From NCBI GenBank assembly GCA_026874595.1, contig CM049307.1, positions 21,865,079-21,929,078 of the forward strand: a DNA stretch of 64,000 nucleotides, read 5' to 3'. A program made the position numbers and the translations under genes. Under the pieces are notes generated by a model that saw nothing but the letters and a program-made list of their open reading frames with translations, did not search any database and was not told the origin of the DNA. The stretch is from Sipunculus nudus (lineage: Eukaryota; Annelida; Sipuncula; Golfingiida; Sipunculidae). This document shows positions 1-64,000 of the stretch, piece by piece (within the stretch, counting starts at the first letter, position 1; every line of letters begins with the position of its first letter).

Positions 1-244
1 ATTGTATAGATTTAGTGTATTGTAATGTTAGGATTGTTCTAAGAATAAATTATAATTATTTGTTAACAAAATACCATTGACTTCTTTATTCAATCCCCTA
101 GACATTTCGAGCTGCCTAGTGTTAAAGAATCGCATAATTTTTTTTATCTCCTTAACAAAATTTATGCTCTTCATGATTACGTGATCTGTTGTTATTGGGT
201 CCTGTAACAATACATATGTTTATTTATATATATGAAAATATATT
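1..244. other. Unassigned left edge
   Basis: AT-rich sequence with no recognised feature. It is either intron 5' of the first visible Raptor exon or upstream flank. Confidence 0.5.
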
Positions 245-592
245 TAAAATCAAGTTGATGGAAGATCATGGATAGGGTTGTCATGTTCCAGAAACTGGTG
301 GCGCCACCTATTATTCTTTACTTGTTTTCATGCCGTTTAATACCCCCAAAATTGCTACTTGACAGTACTGTGAGCTTTATAAGTCAAAAACTAATGGACA
401 GATTTCTTTCATATTGTGCATATACATAGACATGGGTTAGGGGATCATGTATAAGTAAATTGGGGTCATGACCTTTTCTATGAGTGTGGTCTGATATTAA
501 TTGTAACTGTAGATGGGGGGGCCTATTCTTAAAGGGGGGGGGATTAATTGTCTGGGGATACTATGGCACCTGCGGTGCCAAGAAATATCTAG
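245..592 (+). mobile_element. Helitron-like family B, 5'-truncated copy B1
   Basis: Matches the 3' part of the full copy at 57744-58696. It ends with hairpin GGCACC-TGC-GGTGCC, a short spacer and CTAG immediately before TT, the standard Helitron 3' end. It contains the palindrome GGTGGCGCCACC. Confidence 0.75.
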
Positions 593-1352
593 TTATGTAG
601 AATGTTATTTGGTGATTTATCTTGCAATTTTATAGGGAATTCAGTGCAGAGAAGATGCTACAAGCCTACAGCACTTGATGGTCTCCTCCTGCTTTAATTA
701 ATGTGCATGCAAAATCTGGATGCACATTTTCTCAGGAAGATGAAATAACTGCCATTTGTAAGGATACAATAATTTATGAGCCGCATGTTTGTCCTGGTAC
801 ACAAACATTTTGACCTGGTGAATATGAAAGCAACGACAGTACTACATGTGCTGATCCTACTAACTGGCAGTACAGTGTCATAGGCAGAGTCAAGACAGTT
901 TATTCCCTGACTGAGGCTGTCTCTGGTCTACCTCTGACATTTCTTGTGGGGTGTGAACACACAATAACCCTTGTAAATGAAGTGGTTGTTGGAACAACAA
1001 AAATATTTAAAGTTAAGTTTTGCAGGGAAAAAAGTCACATGCCTCCATAAAAGGCAAAGACAGACCCAGCAGAACAACAGAATTTTATTAGCCACTGTTG
1101 CCAGTCAGGTTCATGTTCTGCTAGCCATACTTTATGTAGCCAATTTTATGACATGTTGATTTACTTGTGGTTTGCCATTTTCTAGTAAATTTTCTTCCAG
1201 TTTACTCCATCCTATATATGTTGTGTGCATAATACTGTATGTGTGTGTGCCTGTTATAGGCTCCCACCTTATTGACCTTATCCTCTGAAGAATAGTCCTG
1301 GCTCAACTTATATAATCACTTATGATCAAAATCTATTGGAAATAGTCTCATG
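593..1352. other. Unassigned AT-rich sequence
   Basis: I found no exon, repeat family or RNA gene here. Short open frames (60 codons) have no recognisable content. Confidence 0.5.
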
Positions 1353-2247
1353 TAGTGTTGGGAAGATGAGTTTTTGATATCATGATAATTATATAAATTT
1401 TATCACGATATACTGAGATATTGCAATATCATTATTAGTATATAATGATTAATGTCATAAATGAGCCATCAATTTAACAGCCACCTTTACAATCTTGACT
1501 TTAGACAAGAGTTAACTTTTAATATCATTTATACCATTTCAGTTACACAGGATCACTCATTAAGTAATGTCAGTTGCATGAAGGTATTGCAGGTGTGGGC
1601 GCTTGAGGCACAGGAACTCCTGCCCCCATTGTCAAATCATGCTTGTTAGAACTTTCAACCATTTTTCCTATAACTACATAAAAGCCGGAGAATCCTAGAG
1701 TTTTCGGAGAGCATGTCTTTACATTCATGTCTAAATATTCAAACCTCAATTTTTTTGGCAACATGCAATGTATATTGGGTCTGGTGACACTTTTACGTTG
1801 AAATTTTTGTTCTGTGTTATAAAAGGGTAAATATGTTTATTTTTTGCTCTTTCTTTATAATGTTATCAATTTTCTCCTGGAATTCTCCGGCTTTTGTCCT
1901 CTCTGATTCCTCCTGCAATTTCTAGACATTTCCGGTAAGGGTTAGGGTTGGTTATGCTAAGGGTTAACCCTAACGGTTCCACCCACACGCTGGTGTTCAA
2001 ATGCATGGGATTTATAAAAATTAAATATGATTCTTGAAAGTAATGATATTTTGAACATGGACAGACTAATAATGTGTTTTTCCTCAGAGAAAAAAACACT
2101 TCAGGAGCCTGCTGTTGAACCGAAATGGCAAAATCATGGACAGAAATGCATATTTTTATATCGGGATAATAGGAAAGTTGATGGTACGATTACCTTAGCT
2201 GTCAGATATCGTGAAAATACCGAAAATGGGTAACCTTCCCAGCCCTA
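1353..2247. mobile_element. hAT-like non-autonomous element
   Basis: Ends are TAGTGTTGGGAAG and, inverted, TAGGGCTGGGAAG, typical of hAT elements. Flanks GTCTCATG (1345-1352) and GTCTAAGG (2248-2255) are an imperfect 8-bp target-site duplication, 6 of 8 matching. The interior is AT-rich with no transposase frame. 895 bp. Confidence 0.75.
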
Positions 2248-2255
2248 GTCTAAGG

Positions 2256-2762
2256 TAGCTTGTCTTAAATCTGGGTGGTCATCTACTGTTAGGAAATATG
2301 ATAAATATAATATTATAACAGGAACACATGGTTTTTGGTTAAGCACACTTTTAGTCATGCTTTTCTGTGATGAACAGGGGTATAAATGCTCAATCAAACC
2401 AGGATGTTTAACCAACTCGGGCCAGCCAGACTTTTCTCTAGCATGGCTTACTACTTTTACTTTTCTTGGTGTTATAAGATTCAGAATCTTGAAACAGGTC
2501 TTTCACCAATTTAAGTTGAAATGTCCTTGAAAAATTTTAAAAAATGTAATTTATAAACTTGGTGTTACTACAAGTTGAATTTTTTTTTTACTGCAAGGTA
2601 ACTAACTTTGAAACTAGTAAAAAATGCATTACAAAAATACCCCATTTCATATATTTAATTATTATTAGTGTTAATATAATAAATTTATTATTACAGTTCA
2701 CAGGGTTTAATCATCATATCACCCACATGAGTGAGACTGAAAACATGATTTGGACCATTTTT
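2256..2762. other. Unassigned sequence
   Basis: AT-rich, nothing recognised. Confidence 0.5.
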
Positions 2763-4410
2763 AGCTCAGCTGACTATAAGTCATTTGAGCTATAGTCGTG
2801 GACCAATGTCCGTTGTCCGTCTGTCTGTCGGTCCGTCCGTAGATGTGGCACGTTTTGAAACCGTAAGACCTAGGAATCCAAAATTTGGCCTATTGTTAGA
2901 TGTCCCCAAGATCTCCTACCAAGCCGAAAACTGGGTCTTTGCAACTTCGTTCCTTAGAGAAATTGAGGAAAAACTTCAATTTTTTTATTAAAAACCTATT
3001 TTCACACTTCAGGACCACCTAATATCAAAACCACTCATCTGTTTTTCCTCATATTTGCCATAAATATTCCTCTATAAGGTTCCTATGTACATGCCAGAAA
3101 TTAGGTCTGTATTATATCATTTAAAAAAGTTATGGGCTCAAACATAATGCATTTTGTAAAAAATCAGGAAAGATATTTGATCACTTAACACAAAACATGT
3201 TAAAGCTAAGGACTTTTTTCCAGTAATATAACTTTAGTTAATCAAAATTAAATTGTATACCCAAAATTATATCAAAATCTTTTATATTTTTTAAAATATT
3301 AGCAAAAATAAAAAAATGGTACCTTAAATTTTGCCCAACTTTGCCCCTGGCAAGTTTTTTGCCTTTAAGTACTGTGGATTTAATTTTCACAGCATGTACA
3401 CATAAGGATTTAATCTGTTAAAATCTGAAATTTGAAAATAAAATCTGCAAAATTAGGCTAGTTATTGAATTTTTTTGGAGGCTCTTGTTGTATTCCCCTA
3501 CATTGTCAAGCAGTCCACTTTGGTCACTGTAGGTCATTCAGTGCAGCTCACTATGCACTGCAGGCTGTTGGCATAATGTTATGCAATCCCATCACTAGGG
3601 CAAGCCCTCTCTCCTTTGAGTTGAGATTGATCAGGCTGTCTGTAGTTAATACCACACCACAGGGAGCCTTTTTCTCTCCCCCCCCCCCCCCCCCCACCCC
3701 ATTCTTTTGACAGACCTGTACTATGAACTAGATGAATCTTAAAATTAACATTTTTTTTAGCAACAAGCAGTAACAACAGAGACCCCTCCCCCCACCCACC
3801 CCTTCAATACACAGGACTAATAAACAAGATGAATCTTATAATTTTAATGTTAAATAAATTCTTTTGATGAAACTTGGACAATTTTGATTTTTTTAAAGAA
3901 AAAAATTTCAGGAATTTAATCCTAATATTCAAATGTGGTAAAATATTAGGATCTTATGTAAGTGCTAACTGACAAGATTTAAGAAGATATAAATACTTTG
4001 TAGCATTTCATTGATATCTCTTAAAGTTGGCGGGGCCTAGGTGTGAATAACACTTTTAACTTAGTATTAAAATTAGGAATATTGGTCAAACTTTGTGGGA
4101 TTAATTTTTAACTCCTATGGCCATATATTTAACATTTGAAAACTTAATTACCTTCACACATTATTCGTTTATGAAATGTTACTTTTATATAATACTTACT
4201 GTAGACCTATTTGTTCCATTGGTGCATCACTAAATGGTTTAGCTCATGTCCATTATTCTATAGTTTACAGAGTTTCATTTTAGCAGGGCCATTTTCTCAT
4301 AGCTTTTCTTATGATAATATACATGAAAAACCAAAAGAAATAAAAATATTTTTCATCTACTAATATTTTCCAAAATTCAGCTGAGTGAGGTGACCCATGG
4401 GTCCCTTGTT
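2763..4410 (+). mobile_element. Family A repeat, copy A1
   Basis: Starts with the imperfect palindrome AGCTCAGCTGACTATAAG and TCATCTGAGCT, then a TCCG/TCTG-rich stretch, and ends GACCCATGGGTC-CCTTGTT. The same two ends flank copies at 28232, 48045 and 53981. Contains a C17 tract near 3680. No coding capacity seen. Confidence 0.8.
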
Positions 4411-7400
4411 AGTAATGAAACATCCTATGATTACTGACGCCTTGTATGTATTATAGTTTGATCTCATGGCATTGACACATACAGGAATACTGTGGCACTA
4501 AGGTCATATTGTTTTAAATTAACTACCTGGTAGACCTTTTATAATAATTGTTATGATAAGCACATAATTGATGATATGTGTCCCTGTGGTAGACCACTGT
4601 ATTAGCTAGCCTGACCCTGGCATTAGTGATAATGGTAAAAATAGGATTGTTGATAACATATATGGTACTCAGCCAAGGTTTAAGTTGACTTTATAAAAAA
4701 AACTTGCATAATGCATTATGTGTGCTTAAAAGGATAAAATCATAATTGACACTTCAGTTGAGTTATTCAAAGGAATATCAGTTGTTCTAGTATTAGTTGA
4801 AGATGGTGAATGAATGGAGGCATTGATTTTTAGAAAGATTAATTGGATACAGTTTATACCTGTTTTTTTTCAACATGACACATTTAATTTAGTTGTTTTA
4901 TCAAAATGTATGGTTGCCTGAGAAATTTGTGATCAAATGAGGCATTTGGACAATACGGTATGGTACTGTATGCAAGCAGTGAATGTGATAAATTACAGGG
5001 TTAGATACTGATTTTGACCTGTCATTTCAGACAGCTTTATGAATAAATTCATCTGCATAAATGTGTTTGTCATATCTCCAAATTTATCCACGAGAACATT
5101 CAACTGTAAAAATATTCTTTAAAAGTGAAAACTTGAAATGTGAAGTCCATTCCACCATTTGAAGCTGTTAGTATTTTGAGAGACTGAGTTCTCACGTTCC
5201 AGTGAATGATTTGGGTTATTTGGCAATATTTGTGAAGGATTTCAGGGGAATTTGAGTAAAATATTGATTTTATCATTCTTAGAAAAGAATTAGTATCGCA
5301 TTTCAGATTGACAGAAGTGACACCAGTCTTGTGGATAAACATTTTTCCAATGTTGAAGGAAATTAGTTGGTCTCACTCTCATGGATAAGATGATTGTTTC
5401 ATGGATAATTGGATGATAGACCTTGGATACTCCAGCTGATAGACAATAATACAACCAGCAAGTACAGACATGCATAGGTGTTAACATAGCATCTTTGATG
5501 GACCAAATAAGGTGCACAGAAGATTAAGATTCTAATATATTTGTTTGTGAAAGTGTGGTAAATTAAAAAATTTATTATATCTATATCCATAGCACATATC
5601 TCAGTGTGTGTGTGCGTTTGTGTAATACTTCATATGTAAGGACTGCAGTACTGGTAGCATTGGCATTACATTTTCAAATACATCAAAACTTAAAACCTCT
5701 ATTCTAGTATTAGGTAAATTCAGTTCATATTATATATGAGTGAAAATGTAGCAAATCAATATGGTTATTATATCTATATTAATAGGAATATGTATGCAAG
5801 TCTGTGTGTGTGTAATACAGTGCATGAAAGGGTGTGTTACTATTAACAGAATATATAGTGTGGTGTGTGTGGAATTGAAACCTGTGGGACAGATGTGGGA
5901 CCAGATTTGCTAGGCATTTTTTTGTTATATATAGTATTAAAAGTTAATGTTAACAGCTGTATGTGAACATGACCTCTAGTCTGAAATGATATAATGAGTT
6001 CCACTATATATCCAGGATCCAGATAGCTGTGAGCTTTGAAGGTCCAGATCAAAGTTTACGGCACCACCCATGGCTGTGTGACTGGTTACTACAGTGGTTA
6101 TATGATATCAGCGCAGCCTTTGTGTGTATCCACACAGAAAGAAACATGCAAAACAAGCCAGGATTTGTTTATTTAACCTCCCAGTGCAGAACATATACAT
6201 GTTGTACCAGCTGCACATGTCTGAAGTACTGTTGAGTGATTATATCATAAGATGTGTATAACTAAAATGTGAAATATTACAAATGCAATGGGAGTTGGTT
6301 TATTGTACTGAACTTTGAGTTAAATGTTTTATATGGGTAAAACCAGCATTCACAGACCAAGCTTTTGGCATTTGTACAAAAAATTGAAAGTTTTTTTTAT
6401 TTAAAAATAAGTATCAAATCAGCGGATCAAATAAAGTACAGCTGGTATTTCAGAGTACATCACTGCATCTTAATTTGTTTCTGTTTGACCTGAAGTTGCT
6501 GAAACACTGCTGAATTTTTAGGTTGTTCTGACTGTTGGTTAATTGGTAGCAAGGCTCACATGTGAACTTTTGCACATTTATTTTTGTTTGAACTGTAATA
6601 TAATATTGGAGTTTAAACCCATAATTCACGGCCTGTAAAATCTGGGTAACATCTGAAAATAGAAAGTGTTCATTTGAAACCTGTGAACACCACATATTGT
6701 TTAAAGCAGAGAGCAGTTTATTTCTGATATGCCTAAATTCCTGTCCTGCCTCCAAGTGATCATGACATTGGAACAAATAAAACTCCTTTGTTTATTTGAT
6801 ATGTCTTTTGGACCTGAAAATAGTCTTGAAACTGAATATTGCAGAAAACTATAAAAATATAGATGAAATATAAACAGCAGCAATAAAAATGTCAATTAAG
6901 TTTTTTTGAAAATAAAAATGTACAAACAATTTGGTTTATCAGTAGATACAGAGAATGTGCAAAGACAAAATTTTGTTTAATTCATTGTTTCAGTATTTTT
7001 AAAAGATACCTGTCTTCTAATGATAAATATGGTCACTTTGACTAGATTTACATACATGGTGTTATGCATAATAGGTCTGCTTGCCTAAATGATCATAAAG
7101 TGATAGTCAATCAGAAATATCTCCAACACATGTTGCAGTGAAGCCTTTTTTATGTCATTGGCCAATGGAGAAATTTCTTTTTGCCATTGTTTTTCATTTA
7201 GAAACCTTAACTAACAAAGCAAATCATACAATTAACATTGTTTTAAACTCCTTCCATTGATGTGACAGCACAAGGCCTGGTAGCTGAGGTCAAGAATGGG
7301 TCATCAGGACAAATTTACTTATTATACATCTACTTTTATAGTAAAGGTTCCCATTACCATACCTGGATATTTACCAAGGTTGTGTCAATATTCACATTCA

Positions 7401-8328
7401 GGTAAACTGATTCAGATCAGTTGCATGTTATAGTTAAGCATAAATATATGCAAGCATGTGGCATACTTCAGGCTTATTTGCTACAGTCAGGGCTCAGATA
7501 TTTGGATGACCATCTCAGGCCAGCCATTGACTCACTTAATGCTACTGGTAATATTCATTCAGATTTAAATATCTGTTGTGAAATTGTCTGCTCACTTCTC
7601 ATTTGCTGGTGGTATAGCATATTGAGTTCTACATTTCTTATCACTTCCAGAATCCAGATAACCATGAAATTAACTGCATAACAGAAGTATGATTTGCACC
7701 ATTGTCAAGGGGTATTACCCTTTGAAATATCATCCAGATGTGGCACATAAAAATGATAAACCACTGGGTCCGTTCCAGGTGCCTTCGTAGCATTTATTCT
7801 ACTAATTCATTTAACTCAACCACTGCTGACCTTGGGGGTATTTGTTGTAGTCCACAACCAGGTATTGGCTCCTGGAGGGCCAAATTGTGTTGACTAATGA
7901 CTGTTGCATTCCCTGGTGTTAACCAGATTATTACCCAAGGATCAACTACAGTACCAGAAATCATATTTGACAGAACGCCTGTATACACAGGCTAACACAG
8001 CTCTCATGAATGTTTTCTATGAGACTAAAGCAAATACTCAAAGTACAAGCAGTGGTTTAGTGAATTAAATTAACAGAAGGAATGTAGTAAGAATGCTATA
8101 TAAGGAGTGTAACCACTAGGATACAATCTAGCTTTTCAACTGTCATGTGGAGACTTCTTTCTTTGAAATTCTTATCTTTCAGTCATTACTGAAGGTCATC
8201 AAGGGTTTTGCCCTGTACATCATGCTATTATTATATAACCAGTGGTGTCATTAATATGGAAGAGTGTATATAAAATACAAACAGAGCTTTTTCAGAAGTT
8301 GCATTTTGAGCTTTCTTTTTTTAACAAG
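4411..8328. other. Sequence upstream of first recognised RPTOR exon
   Basis: No coding exon could be recognised on either strand, including any candidate for the ~53-residue Raptor N-terminus. A short local duplication is visible: 5566-5640 and 5763-5836 share TTATTATATCTATAT, a GTGTGTG run and TGTAATAC. Otherwise ordinary AT-rich sequence. Confidence 0.5.
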
Positions 8329-8431
8329 ATGAAGACAGTGAGCGTTGCCTTGGTGATGTGTCTGAATGTTGGTGTGGACCCTCCTGATGTTGTGAAGACA
8401 CAACCTTGTTCAAGACTTGAATGCTGGATAG
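8329..8431 (+). CDS. RPTOR: RPTOR exon 1 of window (residues 1-34): start of RNC domain
   Basis: Begins [15 protein letters not shown], the conserved opening of the Raptor N-terminal conserved domain, and ends LECWI plus one base of the next codon. Acceptor is a T-rich run then AACAAG; donor is G|GTGAG. The reading frame stays open upstream to an ATG at 8242, but that stretch (MVSLIWKS...) has no Raptor similarity and looks like intron. Confidence 0.95.
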
Positions 8432-11400
8432 GTGAGACTTATAAATCATATAAAACACACAACAACAAAATTAATTTTATTTATAATTAATAATTTCTTG
8501 AAAGAATAATTTATTTCTGATTAATCTTTCAGATTAAACTATTGATATATATATAGCACTGCTCATGGGAGAATGATCTTCATAAAATAAATGACCTTGA
8601 CCTTCAATGACTTACTTTGTTAAACATCAGATCCAGTATCCATGAGTCCGCAGAAGGCCATGGAAACAGTGGGGTCCAACCTACAAAGGCAGTATGAGAG
8701 ATGGCAGCCAAGAGCGAGGTACAAACAGAGCTTAGACCCCACAGTCGATGAAGTGAAAAAGCTGTGTACATCACTCAGAAGAAATGCTAAGGTATACCAA
8801 CCTTCACAGATTTAGTTGTTCTCCATTTTATGTCACAATAAGCAGTCAGAATACATAAAAATGCAGGTAGCATATATATATGTATGAGTCATTCATTTAT
8901 TCAGTTGAATAATACAGACCCATTTCTTGTCTTTTAAAAGCTAGCTGGAGATATTACATGGGTTTAAATTACTGTCCTACTGGGCATTTTTTCATGCACA
9001 ATATTTGTTTATGTACTGTGCCATAATGTACAGAAGGGATAAAAGGCTTCTTGTCTTTGGAGAAAAGGTAGAATGAAGTGGCAGGATATACATATTATAT
9101 CTGAGAGATAATTGCAAAGGAAAACTAAATATATGGAATCCCAGTTTCTTTGTCTTGTCAACTTTTGTGTCAAATATGAGGTCAAACCGTGTGCCCTTAT
9201 AAAAATGTAGCATTGTCTATTGGAGGTTGACACCAGTGCCAGTAGGTCACATCAGTGGATGATCAGCTTCTCTATTTGCAGGAGGAACGAGTTCTCTTTC
9301 ACTACAATGGCCATGGGGTACCCAGACCTACTGTCAACGGTGAGATCTGGGTATTTAATAAGGTATGTTTTCATAATAGCAGATCAGAGCATTTGTTGTG
9401 CCAACCTCAATTTATGATACAATTTTTGTAGCCAATGATATGCAACTGGGTGGGAAGTCAGTAATTTTGAGTGTTCTGTTTATATATATTGTGTTCCAGA
9501 ACAGTGTACCTTCATACCACCTTGCAGGAAGAACAGATTGCAATCATTACACATCTGTTCCATGTTTAATGATGTAAAAGCTCATAGGTCTTTATGAAGC
9601 TTTCCCCTTTAGACGTGGTAAATTTGAATGCCCAATTAAATTTTCTGGTTAGCTTTTGTATAAGAAATGACATGAAACATGAAGAAGATATCATCTAACT
9701 AGCATGTCATGTATAAAAATAGATGGATCAAGTCAATATGTTTCATCAGGCTTCTGTGGTGTAGGGGGAAGAGCACATGACTCAAAGCTGGGAGGTAGTG
9801 AGTTTGAATCTCAGCCAAGGTGGTGAAATTTTTCACGGCTAGCCCCACCTAGGGTGAGGCTTTAAGGGGAGGCCATGCCCCACAGCAGAGTTTCACTCAC
9901 AAACAGGCATATATATCAGTTATGATCCTGCAACAGGGACTGCTGCACACCCATAGCCCGTAGTTGGTTAACCATGCCTGGTTAAGACTAGGATATAAAA
10001 TGAGACAAAGCGTGTGCTACAGCCCTGTTATGTCATCCAAAACTGAAATGGAATTCTGCAGATGTGCATACTTTGTTAAAGCTAGCAAAAAAAATGGAGG
10101 CATGTATTTTTATAAAAGTAAAAAATTTATCATCTGGTTTGACTTGAATGACAGTGTAATATTTCTTATGTGGCACTGCTTATTATATCCGCCAAAACAG
10201 AGTTTTGCGGATACTATGTTTTCAGCTGCAAGCCGCCGCCGCCGCCGCGGCATAGGTGTCCGGAGAACTCCTCCGTAACCGCTGGGTGGAATTTTACGAA
10301 AACCGGGATTATGTTCGGGTCACATGTGAACTGCTGCGCCCCGATTTTGTTTTGACCTCTGACCTTCCCTCTGCGCTCTGCGTCTGTTTGTGCGTCTGTT
10401 TCCACACATAAACCCACATATCTCGGGAACGGTATGACCGATCAGGAAAATTTTTTTGCACAAATGTAGCCCTTGGAGAGCTTTATAACATACACAAAAA
10501 ATGGTGGCACCACCTGCAACCATGTTTGCACAGTGTCAATCTGTTCGTCTGCCTTGGGTTAAAATCACTCATATCTCTGCAGGGACTAGACTAATTCACC
10601 TGAAATTCGGCATGCGTAAACATCCTGGATAGCTTTTCTGATTTTATGACAGGTGGCGCCACCTACATTCACGTTTTCGCTGCAGACATCCAAGCTCATA
10701 TCTCAGGAACCGTTTGACAGATCAGGAAAATTTTTTTGCACAAATGTAGCCCTTGGAGAGCTTTATAACTTACACAAAAAATGGTGGCGCCACCTGCAAC
10801 CATGTTTGCACAATGTCCATCTGTTCATCTGCCTTGGGTTAAAATCACTCATATCTCTGCAGTGACTTGACTAATTCACCTGAAATTCGGCATGCCTATA
10901 CATCCTGGATAGCTTTTCTGATTTTATGACAGGTGGCGCCACCTACATTCACGTTTACTCTGCAGACATCCAAGCTCATATCTCGGGAACCCTTTGACCG
11001 ATTGGGCCAAAATTTTGCATGTGTATAGATCTCACATAGCTCTTCATCATACGCAAAACTGGTGGTGCCACCTGCAGCCATTTTTGCACAGCTCCTGTCT
11101 GTTTGTCGGCCATGGGATAGAATCACTCATATACATGTAGTGGTTTGACTTATCTGCCTTAAATTTTGCATATGTATACAACTTGGACGGCTTTCTGGAT
11201 TTTGTGGTAGGGTGGGCAACCTACATACACAATTTGGCTGCAGACATCCATGCTAATATGCAACACTCTATTTCCCCTTGCCACTCAATCCATGCCTCAC
11301 TTCACCCGTTCCACTCTGATTTAGGCGGATACACGTAGTCGCTTGTCGACTACCCGTATTCTAGTTTCACATGTTGAATGCCGACTTATTTTTTGCTGTG

Positions 11401-14400
11401 GGTTTCCTCAGTGTTCCTGACATTGTAAATTGTTACAAGCAGTACTGCGTCATCTTTTTTTTAAAATATACAATGATACTTTTAAATTATAATATGATAT
11501 ATAAGAAATTTTATCTTTTAAGAATGTTAAAATGATTGAAATTTTGTAATTATTAACCTTTCTGTAGAACTTATGGATTATTCAGGAACTGATTACCAAT
11601 TTAATAATAAGATCTTACCTGTTGTTTCCAGAGCTACACACAGTATATACCTCTGTCAGTGTACGACTTGCAGACTTGGATGTACAGTCCATCTATCTAT
11701 GTGTATGACTGCAGCAATGCTGGGATCATTGTGGAATCATTTAAACAGTTCCAGAATCAAAGAGAGCAAGATATGGAGGTATGTACTCATTTATGAAAAA
11801 CTTCTTAAGGGTTCTAAAACTCCAAAGTTTTTTATGTTTCCTGCAAGCAATAAATATTTGGCCAGCCATTTTGTGTTAAATAGTTTGTAATTAGAGGTAT
11901 TTTTTCACTGAATGCAGTTTTAAGTTGTTGGTTATCCAATTGAATTTATTATGATGTAGCACCAAGAAAACTGGAGAAAATTTTTTGATAATTTTAGAAA
12001 CAGTATAAAGAGTACTTCAGATTTTTAATTAAAAGAATATTTAATTATTTTTATTTGTTTAATTTTTTTGATTTTGTGCTGTAATTGAACTGTGTAGGCT
12101 GGGTTATTGACTTCTTGTTTGTTGCACAAGGTTCAGTTTTCAATGCTTTTTGCAGTTTTATACCAAGTTTATCTATCTCTTTCAGATATAGAATATTTCA
12201 TCTGGATAATATTTACCTCTTTAGTTATGCGTACAAAATTTTTGTGATCTGTTATGCAAATATGCAACCAAGAAAGAAAACAATCAATCATTGAGATTAT
12301 AGATTAATTGGCACACCACTAATTGTATCCGCCAAAACAGAGTTTTGCGGATACTATGTTTTCAGCTGGCCGCCGCCGCCGCCGCGTAGGTGTCCGGAGA
12401 ACTCCTCCGTAACCGCTGGGCGGAATTTTCCGAAACCCGGGATTATGTTCGGGTCACATGTGAACTGCTGCGCCCCGATTTTGTTTTGACCTCTGACCTT
12501 TCCTTTGCGCTCTGCGTCCGTTTGTGCGTCTGTTTCCACACATAAACCCACATATCTCGGGAACCGTTTGACCGATCAGGAAAATTTTTTTGCACAAATG
12601 TAGCCCTCGGAGAGCTTTATAACATAACATGTCCACCTGTTCGTCTGCCTTGGGTTAAAATCACTGATATCTCTGCAGTGACTTGACTAATTCACCTGAA
12701 ATTGGGCATGCGTATATATCCTGGATAGCTTTTCTGATTTTATGACAGGTGGTGCTACCTACATTCACGTTTACGCTGCAGACATCAAAGCTCATATCTC
12801 GGGAACCGTTTGACCGATCAGGAAAATTCTTTCGCACAAATGTAGCCCTTGGAGAGCTTTATAACATACACCAAAAATGGTGGCGCTACCTGCAACCATG
12901 TTTGCACAGTGTCCATCTGTTCGTCTGCCTTGGGTTAAAATCACTCCTATTTCTGCAGTGGTTTGACTAATTCACCTGAAATTCGGCATGCTTATACATC
13001 CTGGATAGCTTTTCTGATTTTATGACAGGTGGCAGACATCCAAGCTCATATCTAGGGAACCGTTTGACCGATTGGGCCAAAATTTTGCATGTGTATAAAT
13101 CTCACATAGCTCTTTATCATAGGCAAAACTGGTGGCGCCACCTGCAGCCATGTTTGCACAGCTCCCATCTGTTTGTCTGCCATGGGATAAAATCACTCAT
13201 ATCTCGGCAGTGGTTTGACATATCTGCCTAAAATTTTGCAAGTTTATACATCCCCGACAGCTCTCTTGATTTTATGACAGGTGGCGCCACCTGCATTCTA
13301 GTTTATGCAGCAGATATCCAAGCTCATATCTTGGGAACCGTTTGACCAATTGGGCCAAAGTTTTGCATGTGTATAGAGCTTTCTGGATTTTTTGGTAGGT
13401 AGCGCAACCTACATACACAATTTGGCTGCAGACATCCATGCTAATATGCAACACTTCACCCGTTTCACTCTGATTTAGGCGGATACAAGTAGTCGCTTGT
13501 CGACTACCCGTATTCTAGTTAATTGTATTTTTATTTGCAGGTGGGATCAGGGTTAAGCAACAGTTCCAGGTCTACAGGGTCCCCATCCTCTCCCACCCCA
13601 ACTACTGTTAAGAACTGTATCCAGCTGGCAGCTTGTGGACCCAGTGAGCTCCTGCCCATGAACCCGGAGCTCCCTGCAGATCTCTTCACCTGCTGTCTTA
13701 CCACACCCATCAAGATTGCACTAAAGTGGTAAGGGCAATGGTTAATGTTAATATGAATAGTGTCTTTCTGGGGAAGATCTATGTAGTGTTTCAGAATTGC
13801 ATTAAAGTGGTAAGGGCACCTGTTATTGGAAATAAGGTGAATTGTATCGCTCTTGGGAAGATATATGTAGTGTATCAAGATTGCATTAAAGTGGTAAGGG
13901 CACCTGTTATTGGAAATAAGGTGAATTGTATCCCTCTGGGGAAGATATATGTAGTGTTTCAGGATTGCATTAAAGTGGTAAGGGCACCTGTTATTGGAAA
14001 TAAGGTGAACTGTATCGCTCGGGGGAAGATATATGTAGTGTATCAAGATTGCATTAAATGGTAAGGGCCCCTGTTATTGGAAATAAGGTGAATTGTATCG
14101 CTCTGGGGAATATATCTGTAGTGTTTCAGGATTGCATTAAAGTGGTAAGGGCTCCTGTTATTGGAAATAAGGTGAATTGTATCGCTCTGGGGAAGATATA
14201 TGTAGTGTATCAAGATTGCATTAAAGTGGTAAGGGCACCTGTTATTGGAAATAAGGTGAATTGTATCGCTCTGGGGAAGATATTTGTAGTGTATCAAGAT
14301 TGCATTAAAGTGGTAAGGGCACCCGTTATTGGAAATAAGGTGAATTGTATCGATCTGGGGAAGATATATGTAGTGTTTCAGGATTGCATTAAAGTGGTAA

Positions 14401-17400
14401 GGGCTCCTGTTATTGGAAATAAGGTGAATTGTATCACTCTGGGGAAGATATATGTAGTGTTTCAGGATTGCATTAAAGTGGTAAGGGCACCTGTTATTGG
14501 AAATAAGGTAATTGTATCGCTCTGGGGAAGATATTTGTAGTGTATCAAGATTGCATTAAAGTGGTAAGGGCACCTGTTATTGGAAATAAGGTGAATTGTA
14601 TCACTCTGGGGAAGATATATGTAGTGTTTCAGGATCGCATTAAAGTGGTAAGGGCACCTGTTATTGGAAATAAGGTAATTGTATCACTCTGGGGAAGATA
14701 TATGTAGTGTTTCAAGATTGCATTAAAGTGGTAAGGGCACCTGTTATTGGAAATAAGGTAATTGTATCGCTCTGGGGAAGATATATGTAGTGTATCAAGA
14801 TTGCATTAAAGTGGTAAGGGCACCTGTTATTGGAAATAAGGTGAATTGTATCACTCTGGGGAAGATATATGTAGTGTTTCAGGATTGCATAAAAGTGGTA
14901 AGGGCACCTGTTATTGGAAATAAGGTAATTGTATCCCTCTAGGGAAGATATATGTAGTGTATCAAGATTGCATTAAAGTGGTAAGGGCACCTGTTATTGG
15001 AAATAAGGTGAATTGTATCGCTCTGGGGAAGATATATGTAGTGTTTCAGGATTGCATTAAAGTGGCAAGGGCACCTGTTATTGGAAATAAGGTGAACTGT
15101 ATGGCTCTGGGGAAGATATATGTAGTGTTTCAGGATTGCATTAAATTGGTAAGGGCATCTGTTATTGGAAATAAGGTGAATTGTATCCCTCTGGGGAAGA
15201 TATATGTAGTGTATCAAGATTGCATTAAAGTTTTAAGGGCACCTGTTATTGGAAATAAGGTGAATTGTATCACTCTGGGAAAGATGTATGTAGTGTTTCA
15301 GGATTGCATTAAAGTGGTAAGGTCACCTGTTATCAGAAATAAGGTGAATTGTATCGCTCTAGGGAAGATATATGTAGTGTATCAAGATTGCATGAAAGTG
15401 GTAAGGGCACCTGTTATTGGAAGTAAGGTGAACTGTATCGCTCGGGGGAAGATATATGTAGTGTATCAAGATTGCATTAAAGTGGTAAGGGCCCCTGTTA
15501 TTGGAAATAAGGTGAATTGTATCGCTCTGGGGAATATATCTGTAGTGTTTCAGGATTGCATTTAAGTGGTAAGGGCTCCTGTTATTGGAAATAAGGTGAA
15601 TTGTATCGCTCTAGGGAAGATATATGTAGTGTTTCAGGATTGCATGAAAGTGGTAAGGGCACCTGTTATTGGAAATAAGGTGAATTGTATCGCTCTGGGG
15701 AAGATATATGTAGTGTATCAAGATTGCATTAAAGTGGTAAGGGCACCTGTTATTGGAAATAAGGTGAATTGTATCGCTCTGGGGAAGATATATGTAGTGT
15801 TTCAGGATTGCATTAAATTGGTAAGGGCACCTGTTATTGGAAATAAGGTGAATTGTATCGCTCTGTGGGAGGTATATGTAGTGTATCAAGATAGCATTAA
15901 AGTGGAAAGGGCACCTGTTATTGGAAATAAGGTGAATTGTATCACTCTGGGGAAGATATATGTAGTGTTTCAGGATTGCATTAAGTGGTAAGGGCACCTG
16001 TTATTGGAAATAAGGTGAATTGTATCGCTCTGGGGAAGATATATGTATTGTATCAAGATTGCATTTAAGTGGTAAGGGCACCTGTTATTGGAAATAAGGT
16101 GAATTGTATCACTCTGGGGAAGATATATGTAGTGTTTCAGGATTGCATTAAAGTGGCAGGGCACCTGTTATTGGAAATAAGGTGAACTGTATGGCTCTGG
16201 GGAAGATATATGTAGTGTTTCAGGATTGCATTAAATTGGTAAGGGCACCTGTTATTGGAAATAAGGTGAATTGTATCGCTCTGGGGAAGATATATGTAGT
16301 GTATCAAGATTGCATTAAAGTGGTACGGGCACCTGTTATTGGAAATAAGGTGAATTGTATCACTCTGGGAAAGATATATGTAGTGTTTCAGGATTGCATT
16401 AAAGTGGTAAGGTCACCTGTTATCGGAAATAAGGTGAATTGTATCGCTCTGGGGAAGATATATGTAGTGTATCAAGATTGCATTAAAGTGGTAAGGGCAC
16501 CTGTTATTGGAAATAAGGTCAATTGTATCGCTCTGGGGAAGATATATGTAGTGTTTCAGGATTGCATTAAAGTGGTAAGGGCACCTGTTATTGGAAATAA
16601 GGTGAATTGTATCGCTCTTGGGAAGATATATGTAGTGTATCAAGATTGCATTAAAGTGGTAAGGGCACCTGTTATTGGAAATAAGGTGAATTGTATCCCT
16701 CTGGGGAAGATATATGTAGTGTTTCAGGATTGCATTAAAGTGGTAAGGGCACCTGTTTTTGGAAATAAGGTGAACTGTATCGCTCGGGGGAAGATATATG
16801 TAGTGTATCAAGATTGCATTAAAGTGGTAAGGGCCCCTGTTATTGGAAATAAGGTGAATTGTATCGCTCTTGGGAATATATCTGTTGTGTTTCAGGATTG
16901 CATTAAAGTGGTAAGGGCTCCTGTTATTGGAAATAAGGTGAATTGTATCGCTCTAGGGAAGATATATTTAGTGTTTCAGGATTGCATTAAAGTGGTAAGG
17001 GCACCTGTTATTGGAAATAAGGTGAATTGTATCGCTCTTGGGAAGATATATGTAGTGTATCAAGATTGCATTAAAGTGGTAAGGGCACCTGTTATTGGAA
17101 ATAAGGTGAATTGTATCACTCTGGGGAAGATATATGTAGTGTATCAAGATTGCATTAAAGTGGTAAGGGCACCTGTTATTGGAAATAAGGTGAATTGTAT
17201 CACTCTGGGGAAGATATATGTAGTGTTTCAGGATTGCATTAAAGTGGTAAGGTCACCTGTTATCGGAAATAAGGTGAATTGTATCGCTCTGGGGAAGATA
17301 TATGTAGTGTATCAAGATTGCATTAAAGTGGTAAGGGCACCTGTTATTGGAAATAAGGTGAATTGTATCGCTCTGGGGAAGATATATGTAGTGTTTCAGG

Positions 17401-20400
17401 ATTGCATTAAAGTGGTAAGGGCACCTGTTATTGAAAATAAGGTGAATTGTATTGCTCTTGGGAAGATATATGTAGTGTATCAAGATTGCATTAAAGTGGT
17501 AAGGGCACCTGTTATTGGAAATAAGGTGAATTGTATCCCTCTGGGGAAGATATATGTAGTGTTTCAGGATTGCATTAAAGTGGTAAGGGCACCTGTTATT
17601 GGAAATAAGGTGAACTGTATCGCTCGGGGGAAGATATATGTAGTGTATCAAGATTGCATTAAAGTGGTAAGGGCCCCTGTTATTGGAAATAAGGTGAATT
17701 GTATCGCTCTGGGGAATATATCTGTAGTGTTTCAGGATTGCATTAAAGTGGTAAGGGCTCCTGTTATTGGAAATAAGGTGAATTGTATCGCTCTAGGGAA
17801 GATATATGTAGTGTTTCAGGATTGCATTAAAGTGGTAAGGGCACCTGTTATTGGAAATAAGGTGAATTGTATCGCTCTGGGGAAGATATATGTAGTGTAT
17901 CAAGATTGCATTGAAGTGGTAAGGGCACCTGTTATTGGAAATAAAGGTGAATTGTATCGCTCTGGGGAAGATATATGTAGTGTTTCAGGATTGCATTAAA
18001 GTGGTAAGGGCACCTGTTATTGGAAATAAGGTGTATTGTATCGCTCTGGGGAAGATATATGTAGTGTATCAAGATTGCATTAAAGTGGTACGGGCACCTG
18101 TTATTGGAAATAAGGTGAATTGTATCAATCTGGGGAAGATATATGTAGTGTTTCAGGATTGCATTAAAGTGGTAAGGGCACCTGTTATTGGAAATAAGGT
18201 GAATTGTATTGCTCTGGGGAAGATATATGTAGTGTTTCAGGATTGCATTAAAGTGGTAAGGGCACCTGTTATTGGAAATAAGGTGAATTGTATCGCTCTG
18301 GGGAAGATATATGTAGTGTTTCAGGATTGCATTAAAGTGGTAAGGGCACCTGTTATTGGAAATAAGGTGAATTGTATCGTTCTGGGGAAGATATATGTAG
18401 TGTTTCAGGATTGTATTAAAGTGGTAAGGGCACCTGTTATTGGAAAAAAGGTGAATTGTATCGCTCTGGGGAAGATAAATGTAGTTTTTCAGGATTGCAT
18501 TTAAGTGGTAAGGGCTCCTGTCAGTGTGAATAAGGTTAACAGCACCCTCTGGGGATGTTACATGTAGTGGATTAGATGTCCTGAACGTTAAAGTAATTTA
18601 AGTACAATCATCTGAAGCATTCAGTGATGTCAAATCCTTGCTCATTTGCACACTGTACATTCTCATTTATTCACTTTCCAGTTGACCTAACTGTGACTTA
18701 ATGTTGGATTGGCTTTTTAAGCCATTTTGTAGGTGATTGGTAAATTCTCTTTTTGCCAACAACCATTTGTAGGGGTATCCATTTGTGTAGTTAACCCTGC
18801 CTGTCTGCCACTATCTAAGCCAACCTATGTGTCAGTTTTGAATTAAAAGAGACCGGGCATTATTTACAGTGCAGCTGTCATAGACTAAGACTAAGTTTTA
18901 TGTACATTGTAGCAGTATGACTGATTCTTGAGTATTGTCTTGTTGATTTATTACAAAATTAAAATGCTAACACTATCATGCTGTGTCATTCAAGGTATGT
19001 TCTGCAGAATACCTCAAGGTTGGTGCCAGGGATCACTCTGGAAGTAATAGACAAGTAAGTCTATAGTGTTTATTTATCAGATGAAGTATGTGTGGGCTTT
19101 TAAACTTCTACACAAAATTTGGAGCTCATTAGTGATGCAAGTTCATGCAAGGTTTCAAAGTCACAAAAAAATATTCCCTCCTCTTTATTTTCTTGACCAA
19201 TTTTGATTTTGTTTGTCTTAACTGATAGGGCTGTATGTGGGCCTTTAAATTTCTATACAGAATTTTAAAATTAATTAATTATGCAAAGTAATGCACACTT
19301 TCAAAATAAAAAATAAATGTTTTTCTCCTATTTTCAACAAATTATTCAGTTGGTTTTATCAGATGGCTCTAGTTGTGAGCTTTTTAAACTTATACACATT
19401 ATTTTGAACCTGCAGACGGGGCCTGCAGAGATACCAGCTTTCTGTGATGAAAGGTTCATTCCGTGCACCTTGAAAATTGCAAAGCATTATGTTGCAGGTG
19501 TGCTGGGTGGGCACTCTGACATTGAGGTTATGGTTTAATCATTTATTCTTACAGAATACCTGGTCAGTTGAATGACAGGCGCACAATGTTAGGTGAACTC
19601 AACTGGATCTTCACTGCCATTACAGACACTATCGCATGGAATACACTACCTAGAGGTAACTCTTATTTGTTTGTATTTTACAACTGTTGGATAGATATTA
19701 TTTAATTAACACTGTTCTGCTAAGAGGCTTACTAAAGTGCATTTCGAGTTGGCACCTTAGACTCAAAACATAAAACTGAAATAGCTAGTTTCACTGAGGT
19801 CAAACTTATTGCCTATTTGTTTTCAGTTCTAATGATTTCTCTTTACCCTTTCTCTGTAGGAACTGTTGAAATTAAGTAAAGATACAACATTTAAAATATG
19901 TTGCTTATTGTGTCATGAATTTGTGAGGGTAATATTTCAATAAAGGAATATTAAGAATCCAAGAATTCTGATGAAGATAGTCTGATTATTTTCACTTCAT
20001 GTAAAAATTCCTTATTATTTTTCAAATAGGTTTTTATGTACCATGGATAAATGGGAGGAAGGCATTTGTTAACGATTATACTGGTAAAAAATATTTGAAT
20101 TTCATTTTTGTTTCTTTACAGACTTGTTTCAGAAGCTCTTTCGACAAGACCTGCTGGTTGCTAGCTTATTCCGGAACTTTCTGCTGGCAGAAAGAATTAT
20201 GAGGGCATATAACTGTACACCAGTATCTAGTCCAAAGCTGCCCCCAACCTATCAGCACCCAATGTGGTGAGTTCCTCATGTTACTGTGGTTGCTCAAATG
20301 TGACTTGGATTTGTTCTTCCAGGTGGTCTCTCTCTCCATTAACTTTATTTATTATCAATTCATCCTGTAAATTTGTTATTTTTTCATCAGTAAAATTTAC

Positions 20401-21669
20401 ATCATGTCAGTTCTAAGCAGTAAATACCATGAGAGACATATACATTTTGATTGAATATGTAATATGTGGAATATGATACCAGGAAATATACCCGATGCGA
20501 ACTCAATGTTTATTTTAAATTTCCTTCCCTTTCCCTTTTTATTTTCATGAAATAAAAGCACAGTTTATTACCTTAACATTGCTGTAAATGAATTTTCTTG
20601 ATCTGTATCAGGTGATCCTAGATAACCATAAATATTCACTTTGAGAAGGATATTTGTCTATAAATGTTTCAGTTCCTTTGTACTGTTTTACAGGCAAGCA
20701 TGGGATTTTGCACTTGATATGTGTCTAGTCCAGCTTCCAGCAATTCTTGAGAAGAAACAGACATTCAAGCACAGCACATTCTTTGCAGAACAGCTGACAG
20801 CATTTGAGGTTTGGTTATCTCATGGCTCTTCAATGAGAAGTCCCCCAGAGCAGCTGCCAATAGTACTACAGGTAGGCCAAGCTTCAATAGATAAGAGACT
20901 TTTGGCCGATTTTCCTTTTTTTAAATTCCTTTAGACAACAGTGCAACACCACAGGAATGAATTTGATCATTATTGTGGTGTTTCTTTTTGATATATTATG
21001 AAAAGTCTTATGTGAATATTTTATTTGTAAACTTAAAATTGTGTTTACCAAGCTTAAAATAAGAAACAAATTTATTATCTTCACACTATCTTCTTTGTTA
21101 TACTATCTTTCCATTATGTTGCCACATTTGAACCATGTGAACTATGTCTATGTCCTGGAGGTTCACATGGAAAAATTACATGCACTTATTTACTTATATT
21201 TAACACACCTCTAAGACACATTGTATTATGGCAGGTACAGCGTCTGTTCATCTGTTAACTTTTAGGGTCACCATGATAACTAACCAAGGATCTGATAGAT
21301 TTTCACAAAACTCACTTTTACACCATAAAGATATCATCAGCATGCATCATATTCCGTGATTTCAGATTGATTATTTCAGAACATATTAATCTTTTCAGGT
21401 TCTTTTGAGTCAAGTACACAGATTAAGGGCCTTAGATTTACTAGGAAAGTTTTTGGATTTAGGACCATGGGCAGTTAGTCTGGTAAGCAAAAAGAAATAC
21501 AGTAAAACCTGAGAGTTAAGACCACTTGATGTGCCACACCAAAAGCGGTCTTAAGTCACAGGTGGTCTTAAGTCTCAGGTGGTCTAAGTCTCACCATGAT
21601 GCGAACAAAGAATATCAAGGCATATATGTCTACGTAAACATTTATTTATTTATTATAAAAAAACATACT

Positions 21670-21757
<88 letters not shown>

Positions 21758-24700
21758 GTATATATTATAGATAATCAAGTTATTCACAACAATATTTACA
21801 AGTAAACAACAATATTTACTTTAAACAATTAATCAATTTTGCTCTGCTAAACAAGGGAATCTTATTAATAATTATCAAAGAAAGCTGGTCCTTTTATAAC
21901 TTTATTAAACAAGCCTTTATCAAAAGCTTTGAATAGCCCATTTGTTATATTGCACAAACACAAACCGCTAATTAATGATGTACCATGAGTACACACTGAG
22001 TCACTTTGTTGATCACTGACTTGTGCTCAACGTAATTAGAAGCAGACCCCATTAAAATCTCAATAAACTTCAAAGCAGTTATGGGATCGATCATTTGATT
22101 ACAGGTGACTGCTCACATTATCAAACAGTCTCTCTATATTGGTACTATGGTAATTGGCATTTAGTCCTATTGTCTTATTGATGAATATTCTATTGATGTT
22201 ATCGAAGCCGGTCGTCAGTTTGTCGTCGTCACGAACTGACTTGTTGTCAAGTCAAAATGTGTGTGATAAGCAATGACAGTTGATCGCTAACGTTATGACA
22301 AACTTATTTTCATGGCTCACTTTTTTTTCAAAATTAAATCCGCGCTAATGTTATTTAAACATCGCTAAGACTAGTTATGAACTCCGGTCAACGACCACAG
22401 CGTAGTGAATGCGACCGTGGTGTCAGAAATACAACGGTAGTTCTATTCTATGAATATTAATGAGGGATTTCCCTTAGAGCTTGTGATCCTTTACCGTAAA
22501 GAGGTTTTAGACAATCGTTAAACAAATATGATGTGTTCAAAGATAGGCTGTGCTAAAAAAAATGGTACACAGGCATCAGAATTAAAGGATTGCGTCGTGT
22601 TACATGTTCCCTCGCAATATTCGCGGAACTTTCATTTTTGGAGAAAGATTAAAACCACGCTAGCCCTGGGCCATTGACGCCTGGAGGGGTATTGTGAATT
22701 AATGTCCAATTTACCGCGGGGAAAGTAGGTCACCATTGCCACCTGCACATTCAAGAGACGGTCAATGGCACGGTCGTTTTAGTCTTAACTAAGGACGCCA
22801 GGTGCCACTACCGCTACACCAGGCGGTCGCTTAATGGAGGTAAAGACCAGCGACTGGCCACATCTGAGCGGTCGGTGGTCGCGTACCACAAACGGTTGCT
22901 CAACACAGGGGCATTAAAGAGTGATTAAGCTCGGTGCATTATTGTTTCGGTCGTAAGTCACAGACGGTCGCATGCGGCAGTGGTCGCTTGGTTCAGGTTT
23001 CACTGTATATTCTTGTGCTTCAAGTGATGAATTTTTCAGGAATATGCACTTGTGTCAGAAAACCAATCAAGAAACCCTTGTTTGAAATAGGCACTCTCTG
23101 ACAACCATTTGTTAAGGGGCATTGTTAAAATAAATATTTGTGTCCAATGAACGTTTAAAAACTCTGAAGTATGGTACAGTATGGTGTATTTATATATGTT
23201 TCACATCCAATGATTTACTTAAAATGTGTGAAATGAAAGTGTATAAAGCTTAATTTATAATTACTGATTTAATTGATCGCATTTGGTAAATACTTTATTG
23301 GTCAGACATTGCTGTCTTTGATCATATTACTGGCTTGTGAACCTAGCAAGAAGTCAGTGGTAGAAAGTTTTCACATCTCTTGATCAAAGACCAACTTCAG
23401 TTTGCCAGTTACTTTTCTTGGGCAATAAGGTTGCCCTTTCAAAGCCGGGAGCATTGTATTTATTATTTACAATGTCTGTATGATATTGTGTGTAATGTGT
23501 CGGACTAAGTGTGTTTTCTTGTACAGAAGCATACATTAATTACAAGTTGTATCTGTTTGTAGGCATTATAGGAATATTTCCCTTTGTACTGAAGCTGCTT
23601 TTGTGTGTATTCTGTGTATAATGTTTTGGCCTAAGTGTGTGTTCTTGTATAGAAGCTTCAAGCATATGATAATAACAAGTTTCTGTTTATAGGCTTTATC
23701 AGTAGGAATATTTCCCTATGTACTGAAGCTGCTTCAGAGTGCAGCTAAAGAGTTGAAGCCACTGCTGGTGTTTATCTGGGCTAAAATACTAGCTGTTGAC
23801 AGTGTGAGTATATACTCTAACATTGGGAGTTCTTCTGATTATTTTATGATATACACAGTGACTCTTAAATTAAAATTTATTTTAAGCATTTAAGTTAAGC
23901 TGAGTGTAAACACCATAAAAGGTATTTTACATGCCATGCCTCAGAATTTATTATAACCCCTATCTATTTATTATCTTATAATCTGCAAGCCTCACTTAAA
24001 AATAGCCAACTTGAATATATAGATATTTCCTACCTTCTCCCTCAAAAAATAGTACTGTAATTATCTTAAAACATGTTTAATCTGCCTGGTTCTTGTCGTG
24101 AATTATCAGATGCACAAATTTGTTAGTAATGTATTATCTTCATGTAGCTTGGATGTACACATACGGACCAACAGGCTGTTACTTAACCCTTCACCTTTAA
24201 ACTCTGCATACAAGGTGATAGTGGGAGGGTTTGTAGGTCGCCTGATTTCGTCAGGTATAACAAGATCTCTTTGTGTATGTTTGTATGTGTTTACATGCAT
24301 GTATGTTTGAAATTCTTCATGTCTGCTTTCTTTTCTTTCAGTCCTGTCAAGCAGATCTGGTTAAGGATAATGGTCACAAATATTTTTTAGCTGTTTTAGG
24401 TGACCCATATCTGCCAGTAAGTAAATTCTTTATATGCCCTTTCATAGTATATATAGGAATTGTGTAATATTTGTAAGTAATTAGTGTTGCTATAATGATA
24501 ATACTTCAGAAAATATGAATATGGCATCTTGAATGTTTATATTATTCACCACCTCTTTAATAACTAATTCTAACTCAGTTCTGGATTTTACCTATTTATG
24601 ACTATCCTTTGAATAGCCAATATTCAGTTTATTATTTATGCTTTCAGGCTGAACACAGAATGTGGGCTGCTTTTGTTTTATCCATGATTGTTAGTGAATA

Positions 24701-25697
24701 CAGAAGTGGGCAGGTAAAATTTAATTTACTGTTATGTTTGATCAAGGGTCTATCTATGGGTAAATAATGTTAACATATATGCTTACAGAACATGCTATTT
24801 ATAAGTTTAAATCTTTGTTTAGATTCTGGTTCTGTTGAATTAGTGAATGTTCCTTACCTTATGATACATTAAAGGATAACATCAGAAGAATATACATTTC
24901 TGTACATTGTAGATATATATTTGTCATTGTAGCCATATAATGCTGGTTCTGTATATTTATTTTCCTGGGACTACATTTTGCAGTTTCTTTATCCAGTGGT
25001 CTGTTGTTTATGGTATATACTTCGATATTAGCAACTATGCAGAGTTACAGGATGAAAACAGTACAGAACATAAACTGATAGTTACTTGCAGTGAAACAGC
25101 ACAAAACATAAACCAATAGCTGCCTGCATTTGTAGGATTTGAACATGTAAGAAAGGGGCTAGTAAAAGGTCACAGCTCTTGAGTTGGAAAGTAACAAATG
25201 TTTATTTTATTGTGATATCAGGAAGCTGCTCTACATGGGAATGTGATCTCCTTGGCTCTGGAGCAACTTCAAGATGCTGAAGATTCTCTGAGACATTGGT
25301 TGGCTCTCTGCTTAGGAAAAGTGAGTGCAAGTTTTATGGTGTGTGTGTTTTCACATACTCTACACAACACATTCATGATTTTCAGAGAAGATTGTTACAG
25401 TGATATAACTGTTAATACAGGGTCACTGGTCACAAAAAGGGCAAAACATTTGATTTGTAAAATCTTTACAGCCCTGCTTTTCATGATTATTGTTTAGCTC
25501 CCTCGATGTGTTACAATAAAACCACTTTAGACAGTAAAAAGTCTTACACATTACAGAAATGAGAGTGCTTAGATCTATTTCAAAACATAGACAAACAAAA
25601 TAAAAAAAAAATTGTCATCTTAAATAATGCAATGAATGGTGTTAAGTTTGGTTATTTTATCCTGTAAATTAATTTAATACAAGTTGTATAATCAGTG

Positions 25698-25764
<67 letters not shown>

Positions 25765-26238
25765 CTCTGAAGAAAAACAACACTGTTAATTCACAACAGT
25801 CTGTTTCACGGGATGCGACCCAATCATCAGGTGAATGTGGTTAGAATGAAGCTAACGGCGTGGTTTGAAAAGCCGAGACTTTACGAGATTACGAGATTAT
25901 GCTTTGTGTGATTCGGGGGGGGGGGGGGGCATGTGAAAGACTGACACTGATCCTATTGTCCTCGGGTGCACAATAGGATTGGTCGGGGTACATGTGCGAT
26001 ACTGGAACATAACAGGGCGGGGCAATGAGGTTATTATTGTTGTAAATTTTATATATAATACAAAGATATATACCAGGATGCTCAATTAGCATGTTGAACC
26101 GATTTCTAATGGGTCTTGGAAGTAGTGAACATATCAGTAGTATACATATGATAAAAATACACATATACTATGAAAATACACAATATACAAAGCGAATATA
26201 CAATATAAAAGGCAAATATACTATACTTTACTCATATG

Positions 26239-26301
<63 letters not shown>

Positions 26302-29300
26302 TCTTAATACCATTTAATTGTATTTATAATTATATATTTTAGCAGTCTCAGCATGAATAATAGTTTTGAAAGGTATATGGACCCTGATTGTTCTTTTTCT
26401 GTCTACTGCTAGGTATGGAAAAATTTTGATAATGCAAGATGGTGTGGTGTCAGAGACACAGCACATGAAAAATTGTATGGGCTACTTGCAGACCCCAAGC
26501 CTGAGGTAAGGAAAGTTACATGTTCAACTTTGTGATAGAATTAGTCAAGTGTGATCTTAATAGACAGACATTTTTTACTGCTTTTATATCATCCCCAGTC
26601 ATGTGCCAATGAGGGATTCTTTTAACAGGTGGTAGACTAATTTAGAAAAAAGGGAAAATAATGCATGATGTATGCAGGGTTTCTGTAGGTCCTTGAAAGA
26701 CTTGGGATTTGATTTTTGCTGCTCAGATCCTTGAAAGTCATGGAAATTTGGTCTACACAGTCATGATTTGACATTAAATGAGAATAATTTTTTTAAAATA
26801 ATTTCTCAAACTTGAAAGGCCTCACATACTGCAAAATCTTCCCATCCCTATATATAAATCCCCTAATGGACAGAGTTAAAGTTGGACTGAAGCATGTGTT
26901 TTTGCCATTGCATCTGCATAATGCCAGAATTTAAATTAAATGTACTAATCATTTAGTTGTCACATTATTCAAGAAGCTTGGAACCAAAATTGCCTACTCC
27001 CAGAGAATTAATAAATACATTGTAACCATTTATTTCACAACTTTATGCTCCACTTAATGCAGTCAGGGTAAAAATATTCACTTGCAAAATTAATACATTT
27101 ATTGTCTGCTTATTGGATAATGACATTACATTTACAAACCTGTAACCTGTTGAACCAAAGATGACTACTCACTCAGACGCACACTGCAGTTTTTATACAA
27201 TGGGTAATTGCTGTTTGCTGTACCGCAGACATGTGTACACCATTGCATTTTAATAGAACTGATTTTTCTTTGCCCTTGCCGCATTTTGTTGTTGGATTGT
27301 TATCACCAGTGAATTTGCACATTGCTATATGCACCACCATCCTTTTTGGTATTATGACATAGACAAAAGGGTAATAGAAGAATTTTTTTAGGGTATGTGT
27401 ATTAGCTTTGGTGTGTTGTTTGATTGTACTGTATGAATAATTTGGATCATTTCATTGTACTCTCTGAGATCTTGTGTGACTTAACCATTTGATCTCCATG
27501 CCTCGTGAGACCTTCTGTGTTTACTTTACACATCCTGAGTGCCATCCTTGTGTGTAATCAGGTTCGAGCAGCTGCAGTATATGCGCTTGGTACGTTTGTC
27601 GCCTGTTCTACTGAGAGGAGTGACCATGCTAATAATATAGACCACAGTGTCGGGAGGACACTCCTGACGGTTGTCCAGGATGGCAGTCCTCTTGTCAGAA
27701 AGGTGAGAAGTCCGGTTTCATCATTACATGTATGTTTACAGTAGAAAATTAGTGCTGGAGGAGTATATATTAAAACCAAACCCAATTCTGAATAGATTCT
27801 ATAAAATATTATAAATTGTATTTAATGTCGGTTTGTGCAGAGAGCATCTTTGTCTAACTTCTATTCATGTTGACATTAATATTGCCAGGCTTGACCCTCT
27901 ACTTCTCTGAGGATCAGTCTAAATCACTTGGGATTTACAATTAAAATCCCTCATTTTACTGGGTTTTCAGAGGTTAATCATTCAATATTTGTTCTCAGTT
28001 CTCAAATTCACTTGAAACTGAAGCAAAACATATCTGTAGTAAATGTTAAGTGAGATATTACCTGCAAAACTGTGTCTGAAATCTAATTTAATGAGCATTA
28101 TTTCATAAACACTTGTGTAGACATCTAGAGGTACACTTTAAAGTCACATGACACTGTGATTTAAACTGTGCATGGAATTATGAGCATCTCTTAATATGTA
28201 CTCTTTCTTTAAATTAGTGCAGATCATTTTTAGCTCAGCTGACTATAAGTCATCTGAGCTATAGTCGTGGTCCATTGTCCGTCGTCCGTCCGTCTGTCCG
28301 TCCGTCCGTAGATGTGGCACGTTTTGAAACCGTAAGACCTAGGAATCCAAAATTCAGCAAAATGTTAGATGTCCCCAAGATCTCCTACCAAGCCGAAAAC
28401 TGGGTCTTTGCGACTTCATTCCTTTGAGAAATTAAGGAAAAACCTCAATTTTTTATTAAAAACCTATTTTCACACTTCAGGACTGCCTAATATCAAAACC
28501 ACTCATCTGGTTTTCCTCATATTTCCTATAAATAATCCTCTATATAGTTCCTATGTACATGCCAGAAATTAGGTCCCTATTATATAATTTAAAAAAGTTA
28601 TGGGCCCAAACATAATGCATTTTGTAAATAATCAGGAAAGAAATTTTATCACTTAACACAAAACTTGTTAAAGCTAAGCACTTTTTTTCCAGTAATATTA
28701 CTTTTATTTATCAAAATTAAATTGTATACCCAAAATAAGATCAAAATCTTTTAAATTTTTTAAAATATTAGCAAAAATAAAAAATTGGTACCTTAAATTT
28801 TGCCCAACTTTGACCATTGCACGTTTTTTTGCTGTAACTGCTGTGGATTTAATTTTCACAGCATGTTTTTGTTAGCATTTCAACTGTTAACACCAAAAAT
28901 TTGAAACCAGTTGATCAAAAACTGTAGATTTGATTCAAGTTTTCAAGCACCATGTCACATATTGCTAGTGTTATGCAGTTTGCTAGAGCTCAGCTCCCGA
29001 GCTTCAGCTCTAAGTTCCTTAAATTTGGCATACAGTTGGATTTCTCCAAAATCCCCTACCATGCCAAGAATTTGGTCACTAGGACTTAATTCCTTCGAGA
29101 TATCAATGAAAAACTTCATTTTTCCATTAAAAACCCATTGTTACACTTTAAGACTGCCTCATATTAAAACCACTGATCTGACTTTGATCATATATAATAT
29201 ACATATTTTTCTATACATTCGCTATGCTTATGCCAGAAATGATGTCAGTATTGTGTATTTTTTTTAAGTTATGGGCCCAAACATAATGCACTTTTTTAAA

Positions 29301-32300
29301 AATCAAGAAATATATTTACTCACCTTAGATGAGAATTGCTGAAGCTGGAGACTTTTTGTCAGGAACATAACTTTATTTAATCAAGATTCGATTGTTTACC
29401 CAAAATTAGATCTGAAATTTGCAATTTTTTCAAGTTATTAGCTTAAATAAAAAATCAATACCCTAAATTTTGTCCAACTTTGGCAATGGCATGTTTTTTT
29501 TCTGTAAGCACTGTTGATTTAATTTTCACAGCATATATACATAAGGATTTAATCTTTTAAAATCTGAAATTTCAAAGGAATTGATTGAAAAGAGTAGCTT
29601 TTATTCAAGTTTTCATACACCATGTCAAGTGTTGTTTACATCTAGCCCACCTAGTAGTAAAGCCTTCACTTGCATTATGTAACCCACCCCAGGCAGCTTG
29701 TCTTGGCTCAGCTGGGCCACTACTAGCAGGCTTCTTCTCTGCCCTGCACACCCTCCCCCCCCCCCCTAGATGATGCATTAACTAGATGAATGTTATAATT
29801 TTCTGTATTTCATTTTATTCTTGGCTATGCTACATTTTAGATTTTGTATTTACCACCAGGGTTACAATGATTAAAGTGCACATTTAATTGTGTCCACAAA
29901 GTGGTGTATTGCTATGAAAGTGTGGATGTTCATCAGATAAGTAATTCCTTCCTTGAGAAGAGTAAAAACTTCACAAGGTGTGAAATTGACTATTAATTCC
30001 AGGAATAAATTAAAGCTTAGATTGTAATTAGCATAATGATATTGTTTGTCCCTCATTCCACCAACAGTGTGTATACTTTATTTGAAAAGATGTTTTTATT
30101 TTACCAAATTTACAGAATCTTATTTTATTTTGGTGAATAAGATTAAGCATGTACTGAAAACTCCAATGTGCAAAACTTTTTAATAGTGATTCAAGGAATA
30201 ATCTTGCAGATGCCATGTTGTGGCATTATTTTCTTTTAAATTCAGTTTAAAAATTTGTGATTTAAAAATAATAAAAATATATGTGTATGCATAATATGAC
30301 CCAATACGAGCTACACTCTGGATGTATAATGATTGCAACTAAGAATTCTAATATTTTAACTTATATTTTCAGTGTTTTTTTAATACAAATTTATAAAACT
30401 TGTAAATAAAAAAAAAATTAATCAGATAAAAACTATTTTAATGGAAAAAGTGGATATGCTTAAATAATATATAAACTTAAATGTATTATTCCCTTGAATG
30501 TTAAATAAAGGTATTAGTCCAGACCTAGGAATCCAAAATTCGGCATAATGTTAGATGTCCCCAAGATCTCCTACCAAGCCGAAAACTGGGTCTTTGCAAC
30601 TTCTTTCCTTTGAGAAATTGAGGAAAAACCTCAATTTTTTATTTAAAACCTATTTTCACACTTCAGGACTGCCTAATATCAAAACCACTTGTCTGTTTTT
30701 CCTCATATTTACCATAAATATTCCTCTTAGTAGTTCCTATATACATGCCAGAAATTATGTCTGTATTATTTAATTGAAAAAAGTTATGGGCCCAAACATG
30801 ATGCATTTTGTAAAAAATCAGGAAAGATATTTGATCACTTAATACAAAAAACGTTAAAGCTATGGACCTTTTTTCCAGTTATATAACTTTAATTAATCAA
30901 AATTAAATTGTATACCCAAAATTAGATGAAAATCTTTTAAATTTTTTAAAATATTAATAAAAATAAAAAATTGGTACCTTAAATTTTGCCCAACTTTGAC
31001 CATTGCACGTTTTTTTTACTGTAAGTACTGTGGATTTAATTTTCATAGCATGTTTTTGTTAGCATTTCAACTGTTAACACCAAAAATTTGAAACCAGTTG
31101 ATCAAAAACTGTAGATTTTAATCAAGTTTTCAAGCACCATGTAACATATTGTTTACATCAAGCTAGTGTTATGCAGTTAGCAAGAGCTCAGCTCCCCAGC
31201 TTCAGCTCTAAGTTCCTTAAATTTGGCATACAGTTAGATGTCTCCAAAATCCCCTACCATGCCAAGAATTTGGTCACTAGGACTTAATACCTTCGAGATA
31301 TTAATGAAAAACTTCATTTTTCCATTAAAAACCCATTGTTACACTTAAAGACTGCCTAATATCAAAACCACTGTTCTGACTTTAATCATAAATAATATAC
31401 ATATTTTTCATTCTCTATGCACATGCCAGAATGATGTCAGTATTGCGTGATTGTTTTAAGTTATGGGCCCAAACATAATGCACTTTGTAAAAAATCAAGA
31501 AATATATTTACTCCCTTAACAAGGGCATTGCTGAAGCTAGTGATTTTTTTGTCAGGGATGTAACATTATTTAATCAAGATTCAATTGAATACCCAAAATT
31601 AGCTCTGAATTTTTCAAATTTTATAAGTTATTAGCATAAATATAAAATTAGTACCTTAAATTTTTCCCAACTGTGACCATGGCACGTTTGTTTCCCGTGA
31701 GCACTGTTGATATAATTTTCACATCATGCACACATAAGGATTTCAGCTTTTTAGTTTAGAAAGCTAAAAGAAATTGGCCAAATATTGTAGCTTTTATTAA
31801 TGTTTTTTATGAGACCCTGTCAGACTTTGGCTCTCTCCAGCCCCTCTTGAGTCACCACTTTGTTGACCTTGTCGACCTTTCATCAAATTATACACGCTTG
31901 AGGCGAGAATCCAGGCAGCTTATGGCCAGCCACAGTTGATCCAGTTGTCCAACCCAACTCATCTAGTAGTTTTAACCAACAACATAACAATAAACAATAA
32001 ATTAATAAATTTTTATTGGTTTTTAATAACAAATTAAAGAAAAATAGAAAAGGAATTTGTTAGTTTATAATAACAGGAAATTAACTTGCAGTTACTGATG
32101 ATATAAGAATCTTGTATCGATGGGTAGAATGTCACATATTCCAAATAACACCATGCAGTCACCTATGACACTTTTTAGTTCAAGTTTAATGATAAAGAAG
32201 TGAATCATATTATTCATTACTAATCATTAGGGATTTTGTGAAGGAAATTAATGATAGACAAAGATGCAGTTGATAATATTAATCTAGATTCCTACTGTGT

Positions 32301-35300
32301 CTAGTGTGTACATTGATGTGAAATTAGTCCAAAATGAATTTTTTACAGTTATTTTTTAATATAAATAAAGGCCATAAAACGAGGTACTAATGATCATTAT
32401 TTAAATGTGTGAATTTTGTATATTCTGGATTCTCAACATCTTTGTTTGGTGAAAACTGAATAAATACCAGACATGGTGCGAGTACTTTGTAATTGTATTT
32501 AAATACGAATATGATTATGTACTCCATTATAAAATTTCTTGCATAAAGAATGGGAATTCAGGTAAAAATGAAAGTATATGAATACTCGTGCAAATACTTT
32601 CAAAATGTATTCATGAATGCATTCATGAATATATTCTTTAATATTATTTTAATAATCATATCAGTTATATTTCATTTAAAAAAATCATATGATTCTCTTA
32701 TTATTTTTAATAAAAATTATATTTGGGACAATATTTGTAATTTTTTTAATAAATAGTTAAACTCTTATATTATATGTTCTGCTTATAAGTTATATGGCCA
32801 ATTCAAAATCTGTGTGACAGAAGTACTCCATTTGTTAATAAAATAAATGAAATCAATCCTCTTCCCTGTCTCCAAAAGGTACTATCAGAATCATACATAA
32901 GTTAAACAACAACAACTCATAATACAGCTTATATTTATTACCACACAAGACCAGCATGTGGCTCATTTCTAAATAATATTTTTTTATCATATATAACAGC
33001 TGAGCGTCATGACCCATAGGTCCCTTGTTTATATGGATGACATACAGCTTATTTAATCACATTTGTTAACAGGAACTTGTAGTGGCATTTGGAGGTCTGG
33101 TGTCACAGTTTGAGGTTCAGTTTACATCTGTGGCTCTGTCCATAATGAAAGAAGATCGACTAAATAACCCTTTGTTGTCACCAATGGGAGGGCAGCATGT
33201 AGCAATGAAACCACCAATCTCACCCCAGCAACCTGGTGAGTGACTACACATCAGTTAGTTGATAAATTATATTTAGTTCTGATAAGTATCCTTATAGATA
33301 TCCCAGATCTGTTTTCTGTTGGTATAAGAGTTTCCCCATAGATTTCTGAAACTTGTCAGATTTCTCATTCTCTGAAACTAACATAAGCACTGCATTACTC
33401 AGAAGTTTCCCTTCACCTTGCAGAAATAGTTCTAAGCACTGTAGCTTTACTTGTTCATCATGAAGTTCTTGACTAATAACCACAAATCTTATATAGATTC
33501 TGTATTTGAGTCAGCTTAAAATTCACACATACTTAACTGCTGATTTAGCTTGTGTTATAGCATTGTAGTTTTCAACTTCTGACCAGATCTAATCTCCTTT
33601 CTTGAATTTCTGAAAATGTACTAAAAAATGTACTCTTGTATGTGATTGTTCTGTATATTTTGTATTAACTTTAATGTTGTGTCATTTCTTTATCTCGGGT
33701 CTGTTGCAATGAAGTGGATGAAATGAAAGTCTACGCTCAGATAAGGCTTATCACCAGGGTAACCATTATGATACCATAATGGATATTTAAGTACAGTCTA
33801 ACCTCTTTCAGTCGACCCGTGTTCATCTGCCAACCTTGCCTACAGCCAACAAAAGACAAAGTCCCGATTTCCTTACTATTTATTTGCCTCGTTCATTTGC
33901 CAGCCTTGCTATCTGCCATCCACCAGATGTTTTTTTACCCAAATGTGCCACATTACCTTGTTCATATGCCAACTTTCTGATTCCAACTTAAGACAAGTCG
34001 GGATTATTTCATCAAGCCGGTTAGCCCGACATGTACGGACTCCATCATTACATGCTTGAAACTTGTTCACTAAATGTCAGCTCTGCAGACTGTAGCAACA
34101 AGCATGTGTATTATTGCTTGGACTCAGCTGATGTGGCCGCTTCTGTGTTTACAACATGTCATGCCTCACTGCTTATGGATCAAGTACCTGATGCAACTAA
34201 TTAATAAATGACTTAACACCCTGGCTTTGTTTTGGGACAGCTGTCATCCGCCGAGTGACTGGGGTTAATTTCACACCTAGAGTTGTTTGGTTAAGGGTCA
34301 TTTAATCAGGAGACAAGGCAAGGGAGACATGTTTTGCTCATGATGGACAATGCCCGCAGACATCATACCAGGCGATTGTCCTCAGTGACACAGTTCGCTG
34401 GACAAAGCGTTATATGTAACAATGAGTTACAGATAGCCTTGGGATTGACCACAGTGAACATATGTCTCCTCAAGAATCATTAATGCCTGTCAGAACATCG
34501 GAACGGCACAGACTTTGAGCGATCAAGATATCGTGGAAACAGTGACAGGCAGAGATGATACGGCCAACTGACCTGTGAACCTGAGGAAATAGTTCCCAAA
34601 CCTCCGCTCACATCCGCCTAAGTCCGCCAGGCCATGAAGACCATCTTGTGATATTTCGAGAGCTCCAATTAGAGTGGACAGTCAGATATTGACGCATTTT
34701 ACAGGATGGACCAAAGATTAACAGCCCTTCAGTCACACATTGGTAAACAATGCTCCATTACAGAATTCTTTCGGGGCAGACTTAGATGAAAGTGAAACGG
34801 CACAACGAGGACCATGGAGAATTTTATATTTTAACCAGATATGTTATAAATGTATATCTCTGTAAATAAATTGTACACACCATATTTTTCTGTCGTTATT
34901 TGTAAATTTTATCTTTCTATGTGAATAAAGTAATAAAATTTGTACACAGTTTTATTTTTTTTTTAATATGACTAGTTATAGACAAGCCTAATAAATGCAT
35001 GGCCCAATTTAAGCTGCCCATCCTATTTGGACCCCCGATCAACCAACACCCTTGCTTACCGCCAAAAATTTCCCTGGTCCCAAGGTTGGCGAAATAAAGA
35101 GGTTAGACTGTAATTAGACTTGATTTAAACATAAAATCAGTTCATTGCAAGAGGCCCCTTCTCACAGAGATGGGTGAAATACTGTTGTGGAACTTTATCT
35201 AGCTTTCAGATAAGGTGTCTGTTTCCTTTGTCACATGCCTGTCTTTGTCATTAGTGAATTTTCAGTCTCATGGATATTTACTTTGTAGTGTTCTTCCACC

Positions 35301-38300
35301 AGTTTCTATGTTAGCAGTCACTTTCAGGTGAACCCCGGCGCCTTGAGACCCGCAGAGCTAGTGGTAATTTGTTTTATTTCTGATTTCTCCCTTTTTCCTG
35401 TGAAACACGTGCCCCGGCTTATAACATAACAGCATGATCACTCATGAAATGGAGAATTCTGATAAAGAAAAAAAACTAGAGTTTAATACATTTATTTCAG
35501 TAGCTAACATAGAAGCTCTCACTCATGTTTGTTGTTAACTGTATAAAGATTGACATATTCTTTGCAATATGGGGTTTGCAGCTCCCTTCCGTTCAACACG
35601 CATTGCTCTTCCCACAGGTATATGATTCTCTATATAACTGTCTATGTTGTCTGAGCTTTTTTTTTATTTAAATGTGCTGTCTAATACATATTGTATTTTG
35701 TGTTGGCAGTACATATATTACGTTTTCATCTCTTAGCACATCTACTCAACATAGTACAAAATGCTGATACCCTTGCTCTTTGCACTTTTCATTTGACTGT
35801 AGAATGTTCCTTCTTTTTAGCATGGGGTATTCTTTGCGGCCACCTTAATAACAAAGCTCTTGCATAGAAACATATTTTTCTGAAAATTGACTTTCAGCAG
35901 CCACAATTTAAAGCTCAGATGACTATAAGTCATCTGAGCTATAGCAATCGTCCTTTGTCCCACTGGCCCTTAACAGGGCACAAATCATAACTGTTAGGCC
36001 TAGAATCTTCTAATTCAAAATTCTGGGAGGTCCTAGAGGCAAATCTCCTGGGAAACCTGAAATTAGGTCATGGTGACCTGGATTGTGTGACCTATAGGAA
36101 AATATGTCATATGAGCACCCAGACAGTCAGTGAGATGTGCACAGATCATGTAGATCTCTTAGGCCTAGAATCTTCTAACGCCACATCCAGGGAGGTTCTG
36201 GACAAATGTCCTTTGAAACCTGATATTAGGTCACAATGACCTATATTTTGTGACCTACGGGCTGAAAACATGACTTTTAACACCTTGAATGGACACAAAT
36301 CATATCTGTTAGGCATAAAATCCTCTGACACAACATCCATGTAGGTTCTGGAAAAATCTCTTTTAAAACTTGAAACTAGGACATGGTGACCTAATAGGCT
36401 TTATTCTGTTAGCTATGGACCAAAAATATAAATCTGAGCACACAGACAGACAGGGTACAAATTGTATCCATTTTCCCTGGAACCTTCTATTATAAAATCC
36501 AGGGAGGTTCTTGGCAAGTCTCCTTTGAATCCCAAAATTAGGCCATTAATTCTCAAAATAAATGTTAAATTCAGTTGAGCATCATGGCCCATGGGCCACT
36601 TGTTTTCTTTTCTGAGATTTTAGGTTATTAATATGTCTTTCTTATGAGCAATGGACTGGTTCTCAATGCTTGTTTTGTGACATATTTGCAGTTTATTTCA
36701 GTACACCTGTATAGATGTTAAAAAATGTGTGTAATAATTTATCCTTTCAGGACTGTACATGTATTTTTATTTAATTTGGTTTTTATAATAATCTCTACTG
36801 AGCCACTCAAATTCCAATATCCCAGGATTCTTTCCTCACATGAAATTTGTTTATAGAATATCATTGGATTACATTATCTTAAGCTCTTTTTTCTATCATA
36901 TGCTACAAATTAATGGATTTCTCACTATATATTTTTATCTATTACAAATCCTCCAAATTTTACTTTTTGTGCTTTTCAGATTAATTATAGGTATTTATGA
37001 AAACTAAACTGCAAGATTCAAGGATATTCCTGGTATTACAAGACCCATGGTTGTATATATCCTTGCTATAAGGCACAAAATAACAAAATAAAGTTTTACT
37101 TTCCCAGTAAAGGTCTCTAATTGATTAACCAGAAATTCAGAGAACTTTTGTGTATAGGTAACCCTGTTGACTCTTGTATGGTGATCCACAAAAAGACATC
37201 CTTAATGAAATAGTCCAAAATGTGCCACAGTAGGGATTCCCTTCAAAGAGATTGTTCATGATGCTCCACACTAGGGTTTCATTTGTTTAGCCATGGTGTG
37301 TGTTTCACAGCATTAATGACCCATTACACTTTTGCTTTTAGTTCACACTTGGAATGTTGATATCGTTGATGGGTTACTTTGTAACTTGGAGATCGTGTCT
37401 TTCTGGTGATGGGGTACATGATATAGTGCAACACAGGAGCACACAGGTCTTGGGTGCTGGAAAATTTCTTTTACAATGGGATACTGGTGTAAACTGTACA
37501 TATGGTTGAGGATAACTAAATGTAAATGCCTGTATACTAAAGCATTGATAGAGATGCCAATACACTGAAATATCACTTAACTAGAAATGGTTATCCTGAC
37601 TTTACAACCTCTGGAAACTGTTATAATACTATGGGACATTGATAAGACTTAGTTAATATGTCTTTTAGTCTTTCTCAAGAGAATATGCCTCTGCCAAAAC
37701 AAAACAGCTATACTAGATAAGCTTCTCTACCCAAATCCACAGCAAATTTTAAAAGGACCTTTTCTAGCCCAGTTGCCACATACCTTAACGTTTTGTGGAT
37801 CTCTGATCAGACATTTTTGTGTTATTTTGTTGACAACAAACCAACCAGCAAGCAGACAATGGCAAAAACATAACCTTCTTACCAATAAACAAACACAGTG
37901 GTGAAAACAAAGCCTCCTTACCAACAAAAGAAAACAGACAGTGGTGAAAACAACCTCCTTACCAATGAACAGACAGATAGTGGTGAAAACAAAACCTCCT
38001 TAACAACAAACAAACAGACAGTGGTGAAAACAAAACCTCCTTACCAATGAACAGACAGTCTGTGGTGAAAATGTAACCTCCTTACCAACAAACAAACAGA
38101 TAGTGGTGAAAACATAACCTCCTCACCAACATACAAACAGACAATGGTGAAAACATAACCTCTTTACCAACAAACAGACACGGGCAACAACATAATTTCC
38201 TTAGTTAATTATGTGGTCTGAAGTTAATAAAAGTACATTTAAGTGTGAAGGTATACAGAAACATGTGGGTCTGATGGCATTCGGAAATTACATGCGAGTT

Positions 38301-41300
38301 TTAGTTGCCCAGAAAGAATACACATTTGGGTTTATGGTTAATAAAAATCATGATGGTTTGAGGGTATTTTAAACCTACATGTGGTTTAGAGGTTGTATAA
38401 AAGATATGCTTGGTTAGAGGTTATATTAGCATAAAAGCTGCCAAGCTTTTTCTGCTGAAAGTTATGTCAGTGCATTGCTTTTAAGTCTGTGGGGTTCATA
38501 CATTTCAGTTTGTTATAGAATTGATTAATTTTCAGGTGTTTGTGAATCATTCAACTTAATGTGCCATGTGCTATTTTAGAATTTTGTATTTGTATATAGC
38601 TAGAATATACTTTTTATCATTTTGATATTATATATATATATTACATCTGCATGTGTATTGCTACTTTTCTTTTTCCATAAAAAAATCTCCTTGGAAACCT
38701 GAAATTAGGGCAATGTGACCTATGTCCTCTGAGCTATGAAGATTGCAAGAACTCCCCAGAATAAATTTGATACAAAAGCTCCAGTATCTGAATAACTATT
38801 GATTGATTGCCATAATTCATTCCATGTATGTTGAGTGTTTCATAATTTCCTGAAGACTGGTGGCACCACCTGTATTTTTTCTAATTTTTACGCATGTCAT
38901 CTCTATTTTTGAGACCTTCAGATGAGACCTTCTGTTAACAGGGCACAAATCATAACTGTTAGACCTAGAGCTTCAATTGTAGTCACCCAGCGAGGTCCTA
39001 GGCCAGTCTCCTCAGAAACCTGAAATAAGGTCATAGTGACCAATATTTTGCAAACTACAGGCTGAAAACATGATTTTGAGCATGCAGTTAGTCAGATGGG
39101 GCCTAGAATCTTCTAACGTCATGCCCATTGAGGTCCATAAAAATCTCATTGGAAATCTGAAATTAGATCACTGTGACCTATATCCTCGGGGCTATGGGGC
39201 TCAAATGTACCCCCTGAATTATGAAAATTTGATACAAAAGCTCAATTATCTGAATAACCCTACGCCTAGCATCTTTTAACATGACATTTTAGGCAAGTCA
39301 TGGGTAAATCTGCATGGAACCCTTAAATTAGGTCATGGTGACCTATATTTTGTGACCTGTGGGCCACAATCATGATTTTTTGCACTCTGAAAATCAGATT
39401 GGCACAATTTGTATCTGCTAGCCCTAGAATGCTCTTATGTAAAATACAGGGACATCATGAGCTATAGAATGCTCTTATATAAAATACAGGGATGTCATGA
39501 GCCATCTCCATGGAAACCTGAAATAAGGTCATGGTGACCTACACTTGCATGCTACCAGCCAAAACATCTTGGGCATTCTCCATGGGAACCTGAAATTAGG
39601 TCATGGTGACCTATAATACTGGCCAAAAAAAATTTAAGCACCTGGACAGTTTTTCTGTCTTGACATCCAGGGATGTCCTTCAAAAATGTGCATGGTAATT
39701 TTTAGCTCAGCTGACTGCATAGAAAAAGGCTAGATTTCATGGGAATGGCTGGACATATTATCATGAAACTTTTTCTTCTGGTTGAGTTTGATCAACTTTA
39801 ATTGCAACAGTGGAATTAGGATACCACCTACAAATTTGGCATTCAGATGATAAAATTTCTTTTGTGAATGTCTTCCTAGTCAGGAGAGCGTCATGACCTA
39901 TGGGTCACTTGTTATTGTAAGAACATGGCAAACAGTTCACTACTGGTATGCTGTCATGCATGGACTTCTAGTTCTGCATCATTCTAGGGACTAAAGGAAT
40001 GTATATACCAGTAAGTACTGAAATAATGGTAAAAATTGCCATATACAAGCATTCAAATCTGATCACTCATTTGCATGATGTTTGCACAGTGTCTTAATAA
40101 TGTACAGGTTATTACTAATTGATCACTTGATTTATCAGATATTTGCATGGAGTAAAAAAAAGGAAGATATCTCTGGGGTAGCAATAAACTGGTAGACCTA
40201 TTCATAAGAAATATTATCAGACTGCTTTATTATATTTATTATATAAAATTTACCTGGCTGAGAATATATGTTCTTTTCTTTCAGAAAGCCTAGGCCTGAC
40301 CACTCCACCGAGGATGGGCATGAGGCACAGCGCATCAACCAGCAGTCTGAGACGGCTAATAGCTGCACCCACCAGTGGTAAGAAAATGTTTTATAAAGTG
40401 ATAAGGATTTAAGAACAGGGGAGCTCAATCCCTTTGCTCAGGTTAATGTGTGTGCTTGGAATGAATGTAGACTTTATACACAACTCTCACATGCAGAAGT
40501 AGGGACAGAAAATGTTGCAAGTCGCAAAAGCGCAGTTTTAGTATTAATTATAAGGGTGTAATATTTTTCATTTCTTAAGTTATTTTTAAGTCAGTGCCCT
40601 GTGCACCTCTCCAAAATCTGTGCCTTGTTTTAGAATATTTCTGTTCTTATTATCCCGTGGCAACAAAGTTACAGAGGGGATATAGTAACCCCTCTTTCAT
40701 GCATCTGTCTGTCCGTCCATCCAGAATTGGTTTGTGGGCCCATTTTAAGCCAAAACCTTTCATCTTTCAAATTTGGCTCACCCATGCACAGACAGATGTA
40801 GAACCCTGTCGAATTTGAGGTCATAGGGTCAATAGTCAAGGCCTGGAGACCCACTTCTTGAAAAATTTGTGGACCCATTTGTTTGATCCAAACCTTTCAT
40901 CTTTCACATATGGTTCATCCACCGACAGATGAAGGTTCCTATAGATTTTGAGGTCACAGGTCCACGGGACCAATTCCTTGAAAAAGCTTGTAGATGCATT
41001 TTAAGCCAAACCGTTTGACCAAAACCTTTCATCTTTCACATACGGGCTTACCCACTCTCCTGATTTTCTCACTGTGTAATACACCCAGTATAATTATACT
41101 TCCATGCGAGTGGATGCTCCGCTTTGCATTGCCTTGTTTGAATTAAATAAATCTTAATAGAAAAAAAAACAACAACAAATAGAAATTTGGTTTTTGTGAC
41201 CAGTGTGGAAATTTTACATGTGTATAGGTATTGGTTTGTGTAAAAACCATCAGTAATATTGTTGATCCTGTTGTATTGATTAGTATGTCAGTATACTGAT

Positions 41301-44300
41301 GAATTGTGCTGCTCTTGTAAGTTTTATTTAGAGCTTGTTTGTATGCTTATTGTATAGACAATCTGCAGGTAGTCCATTGTTGTAATACAGGCTTAGGAGC
41401 AGTTCATGGGAGTTTATTTTGTATGTTGAGTGACCTATTTTTCTGTAATAATAAATTTTCTAAAATGCAGAATCATAATCCTTGCATTGTAGCTTATTTA
41501 TATGATGTGTGCAGAGATTTCCTCCTTATTTTTCCTGTAACTTACCAGTCCCTAGTTTATCAGGAAATGAAATGTAAGTGTTGAATCCTGAGTAGTTCCA
41601 ATCATTTTGCCTGTCAGTAATGTTGTAAATCACAGACATGGGTTTGAGGCCCTTGGTTGTTGACCATTACTGTTTTGTTGTTTTTCCAGGAGAGACCACG
41701 ATAACTGAAACAAGCTCTGTATCCAGCTACTCAGGAGTGAGCTACACCAGTAACATCTACGTCAGCATCTGGAAAGTCCTGCTTCAGATGGTCCTGGACC
41801 CAAGCCCAGATGTAGCCAACCTCGCCAAGTCACTCGTCAACATTGTCAGATCTAAGGTAGTCCTGATATTAGGGCTCTAACAATGTTCACCAAAACTTAC
41901 TTACAAAACAGGATCATCATATGCCTCAGTATTGATACAATGATGGTATATGCCCATCAAACTGAAAATCCAACAATTAAGTTAGAATCTCGGCATTTAA
42001 TAATAGTCAGCAGCTGAGCATGTGTTGGACAAATACGATTGGCCAGAAATCAGTTGTATTATCTTCTGATTGGCAAACTGGCCAATAATCAAACTGTTTA
42101 CGGGGGTGCAGAAATAATGGCAAAGAGATCATGAAAAAGAAGTCTGATACTACCTAGATGTTTCATTTTGTGTATCATATCTGGAGTGAAGTGTCACGAT
42201 ATGTTACAGCCCTTTAGGATATCAAGGCTATGCTGAATATGGAGTCATAAGGTCTCAGGTACTTTGTACTTGACAGCATATCATAAGGTCTAATTGAGTT
42301 TGTACAGATTATAATTAATTTCACCCCTCATGGCTCAGTACAAAATATTTAATCAAATCTAAATGAATATTTGAACTTTAAACACTAAGCATTTGTATCT
42401 TGGAATTCTTTACCAAGACAGTTAAGCTTCAACTTAATTTGTAATTTGAACTTAAAACAGTTGGTTAATTAAGCATGCTACAATAACACCCCTCCCCCAC
42501 TAAAAGATGTCTAAATTACATCATGTGAATTAGGCATGCTAACCATTTGGTGTTGAATTTCCTCTCTCCAGTGCATCCATCTGTGCTTCTGTATTGACAC
42601 ATTAACCCACATATCTTCGGACTCGTTTGACCAATCACAAAAAAAAAAATTTGCACAAATGTAGCTCTTTGATAGCTTTATAACATACACAAAAAATGGT
42701 GGCTCCACCTGCAACCATTTTTGCACAGTGTCCATCTGTTCAATTGCCTTGGGTTAAAATCACTCATATCTTGTCAGTGGTTTGACTTATTCACCTGAAA
42801 TTTGGCATGCATACACAACCTGGATAGCTTTCTTGATTTTAGGACAGGTGGCGCCACCTACATTCACATTCATGCTGCAGATATCCATGCTAATATCTCA
42901 GGACTGGTGTTTATGTATCTTCCTTAAGTTGTGCATGTGTTTAGATCTCACAGAGCTCTTTATCATACACGAAACTCGTGGCGCCACCTGGAACCATTTT
43001 TGCACAGGGTCCATCTGTTTGTCTGCTAGGGGATAAAATCACTCTTATCTCAGATTTTGTTTGACTTATCCACCTGAAATTTCACTTGTGTATTCATCTT
43101 GGATAGTTTCTCTTAGAAATAACAGGTCACGCCACCTACAATCATGTTTACGTGGCAGACATCCATGCTAATTAGTAACACATCTATCTCTGTTTCCCCT
43201 TGCCACTCAATCCATGTCTCACTTCACCCGTCTTACTCTGATTTTGGCAGATACACGTAGACGCTAGTCGACTATCCGTATTCTAGTTACATTAATGTAT
43301 ATGTAATTGCAGGCCAGCAGCAGCACTTCACTGCCACGGAAGATGAAACAACGAGGCTCCTCATCTCCTTCGTCAGCTCCTAGCAGTCCTGCAGATAGAC
43401 AAATACATGCTCCTCCAGGGTGAGACCATTATATCTGTGCATTCTATGTTAGCCCTGAAACGGGTGGGAAATTTTAGACACTAGTATATCTGTGCATTCT
43501 ATGTTAGTCCTGAAACACTTTGGAAATTTGAGTACTCAGTAATCCCTATTCAACTCATACTCATAACCATGGTAACACAAAACAAGGTAACATTGAAAAT
43601 TGAGAAAACTAATATTACTAAATGTGAATTCAGTGTTTTTTCTAGAATTGCTTATGTGCTTGTAGTATATATAAGAAGTTTGAACATGTTTGAACACATT
43701 AGGGGCAAGGTGTGTAAATGAACTGTATTATTGAAACACTTGCTATCTTTACTGACTGATAACAAATCGGCATAATTAATAACTACATAAATGATTGTTT
43801 CAATGTCTCGGAATGCATATATATGATCACAAAATACAATGCAGGTATATATAAAGTCTATGAGTACATGGGTCCTAATTTCAGACTCATTTGAGTACTG
43901 TTCTTTGTTTAAATTTTACAATCAGTCTGAAGAAAAATTATGACAATGAAAAACTGGCAGCTTTGACATGGTTACTTTTGAGATTAGTGGGGTGATTGTT
44001 GGTGTGCTTTACTTCAGACCTAGAAGTTGTAGATGCATGTCCTGAAACAACCATTCTTCTTCATGAAGACCTCTGGCCAACATCATTATCACAGGGGATG
44101 TGCCTTTTTACCCACCCAGGCATGAGGGCATACTGGTCCCAAATAATTAACAGATGTATATTACAAGGATAAAGGTTGTATGCTGGCCAGGGTGAAGGTA
44201 TACATAATAGAATCAATAGGCCCAGAATATCAAAAAGACAGTGTTAAGTTTGGGGAAAACTTATTTTCTGTAATAGAAAACCATACATCCAATATGTTTC

Positions 44301-44589
44301 CCTTTGTAAGACCATGGGGAAAATCTTTATCACATCTTAGTCCTATGCATTTTTCCACACCAGTACAATTAGAAAAAATAATCAGCCTATTTATTTATAC
44401 TTTTTTACACAGAACACTGGCAGAAGAACCCACACCAAGTACAGGCACACCACCAGAACAGGGTTCAGGTAACGTCCCCCACACTGTCAGGTTCCCGCTC
44501 AGCAGACGAGTCTTTGATAAAGGGCCAAACAAGGTAAGCAAGGTGGATGATGTGGGATTTATACAACACTTATCAAGCAAATAGTCTAT

Positions 44590-44643
<54 letters not shown>

Positions 44644-47600
44644 AATAACTTGTGATCTTTCACAACTTAATTCTTCACCACTGCCAGATTAAACTGCCAG
44701 ATTAAACTGAGTGTCTGTGACAAAATTTGGTGCCACATTTATTAACTGAGATGACTCCTTTCCCCAAATATATATATATATATATTTATATAGAAACATG
44801 CCCTTTTTATAAAAACTGTTGTAAAATTGTTATTAATTTGCTTCATGTTAGTTTGACTAATATAGTATTGTGAAATAGTTAAACTAATAATCATATATTT
44901 AGTATAATATGTTCTCCAGGAGTGAAATGTTTACATGCTCATGAAAACATTTTATTGGTGTTAAAATTATATGATCATGGATAATGCTGTACAGATTACA
45001 AGTACACAAAATTAATAACCAAAAGTATACCTTATATTATAATTTGTAATATTGGTCGAACAGATTTGTGACATTTTTGGGGACATTAACATTGTTGTCA
45101 TGAATTTCACAGTTAGAGAAAGAAGAGGATTCATCCAAAGCTCGTCAGCCATTGGTGAAGACAGAATTTTTTGAGTGGTGTTGCAGTCAGTTCTGGGAGT
45201 CCCTACGATCTCCTAATAAAAGTGACCCTGAGGACCGGCTACACACTGAACAAGATTACCGACTCTTCAAAGCAGCACAAGTACGGACAGCAGCAGCCGA
45301 GGAGCAGCTGCGTGCTGGTAAATATATGATTGATAACCTCAGCAACAGATTGCTCAGGTCCATGAAAACCATGGATGGACTTTAAAATGTAATGACAATT
45401 TTGGGGCCTAATCAGTCCTTCAAAATAACACTTGTTCCAACAAAATCTGTGAAAGTGTTTAAATTTTATGACAGAAGGCCATTTTCATGGCTTTATTTTC
45501 CTGTTCTTCATGAGTTTAAGGCTTTAAAATGTAAGTGTTAAGGAAAACTTGCAGAATATGTGAAAGGATTTTATTGCATTTACATTAAAGCCAGTAATGG
45601 CAAAAAAGAATATTGCAAATTCCTTTATAATACAGAACTGTATAAAAATTGTATTTTAGGTTGTGTTGACCTTTTATGAATATTTATAGGTGTACACATT
45701 AGTAATTCATTAACACAGTATTTAATTTTATCAAAATTTGGTGTAAGTGGTGTTGTTGGAGATCATGTAGCCATTCATAAGGCAAATTTTAATATTTTAC
45801 CAGGCTTTGGGAGGCTGGATGACCAGATCTTCATAAACAAAAACCACTACATACCTACAGGGGTTAAGTTTCACCCTTATGACTCTCACCTGGCTGTGTC
45901 AGATAAGGAAGGTATCAGGTAAGCCTCATCATGTTAGTAATATACAGACTGTATATATAGCCGTACTCCCAGTTGAGGAGACCTTTGAACACTCCATGGT
46001 GATTAGGTCATCTCATGAAGAGTAAGCAATTCTTATAACAGTTGAACAGCGAAATCTAAAAAATTACAATCACAAACTGGGCATTCTTAAAGTGTTTGCA
46101 TTTTTGTGATGGTGGTCTGAGGTCTGATACATAAAGCAGTAAAGAATTGGGACTTAACCAGGGTGGTCTTTGGGTGAGAATTTACTGTATATGCATGTGT
46201 TTCTCTGTTACAAATGGTAATCTCTGTGTCATCATTTTGCCATTTAAGTCCAGTTATTAAATTATTTATTGTATTTAAATGTGTATGCACTTTCATTCAT
46301 TTCATTTTCAGCATTTGGGACTGGGAACAGGGTAAGAAGATGAAGCACTTCAGAAATCACAATCCTAAACACTCCAGCATCACAGCCATGGAATTTCTCA
46401 ACACTCACGAGCGATCACTGCTACTGGCTGGCTCAGGTATGTAAACAGTCCACCATTTGCAAGTCTATGTGGTTATCAATTGCATTTATCAAATGTAAAT
46501 GCAAATGCACTTCCAGATGCTAATGCACTTAATATCAAGATATGTAATTATGTCATGAGTCTCAATTAAGGTTTTTGTGATTATTATTCTAAGGTAGAAT
46601 TTCTTAACTGCATTTGCATTGAAAATTATATTTTTCAGCTCTGTATTTGAATGCAATGCTTCATTTTCAGATAAGATTTCACATTAACTTCAGCTAATGA
46701 ACACTTTATGAATATCTAGTATATGCTTATTTGTATTGTTTTAAGATTAACCCATAGATGAAATGAGAACGGCGGGCAGTCTGTTTATTTGCTGTTTTAT
46801 TTCTGACATGATATACATGCATTTAGTATATCCCACTTGTTTAGATGATGGTGCTGTGAGGATTTGGAGCAATTCCTGTGAGGAGGGGCAGTCAGTGGAG
46901 CTGGTCACAGCATGGCAGGCAGTGTCAGACATGCTGCCATCAACAAGAGGTCAGTGTAAATCAGTGAGAAAGGGACAAGTCCACAAAGTTTCACTTTCTC
47001 AGCATATTTGTAAATATTTGTAAACCTGGTATGCTTTCTTAGAACAATATCGGAAGCAGAGAGATTTCAATCATGCAGGCTTTATGGACAAATTCCCTTT
47101 TTAAGGTAACTGATTTAACAGAATTATGGATATAATTTGCTTAATGCTTTACATTATATTATTTGGGGTGCAGCCATTGGAGCATATTCAGTGAAAGTGT
47201 GATGATTTCAAGCGTTTATATCTTTTAGTTCCTGTACAAGTTACTAATGATAGTTGCTTATTGGATCCACAGACAAAGTCGGGGGATACTTTGTTTTCAT
47301 GAAGGTCCCGCCGCCGCTGCCGCATATAAATCTTGTTGGCGCGATAACTCAAAAAATTATTCACAGATCTTTACCAAACTTGGTATATCTATAGATATGG
47401 GTGAGAGGATGACGCCTATTAAAAATGACCTTTACTAGGAGAGTGTCTTTGACCTTGAATAGGTCCAATTTTGGGGAAAATCGCACAAATTCTTAAATAT
47501 CTCAAGAAATCTTGCATGGATTGATCCCAAAATCAAGTTGATCGAAGATCATGGATAGGGTTGTCATGTTCCAGAAACTGGTGGCGCCACCTATTATTCT

Positions 47601-50600
47601 TTACTTTTTTATGTGCCTTTTAATACCCCCAAAATTGCCACTTGACAGTACTGTGAGCATTATAAGTCAAAAACTAATGGACAGATTTCTTTTATTTTAT
47701 GCATATACATAGATATGGGTAAAGGGTTGATGTTTATTTAAATTGGGGTCATGACCTTTCCTATGAGAGTGGCCTTGACCTTGAACATTCCCAAATTTGG
47801 TGAAATTCACACAAAATCTTTGTACATGAGATGATCCAAAAATCAAATTGACTGAAATTCTTGGATAGCTAGCTTTGTCTTTTGCAGAAGACAGGTGGCG
47901 CCACCTTGTGTAGTTTTCTTGTTAAAATGATGTTAACACAATAACTCAGTAAGAATTTGAGGTACAGTCACCAAACCCACAGGTGCGATGCATTTTATCA
48001 ACGGCTAGGTCAAGTTCGAACAAGAATTACCTTGCTGCATTTTTAGCTCAGCTGACTATAAGTCATCTGAGCTATAGTCGTGGTCCATTGTCCGTCGTCC
48101 GTCCGTCTGTCCGTCCGTCTGTCCGTCCGTCCGTCCGTCCGTCCGTCCGTCTGTAGATGTGGCACGTTTTGAAACCGTAAGACCTAGGAATCCAAAATTC
48201 AGCATAATGTTAGATGTCCCCAAGATCTCCTACCAAGCCGAAAACTGGGTCTTTGCGACTTCATTCCTTTGAGAAATTAAGGAAAAACCTCAATTTTTTA
48301 TTAAAAACCTATTTTCACACTTTAGGACTGCCTAATATCAAAACCACTCATCTGTTTTTCCTCATATTTCCTATAAATAATCCTCTATATAATTCCTATG
48401 CACATGCCAGAAATTAGGTCTGTATTATTTAATTTAAAAAAGTTATGGGCCCAAACATAATGCATTTTGTAAATAATCAGGAAAGAAATTTTATCACTTA
48501 ACACAAAACTTGTTAAAGCTAAGCACTTTTTTTCCAGTAATATTACTTTTATTAATCAAAATTAAATTGGATACCCAAAATTAGATCAAAATCTTTTAAA
48601 TTTTAAAAATATTAGCAAAAAAAAAAATTGGTACCTTAAATTTTGCCCAACTTTGACCATGGCACGTTTTTTTGCTGTAACTGCTGTGGATTTAATTTTC
48701 ACAGCATGTTTTTGTTAGCATTTCAACTGTTAACACCAAAAATTTGAAACCAGTTGATCAAAACTGTAGATTTTATTCAAGTTTTCAAGCACCATGTCAG
48801 ATATTGCTAGTGTTATGCAGTTTGCTAGAGCTCAGCTCCCGAGCTTCAGCTCTAAGTTCCTTAAATTTGGCATACAGTTAGATTTCTCCAAAATCCCCTA
48901 CCATGTCAAGAATTTGGTCACTAGGACTTAATTCCTTCGAGATATCAATAAAAAAATTCATTTTTCCATTAAAAACCCAATGTTACACTTTAAGACTGCC
49001 TAATATCAAAACCACTGATCTGACTTTGATCATATATAATATACATATTTTTCTATACATTCACTATGCACATGCCAGAAATGATGTCAGTATTGTGTAT
49101 TTTTTTAAGTTATGGGCCCAAACATAATGCACTTTGTAAAAAATCAAGAAATATATTTACTCCCTTAACAAGGGCATTGCTGAAGCTAGAGATTTTTTTT
49201 GTCAGGGATGTAACATTATTTAATCAAGATTCAATTGAATACCCAAAATTAGTTCTGAATTTTTCAAATTTTATAAGTTATTAGTATACATATAAAATTA
49301 GTACCTTAAATTTTGCCCAACTGTGACCAAGGCACGTTTGTTTCCCGTGAGCACTGTTGATATAATTTTATATATCATGCACACATAAGGATTTCAGCTT
49401 TTTAGTTTAGAAAGCTGAAAGAAATTTGCCAAATATTGTAGCTTTTATTAATGTTTTTTATGAGACCCTATCAGACTTTGGCTCTCTCCAGCCCCTCTTG
49501 AGTCACCTGTATGTTGACCTTGTTGACCTTTCATCAAATTATGCACGCTTGAGGGGAGAATCCAGGCAGCTTATGGCCAGCCACAGTTGATCCAGGTGTT
49601 CAACCCAACTCATCTAGTAGTTTTAACCAACAACATAACAATAAACAATAAATTAATAAATTTTTATTGGTTTTTAATAACAAATTAAAGAAAAATAGAA
49701 AAGGAATTTGTTAGTTTATAATAACAGGAAATTAACTTGCAGTTACTGATGATATAAGAATCTTGTATCGATGGGTAGAATGTCACATATTCCAAATAAC
49801 ACCATGCAGTCACCTATGGCATTTTTCAGTTCATTTTTAATGATAAAGAAGTAAATCATATTATTCATTACTAATCATCAAGGATTATATGAAGGAAATT
49901 AATGATAGACAAAGATGCAGTTGATAATATTAATCTAGATTCCTACTGTGTCTAGTGTGTACATTGATGTGAAATTAGTCCAAAATGAATTTTTTACAGT
50001 TATTTTATAATATAAATAAAAGCCATAAAACCAGGTACTTATGATCATTATTTAAATGTGTGAAATTTGTATATTCTGGATTCTCAACATCATTGTTTGG
50101 TGAAAACTGAATAAATACCAGACATGGTGCAAATACTTTGTAATTGTATTTAAATACAAATTTGATTATGTACTCCATTATAAAATTTCTTGCATAAAGA
50201 ATGGGAATTCAGGTAAAAATGAAAGTATATGAATACTCGTGCAAATACTTTCAAAATGTATTCATGAATGCATTCATGAATATATTCTTTAATATTATTT
50301 TAATAATCATATCAGTTATATTTCATTTTAAAAAATCATATGATTCTCTTATTATTTTTAATAAAAATTATATTTGGGACAATATTTGTAATTTTTTTAA
50401 TAAATAGTTAAACTCTTATATTATATGTTCTGCTTATAAGTTATATGGCCAAATCAAAATCTGTGTGACAATAGTACTCCATTTGTTAATAAAATAAATG
50501 AAATCAATCCTCTTCCCTGTCTCCAAAGGTACTATCAAAATCATACATAAGCTAAACAACAACAACTCATAATACAGCTTATATTTATTACCACACAAAA

Positions 50601-53600
50601 CCAGCATGTGCCTCATTTCTAAATAATATTTTTTTATCATATATAACAGCTGAGCGTCGTGACCCATAGGTCCCTTGTTTCAAGGTCACAGCAGCGATTA
50701 TGCTAAAATGATATTAGGGCAATAACTCGTACAGTCACCAAACCTACAGTTTAGATGCATTTTATCAAGGGCTAGGCCAAGTTCGAATATGGATGACCTT
50801 TTTTTATTTTTCAAGGTCACAGAGATGATAACGCTGAAATGATGATATCTTCAATATCTCACTGAGGGATGCATGGAATGGTCCAAAAATCAAATTGACA
50901 TAACATCTTTGATAGCATTGTTTTCTGCAGAAGAAAGGTGGCACTACCTTATGTTGTTTTCTTGCTAAAATCATGTTTAAACGGAATAATTTTGTTAGAA
51001 TTTGAGGTACAGTCACCAAGTTTGATGCATCTTATCAATGGCTAGGTCAAATTTGAACATGGATGACCCTGACACATTTTTTCAAGTTCACAGCAGCGAT
51101 AATGTTAAAATGAAATTACGGCAATAACTTAAAAAAAAATGGTTGGTACAGTCACCAAACTTACAGGTTAGATGCATCTTATCAAGGGCTAGGTCAAGTT
51201 CAAATATGGATTACCTTGAGGCATTTTTAAAGGTCACAGAGGCTATAACGTTAAAATGATGTTTCCGCAGTAACTTCAAAAGAATTTGAGGTACAGTCAC
51301 CAAACCAACGAGTTTGATGCATCTTATCAAGGGCTACGATAGGTTCAAATATGGGTGACCTTGATGTATATTCCAAGGTTACACAGGCGATAATGCCAAA
51401 ATGATATTCCCATACTTATATTTTTAAGTTGATAGATGGAAGGAACCATGGTGGCCTGCGAAGTGTCAGTCTTTGCTTCTGAGTTCAAGATTGGGGCCTA
51501 TTCTTCAAGGCTGGGAGGGGGGGGGGGGGGGATTAATTGTGTTGGGAAACAATGGCACCTGCAGTGAAATTCACACAAAAAATTAAATTTCTTAGTAAGG
51601 GAAACCATAGATTAATTCAAAGATCTTGGATAGTTTTCATATTTTTTAATTTAAAAACATAAAATTAAAAAACAATTATTTTTTTTTTAATTAAAAATTT
51701 TCTTTTTAAATCTTAAATTGTTTTAATTTTGACAGAATACAGGTGGCGCCACCTTGTCTCGTTTTCTTGCTTTTGCACCTGTTAATACCCCACCATTGCC
51801 ACTTGACAGCACTGTGAGCATGATAAATTGAAAACTTAAGGGCAGATTTCTTTCATATCATGCATATATATATTTTAAGTTAAAAAAAAATTTTATTTAA
51901 ATTTTTAAATAAATTTTGTTTTTTTTAATCTTGGATTGTTTTGTCTTCTGCAGAATACAATTGGCGCCACCTTGTGTTGTTTTCTTGCTTTCACACCTTG
52001 TAATACCCCACCATTGCCACTTCACAGCACTGTGAGCATGATAAGTTGAAAACTAATAGACAGGTTTCTTTCATATCATGTATATAGTTATGGAATGAGA
52101 TATATCAGTTTGGATCATGACCTCTCCTATGAGTGACCTTTACCTTAAATATGCCCATACTTATAAATATAAGAAACCATGGTGGCTTTCCAAGTGTCAG
52201 TCTCTGCATCTGAATTCAAGATGGGATCCTATTCTTCGAGGCTGGGAGGCAGGGGGGGGGGGGGGGGGTTAATTGTCTAGGTGCCAAGAAATATTGAGTT
52301 AGCAATTTGTTTTAATGAATTTTAGGGTATCAGTGTGAGAACATCAATGTTTGATGATGTATAATTAATGTTCAATTAATGATTGTTTACAGGTTCAGGG
52401 CTGGTGTTAGACTGGGATCAGCAGTCACAGACTCTGCTTTCCTCTGGTGATGTCAGAATTATCCGAATCTGGGATGTTACAAAGGAGCTGAAAGTCCAAG
52501 TAAGTATATAAATCGCATATAAATCAGAGTACACTAAACCTGTATACCTTAGCATTGAAGTAGCATGAATTGCATCCGCTCTGTAGTTTGCTTTCAAAAG
52601 CCTTAACCAGTTTATTCAGTAAAATAAGAGTTTGTTGTTCGCACTTGGTTGTCAATCTGATTTACTGTGCTGCAAAAAGTGATATTTTGCATCAAGGATC
52701 AGGTCAAATACTAGCAAAACTTGCATCACACAAACTAGAAATTGATTGTCCTATATGCACTAGGAACTGGATTGCTGTAAACCAGACTCAAACAAAATAC
52801 TGTGGATGCAGCCTGTGAATGGGACAAAACTGATGCAGGTTAATGGCTTGGTGTGGACAGAGTAAACAGAATCAGGATTGAGATTATTTGCTAATACAGA
52901 TACAGCCATACTGACTGAGGTGCAGAGTCTTCATTTTCAGTGAATACAGTGACACCATATAGCACTGTCTAAATTTTGATTTTGCTTATTACAAAACACC
53001 ATTTTACAAGTTATCATTTTTGCAGATCTCCCAAAAGAAAAGTATTGTGCACTCTGCCACTGTATTTTTTTAATTTTCTCACAGTTTAAGATGTATTGCC
53101 TAGGTATCTCAGTTGCAAAGTTTGTTGACACGTATCATTAATGAATCATTTTGTAAATTATTTTATTCCTTTTATAGGACATCCCAACAGGAGCAGACAG
53201 CTGTGTGACCAGTATCGCAAGTGACAAGATCGGGAAGTCCATGTTAGTTGCTGGTTGTGGTGACGGGTCTGTCCGGCTTTATGACAGGAGGCTGGCTCCC
53301 ACTGATTGGTAAGTTTATGCGTCAGGTCATTGTGGCCAGGTTCATGTTGTGGCTGGTTTCATTTTAATTATAGTGTATATATATCTTCGTGATAGTGTGC
53401 ATTCATGGATAAGTCAGCTTCACAACTTGTTAGAAATGTATATTTTAACATTTGTTTGTTATTTGTATTGTTTATTTATGTTATGATCATATGGTCCTTA
53501 GCAAACATTTGTAACATGTGATATGTTATCTCTAGTTATATCACTTAGTTTTAAAAGTGAGGAAATCCTTTTTGACAGTTAGGAAACTACTTTCACCTGC

Positions 53601-56600
53601 GTTTACATTTTTTCATATAGCTTGGTAAATGATGCACATGAAAGAATGCATAAATAATTTTAGTACTTGTATAAGTCTTAAATCACAGGATGCATCACAA
53701 AGAATAAAAATATCATAATTAGGACATGCCTTTTGTTTAATTGCTTGCAAGTGTTGTAATGATCTAGTTGTGGTTTGTTTTTGCCAGCCGTGTGATGACA
53801 TTCAGGGAACACCAGGGCTGGGTGGTGAAGGTCCACTTACAACGGGGAACTATGGGGAACATCATCAGTGCAAGGTAAACAGTTACAAAGTGTTAAAAAT
53901 TTGTTGTAAAATCATTATTAATGAATTAAAGCAAAAAGAAGCTGATGAGCTAGGTGTGCTTGATCTCAGCTACAATTTTTAGCTCAGCTGACTATAAGTC
54001 ATCTGAGCTATAGTCATGGTCCATTGTCCGTCGTCCGTCCGTCTGTCTGTCCGTCCGTCTGTCCGTCTGGATGTCTGTCCGTAAGACTGGCACGTTTCGA
54101 CACCATTGGACCTACGAATCTGAATTTCAGCATACAGTTAGATGTCCCCATAATCTCCTGCCATGCCAAAAATTGGGTCAATAGGACTTCAGTCCTTTGA
54201 GATATTAAGGAAAAAACTCAATTTTTTATTAGAAATCTATTTTCACACTTCAGGACTGCCTAATATCAAAACCACTCATCTGGTTTTCTTCATATTTACC
54301 ATAAATATTCCTCTATATAGTTCCTATGTACATGCCAGATATTAAGTCAGTATTATATAATTTAAAAAAGTTATGGGCCCAAACATAATGGACTTTGTAA
54401 AAAAATCAGGAAGATATTTGGTCACTTAAGACCAAAAGTGTTAAAGGTAGGGACTTTTTTCCAGTAATACAACTTTAATTAATCAAAATTTAATTGTATA
54501 CCAAAAATTAGATCAAAATTTGTTAAATTTTTTTAAATATTGGCAAAAATATAAAATAGGTACCTTAAATTTTGCCCAACTTTGGCTGTGGCACGTTTTT
54601 TTCCTGTAAGTACTGTGGATTTAATTTTCACACCATGTATACATAAGGATTTAATCTGTTAAAATCTGAAATTTGAAAATAAAAGCTGCAAAATTAGGCT
54701 AGTTATTGAATTTTTTTGGAGGCTCTTGTTGTATTCCATTACATTGTCAGGCAGTCCACTTTGATGACTGTAGGTCATTCAGTGCACATCTCTATGCTCC
54801 CCAGGCTGTTGACATAATTTTAGATGTCCCCAAAATCTCCTACCATACCGAAAATTGGGTCATTAGGACTTTGTTCCTTCGAGATATTAAGGAAAAAAAA
54901 CTCTGTTTTCCATAAAAAAAAGCCATTGTTACACTTCAAGGCTGACTAATATCAAAACCACCGATCTGTTTTTGATTGTATATAGTATTCACATTCTTTT
55001 ATACATTTTCTATGAACATACCAAAAATTAGGTCAGTTTTGGGTATTATTTTGAAGTTATGGGCCAAAACATAATGCAATTTTTTAAAAAATCAGGAAAT
55101 ATATTTACTCACCTAACATGAGAATTGCTGAACCTAGAGACTTTTTTCAGGAATATAACTTTATTTAATCAAGATTCAATTGTTTACCCAAAATTAGATC
55201 TGAATTTTGCAAATTTTTCAAGTTATTAGCATAAATAAAAAATCAATACCTTAAATTTTGTCCAACTTTGGCACTGTTGATTTAATTTTCCCAGCATATA
55301 TGCATAAGGATTTAATCTTTTAAAATCTGAACCTTCAAAAGAAATTAATTGGAATGAATAGCTTTTATTCATGTTTTCATACACCATGTCAAGTGTTGTT
55401 TACATCTAGCCCACCTAGTAGTACAGCCTTCACTTGCATTATGTAACCCACCCCAGGCAGCTTACCTTGGCCCAGCTTGGCCACTACTAGCAGGCTTCCC
55501 CTCTGCACTGCACTCATCCCACCCCCCCACCCCCCCAGCTGGTGCATAAACTAGATGAATGTTATAATTTTTCTGTATTTTATTTTATTCTTGGACATGC
55601 TACATTTTAGATTTTGTATTGAACCACCAGGGTTACAATGATTAAAGTGTACATTTAATTGTGTCCACAAAGTGGTCTATTGCTGTGAAAGTGTGGATGT
55701 TCATGAGATAAGTAATTCCTTACTTCAGAAGAGTAAAAATTTCACCAGGTGTGAAATTGACTATTAATTCCAGTAATTAATTAAAACTGGGATAGTAATT
55801 AGCACAATGATATTGTTTGTCCCTCATTCAACCAACAGTGTGTATACTTTTATTTGAAAAGATGTTTTATTTTATCAAATTTACTTTTTATTTTATTTTG
55901 GTGAATAAAATTAAGCATGTCCTGAAAACTCCAATGTGCAAAACTTTTCAATAGTGATTCAAGGAATATTCTTGTAGATGCCATGTTGTGGCATTTTTTT
56001 CTTTTAAAATCAGTTTAAACATTTATGATATAAAAATAATAAAATATATGTGTATGCATAATATGACCCAATGTTTCACTCTGTATATATAATGATTGCA
56101 ACTTTTGCAACAATTCTAATATTTTGACTTATATTTTCAGGTTTTTTAATTAAAAATTTATAAACCTGTAAATAAAAAAATGATTCAGATAAAAACTTCT
56201 TAATGAAAAAGTGGATCTGCTTAAAAAAATAGGATTATATATAAACTTAAATGCATTATTCTCTTGAAAGTGAAATAAAGGTATTAGTCCATTCTGTCAA
56301 CTTGCCTGTCCATCTGTAAATTTTCGTATGCAACTCAGTATCTCAAAACTTTTACTGTTTTTCTTCATGACAGTCTTGTCAGAGTATTAGTTTGCAATCA
56401 TATATTTAGAACTTTACTATAACCAAGTAGGAGGGCCCCTTTCCTCTTAGCTTTTCATATTCTTATATAAATGAAAAACATTACAATAGAATATTTCTAC
56501 ATCCACCTTCGTGCTGCCCTCACTTTTCCCTTCTCCGAACCCTATCCCAAAGTCAGCCTCAGTAAGCAAGAACAAGATGAATCAGATATATTCATACTTT

Positions 56601-59600
56601 AATATTTTGTATAACTATTCGTCCATAGGTACCTATGTACATGCCAGAAATTATGTCAATATTGTGTAATATGTAGACATAGTGGGCATCACAATAATGT
56701 ACCTTGTCAAGACTAAAGAGATATTGTGTCATACAGTCACATATTCATAAATCACTTCATCAGCATAGTTAATCATAACATCATATCTGTCAAATTGAAC
56801 GCTTGCAGACTACCATACACTTTAGATCCTTCAACAGATAGCCTTATCATTCTACTACTGCTTATTACTGCTGTCATTGCATTCATATTTGCTCAAATAT
56901 ATCACAATTTTCAACCCCTCCTAATAAATAAAAAATAAACCACTTTATTTGACTCTATTAATCCATCAGTCAGGTAATTTCATTTATCATTTACTCACAT
57001 ATTACATTACATTCCTTTATAATAGCCCAACATTAACATGATATTCATAAGCTTTATCGACTCGATATAGTATCACAGTGGAGAAACATTTATAGTCCAA
57101 TCACGATCAGCTGAGCGCCGTGACCCATGGGTCCCTTGTTTAATCCATATGTGATTTTTAATCACTAATTGACTTAAGTGTCTAAATTGTAACTAATATA
57201 TATCTTGATATTTATATATTTAGATAACTGTGATTTAATATCATATATGATCATATGCTGACAAAAAAGGTATACTTAGACTGGATTAAGGTACCTCTGA
57301 GTGTATCTTCATAGTAAATTTAACTTTTTTCAGGTCTTTTGTTAATATCTCTTGTGAGTTTTTTTCTTTGTAAGTAGACTTTACATTTGTAAAGATTCCT
57401 ATCAGATTGCCTTTGGTTGGAATACAAGTCTGACACAGCTGTTTGTCATGTATTTAGCAATAATGAAGTTATCACACAATATGTTTTAAACACCCACCCT
57501 GATCAGAATCTTGGAACACAATGTCTGTTTGCAGTGTTGCAGGTGATATAAAGTTCTGGGACCCACGGTTTCAGGAACCAGTGAAAGCTTTTAACACTAT
57601 ACAAGGTTTAACAGCCCTAGAGGTTCATCAGTATGCTGATATCATTGCATGGTGAGTCTGCAGGTGTTAACGTAATACATATTTTGAACTGTTAACCATT
57701 GCAAATGGTTCTGTATTGTATACAGGGGATTAGTGTTATTGAATCCCCAGACAAAGTCGGGGGATACTATGTTTTCATACTGGTCCCCCTGCCGCCGCCG
57801 CATATAAATCTTGTTGGCGCGATAACTCAAAAAATATTTTACAGATCTTTACCAAACTTGGTATATGTATAGATATGGATGAGAGGATGACGCCTATTTA
57901 AAATGAGGTCATGACTTTGACTAGGAGAGTGTCCTTAATCTTGAATAGGTCCAATTTTTGGGAAAATCACACAAATTCTTAAATATCTCAAGAATTCTTG
58001 CATGGATTGATCCCAAAATCAAGTTGATAGAAGATCATGGATAGGGTTGTCATGTTCCAGAAACTGGTGGCAACACCTATTATTCTTTACTTGTTTTCAT
58101 GCCTTTTAATACCCCCAAAATTGCTACTTGACAGTACTGTGAGCATTATAAGTCAAAAACTAATGGACAGATTTCTTTTATATTATGCATATACTTAGAT
58201 ATGGGTTATGGGATGATGTTTATTAAAATTGGGGTCATGACCTTTTCTGTGACAGTGGCCTTGACCTTGAATATTGCCATATATGGTGAAAATCACACAA
58301 AATCATTAATATCTCAATAAGGGATGCATGGATTGGTCCAAAAGTCAACTTGACCGAAGATCTTGGATTGTAATGTCATGAACCAGAAACAGGCGGCGCC
58401 ACCTGTTATTTTACTTGTTTTCGTGCCGTTTAATACCCCATCATTGCCACTTAACAGAACTGTGAGCATTATAAGTCAAAAACTAATGGACAGATTTCTT
58501 TCATACTATGCATATACATAGATATGGTATGATGATGTATATTGATATTGGGGTCATGACCTTTTGTATGAGAGTGACCTTTTCTATGAGTGTGGTCTGA
58601 TATTAATTGTTGCTGAAGATGGGGGGGTCTATTCTTAAGGGGGGGGATTAATTGTCTTGGGATACTATGGCACCTGTGGGGCCAAGAAATATGTAGTTTT
58701 AATCGATAATATATAACAGAGTGATACAATACCTACCATGAGTATTTTTTGCACTCTCAGATCAACAGCTGACTTATAAATATGTACACTATGTTAAGGA
58801 AACCTGTGAACACTCCAAACTGTGGTTGAATTTTTGTTTACAAGGGTTTACAATTTGCAGTATTTGCAAAAAGTATATCATTACAAAAATAAAACCTTAA
58901 ACAAGAGGGCCCATTGTAAAATGCAAGTCTAAAGGAAAAAGATTGCTGTGTAAACAATGACAAATCTTTCACATTATCTGTGAATAATGAATTGTAATTT
59001 ATATTCCTAATGCTCACTTGAGTCCATGTCTAATGGTTAAAATTTTTGGCATATCTTATTTAATATAATAAATCCTTATGATAATGGATATGATCTGTGT
59101 AGATTATTTTATGGTAAGATTGTGAAAAGTGAACATTCATGAAAACATATAAAAGTAAAAACAGTGAAATTTTAACTACACAAATATGAAGCCAACCACA
59201 GTAAGCTCAGTACTAACGAATGAAGCTGGGACTTATAGGTCCTAATTAAATCATGTAATCAGAAGTTTCCAGTGTTTACAGATCCCTTTTGCTGTGTTTG
59301 AGATGACAGCTGATACATGTATTGTATTCTATTGTTTCAGTGGTTCAGCCAATCAGATGATCAGTGTGATGAACCAATCAGGTGATGTTTTAAGTACAAT
59401 TAAGTACCATGATGGGTTTGTAGGCCAGAGGATCGGCCCTATCAAGTGTCTGGCCTTCCATCCATACAGGGTAAGTGTGTTGTTTTATTTCGTTTTAGCT
59501 CCCAGAACCTTCTTTCATGCTGAGCTATAGTGCTTGGCCTTGGTTCATCATCCTTTTACCAGCATTACTGGACTGGTGGCACCACCTATTATATCTTTAT

Positions 59601-60360
59601 TGTTACAAATTTTATTTTATTTTGACTTTGACTGACTGATAGCAGGTGATGATAGAGTTGCAGCTCAGCAATCATACTATGCATTGGATAAATTAAATGA
59701 AAGTCTTCTTATGGCGGACCTGTTTACTTGTCATCCTGCAAAGTTTGAAAAAAAATCAGTCTTCATTTTGAATCTTAATCAGTTCTTCTTTAATATTACT
59801 AGCTGTAAGGAAATGTCAGTGTGTAATAAACGACTTTGAAGGTAGTTGTAAGATTTAAATAATAAATACATGTTATCATTGTTCCATCAGGATTTTAGAT
59901 TTTTTTTGCAAGGACTAGGAACAAGACAGAAGTCATAACATGTTGTTTAAGACTTAAGAGGGAAATCTCTGAGATTGCACCATTTTACTTATAAAGCTCT
60001 AAGTGGAATAAAACCGCTGGCCTTCAGCTCCATTCAAGTTGTATCTTTGTAAGGGATTAACCATCTATATATTATACACTGATTTGTCTCGTGAACCTAG
60101 AGACCTACCTGTGTATAATATGTCTGAATTTTATTGCATGGTTTTGTAATATTGTACACCTGATGGGTGATCCAACCAATCTATAGAAACTGTTCTTGCC
60201 TCACCAGAGTGCTAATTTTCTCACCATTTTCTAATTTAATAAATTGTTTAATAGTTTCTAAAATATTTACCATATGATCTTTTTTTAGGTTAAATTGGCT
60301 GCAGGCAGCATTGATGCTTACATCTCTGTCTATGCGGCACCAGACCACAGAAAGAGGTGA
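8329..60360 (+). CDS. RPTOR: Raptor, regulatory-associated protein of mTOR (33 coding exons, N-terminal exon missing)
   Basis: Raptor is the scaffold of mTOR complex 1: it binds mTOR and recruits TOS-motif substrates such as S6K and 4E-BP, in the cytosol and at the lysosome. Identity comes from near-continuous match of the spliced product to vertebrate Raptor as I know it, including [74 protein letters not shown] and a WD40 C-terminus. I placed 33 exons with GT/AG ends; every junction restores the frame and the total is 3750 nt (1249 residues plus TGA) with both 36-nt optional exons. Numbering starts at the Met codon at 8329. In human Raptor about 53 residues precede this Met, so a further upstream exon is expected; it was not found. 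The 8329 Met could instead be the start, since the sequence alone does not decide. Introns range from ~200 nt to ~5.4 kb and carry nearly all the repeats. Confidence 0.97.
8631..8791 (+). CDS. RPTOR: RPTOR exon 2 (residues 35-88)
   Basis: Encodes [15 protein letters not shown] ... [17 protein letters not shown] ... [10 protein letters not shown], part of the caspase-like RNC domain. Acceptor CATCAG, donor AAG|GTATAC. Phase 1 in, phase 0 out. Confidence 0.97.
8792..9281 (+). other. Intron 2
   Basis: 490 nt of AT-rich intron, nothing recognised. Confidence 0.8.
9282..9362 (+). CDS. RPTOR: RPTOR exon 3 (residues 89-115): RNC histidine motif
   Basis: Encodes [16 protein letters not shown] and ends GEIWVFNK. 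The His in NGHG (residue 99) corresponds to the catalytic-like His of the caspase-type fold, which orients substrate in Raptor and is not known to cleave. Acceptor TTTGCAG, donor AAG|GTATGT, phase 0 on both sides. Confidence 0.97.
9750..9990 (+). mobile_element. tRNA-derived SINE
   Basis: The head resembles a degenerate tRNA: an A-box-like GTGGTGTAGGGGGAAGAGC (from 9755) and a B-box-like GAGTTTGAATCTC (about 9809-9821). It is followed by a non-tRNA body with GCACACCCATAGCCCGTAGT and GGTTAACCATGCCTGGTTAA. It is not a functional tRNA gene: the stems are poorly paired and a body follows. The 3' limit is approximate. Confidence 0.7.
10188..11364 (+). mobile_element. Helitron-like family C, copy C1
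   Basis: Begins A|TC with hairpin TCCGCCAAAAC-AGA-GTTTTGCGGA and ends with hairpin GTAGTCG-CTTGT-CGACTAC, ten bases, then CTAG|TT: the Helitron signature. A CCG run follows the 5' hairpin. The interior has tandem ~290-bp units with GGTGGCGCCACC. Non-autonomous. The subterminal inverted TCCGCC/GGCGGA is clear. Confidence 0.85.
11632..11778 (+). CDS. RPTOR: RPTOR exon 4 (residues 116-164): RNC cysteine motif
   Basis: Encodes [17 protein letters not shown] ... [16 protein letters not shown] ... REQDME. The Cys in YDCSNAG (residue 142) pairs with His99 as the caspase-like dyad. Acceptor TTTCCAG, donor GAG|GTATGT, 147 nt, phase 0 on both sides. Confidence 0.97.
11779..12327 (+). other. Intron 4, left part
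   Basis: AT-rich intron before copy C2; nothing recognised. Confidence 0.7.
12328..13518 (+). mobile_element. Helitron-like family C, copy C2, adjoining exon 5
   Basis: Same 5' hairpin after A|TCCGCC and same 3' hairpin plus CTAG|TT as C1, 1191 bp. The 3' end lies 22 nt before the end of the exon 5 acceptor, so the element supplies nearly all the sequence where the branch point would be expected. Confidence 0.85.
13541..13728 (+). CDS. RPTOR: RPTOR exon 5 (residues 165-227): RNC domain, source of the 84-bp minisatellite
   Basis: Opens with a Ser/Thr/Pro-rich spacer ([17 protein letters not shown]), then the conserved [16 protein letters not shown] and [17 protein letters not shown]. Acceptor TTTGCAG lies 22 nt after a Helitron-like element. 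The donor AAAGTG|GTAAGG ends in phase 2. The last 18 bases of the exon plus the donor are the motif repeated 57 times downstream. Reading through the donor gives TGG TAA, an immediate stop. Confidence 0.96.
13729..18575 (+). repeat. 84-bp minisatellite of 57 units made from the exon 5 / intron junction
   Basis: Units of 84 bp run head to tail from the exon 5 donor. Counting the anchor ATTGC from the exon (13715) to the last good unit (18494) gives 57 intervals, and the distance matches 57 x 84 once one 81-bp unit and the visible 1-nt indels are subtracted. Each unit contains ATTGCATTAAAGTG followed by GTAAGG; the authentic junction is ATTGCACTAAAGTG|GTAAGG, so the repeat includes a copy of the exon end and donor. 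Two unit types occur, GTGTTTCAGGATTGC and GTGTATCAAGATTGC, often alternating. A few units have lost the donor (for example near 15229 and 15901). The first unit and the last one or two are divergent edges. Because 84 is a multiple of 3, long open frames appear on both strands. Confidence 0.97.
18576..18994 (+). other. Remainder of intron 5
   Basis: Unique AT-rich intron sequence after the minisatellite, up to the exon 6 acceptor. I see no repeat, ORF or RNA gene in it. Confidence 0.7.
18995..19054 (+). CDS. RPTOR: RPTOR exon 6 (residues 227-247)
   Basis: 60 nt, completes Trp227 and encodes [19 protein letters not shown], matching the human LVPGVTLDLIEK segment. The acceptor (CATTCAAG) has little pyrimidine tract; the donor is AA|GTAAGT. 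Phase 2 in and out. Confidence 0.93.
19070..19400 (+). repeat. Diverged tandem repeat, about 140 bp x 2.3
   Basis: The motif GGGCTTTTAAACTTCTACAC recurs in diverged form near 19094, 19239 and 19377, preceded each time by TATCAGATG-like or CTGATAGGG-like sequence and followed by similar AT-rich text. It lies in intron 6 and is non-coding. Confidence 0.65.
19555..19655 (+). CDS. RPTOR: RPTOR exon 7 (residues 247-281)
   Basis: Encodes [19 protein letters not shown] then [14 protein letters not shown], almost identical to human Raptor. Acceptor TTACAG, donor G|GTAACT. Confidence 0.97.
19656..20121 (+). other. Intron 7
   Basis: 466 nt of AT-rich intron, nothing recognised. Confidence 0.8.
20122..20266 (+). 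CDS. RPTOR: RPTOR exon 8 (residues 281-329)
   Basis: Encodes [19 protein letters not shown], then [19 protein letters not shown] and LPPTYQHPM. End of the RNC domain and start of the helical solenoid. Acceptor TTTACAG, donor TG|GTGAGT. Confidence 0.97.
20267..20693 (+). other. Intron 8
   Basis: 427 nt of intron, nothing recognised. Confidence 0.8.
20694..20871 (+). CDS. RPTOR: RPTOR exon 9 (residues 329-388)
   Basis: Encodes [18 protein letters not shown], then [16 protein letters not shown] and [10 protein letters not shown]. Start of the HEAT-type repeats that contact mTOR. Acceptor TTTTACAG, donor CAG|GTAGGC. Confidence 0.97.
20872..21398 (+). other. Intron 9
   Basis: 527 nt of intron, nothing recognised. 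Confidence 0.8.
21399..21482 (+). CDS. RPTOR: RPTOR exon 10 (residues 389-416)
   Basis: 84 nt, phase 0 on both sides. Encodes [17 protein letters not shown] then [11 protein letters not shown]. Acceptor CTTTTCAG, donor CTG|GTAAGC. A TA-flanked DNA transposon begins 18 nt after the exon. Confidence 0.97.
21500..23005. mobile_element. TA-flanked DNA transposon remnant (pogo/Tc1-mariner-like ends), T1
   Basis: Terminal inverted repeats CAGTAAAACCTGA and TCAGGTTTCACTG, flanked on both sides by TA (21498-21499 and 23006-23007). Contains repeated AAGACCAC/GTGGTCTTAAG motifs, a long (TA)n tract and GC-richer text near the 3' end. An open stretch from 22528 reads [12 protein letters not shown] ... 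[10 protein letters not shown], faintly THAP-like; no transposase domain is recognisable. 1506 bp. Confidence 0.75.
21672..21767. repeat. (TA)n microsatellite
   Basis: Interrupted TA dinucleotide tract of about 95 bp inside element T1. Confidence 0.95.
23488..23737 (+). repeat. Tandem duplication including the 5' part of exon 11
   Basis: Two diverged units, about 23488-23604 and 23615-23737, share the series CTAAGTGTGT, TTCTTGTA-AGAAGC, CTGTTT-TAGGC and GGAATATTTCCC. The second contains the authentic acceptor and the start of exon 11; the first contains a decayed copy. Confidence 0.8.
23563..23602 (+). pseudogene. Partial pseudo-copy of RPTOR exon 11
   Basis: After an intact acceptor TTTGTAG, the copy reads GCATTATAGGAATATTTCCC and TTTGTACTGAAGCTGCTT, against the real exon GCTTTATCAGTAGGAATATT. 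It has lost 3 nt, gained an in-frame TAG at its third codon and lacks the exon's 3' half and donor. Confidence 0.8.
23693..23803 (+). CDS. RPTOR: RPTOR exon 11 (residues 417-453)
   Basis: Encodes [19 protein letters not shown] then [15 protein letters not shown], a strongly conserved HEAT repeat. Acceptor TTTATAG, donor AGT|GTGAGT. A degenerate partial copy of its 5' part lies just upstream at 23563-23602. Confidence 0.97.
23804..24341 (+). other. Intron 11
   Basis: 538 nt of intron, nothing recognised. Confidence 0.8.
24342..24416 (+). CDS. RPTOR: RPTOR exon 12 (residues 454-478)
   Basis: 75 nt, encodes [19 protein letters not shown] then GDPYLP. Acceptor TTTCTTTCAG, donor CCA|GTAAGT, phase 0. 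Confidence 0.97.
24648..24713 (+). CDS. RPTOR: RPTOR exon 13 (residues 479-500)
   Basis: 66 nt, encodes [20 protein letters not shown] plus GQ. Acceptor CTTTCAG, donor CAG|GTAAAA, phase 0. Confidence 0.96.
24714..25221 (+). other. Intron 13
   Basis: 508 nt of intron, nothing recognised. Confidence 0.8.
25222..25320 (+). CDS. RPTOR: RPTOR exon 14 (residues 501-533)
   Basis: 99 nt, encodes [17 protein letters not shown] then [13 protein letters not shown], a HEAT repeat. Acceptor ATATCAG, donor AAA|GTGAGT, phase 0. Confidence 0.97.
25700..26299. mobile_element. Unclassified insert bounded by two (TA)n tracts
   Basis: (TA)n at 25700-25763 and 26236-26299 bracket about 470 bp of different, GC-richer sequence with a G15 tract near 25915. 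The left part (AACACTGTTAATTCACAACAG, then CACGGGATGCGACCCAATCA) resembles a dispersed 3' tail next to (TA)n in marine invertebrate repeats as I recall them. The class is uncertain. Intron 14. Confidence 0.5.
26413..26505 (+). CDS. RPTOR: RPTOR exon 15 (residues 534-564)
   Basis: 93 nt, encodes [19 protein letters not shown] then [11 protein letters not shown]. Acceptor CTGCTAG, donor GAG|GTAAGG, phase 0. Confidence 0.97.
26506..27561 (+). other. Intron 15
   Basis: Mostly unique AT-rich sequence. A short stretch at about 26677-26800 (GCAGGGTTTCTGTAGGTCCT, then TTGAAAGTCATGGAAAT) resembles a degraded short DNA-transposon fragment; confidence is low. Confidence 0.4.
27562..27702 (+). CDS. RPTOR: RPTOR exon 16 (residues 565-611)
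   Basis: 141 nt, encodes [20 protein letters not shown], then [12 protein letters not shown] and DGSPLVRK. Acceptor AATCAG, donor AAG|GTGAGA, phase 0. Confidence 0.97.
27703..28231 (+). other. Intron 16, left part
   Basis: Unique AT-rich intron before repeat A2; nothing recognised. Confidence 0.7.
28232..33029 (+). mobile_element. Family A repeat, composite copy A2
   Basis: Has the family 5' palindrome with a TCCG run and the 3' end GACCCATAGGTCCCTTGTT. At about 30516 the body restarts (AGACCTAGGAATCCAAAATT, as at 28337), so the element holds two successive bodies. The first matches A4 in its middle (ACCTAGTAGTAAAGCC region at 29650 versus 55430); the second matches A3 to the end. A 68-codon open frame at 32550 also occurs in A3 but looks like AT-rich noise. 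Nearly fills the 5.4-kb intron 16. Confidence 0.8.
33073..33235 (+). CDS. RPTOR: RPTOR exon 17 (residues 612-666): end of HEAT block, start of linker
   Basis: Encodes [17 protein letters not shown] (human ELVVALSHLVVQYESNF), then a Pro/Ser-rich tail [19 protein letters not shown]. Acceptor TTAACAG lies 43 nt after a family A repeat; donor G|GTGAGT leaves phase 1, compatible with exons 18a, 18b or 19. Confidence 0.95.
33236..33791 (+). other. Intron 17, left part
   Basis: Unique AT-rich intron, nothing recognised. Confidence 0.7.
33794..35110. mobile_element. TA-flanked Tigger/pogo-like DNA transposon remnant, T2
   Basis: Perfect 15-bp terminal inverted repeats CAGTCTAACCTCTTT / AAAGAGGTTAGACTG, with TA on both sides (33792-33793, 35111-35112). 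The subterminal ends are also related (GCCAACCTTG on one side, CAAGGTTGGC on the other). A short frame near 34337 reads [14 protein letters not shown], similar to the second catalytic Asp region (DNA) of DDE transposases; it is broken and short. GC-richer than the host intron. 1317 bp. Confidence 0.82.
35328..35363 (+). CDS. RPTOR: RPTOR candidate cassette microexon 18a (36 nt, residues 666-677)
   Basis: A 36-nt block between TTTCAG and GTAATT, phase 1 on both sides, encoding [12 protein letters not shown]. It is far more GC-rich than its surroundings and carries a basophilic RRAS kinase-type site in the region where human Raptor is heavily phosphorylated. Skipping it keeps the frame. Predicted from splice sites, phase and composition only. 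Confidence 0.7.
35582..35617 (+). CDS. RPTOR: RPTOR candidate cassette microexon 18b (36 nt, residues 678-689)
   Basis: A second 36-nt block 218 nt after 18a, between GTTTGCAG and ACAG|GTATAT, phase 1 on both sides, encoding [12 protein letters not shown]. It can be included or skipped, with or without 18a, without changing frame. Its acceptor has a weak pyrimidine tract. Confidence 0.6.
35912..36604 (+). mobile_element. Family D repeat, copy D1 (family A-type ends, different interior)
   Basis: Starts AGCTCAGATGACTATAAG, TCATCTGAGCT and ends GGCCCATGGGCCACTTGTT, like family A. The interior is different: units of roughly 130-160 bp with GTTAGGCCTAGAATCTTCTA, GAAACCTGA and AGGTCA-TGACCT. Confidence 0.75.
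36605..37835 (+). other. Intron between exon 18b and 19, unique part
   Basis: AT-rich, nothing recognised on either strand. Confidence 0.6.
37836..38190 (+). repeat. 41-bp minisatellite, about 8 units
   Basis: Anchor GGTGAAAAC recurs at 37900, 37943, 37982, 38023, 38064, 38105 and 38146, spacing 39-43, mostly 41. Unit text is CCTCCTTACCAACAAACAAA then CAGACAGTGGTGAAAACA. Very low G content. Edges diverge. Confidence 0.9.
38191..38685 (+). other. Unique intron sequence
   Basis: AT-rich, nothing recognised. Confidence 0.6.
38686..39913 (+). mobile_element. Family D repeat, copy D2
   Basis: Tandem units with GGAAACCTGAAATTAGG, TCATGGTGACCTATATTTTG and GCCTAGAATCTTCTAAC, related to D1. A fresh family-type 5' end (TTTTTAGCTCAGCTGACTG) appears inside at about 39702 and the 3' end is TGACCTATGGGTCACTTGTT at 39913, so this may be two overlapping insertions. 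The left limit is approximate. Confidence 0.65.
40285..40377 (+). CDS. RPTOR: RPTOR exon 19 (residues 690-721): regulatory linker with AMPK-type site
   Basis: Encodes [19 protein letters not shown] then [12 protein letters not shown]. Met702, Arg703, His704, Ser707 and Leu711 fit the AMPK consensus (hydrophobic -5, basic -4/-3, hydrophobic +4). Acceptor TTTCTTTCAG, donor G|GTAAGA, phase 1 in and out. Confidence 0.93.
40378..40669 (+). other. Intron 19, left part
   Basis: Unique intron sequence, nothing recognised. Confidence 0.6.
40670..41139 (+). mobile_element. Family E repeat
   Basis: 5' hairpin AGAGGGG-ATATAGTAA-CCCCTCT, interior of about 2.5 diverged units (AAACCTTTCATCTTTCA, GATTTTGAGGTCA), 3' imperfect hairpin ATGCGAGTGGATGCTCCGC..GCAT and terminal GCCTTGTTT. 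It has the same architecture and CTTGTT end as families A and D. Confidence 0.65.
41140..41689 (+). other. Intron 19, right part
   Basis: Unique intron up to exon 20, nothing recognised. Confidence 0.6.
41690..41856 (+). CDS. RPTOR: RPTOR exon 20 (residues 721-776)
   Basis: Encodes [18 protein letters not shown] then [20 protein letters not shown], matching the human segment IWRVLLHLAADPYPEV, the last helical repeat. Acceptor TTTTTCCAG, donor AAG|GTAGTC. Confidence 0.96.
41857..42554 (+). other. Intron 20, left part
   Basis: Unique AT-rich intron, nothing recognised. Confidence 0.6.
42555..43286 (+). mobile_element. Helitron-like family C, 5'-truncated copy C3, adjoining exon 21
   Basis: Aligns with the middle and 3' parts of C1/C2 and ends GTAGACGCTAGTCGACTAT, spacer, CTAG|TT. 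The 5' hairpin is missing. Its 3' end lies 26 nt before the end of the exon 21 acceptor, almost the same spacing as C2 to exon 5. Confidence 0.8.
43313..43419 (+). CDS. RPTOR: RPTOR exon 21 (residues 777-812): Ser-rich linker
   Basis: Encodes [19 protein letters not shown] then [16 protein letters not shown], comparable to the human low-complexity linker with its LTQSAPASPTNK segment. Acceptor AATTGCAG lies 26 nt after the CTAG end of a Helitron-like element. Donor GG|GTGAGA. Confidence 0.93.
43420..44412 (+). other. Intron 21
   Basis: 993 nt of intron. The phrase ATATCTGTGCATTCTATGTTAG plus CCTGAAAC occurs twice near 43431 and 43485, a short local duplication. Otherwise nothing recognised. 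Confidence 0.6.
44413..44533 (+). CDS. RPTOR: RPTOR exon 22 (residues 812-852)
   Basis: Encodes a Pro/Thr/Gly-rich stretch, then [18 protein letters not shown], matching human FPRTRKMFDKGP. Acceptor TTTACACAG, donor AAG|GTAAGC. Confidence 0.96.
44594..44641. repeat. (TA)n microsatellite
   Basis: Pure AT dinucleotide run in intron 22; a shorter one follows at about 44767-44785. Confidence 0.95.
45113..45317 (+). CDS. RPTOR: RPTOR exon 23 (residues 853-921)
   Basis: 205 nt, encodes [31 protein letters not shown] and [19 protein letters not shown], the charged segment leading to the WD40 domain (human SARYFAQPVMKIPEEHDLE region). Acceptor TTTCACAG, donor G|GTAAAT. Confidence 0.95.
45318..45803 (+). 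other. Intron 23
   Basis: 486 nt of intron, nothing recognised. Confidence 0.8.
45804..45918 (+). CDS. RPTOR: RPTOR exon 24 (residues 921-959): WD40 begins
   Basis: Encodes [20 protein letters not shown] then [18 protein letters not shown], first blade of the propeller. Acceptor TTTACCAG, donor AG|GTAAGC. Confidence 0.96.
45919..46311 (+). other. Intron 24
   Basis: 393 nt of intron, nothing recognised. Confidence 0.8.
46312..46436 (+). CDS. RPTOR: RPTOR exon 25 (residues 959-1001)
   Basis: Encodes [19 protein letters not shown] then [19 protein letters not shown]. Acceptor CATTTTCAG, donor G|GTATGT. Confidence 0.97.
46437..46844 (+). other. Intron 25
   Basis: 408 nt of AT-rich intron, nothing recognised. 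Confidence 0.8.
46845..46949 (+). CDS. RPTOR: RPTOR exon 26 (residues 1001-1036)
   Basis: Encodes [17 protein letters not shown] then [15 protein letters not shown], matching human DDGAIRVWKN and AWQGLSDMLPTTR. Acceptor TTGTTTAG, donor G|GTCAGT. Confidence 0.96.
47266..52298 (+). mobile_element. Helitron-like family B, long copy B3, interrupted by family A copy A3
   Basis: Begins A|TC with TCCACAGACAAAGTCGGGGGA, a degenerate form of the family hairpin, then a GCCGCCGCTGCC run. The body has repeated units (GGTACAGTCACCAAAC, TTATCAAGGGCTAGGTCAA, AGGTGGCGCCACCTTG) that resume after the nested element at 50680. It ends in a degraded GGTGCCAAGAAATATTGAG|TT at 52298. Two G-runs (about 51511 and 52253) precede old 3' ends, suggesting more than one family B body. 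Confidence 0.7.
48045..50679 (+). mobile_element. Family A repeat, copy A3, nested in B3
   Basis: Full family ends: 5' AGCTCAGCTGACTATAAG with an expanded TCCG run (about 48088-48153), 3' GACCCATAGGTCCCTTGTT. From about 48180 onward it is very similar to the second body of A2 (30516-33029). Confidence 0.85.
52393..52499 (+). CDS. RPTOR: RPTOR exon 27 (residues 1036-1071)
   Basis: Encodes [20 protein letters not shown] then [16 protein letters not shown]. Acceptor TTTACAG, donor CAA|GTAAGT. The 5.4-kb intron before it holds a nested transposon pair. Confidence 0.97.
52500..53177 (+). other. Intron 27
   Basis: 678 nt of intron, nothing recognised. An 82-codon open frame at 52570 has no recognisable content. 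Confidence 0.7.
53178..53308 (+). CDS. RPTOR: RPTOR exon 28 (residues 1072-1115)
   Basis: Encodes [37 protein letters not shown]. Acceptor TTTTATAG, donor TG|GTAAGT. Confidence 0.97.
53309..53787 (+). other. Intron 28
   Basis: 479 nt of AT-rich intron, nothing recognised. Confidence 0.8.
53788..53874 (+). CDS. RPTOR: RPTOR exon 29 (residues 1115-1144)
   Basis: Encodes [20 protein letters not shown] then GTMGNIISA. Acceptor TTGCCAG, donor AG|GTAAAC. Confidence 0.96.
53981..57140 (+). mobile_element. Family A repeat, copy A4
   Basis: 5' palindrome AGCTCAGCTGACTATAAG with TCCG/TCTG repeats and 3' GACCCATGGGTCCCTTGTT. Its part 54163-54720 matches A1 (TTATTGAATTTTTTTGGAGG region), and 55320-56290 matches the middle of A2. 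The interior 56290-57100 is not seen in the other copies. A mosaic element. Confidence 0.8.
57141..57534 (+). other. Intron 29, right part
   Basis: Unique AT-rich intron up to exon 30, nothing recognised. Confidence 0.7.
57535..57651 (+). CDS. RPTOR: RPTOR exon 30 (residues 1144-1183)
   Basis: Encodes [20 protein letters not shown] then [16 protein letters not shown]. Acceptor TTTGCAG, donor TG|GTGAGT. Confidence 0.97.
57744..58696 (+). mobile_element. Helitron-like family B, copy B2 (both ends present)
   Basis: Starts A|TC with hairpin TCCCC-AGACAAAGTC-GGGGGA, then a CCGCCGCCG run. Ends GGCACCTGTGGGGCC, AAGAAATATGTAG|TT, where the consensus CTAG has become GTAG. 953 bp, non-coding. Best reference copy of family B in the window. 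Confidence 0.8.
58697..59340 (+). other. Intron 30, right part
   Basis: Unique AT-rich intron, nothing recognised. Confidence 0.7.
59341..59470 (+). CDS. RPTOR: RPTOR exon 31 (residues 1183-1226)
   Basis: Encodes [40 protein letters not shown]. Matches human YYDGFMGQRVGAISCLAFHP. Acceptor TTGTTTCAG, donor AGG|GTAAGT. Confidence 0.97.
59471..60288 (+). other. Intron 31
   Basis: 818 nt of intron. A short GACTGGTGGCACCACCTATT near 59570 recalls family B text but is too short to assign. Otherwise nothing recognised. Confidence 0.6.
60289..60360 (+). CDS. RPTOR: RPTOR terminal coding exon 32 (residues 1227-1249, stop TGA)
   Basis: Encodes [20 protein letters not shown] then RKR and TGA. The human end is LAVGSNDYYISVYSVEKRVR. 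Acceptor is TTTTTTTAG. Confidence 0.96.
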   Translation, partial: VKLAAGSIDAYISVYAAPDHRKR

Positions 60361-60530
60361 CCTACAGAAAACCATGTGTTCCTCACTGTCACATGTGCCA
60401 AAATGGTACTTCTCTCCGCTACCAGGGGTCACCAGCAGCATGTGATATTCCACTGTGATGTCATAATATTTAATGGATGTTAAAGAGTTTTAAAGGTTGG
60501 ATTCACTAATAAATGTGAAGTTCATGAACT
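60361..60530 (+). promoter_or_regulatory. RPTOR: RPTOR 3' UTR with first polyadenylation signal
   Basis: A canonical AATAAA lies at 60508-60513, about 150 nt after the stop codon. A second AATAAA lies at 61454-61459, so a longer 3' UTR is possible. The actual cleavage site cannot be read from sequence. Confidence 0.55.
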
Positions 60531-63399
60531 GCTTGAATTCAACATGTTTCTAATAATGAAACATCTGACAGTACCTGTGTATATGTGTGTACAGTCTAAA
60601 AATGCAACTGTTCACAGCATTTATGTTAACATGCCTTGCATATAATATGTTATGTAATATATTATATTCATTTTTGCTCAGTTTTAAGTCCATTACATTT
60701 CATTGTTTCATGATTCATCTAAGCATATATAGTAAATGACCACTGAACTCTCTTAAGATGACATGTTTTGTGGCAGGGTTTAGTTACTGGTTGTTTTGAT
60801 TTTTGGTTATTTTAACGAATGAAGATTTATTGTTAAAGATATATTTCCAGATGAATCTTCAGATGGTTGATTTTACAGGAGTAGATAATCTTATTTATTG
60901 CAGACGAACAGTGTTTTGGTTCCATGTTTAATTCTTCCTTTATGAATTTTTGTGCCATCAGAATTTATTTTATTATTATCATAACAGAGCTTACTTGTGT
61001 ATTTTACATATTACTCTGCTGCATAATAGTTTGTACAGAGGTTGAGGCAGCTCTCAATAATAACCTCCCCTCTCATCATCAGTCTGTCCATCTAAACCTT
61101 CAAACCTTTGTGCACATATATGTTAATATGCATGAAAAATCACTAACATGAGTTTATAACTGTCTTAACAAATGTGTCTTGTTTGCCTGTGTTCATATAA
61201 GGATTAAAATTGTCCCAGGATTGATTTTGATAGAAAATTGTGCATGAACTGATAGATTTTCTCCATAATGTCAGTCCTGTACCCTATTTGGGGGCCTAAC
61301 AGATGACTAACAGCACCCGGTACTGTTATTGGGTTTTGAAATCAAATTTTCATAATTTCAGTATATTGGCATATATGTACCCACGAGTTTTAAGCCATCA
61401 TCACCCACATCAACTACCTTCATTTTATCTTGTATCTCACTCAAATATGTTGCAATAAAGGATGTGTATGCAGTGAAGCATCATTTGTCGTAACATTGTT
61501 TAAGCCTGTATTTCATTTTCTTACTTTGAATATTCAAGATTATTTTATTTCTGTTTGTTTAGTGATTTTTCATCTGACTAATAACTGGTCAAAAAATTGT
61601 GTGTCCCCCAAAATATGCTCATAACCAGCTCTCTTTCACAGAGACATAATTGTTAATTTTCATATATTGTAATATATATAATGACTGGTTATACAGGGAT
61701 TAGGGAGCCACAATGACATGGATGAACTTCATATATATTATATATAAAGTTAATCCATATGATTAATGCTCCCTTATGCCTGTTCATATATCTGATGACG
61801 GTAGTTTAAAAGGCTGCAGATTTATGTGTGTCATATTATATTAAGTGCTGAAGAACTTAGTTTTAAACTGATGTTAACCCTGATAATAATCCTAATATTA
61901 AAGGATGGATTAAATCAGTCATAGTGGTTCAGTTTAGAATTACAGTAGGCTGCAGTTGTTGTTGACCACCCCAGCACAAGAGTTTGAAGGGAGGTCAGAC
62001 AAAACTGGCTTAGTGCCAGCCTCCATTGGTCAGCATTGTTCAGATTCATTCGGCCCTTTTATCATTAAAAAAGGTCAAGGTTTTCAGGGATATTTATGTA
62101 TATATATATGTGTGTGTGTGTGTGTGTTAATCTGTCATTAAGACTGGTGTGGACCACTTACATTATATAAATATAGATATATATTCAGTATATTGTATAT
62201 TAATCTCTGCGGATTAAGATTTGGTATACCTATTAATTATGTGTACCTTGATCAAGCCAGGCCACTTTAAATAGGGTATGTTTCATAAACTACAGACCAA
62301 GAAACTTAAAAATCAGTGAAACAGATTTTTGGCACAATATCTTTTGAAATATAAAAGTGTGTCAGAGGGACTTTATTTCTCTTAATTGTGAACAAAAACC
62401 CATTTTTCACTGATTCAGACAATTAAAATAAGTCCTTTGTCTTAATTTTTCCACACTGAACCTTCACATTGGTGTAAACCATTAGTGCTCAAACTTTACT
62501 GATAGGATTCTGTCCCAAGTTAAGCAGTAGCAATGGTCACCATGACTGATGTACAGTAATTAAGTACATGATGTGCCTAATACTAAAATTCAACACAAGA
62601 TCACAGCAAATGTTAAGGGGATCGTGATGCTCAGCTTAATTTTACACATCACTGAAGGTAACAACACTTCTATACAAGACCTATATATAGGTCACTGTGA
62701 CCCAAAATTGGAGTTTACACAGAGTTTACCATGCAGAACCTGTACCGGTAGGCATGTAAAATTTGAACATCCAAGGTCTGTGGTCTACCGTTTGTGTCAT
62801 GATGAGCATAAATTGGTAGCTGGGGTCTGTCATTCTGAACAAGACCCTTTAGGGTCTTTACTCTGTTTCAGCTGTTGTCCAGTGCAAGGTTTCCACTTCC
62901 AGCAGTAAGCTGTGGAGTAATAATCACAGAGCTAGTGGCAGTGACATGGTTAATATTCCTGTGTAATATGGTGCTCATAGCTACAGCCATGTCTTAGATA
63001 TTGGGTAACAGGAAATATATGTGCAAACTCATAAGTATTCAAGATTTATAATAATTTATTTCTGTTTAGACCCCTTTGATTCTCCTTCTTCCAAGGAAAA
63101 GTTAACCTTGATGTAAAAGTTAAAATGATACATTTTGGCTCACAGGTAGTAGGTAAATAGATGGCATAATTTCAAACTCATTTAATTTCCCTTGCTCTTG
63201 AGGAATAGTTGAACATGATATAAAGCTAACAGAGGAAATTTTATGACTCCTTTTGGAAAGGGTGGAATATACTAAAAAAATACAGGTCTCATTCTGTTCA
63301 AACTGCTTGCTGAAGGATCTAAAGGTGTACATATGACATATTTAAATTTTAAGAACCATCACAAAATAATTGTTCAGCAATTTTGAACAATATGAGGAG
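60531..63399. other. 3' UTR extension or intergenic sequence
   Basis: AT-rich sequence with a second AATAAA at 61454-61459 and a short (GT)n at about 62108-62127. No further gene recognised on either strand. An open frame of 111 codons at 62573 has no recognisable domain. Confidence 0.5.
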
Positions 63400-63575
63400 T
63401 CTGACTTTCAGGTCACCATCACCATATTTCAGGTCTTTTAAGAGGCTTCCCAAGGAGCTTATGGAATCTACAATTTAAAGTTTCTAGGTCTATGATTTGT
63501 GCCCTAGTGACACCTGGATGATTGACCACAAAGGGCGATTGCTACAGCTTTGATGTCTCTCAGTCAGCTGACCCA
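63400..63575 (-). mobile_element. Family D fragment, minus strand
   Basis: Read on the minus strand it gives GGTCAGCTGACTGAGAGACA, CTGTAGCAATCGCCCTTTGT and GGGCACAAATCATAGACCTA, matching the start of D1 (CTATAGCAATCGTCCTTTGT, GGGCACAAATCATAACTG). Confidence 0.65.
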
Positions 63576-64000
63576 AAAATGTTTTCTCCCATCTGTCAGC
63601 AGGCCACATCTCATAACTGTTTGGACCAAAACATTATGTGACAGGCTACCGGTAATAAGACTGGGTAAACTCTTTGGAGGGGGGGGGGGGGGGGAGAATA
63701 AAATACTGAAATTGTAAGAATTATCTAAAGGCATCATTAAAAACAACTGATAATCATTAAAGCCTCCATTAAAAACAGATGATAATCAATATCTTTAACA
63801 TTAATAAATGAAGCTTCTGAAGTAAAATGGCCAAAGATTGTCTAAATGTCTCAACAAAAATTACTGAGTCATCATGACCTGTTTGCCTTAATTACCGTTT
63901 CAGATATGTAAACTTATATCAACTAGTATAAAAAAAGCTTGTATTTGTTAGTATTGAAGCTTGGAGCATATGCCCTTGGTTCAAACAACAGTTATCCAAT
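63576..64000. other. Unassigned right edge
   Basis: Contains a G16 tract at about 63679-63694 and AT-rich sequence with a small local repeat (AAAAACA-ACTGATAATCA twice near 63738 and 63770). No gene recognised. Confidence 0.5.

Follow-up and report, generated by a model that had tools for sequence, protein, structure and literature searches.

The window analysed in this study, a stretch of 64,000 nucleotides from Sipunculus nudus, contains the gene of Raptor, a protein that is essential in other animals. The assignment, which had been made in an initial annotation of the locus, is borne out by a tblastn alignment of human Raptor, whose exon-wise matches extend between 8.3 and 59.5 kb with the recognised exons open in frame, by the best matches of the predicted protein, which include Raptor of Owenia, nemerteans, bivalves, a chiton and gastropods, and by the Raptor_N domain matches found in the genome, all four of which are exons of this gene. 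Of 8,000 proteins scored in the homologue search, 4,673 reached E ≤ 0.001, and 120 of these are listed. In a quick tree the predicted protein is found beside the sampled molluscs, a placement that points to a lophotrochozoan close to Mollusca. The gene appears to be the sole Raptor gene of the genome. An N-terminal exon gave no convincing match by tblastn or translation in the window, including the region upstream of 8329, and it may either have diverged or be located upstream. In the automatic gene model the exon following the repeat described below is misplaced and another, at about 46.3 kb, is missing, and several of its 3' exon boundaries (about 41.7-46.9 kb) are unreliable.

The features discussed here are located around the exon that was numbered 5 in the initial annotation (Table 1). 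In the gene model this exon is placed between introns of 1,762 and 5,266 nt, and the motif at its end is found in all of the 120 homologues listed. Its authentic donor is of ordinary strength, as 14 of the 24 donors of the model score higher on mammalian frequency tables, which underlie all splice-site scores given here. The start of the next exon was set to 18995 because the resulting junction TG/G TAT GTT CTG CAG encodes WYVLQ, as in lophotrochozoan homologues. The acceptor of this exon has the lowest of the 26 acceptor scores in the gene model, whose acceptors were in part chosen by the same score. Located at 18985-18995, it consists of an AAG site that lacks a clear pyrimidine tract.

Table 1. 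Features of the Raptor locus around the exon-junction repeat (positions in the window; a slash marks a splice junction).
Feature	Position	Strand	Basis or value
Raptor exon (exon 5 of the initial annotation), 188 nt, ending in ...KIALK + TG of a Trp codon	13541..13728	+	tblastn with human Raptor, gene model, homologue motif
Minisatellite, 58 copies of an 84-bp unit of exon end and intron start	13710..18569	+	TRF, segmentation, alignment
TGG TAA stop read if a downstream decoy donor were joined to the next exon	13727..13732	+	translation
Authentic 5' splice site GTG/GTAAGG	13729..13734	+	score 8.7
Intron of 5,266 bp with the array at its start	13729..18994	+	direct reading
57 additional junction copies, with decoy donors from 13810 onwards	13795..18569	+	segmentation, alignment, donor scoring
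Adjacent 10-unit (840-bp) blocks, units 31-40 and 41-50	16224..17903	+	828/840 bases identical
Next Raptor exon, acceptor ttcattcaag/G (AAG acceptor)	18995..19054	+	direct reading; frame and length as in lophotrochozoan homologues

The array was detected by TRF with a period of 84, 58.0 copies, 93% matches and a score of 8346, the top value among the 27 rows reported for the window, and its many head-to-tail units fall into the range of about 10-100 bp that is characteristic of minisatellites. When cut at the junction motif it yields 58 copies at a spacing of 80-85, mostly 84, the first of which is the real exon end and the remaining ones (copies 2-58) are intronic, which agrees with the 57 extra copies counted previously. 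Each unit consists of the last 19 nt of the Raptor (RPTOR) exon followed by about 65 nt of intron. The exon-derived part reads TCAAGATTGCACTAAAGTG in the exon itself and either TCAGGATTGCATTAAAGTG or TCAAGATTGCATTAAAGTG in most array copies, and is followed by GTAAGGGC and further intron sequence. With a repeat start at 13710 and the authentic exon end at 13728, the array begins at the junction, as in a splice-donor minisatellite, and the proposed derivation of the unit from this exon-intron boundary is supported. The genome search gave at least 25 matches, with all 25 located inside the array or at its edge, and dispersed copies elsewhere in the genome were not found in this search, whose match counts are lower bounds. 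No match to a known RNA family was obtained within 13541-19060 at gathering thresholds. Along much of the array (13710-18569), units with TTTCAG endings alternate with others ending in TATCAA (columns 80 and 84), which suggests an earlier dimer unit. A second donor-like site, AAG/GTGAAT (e.g. at 13918-13926), is present in 44 exact copies, with six more ending in C; it directly follows an AG and resembles a zero-length ratchet site for recursive splicing.

Most of the repeated donors have remained intact, as had been noted from the letters. The dinucleotide GT is retained in 53 of the 57 extra copies and lost in four, 51 score at least 8, and the 9-nt donor is identical to the authentic one in 47, a likeness that is a further hallmark of a splice-donor minisatellite. 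On the plus strand, 53 sites in the 4,861-bp array (including the authentic donor) reach at least the score of the authentic donor, compared to 25 in the remaining 59,139 bp, which corresponds to a density about 26-fold that of the rest of the window. Upon intron retention, or if a decoy were joined to the next exon, the translation reads ...KIALKW followed by a stop, in accordance with the termination described initially. The length of about 227 residues given for the truncated product had been counted from the Met of the MKTVS exon and has to be revised. Since the Trp of KIALKW is found at a median position of residue 277 (range 223-384) among the 120 homologues listed, the predicted product of decoy use would comprise about 275 residues. 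With successive donors the exon would measure 188, 269, 353, 437 and 520 nt, and hence remain below 500 nt with the first three decoys only and exceed this length from the fourth on.

We have also considered a role of RNA structure in hiding the decoys, and rejected it: the predictions make 45 of the 51 decoys tested more accessible than the authentic site and speak against structure as a safeguard of correct splicing. The fold of three units has a z-score of -0.80, with 37 of 200 shuffled sequences folding at least as well. With decoys that are locally identical and mostly more accessible than the authentic site, correct donor choice would rest on a positional rule.

If the decoys had a regulatory function, their sequence might be expected to be maintained. 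In a circular-shift test on copies 2-57, whose power is low given that it is based on 56 related units, the donor columns showed no greater conservation than the remaining columns. They contain 0.89 distinct variant states per column compared to 0.67 overall, with 77 of the 84 shifts giving an equally low or lower value, and singleton changes concur (78 of 84 shifts). Their raw variant counts are middling (1.33 compared to 1.95 overall; 43 of 84 shifts). There is thus no sign of maintenance of the decoy donors, as their columns have accumulated no fewer distinct changes than the remainder of the unit. The exon-like 15 nt show low raw counts (1.07; 18 of 84 shifts), but neither their variant states (70 of 84) nor their singletons (82 of 84) are low. 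A weak hint in the other direction is found in the columns of TTTCAG, which carry no singleton change at all, a value matched by six of 84 shifts.

The divergence between units bears on the history of the array. The two copies at its edges differ from the consensus at 16 (copy 1) and 18 (copy 58) of the 84 columns, and the mean for copies 3-57 is 2.9 differences. The interior contains the adjacent 10-unit blocks listed in Table 1; a run of ten matching units was obtained in none of 200 shuffles of the unit order, where the longest run was six, and this 840-bp duplication is the latest visible expansion. Together, the diverged edges, the homogeneous interior and the duplicated block suggest that the first duplications are older and that part of the length was acquired recently. 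Tandem repeats are generally common in this genome. For 20 stretches of 10 kb that were set at round coordinates of C1-C8 rather than drawn at random, TRF reported 121 rows, 17 of which have a period of at least 10 and a length of at least 400 bp, and the five rows of at least 1000 bp represent four distinct arrays with periods of 278, 336, 180/359 and 336. An array that happens to include a junction is therefore not shocking, although so small a sample does not yield a firm rate. Neighbouring introns (10417-11259 and about 12540-13440) contain CATATCTCGGGAACCGTTTGACCGATC-like sequence in units of about 280 bp, and arrays with periods of 276-279, a match by period alone, are also present in three of the sampled stretches (L009, L011 and L013).

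The closest likeness to the Raptor array, and a direct precedent for it, is found in human IFI6 (also 6-16 or G1P3), where a minisatellite provides several splice donors that compare to the candidate donors described here. The splice-donor minisatellite of 6-16 was reportedly described by Turri, Cuin and Porter in 1995 (NAR 23:1854), and its unit is said to be short, with 12 bp in about 26 copies placed at the junction. The Raptor array differs in its 84-bp unit, its 57 extra copies, the presence of acceptor-like sites and the immediate stop that would be read if a decoy were joined. One account of IFI6 names two downstream units of the repeat as donors, from which three mRNA species result (PMC4526556). 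A related case is that of ATP2A1, potato RdRp and the 24-nt repeats of Schizosaccharomyces, where tandem copies likewise bring along splice signals. Introns can span repeat copies, and tandem repeats with splice signals are described as a route to introns in two articles (PMC4974935, PMC3629103), the latter with the reservation that further study is required for one of its two cases. In the Raptor gene, by contrast, the repeat has expanded from a genuine junction within an intron that already existed, and no new intron is shown. Intron gain by tandem duplication would call for a donor and an acceptor in one unit. TTTCAG, a candidate acceptor, is found at 32 sites, 29 of which are followed by GTAAG exactly 15 nt on, but the acceptor scores are low. 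These acceptor-like sites go beyond what had been noticed in the initial annotation. A long intronic minisatellite that alters splicing and decay of its host transcript is reported for VNTR6-1 in intron 6 of TERT, which, in contrast to the Raptor array, works via a G-quadruplex and for whose unit no splice donors are mentioned there (PMC11830802). The Raptor array is best viewed as a larger member of the kind of repeats exemplified by IFI6 and the intron-generating cases. Among the titles listed in the literature searches, none concerns an array in a Raptor intron, and the word RPTOR occurs once in a listed survey of human minisatellites (PMC8096271).

The array is real, and most likely it is a repeat that the gene tolerates and not a device that sets its output. 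We consider it probable that it is a private minisatellite begun at a Raptor junction, that the authentic donor is chosen by its position and that most copies are passengers. Such a repeat would have originated by a tandem duplication across the exon-intron boundary and grown inside the intron by unequal exchange or slippage, in part recently. Since the preceding exon lies between long introns, splicing would proceed by exon definition, where the acceptor of the same exon would be paired by the spliceosome with whichever donor is nearest, here the authentic one, and the whole array would be removed together with the intron. A preference for those alternative sites in large introns that are closest across the exon is described in a study of splice-site choice (PMC9225289). 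With an exon longer than 500 nt from the fourth decoy onward, the later copies are expected to offer little competition. The first few decoys may see some low-level use, which would generate transcripts with TGG-TAA to be removed by nonsense-mediated decay, and most of the 57 copies would be inert. Support for this reading is provided by the anatomy of the array, the lack of another site found in the genome, the confinement of Raptor_N matches to this gene, donor columns that are not depleted of changes, the diverged edges, the 840-bp duplication, the lengths of the exon with successive donors and of the flanking introns, and the two downstream donor units named for IFI6. Against it stands the observation that none of the 32 TTTCAG sites of the array scores below the acceptor that precedes the next exon, a combination of a weak acceptor and better-scoring upstream sites that could favour splicing into the array, and the columns of TTTCAG, devoid of singletons, lean in the same direction.

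The control of Raptor output by array length, as proposed initially, is in our judgement very unlikely. It would require that the decoys compete with the real donor or titrate U1, with the number of copies setting the fraction of intact mRNA. U1 is very abundant, and its titration by the 57 sites of a single pre-mRNA is therefore not to be expected. The abundance of well-preserved donors, the immediate stop resulting from their use and the reported influence of VNTR length on TERT splicing (there via a G-quadruplex) would be in line with competition, but the donor columns are as variable in distinct changes as other columns and not unusually conserved, four of the 57 copies have lost their GT, and with only the first three decoys leaving the exon below 500 nt, extra copies should add little. 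Equally improbable is an assembly artefact that has inflated or collapsed the copy number. Near-identical 84-bp units and a block of 840 bp with 98.6% identity are hard to assemble, and the array was read from one genome assembly, but its units carry an ordered pattern of shared and private changes, and it resides in a contig of 98.5 Mb with no N in the window. The question thus touches the copy number and less so the existence of the array.

The acceptor-like sites invite a further interpretation, in which the repeat serves as a nursery of poison exons or microexons. The spacing of TTTCAG and GTAAG implies that many units are mini exon-intron modules (TTTCAG/15 nt/GTAAGG with a mini-intron of about 69 nt), whose 15-nt exon would insert WIALK in frame, and 26 of the 29 such pieces are open. 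Alternatively, 27 of the TTTCAG sites are followed by GTAAG of the next unit at a distance of 98 (6) or 99 nt (21), and all of these 27 potential pseudo-exons contain an in-frame stop when read after ...TG/. Although the scores relative to the downstream acceptor and the lack of singleton changes in the TTTCAG columns would fit, this interpretation is unlikely. The pyrimidine tract is poor, with the commonest site scoring 4.8, level with the fourth lowest of the 26 model acceptors, and nearly half of the units carry TATCAA in place of TTTCAG. In copies 2-58, the 15-nt piece encodes WIALK in 44 of 57 cases and is altered in 13 by stops (4), frameshifts (2) or substitutions, and a repeated IAL.W-IAL.W motif is found in none of the 120 homologues listed (of 4,673), among which the source species was not recognised. 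It is slightly more doubtful still that the array acts as a chain of mini exons and introns in front of a weak acceptor into which some Raptor transcripts would be spliced, with a composition that tunes output and differs between individuals.

Collectively, the tolerated repeat that we favour offers a natural experiment on the choice of 5' splice sites, in which a single genuine donor precedes 47 perfect and 10 imperfect copies. Should splicing always take the first donor, the locus would provide a measure of how strongly position overrides the sequence of a site. If decoys are used, a fast-changing repeat would be linked to growth signalling, and if the units act as mini exon-intron modules, the composition of the array would tune the output of Raptor, the scaffold of mTORC1, and vary between individuals.
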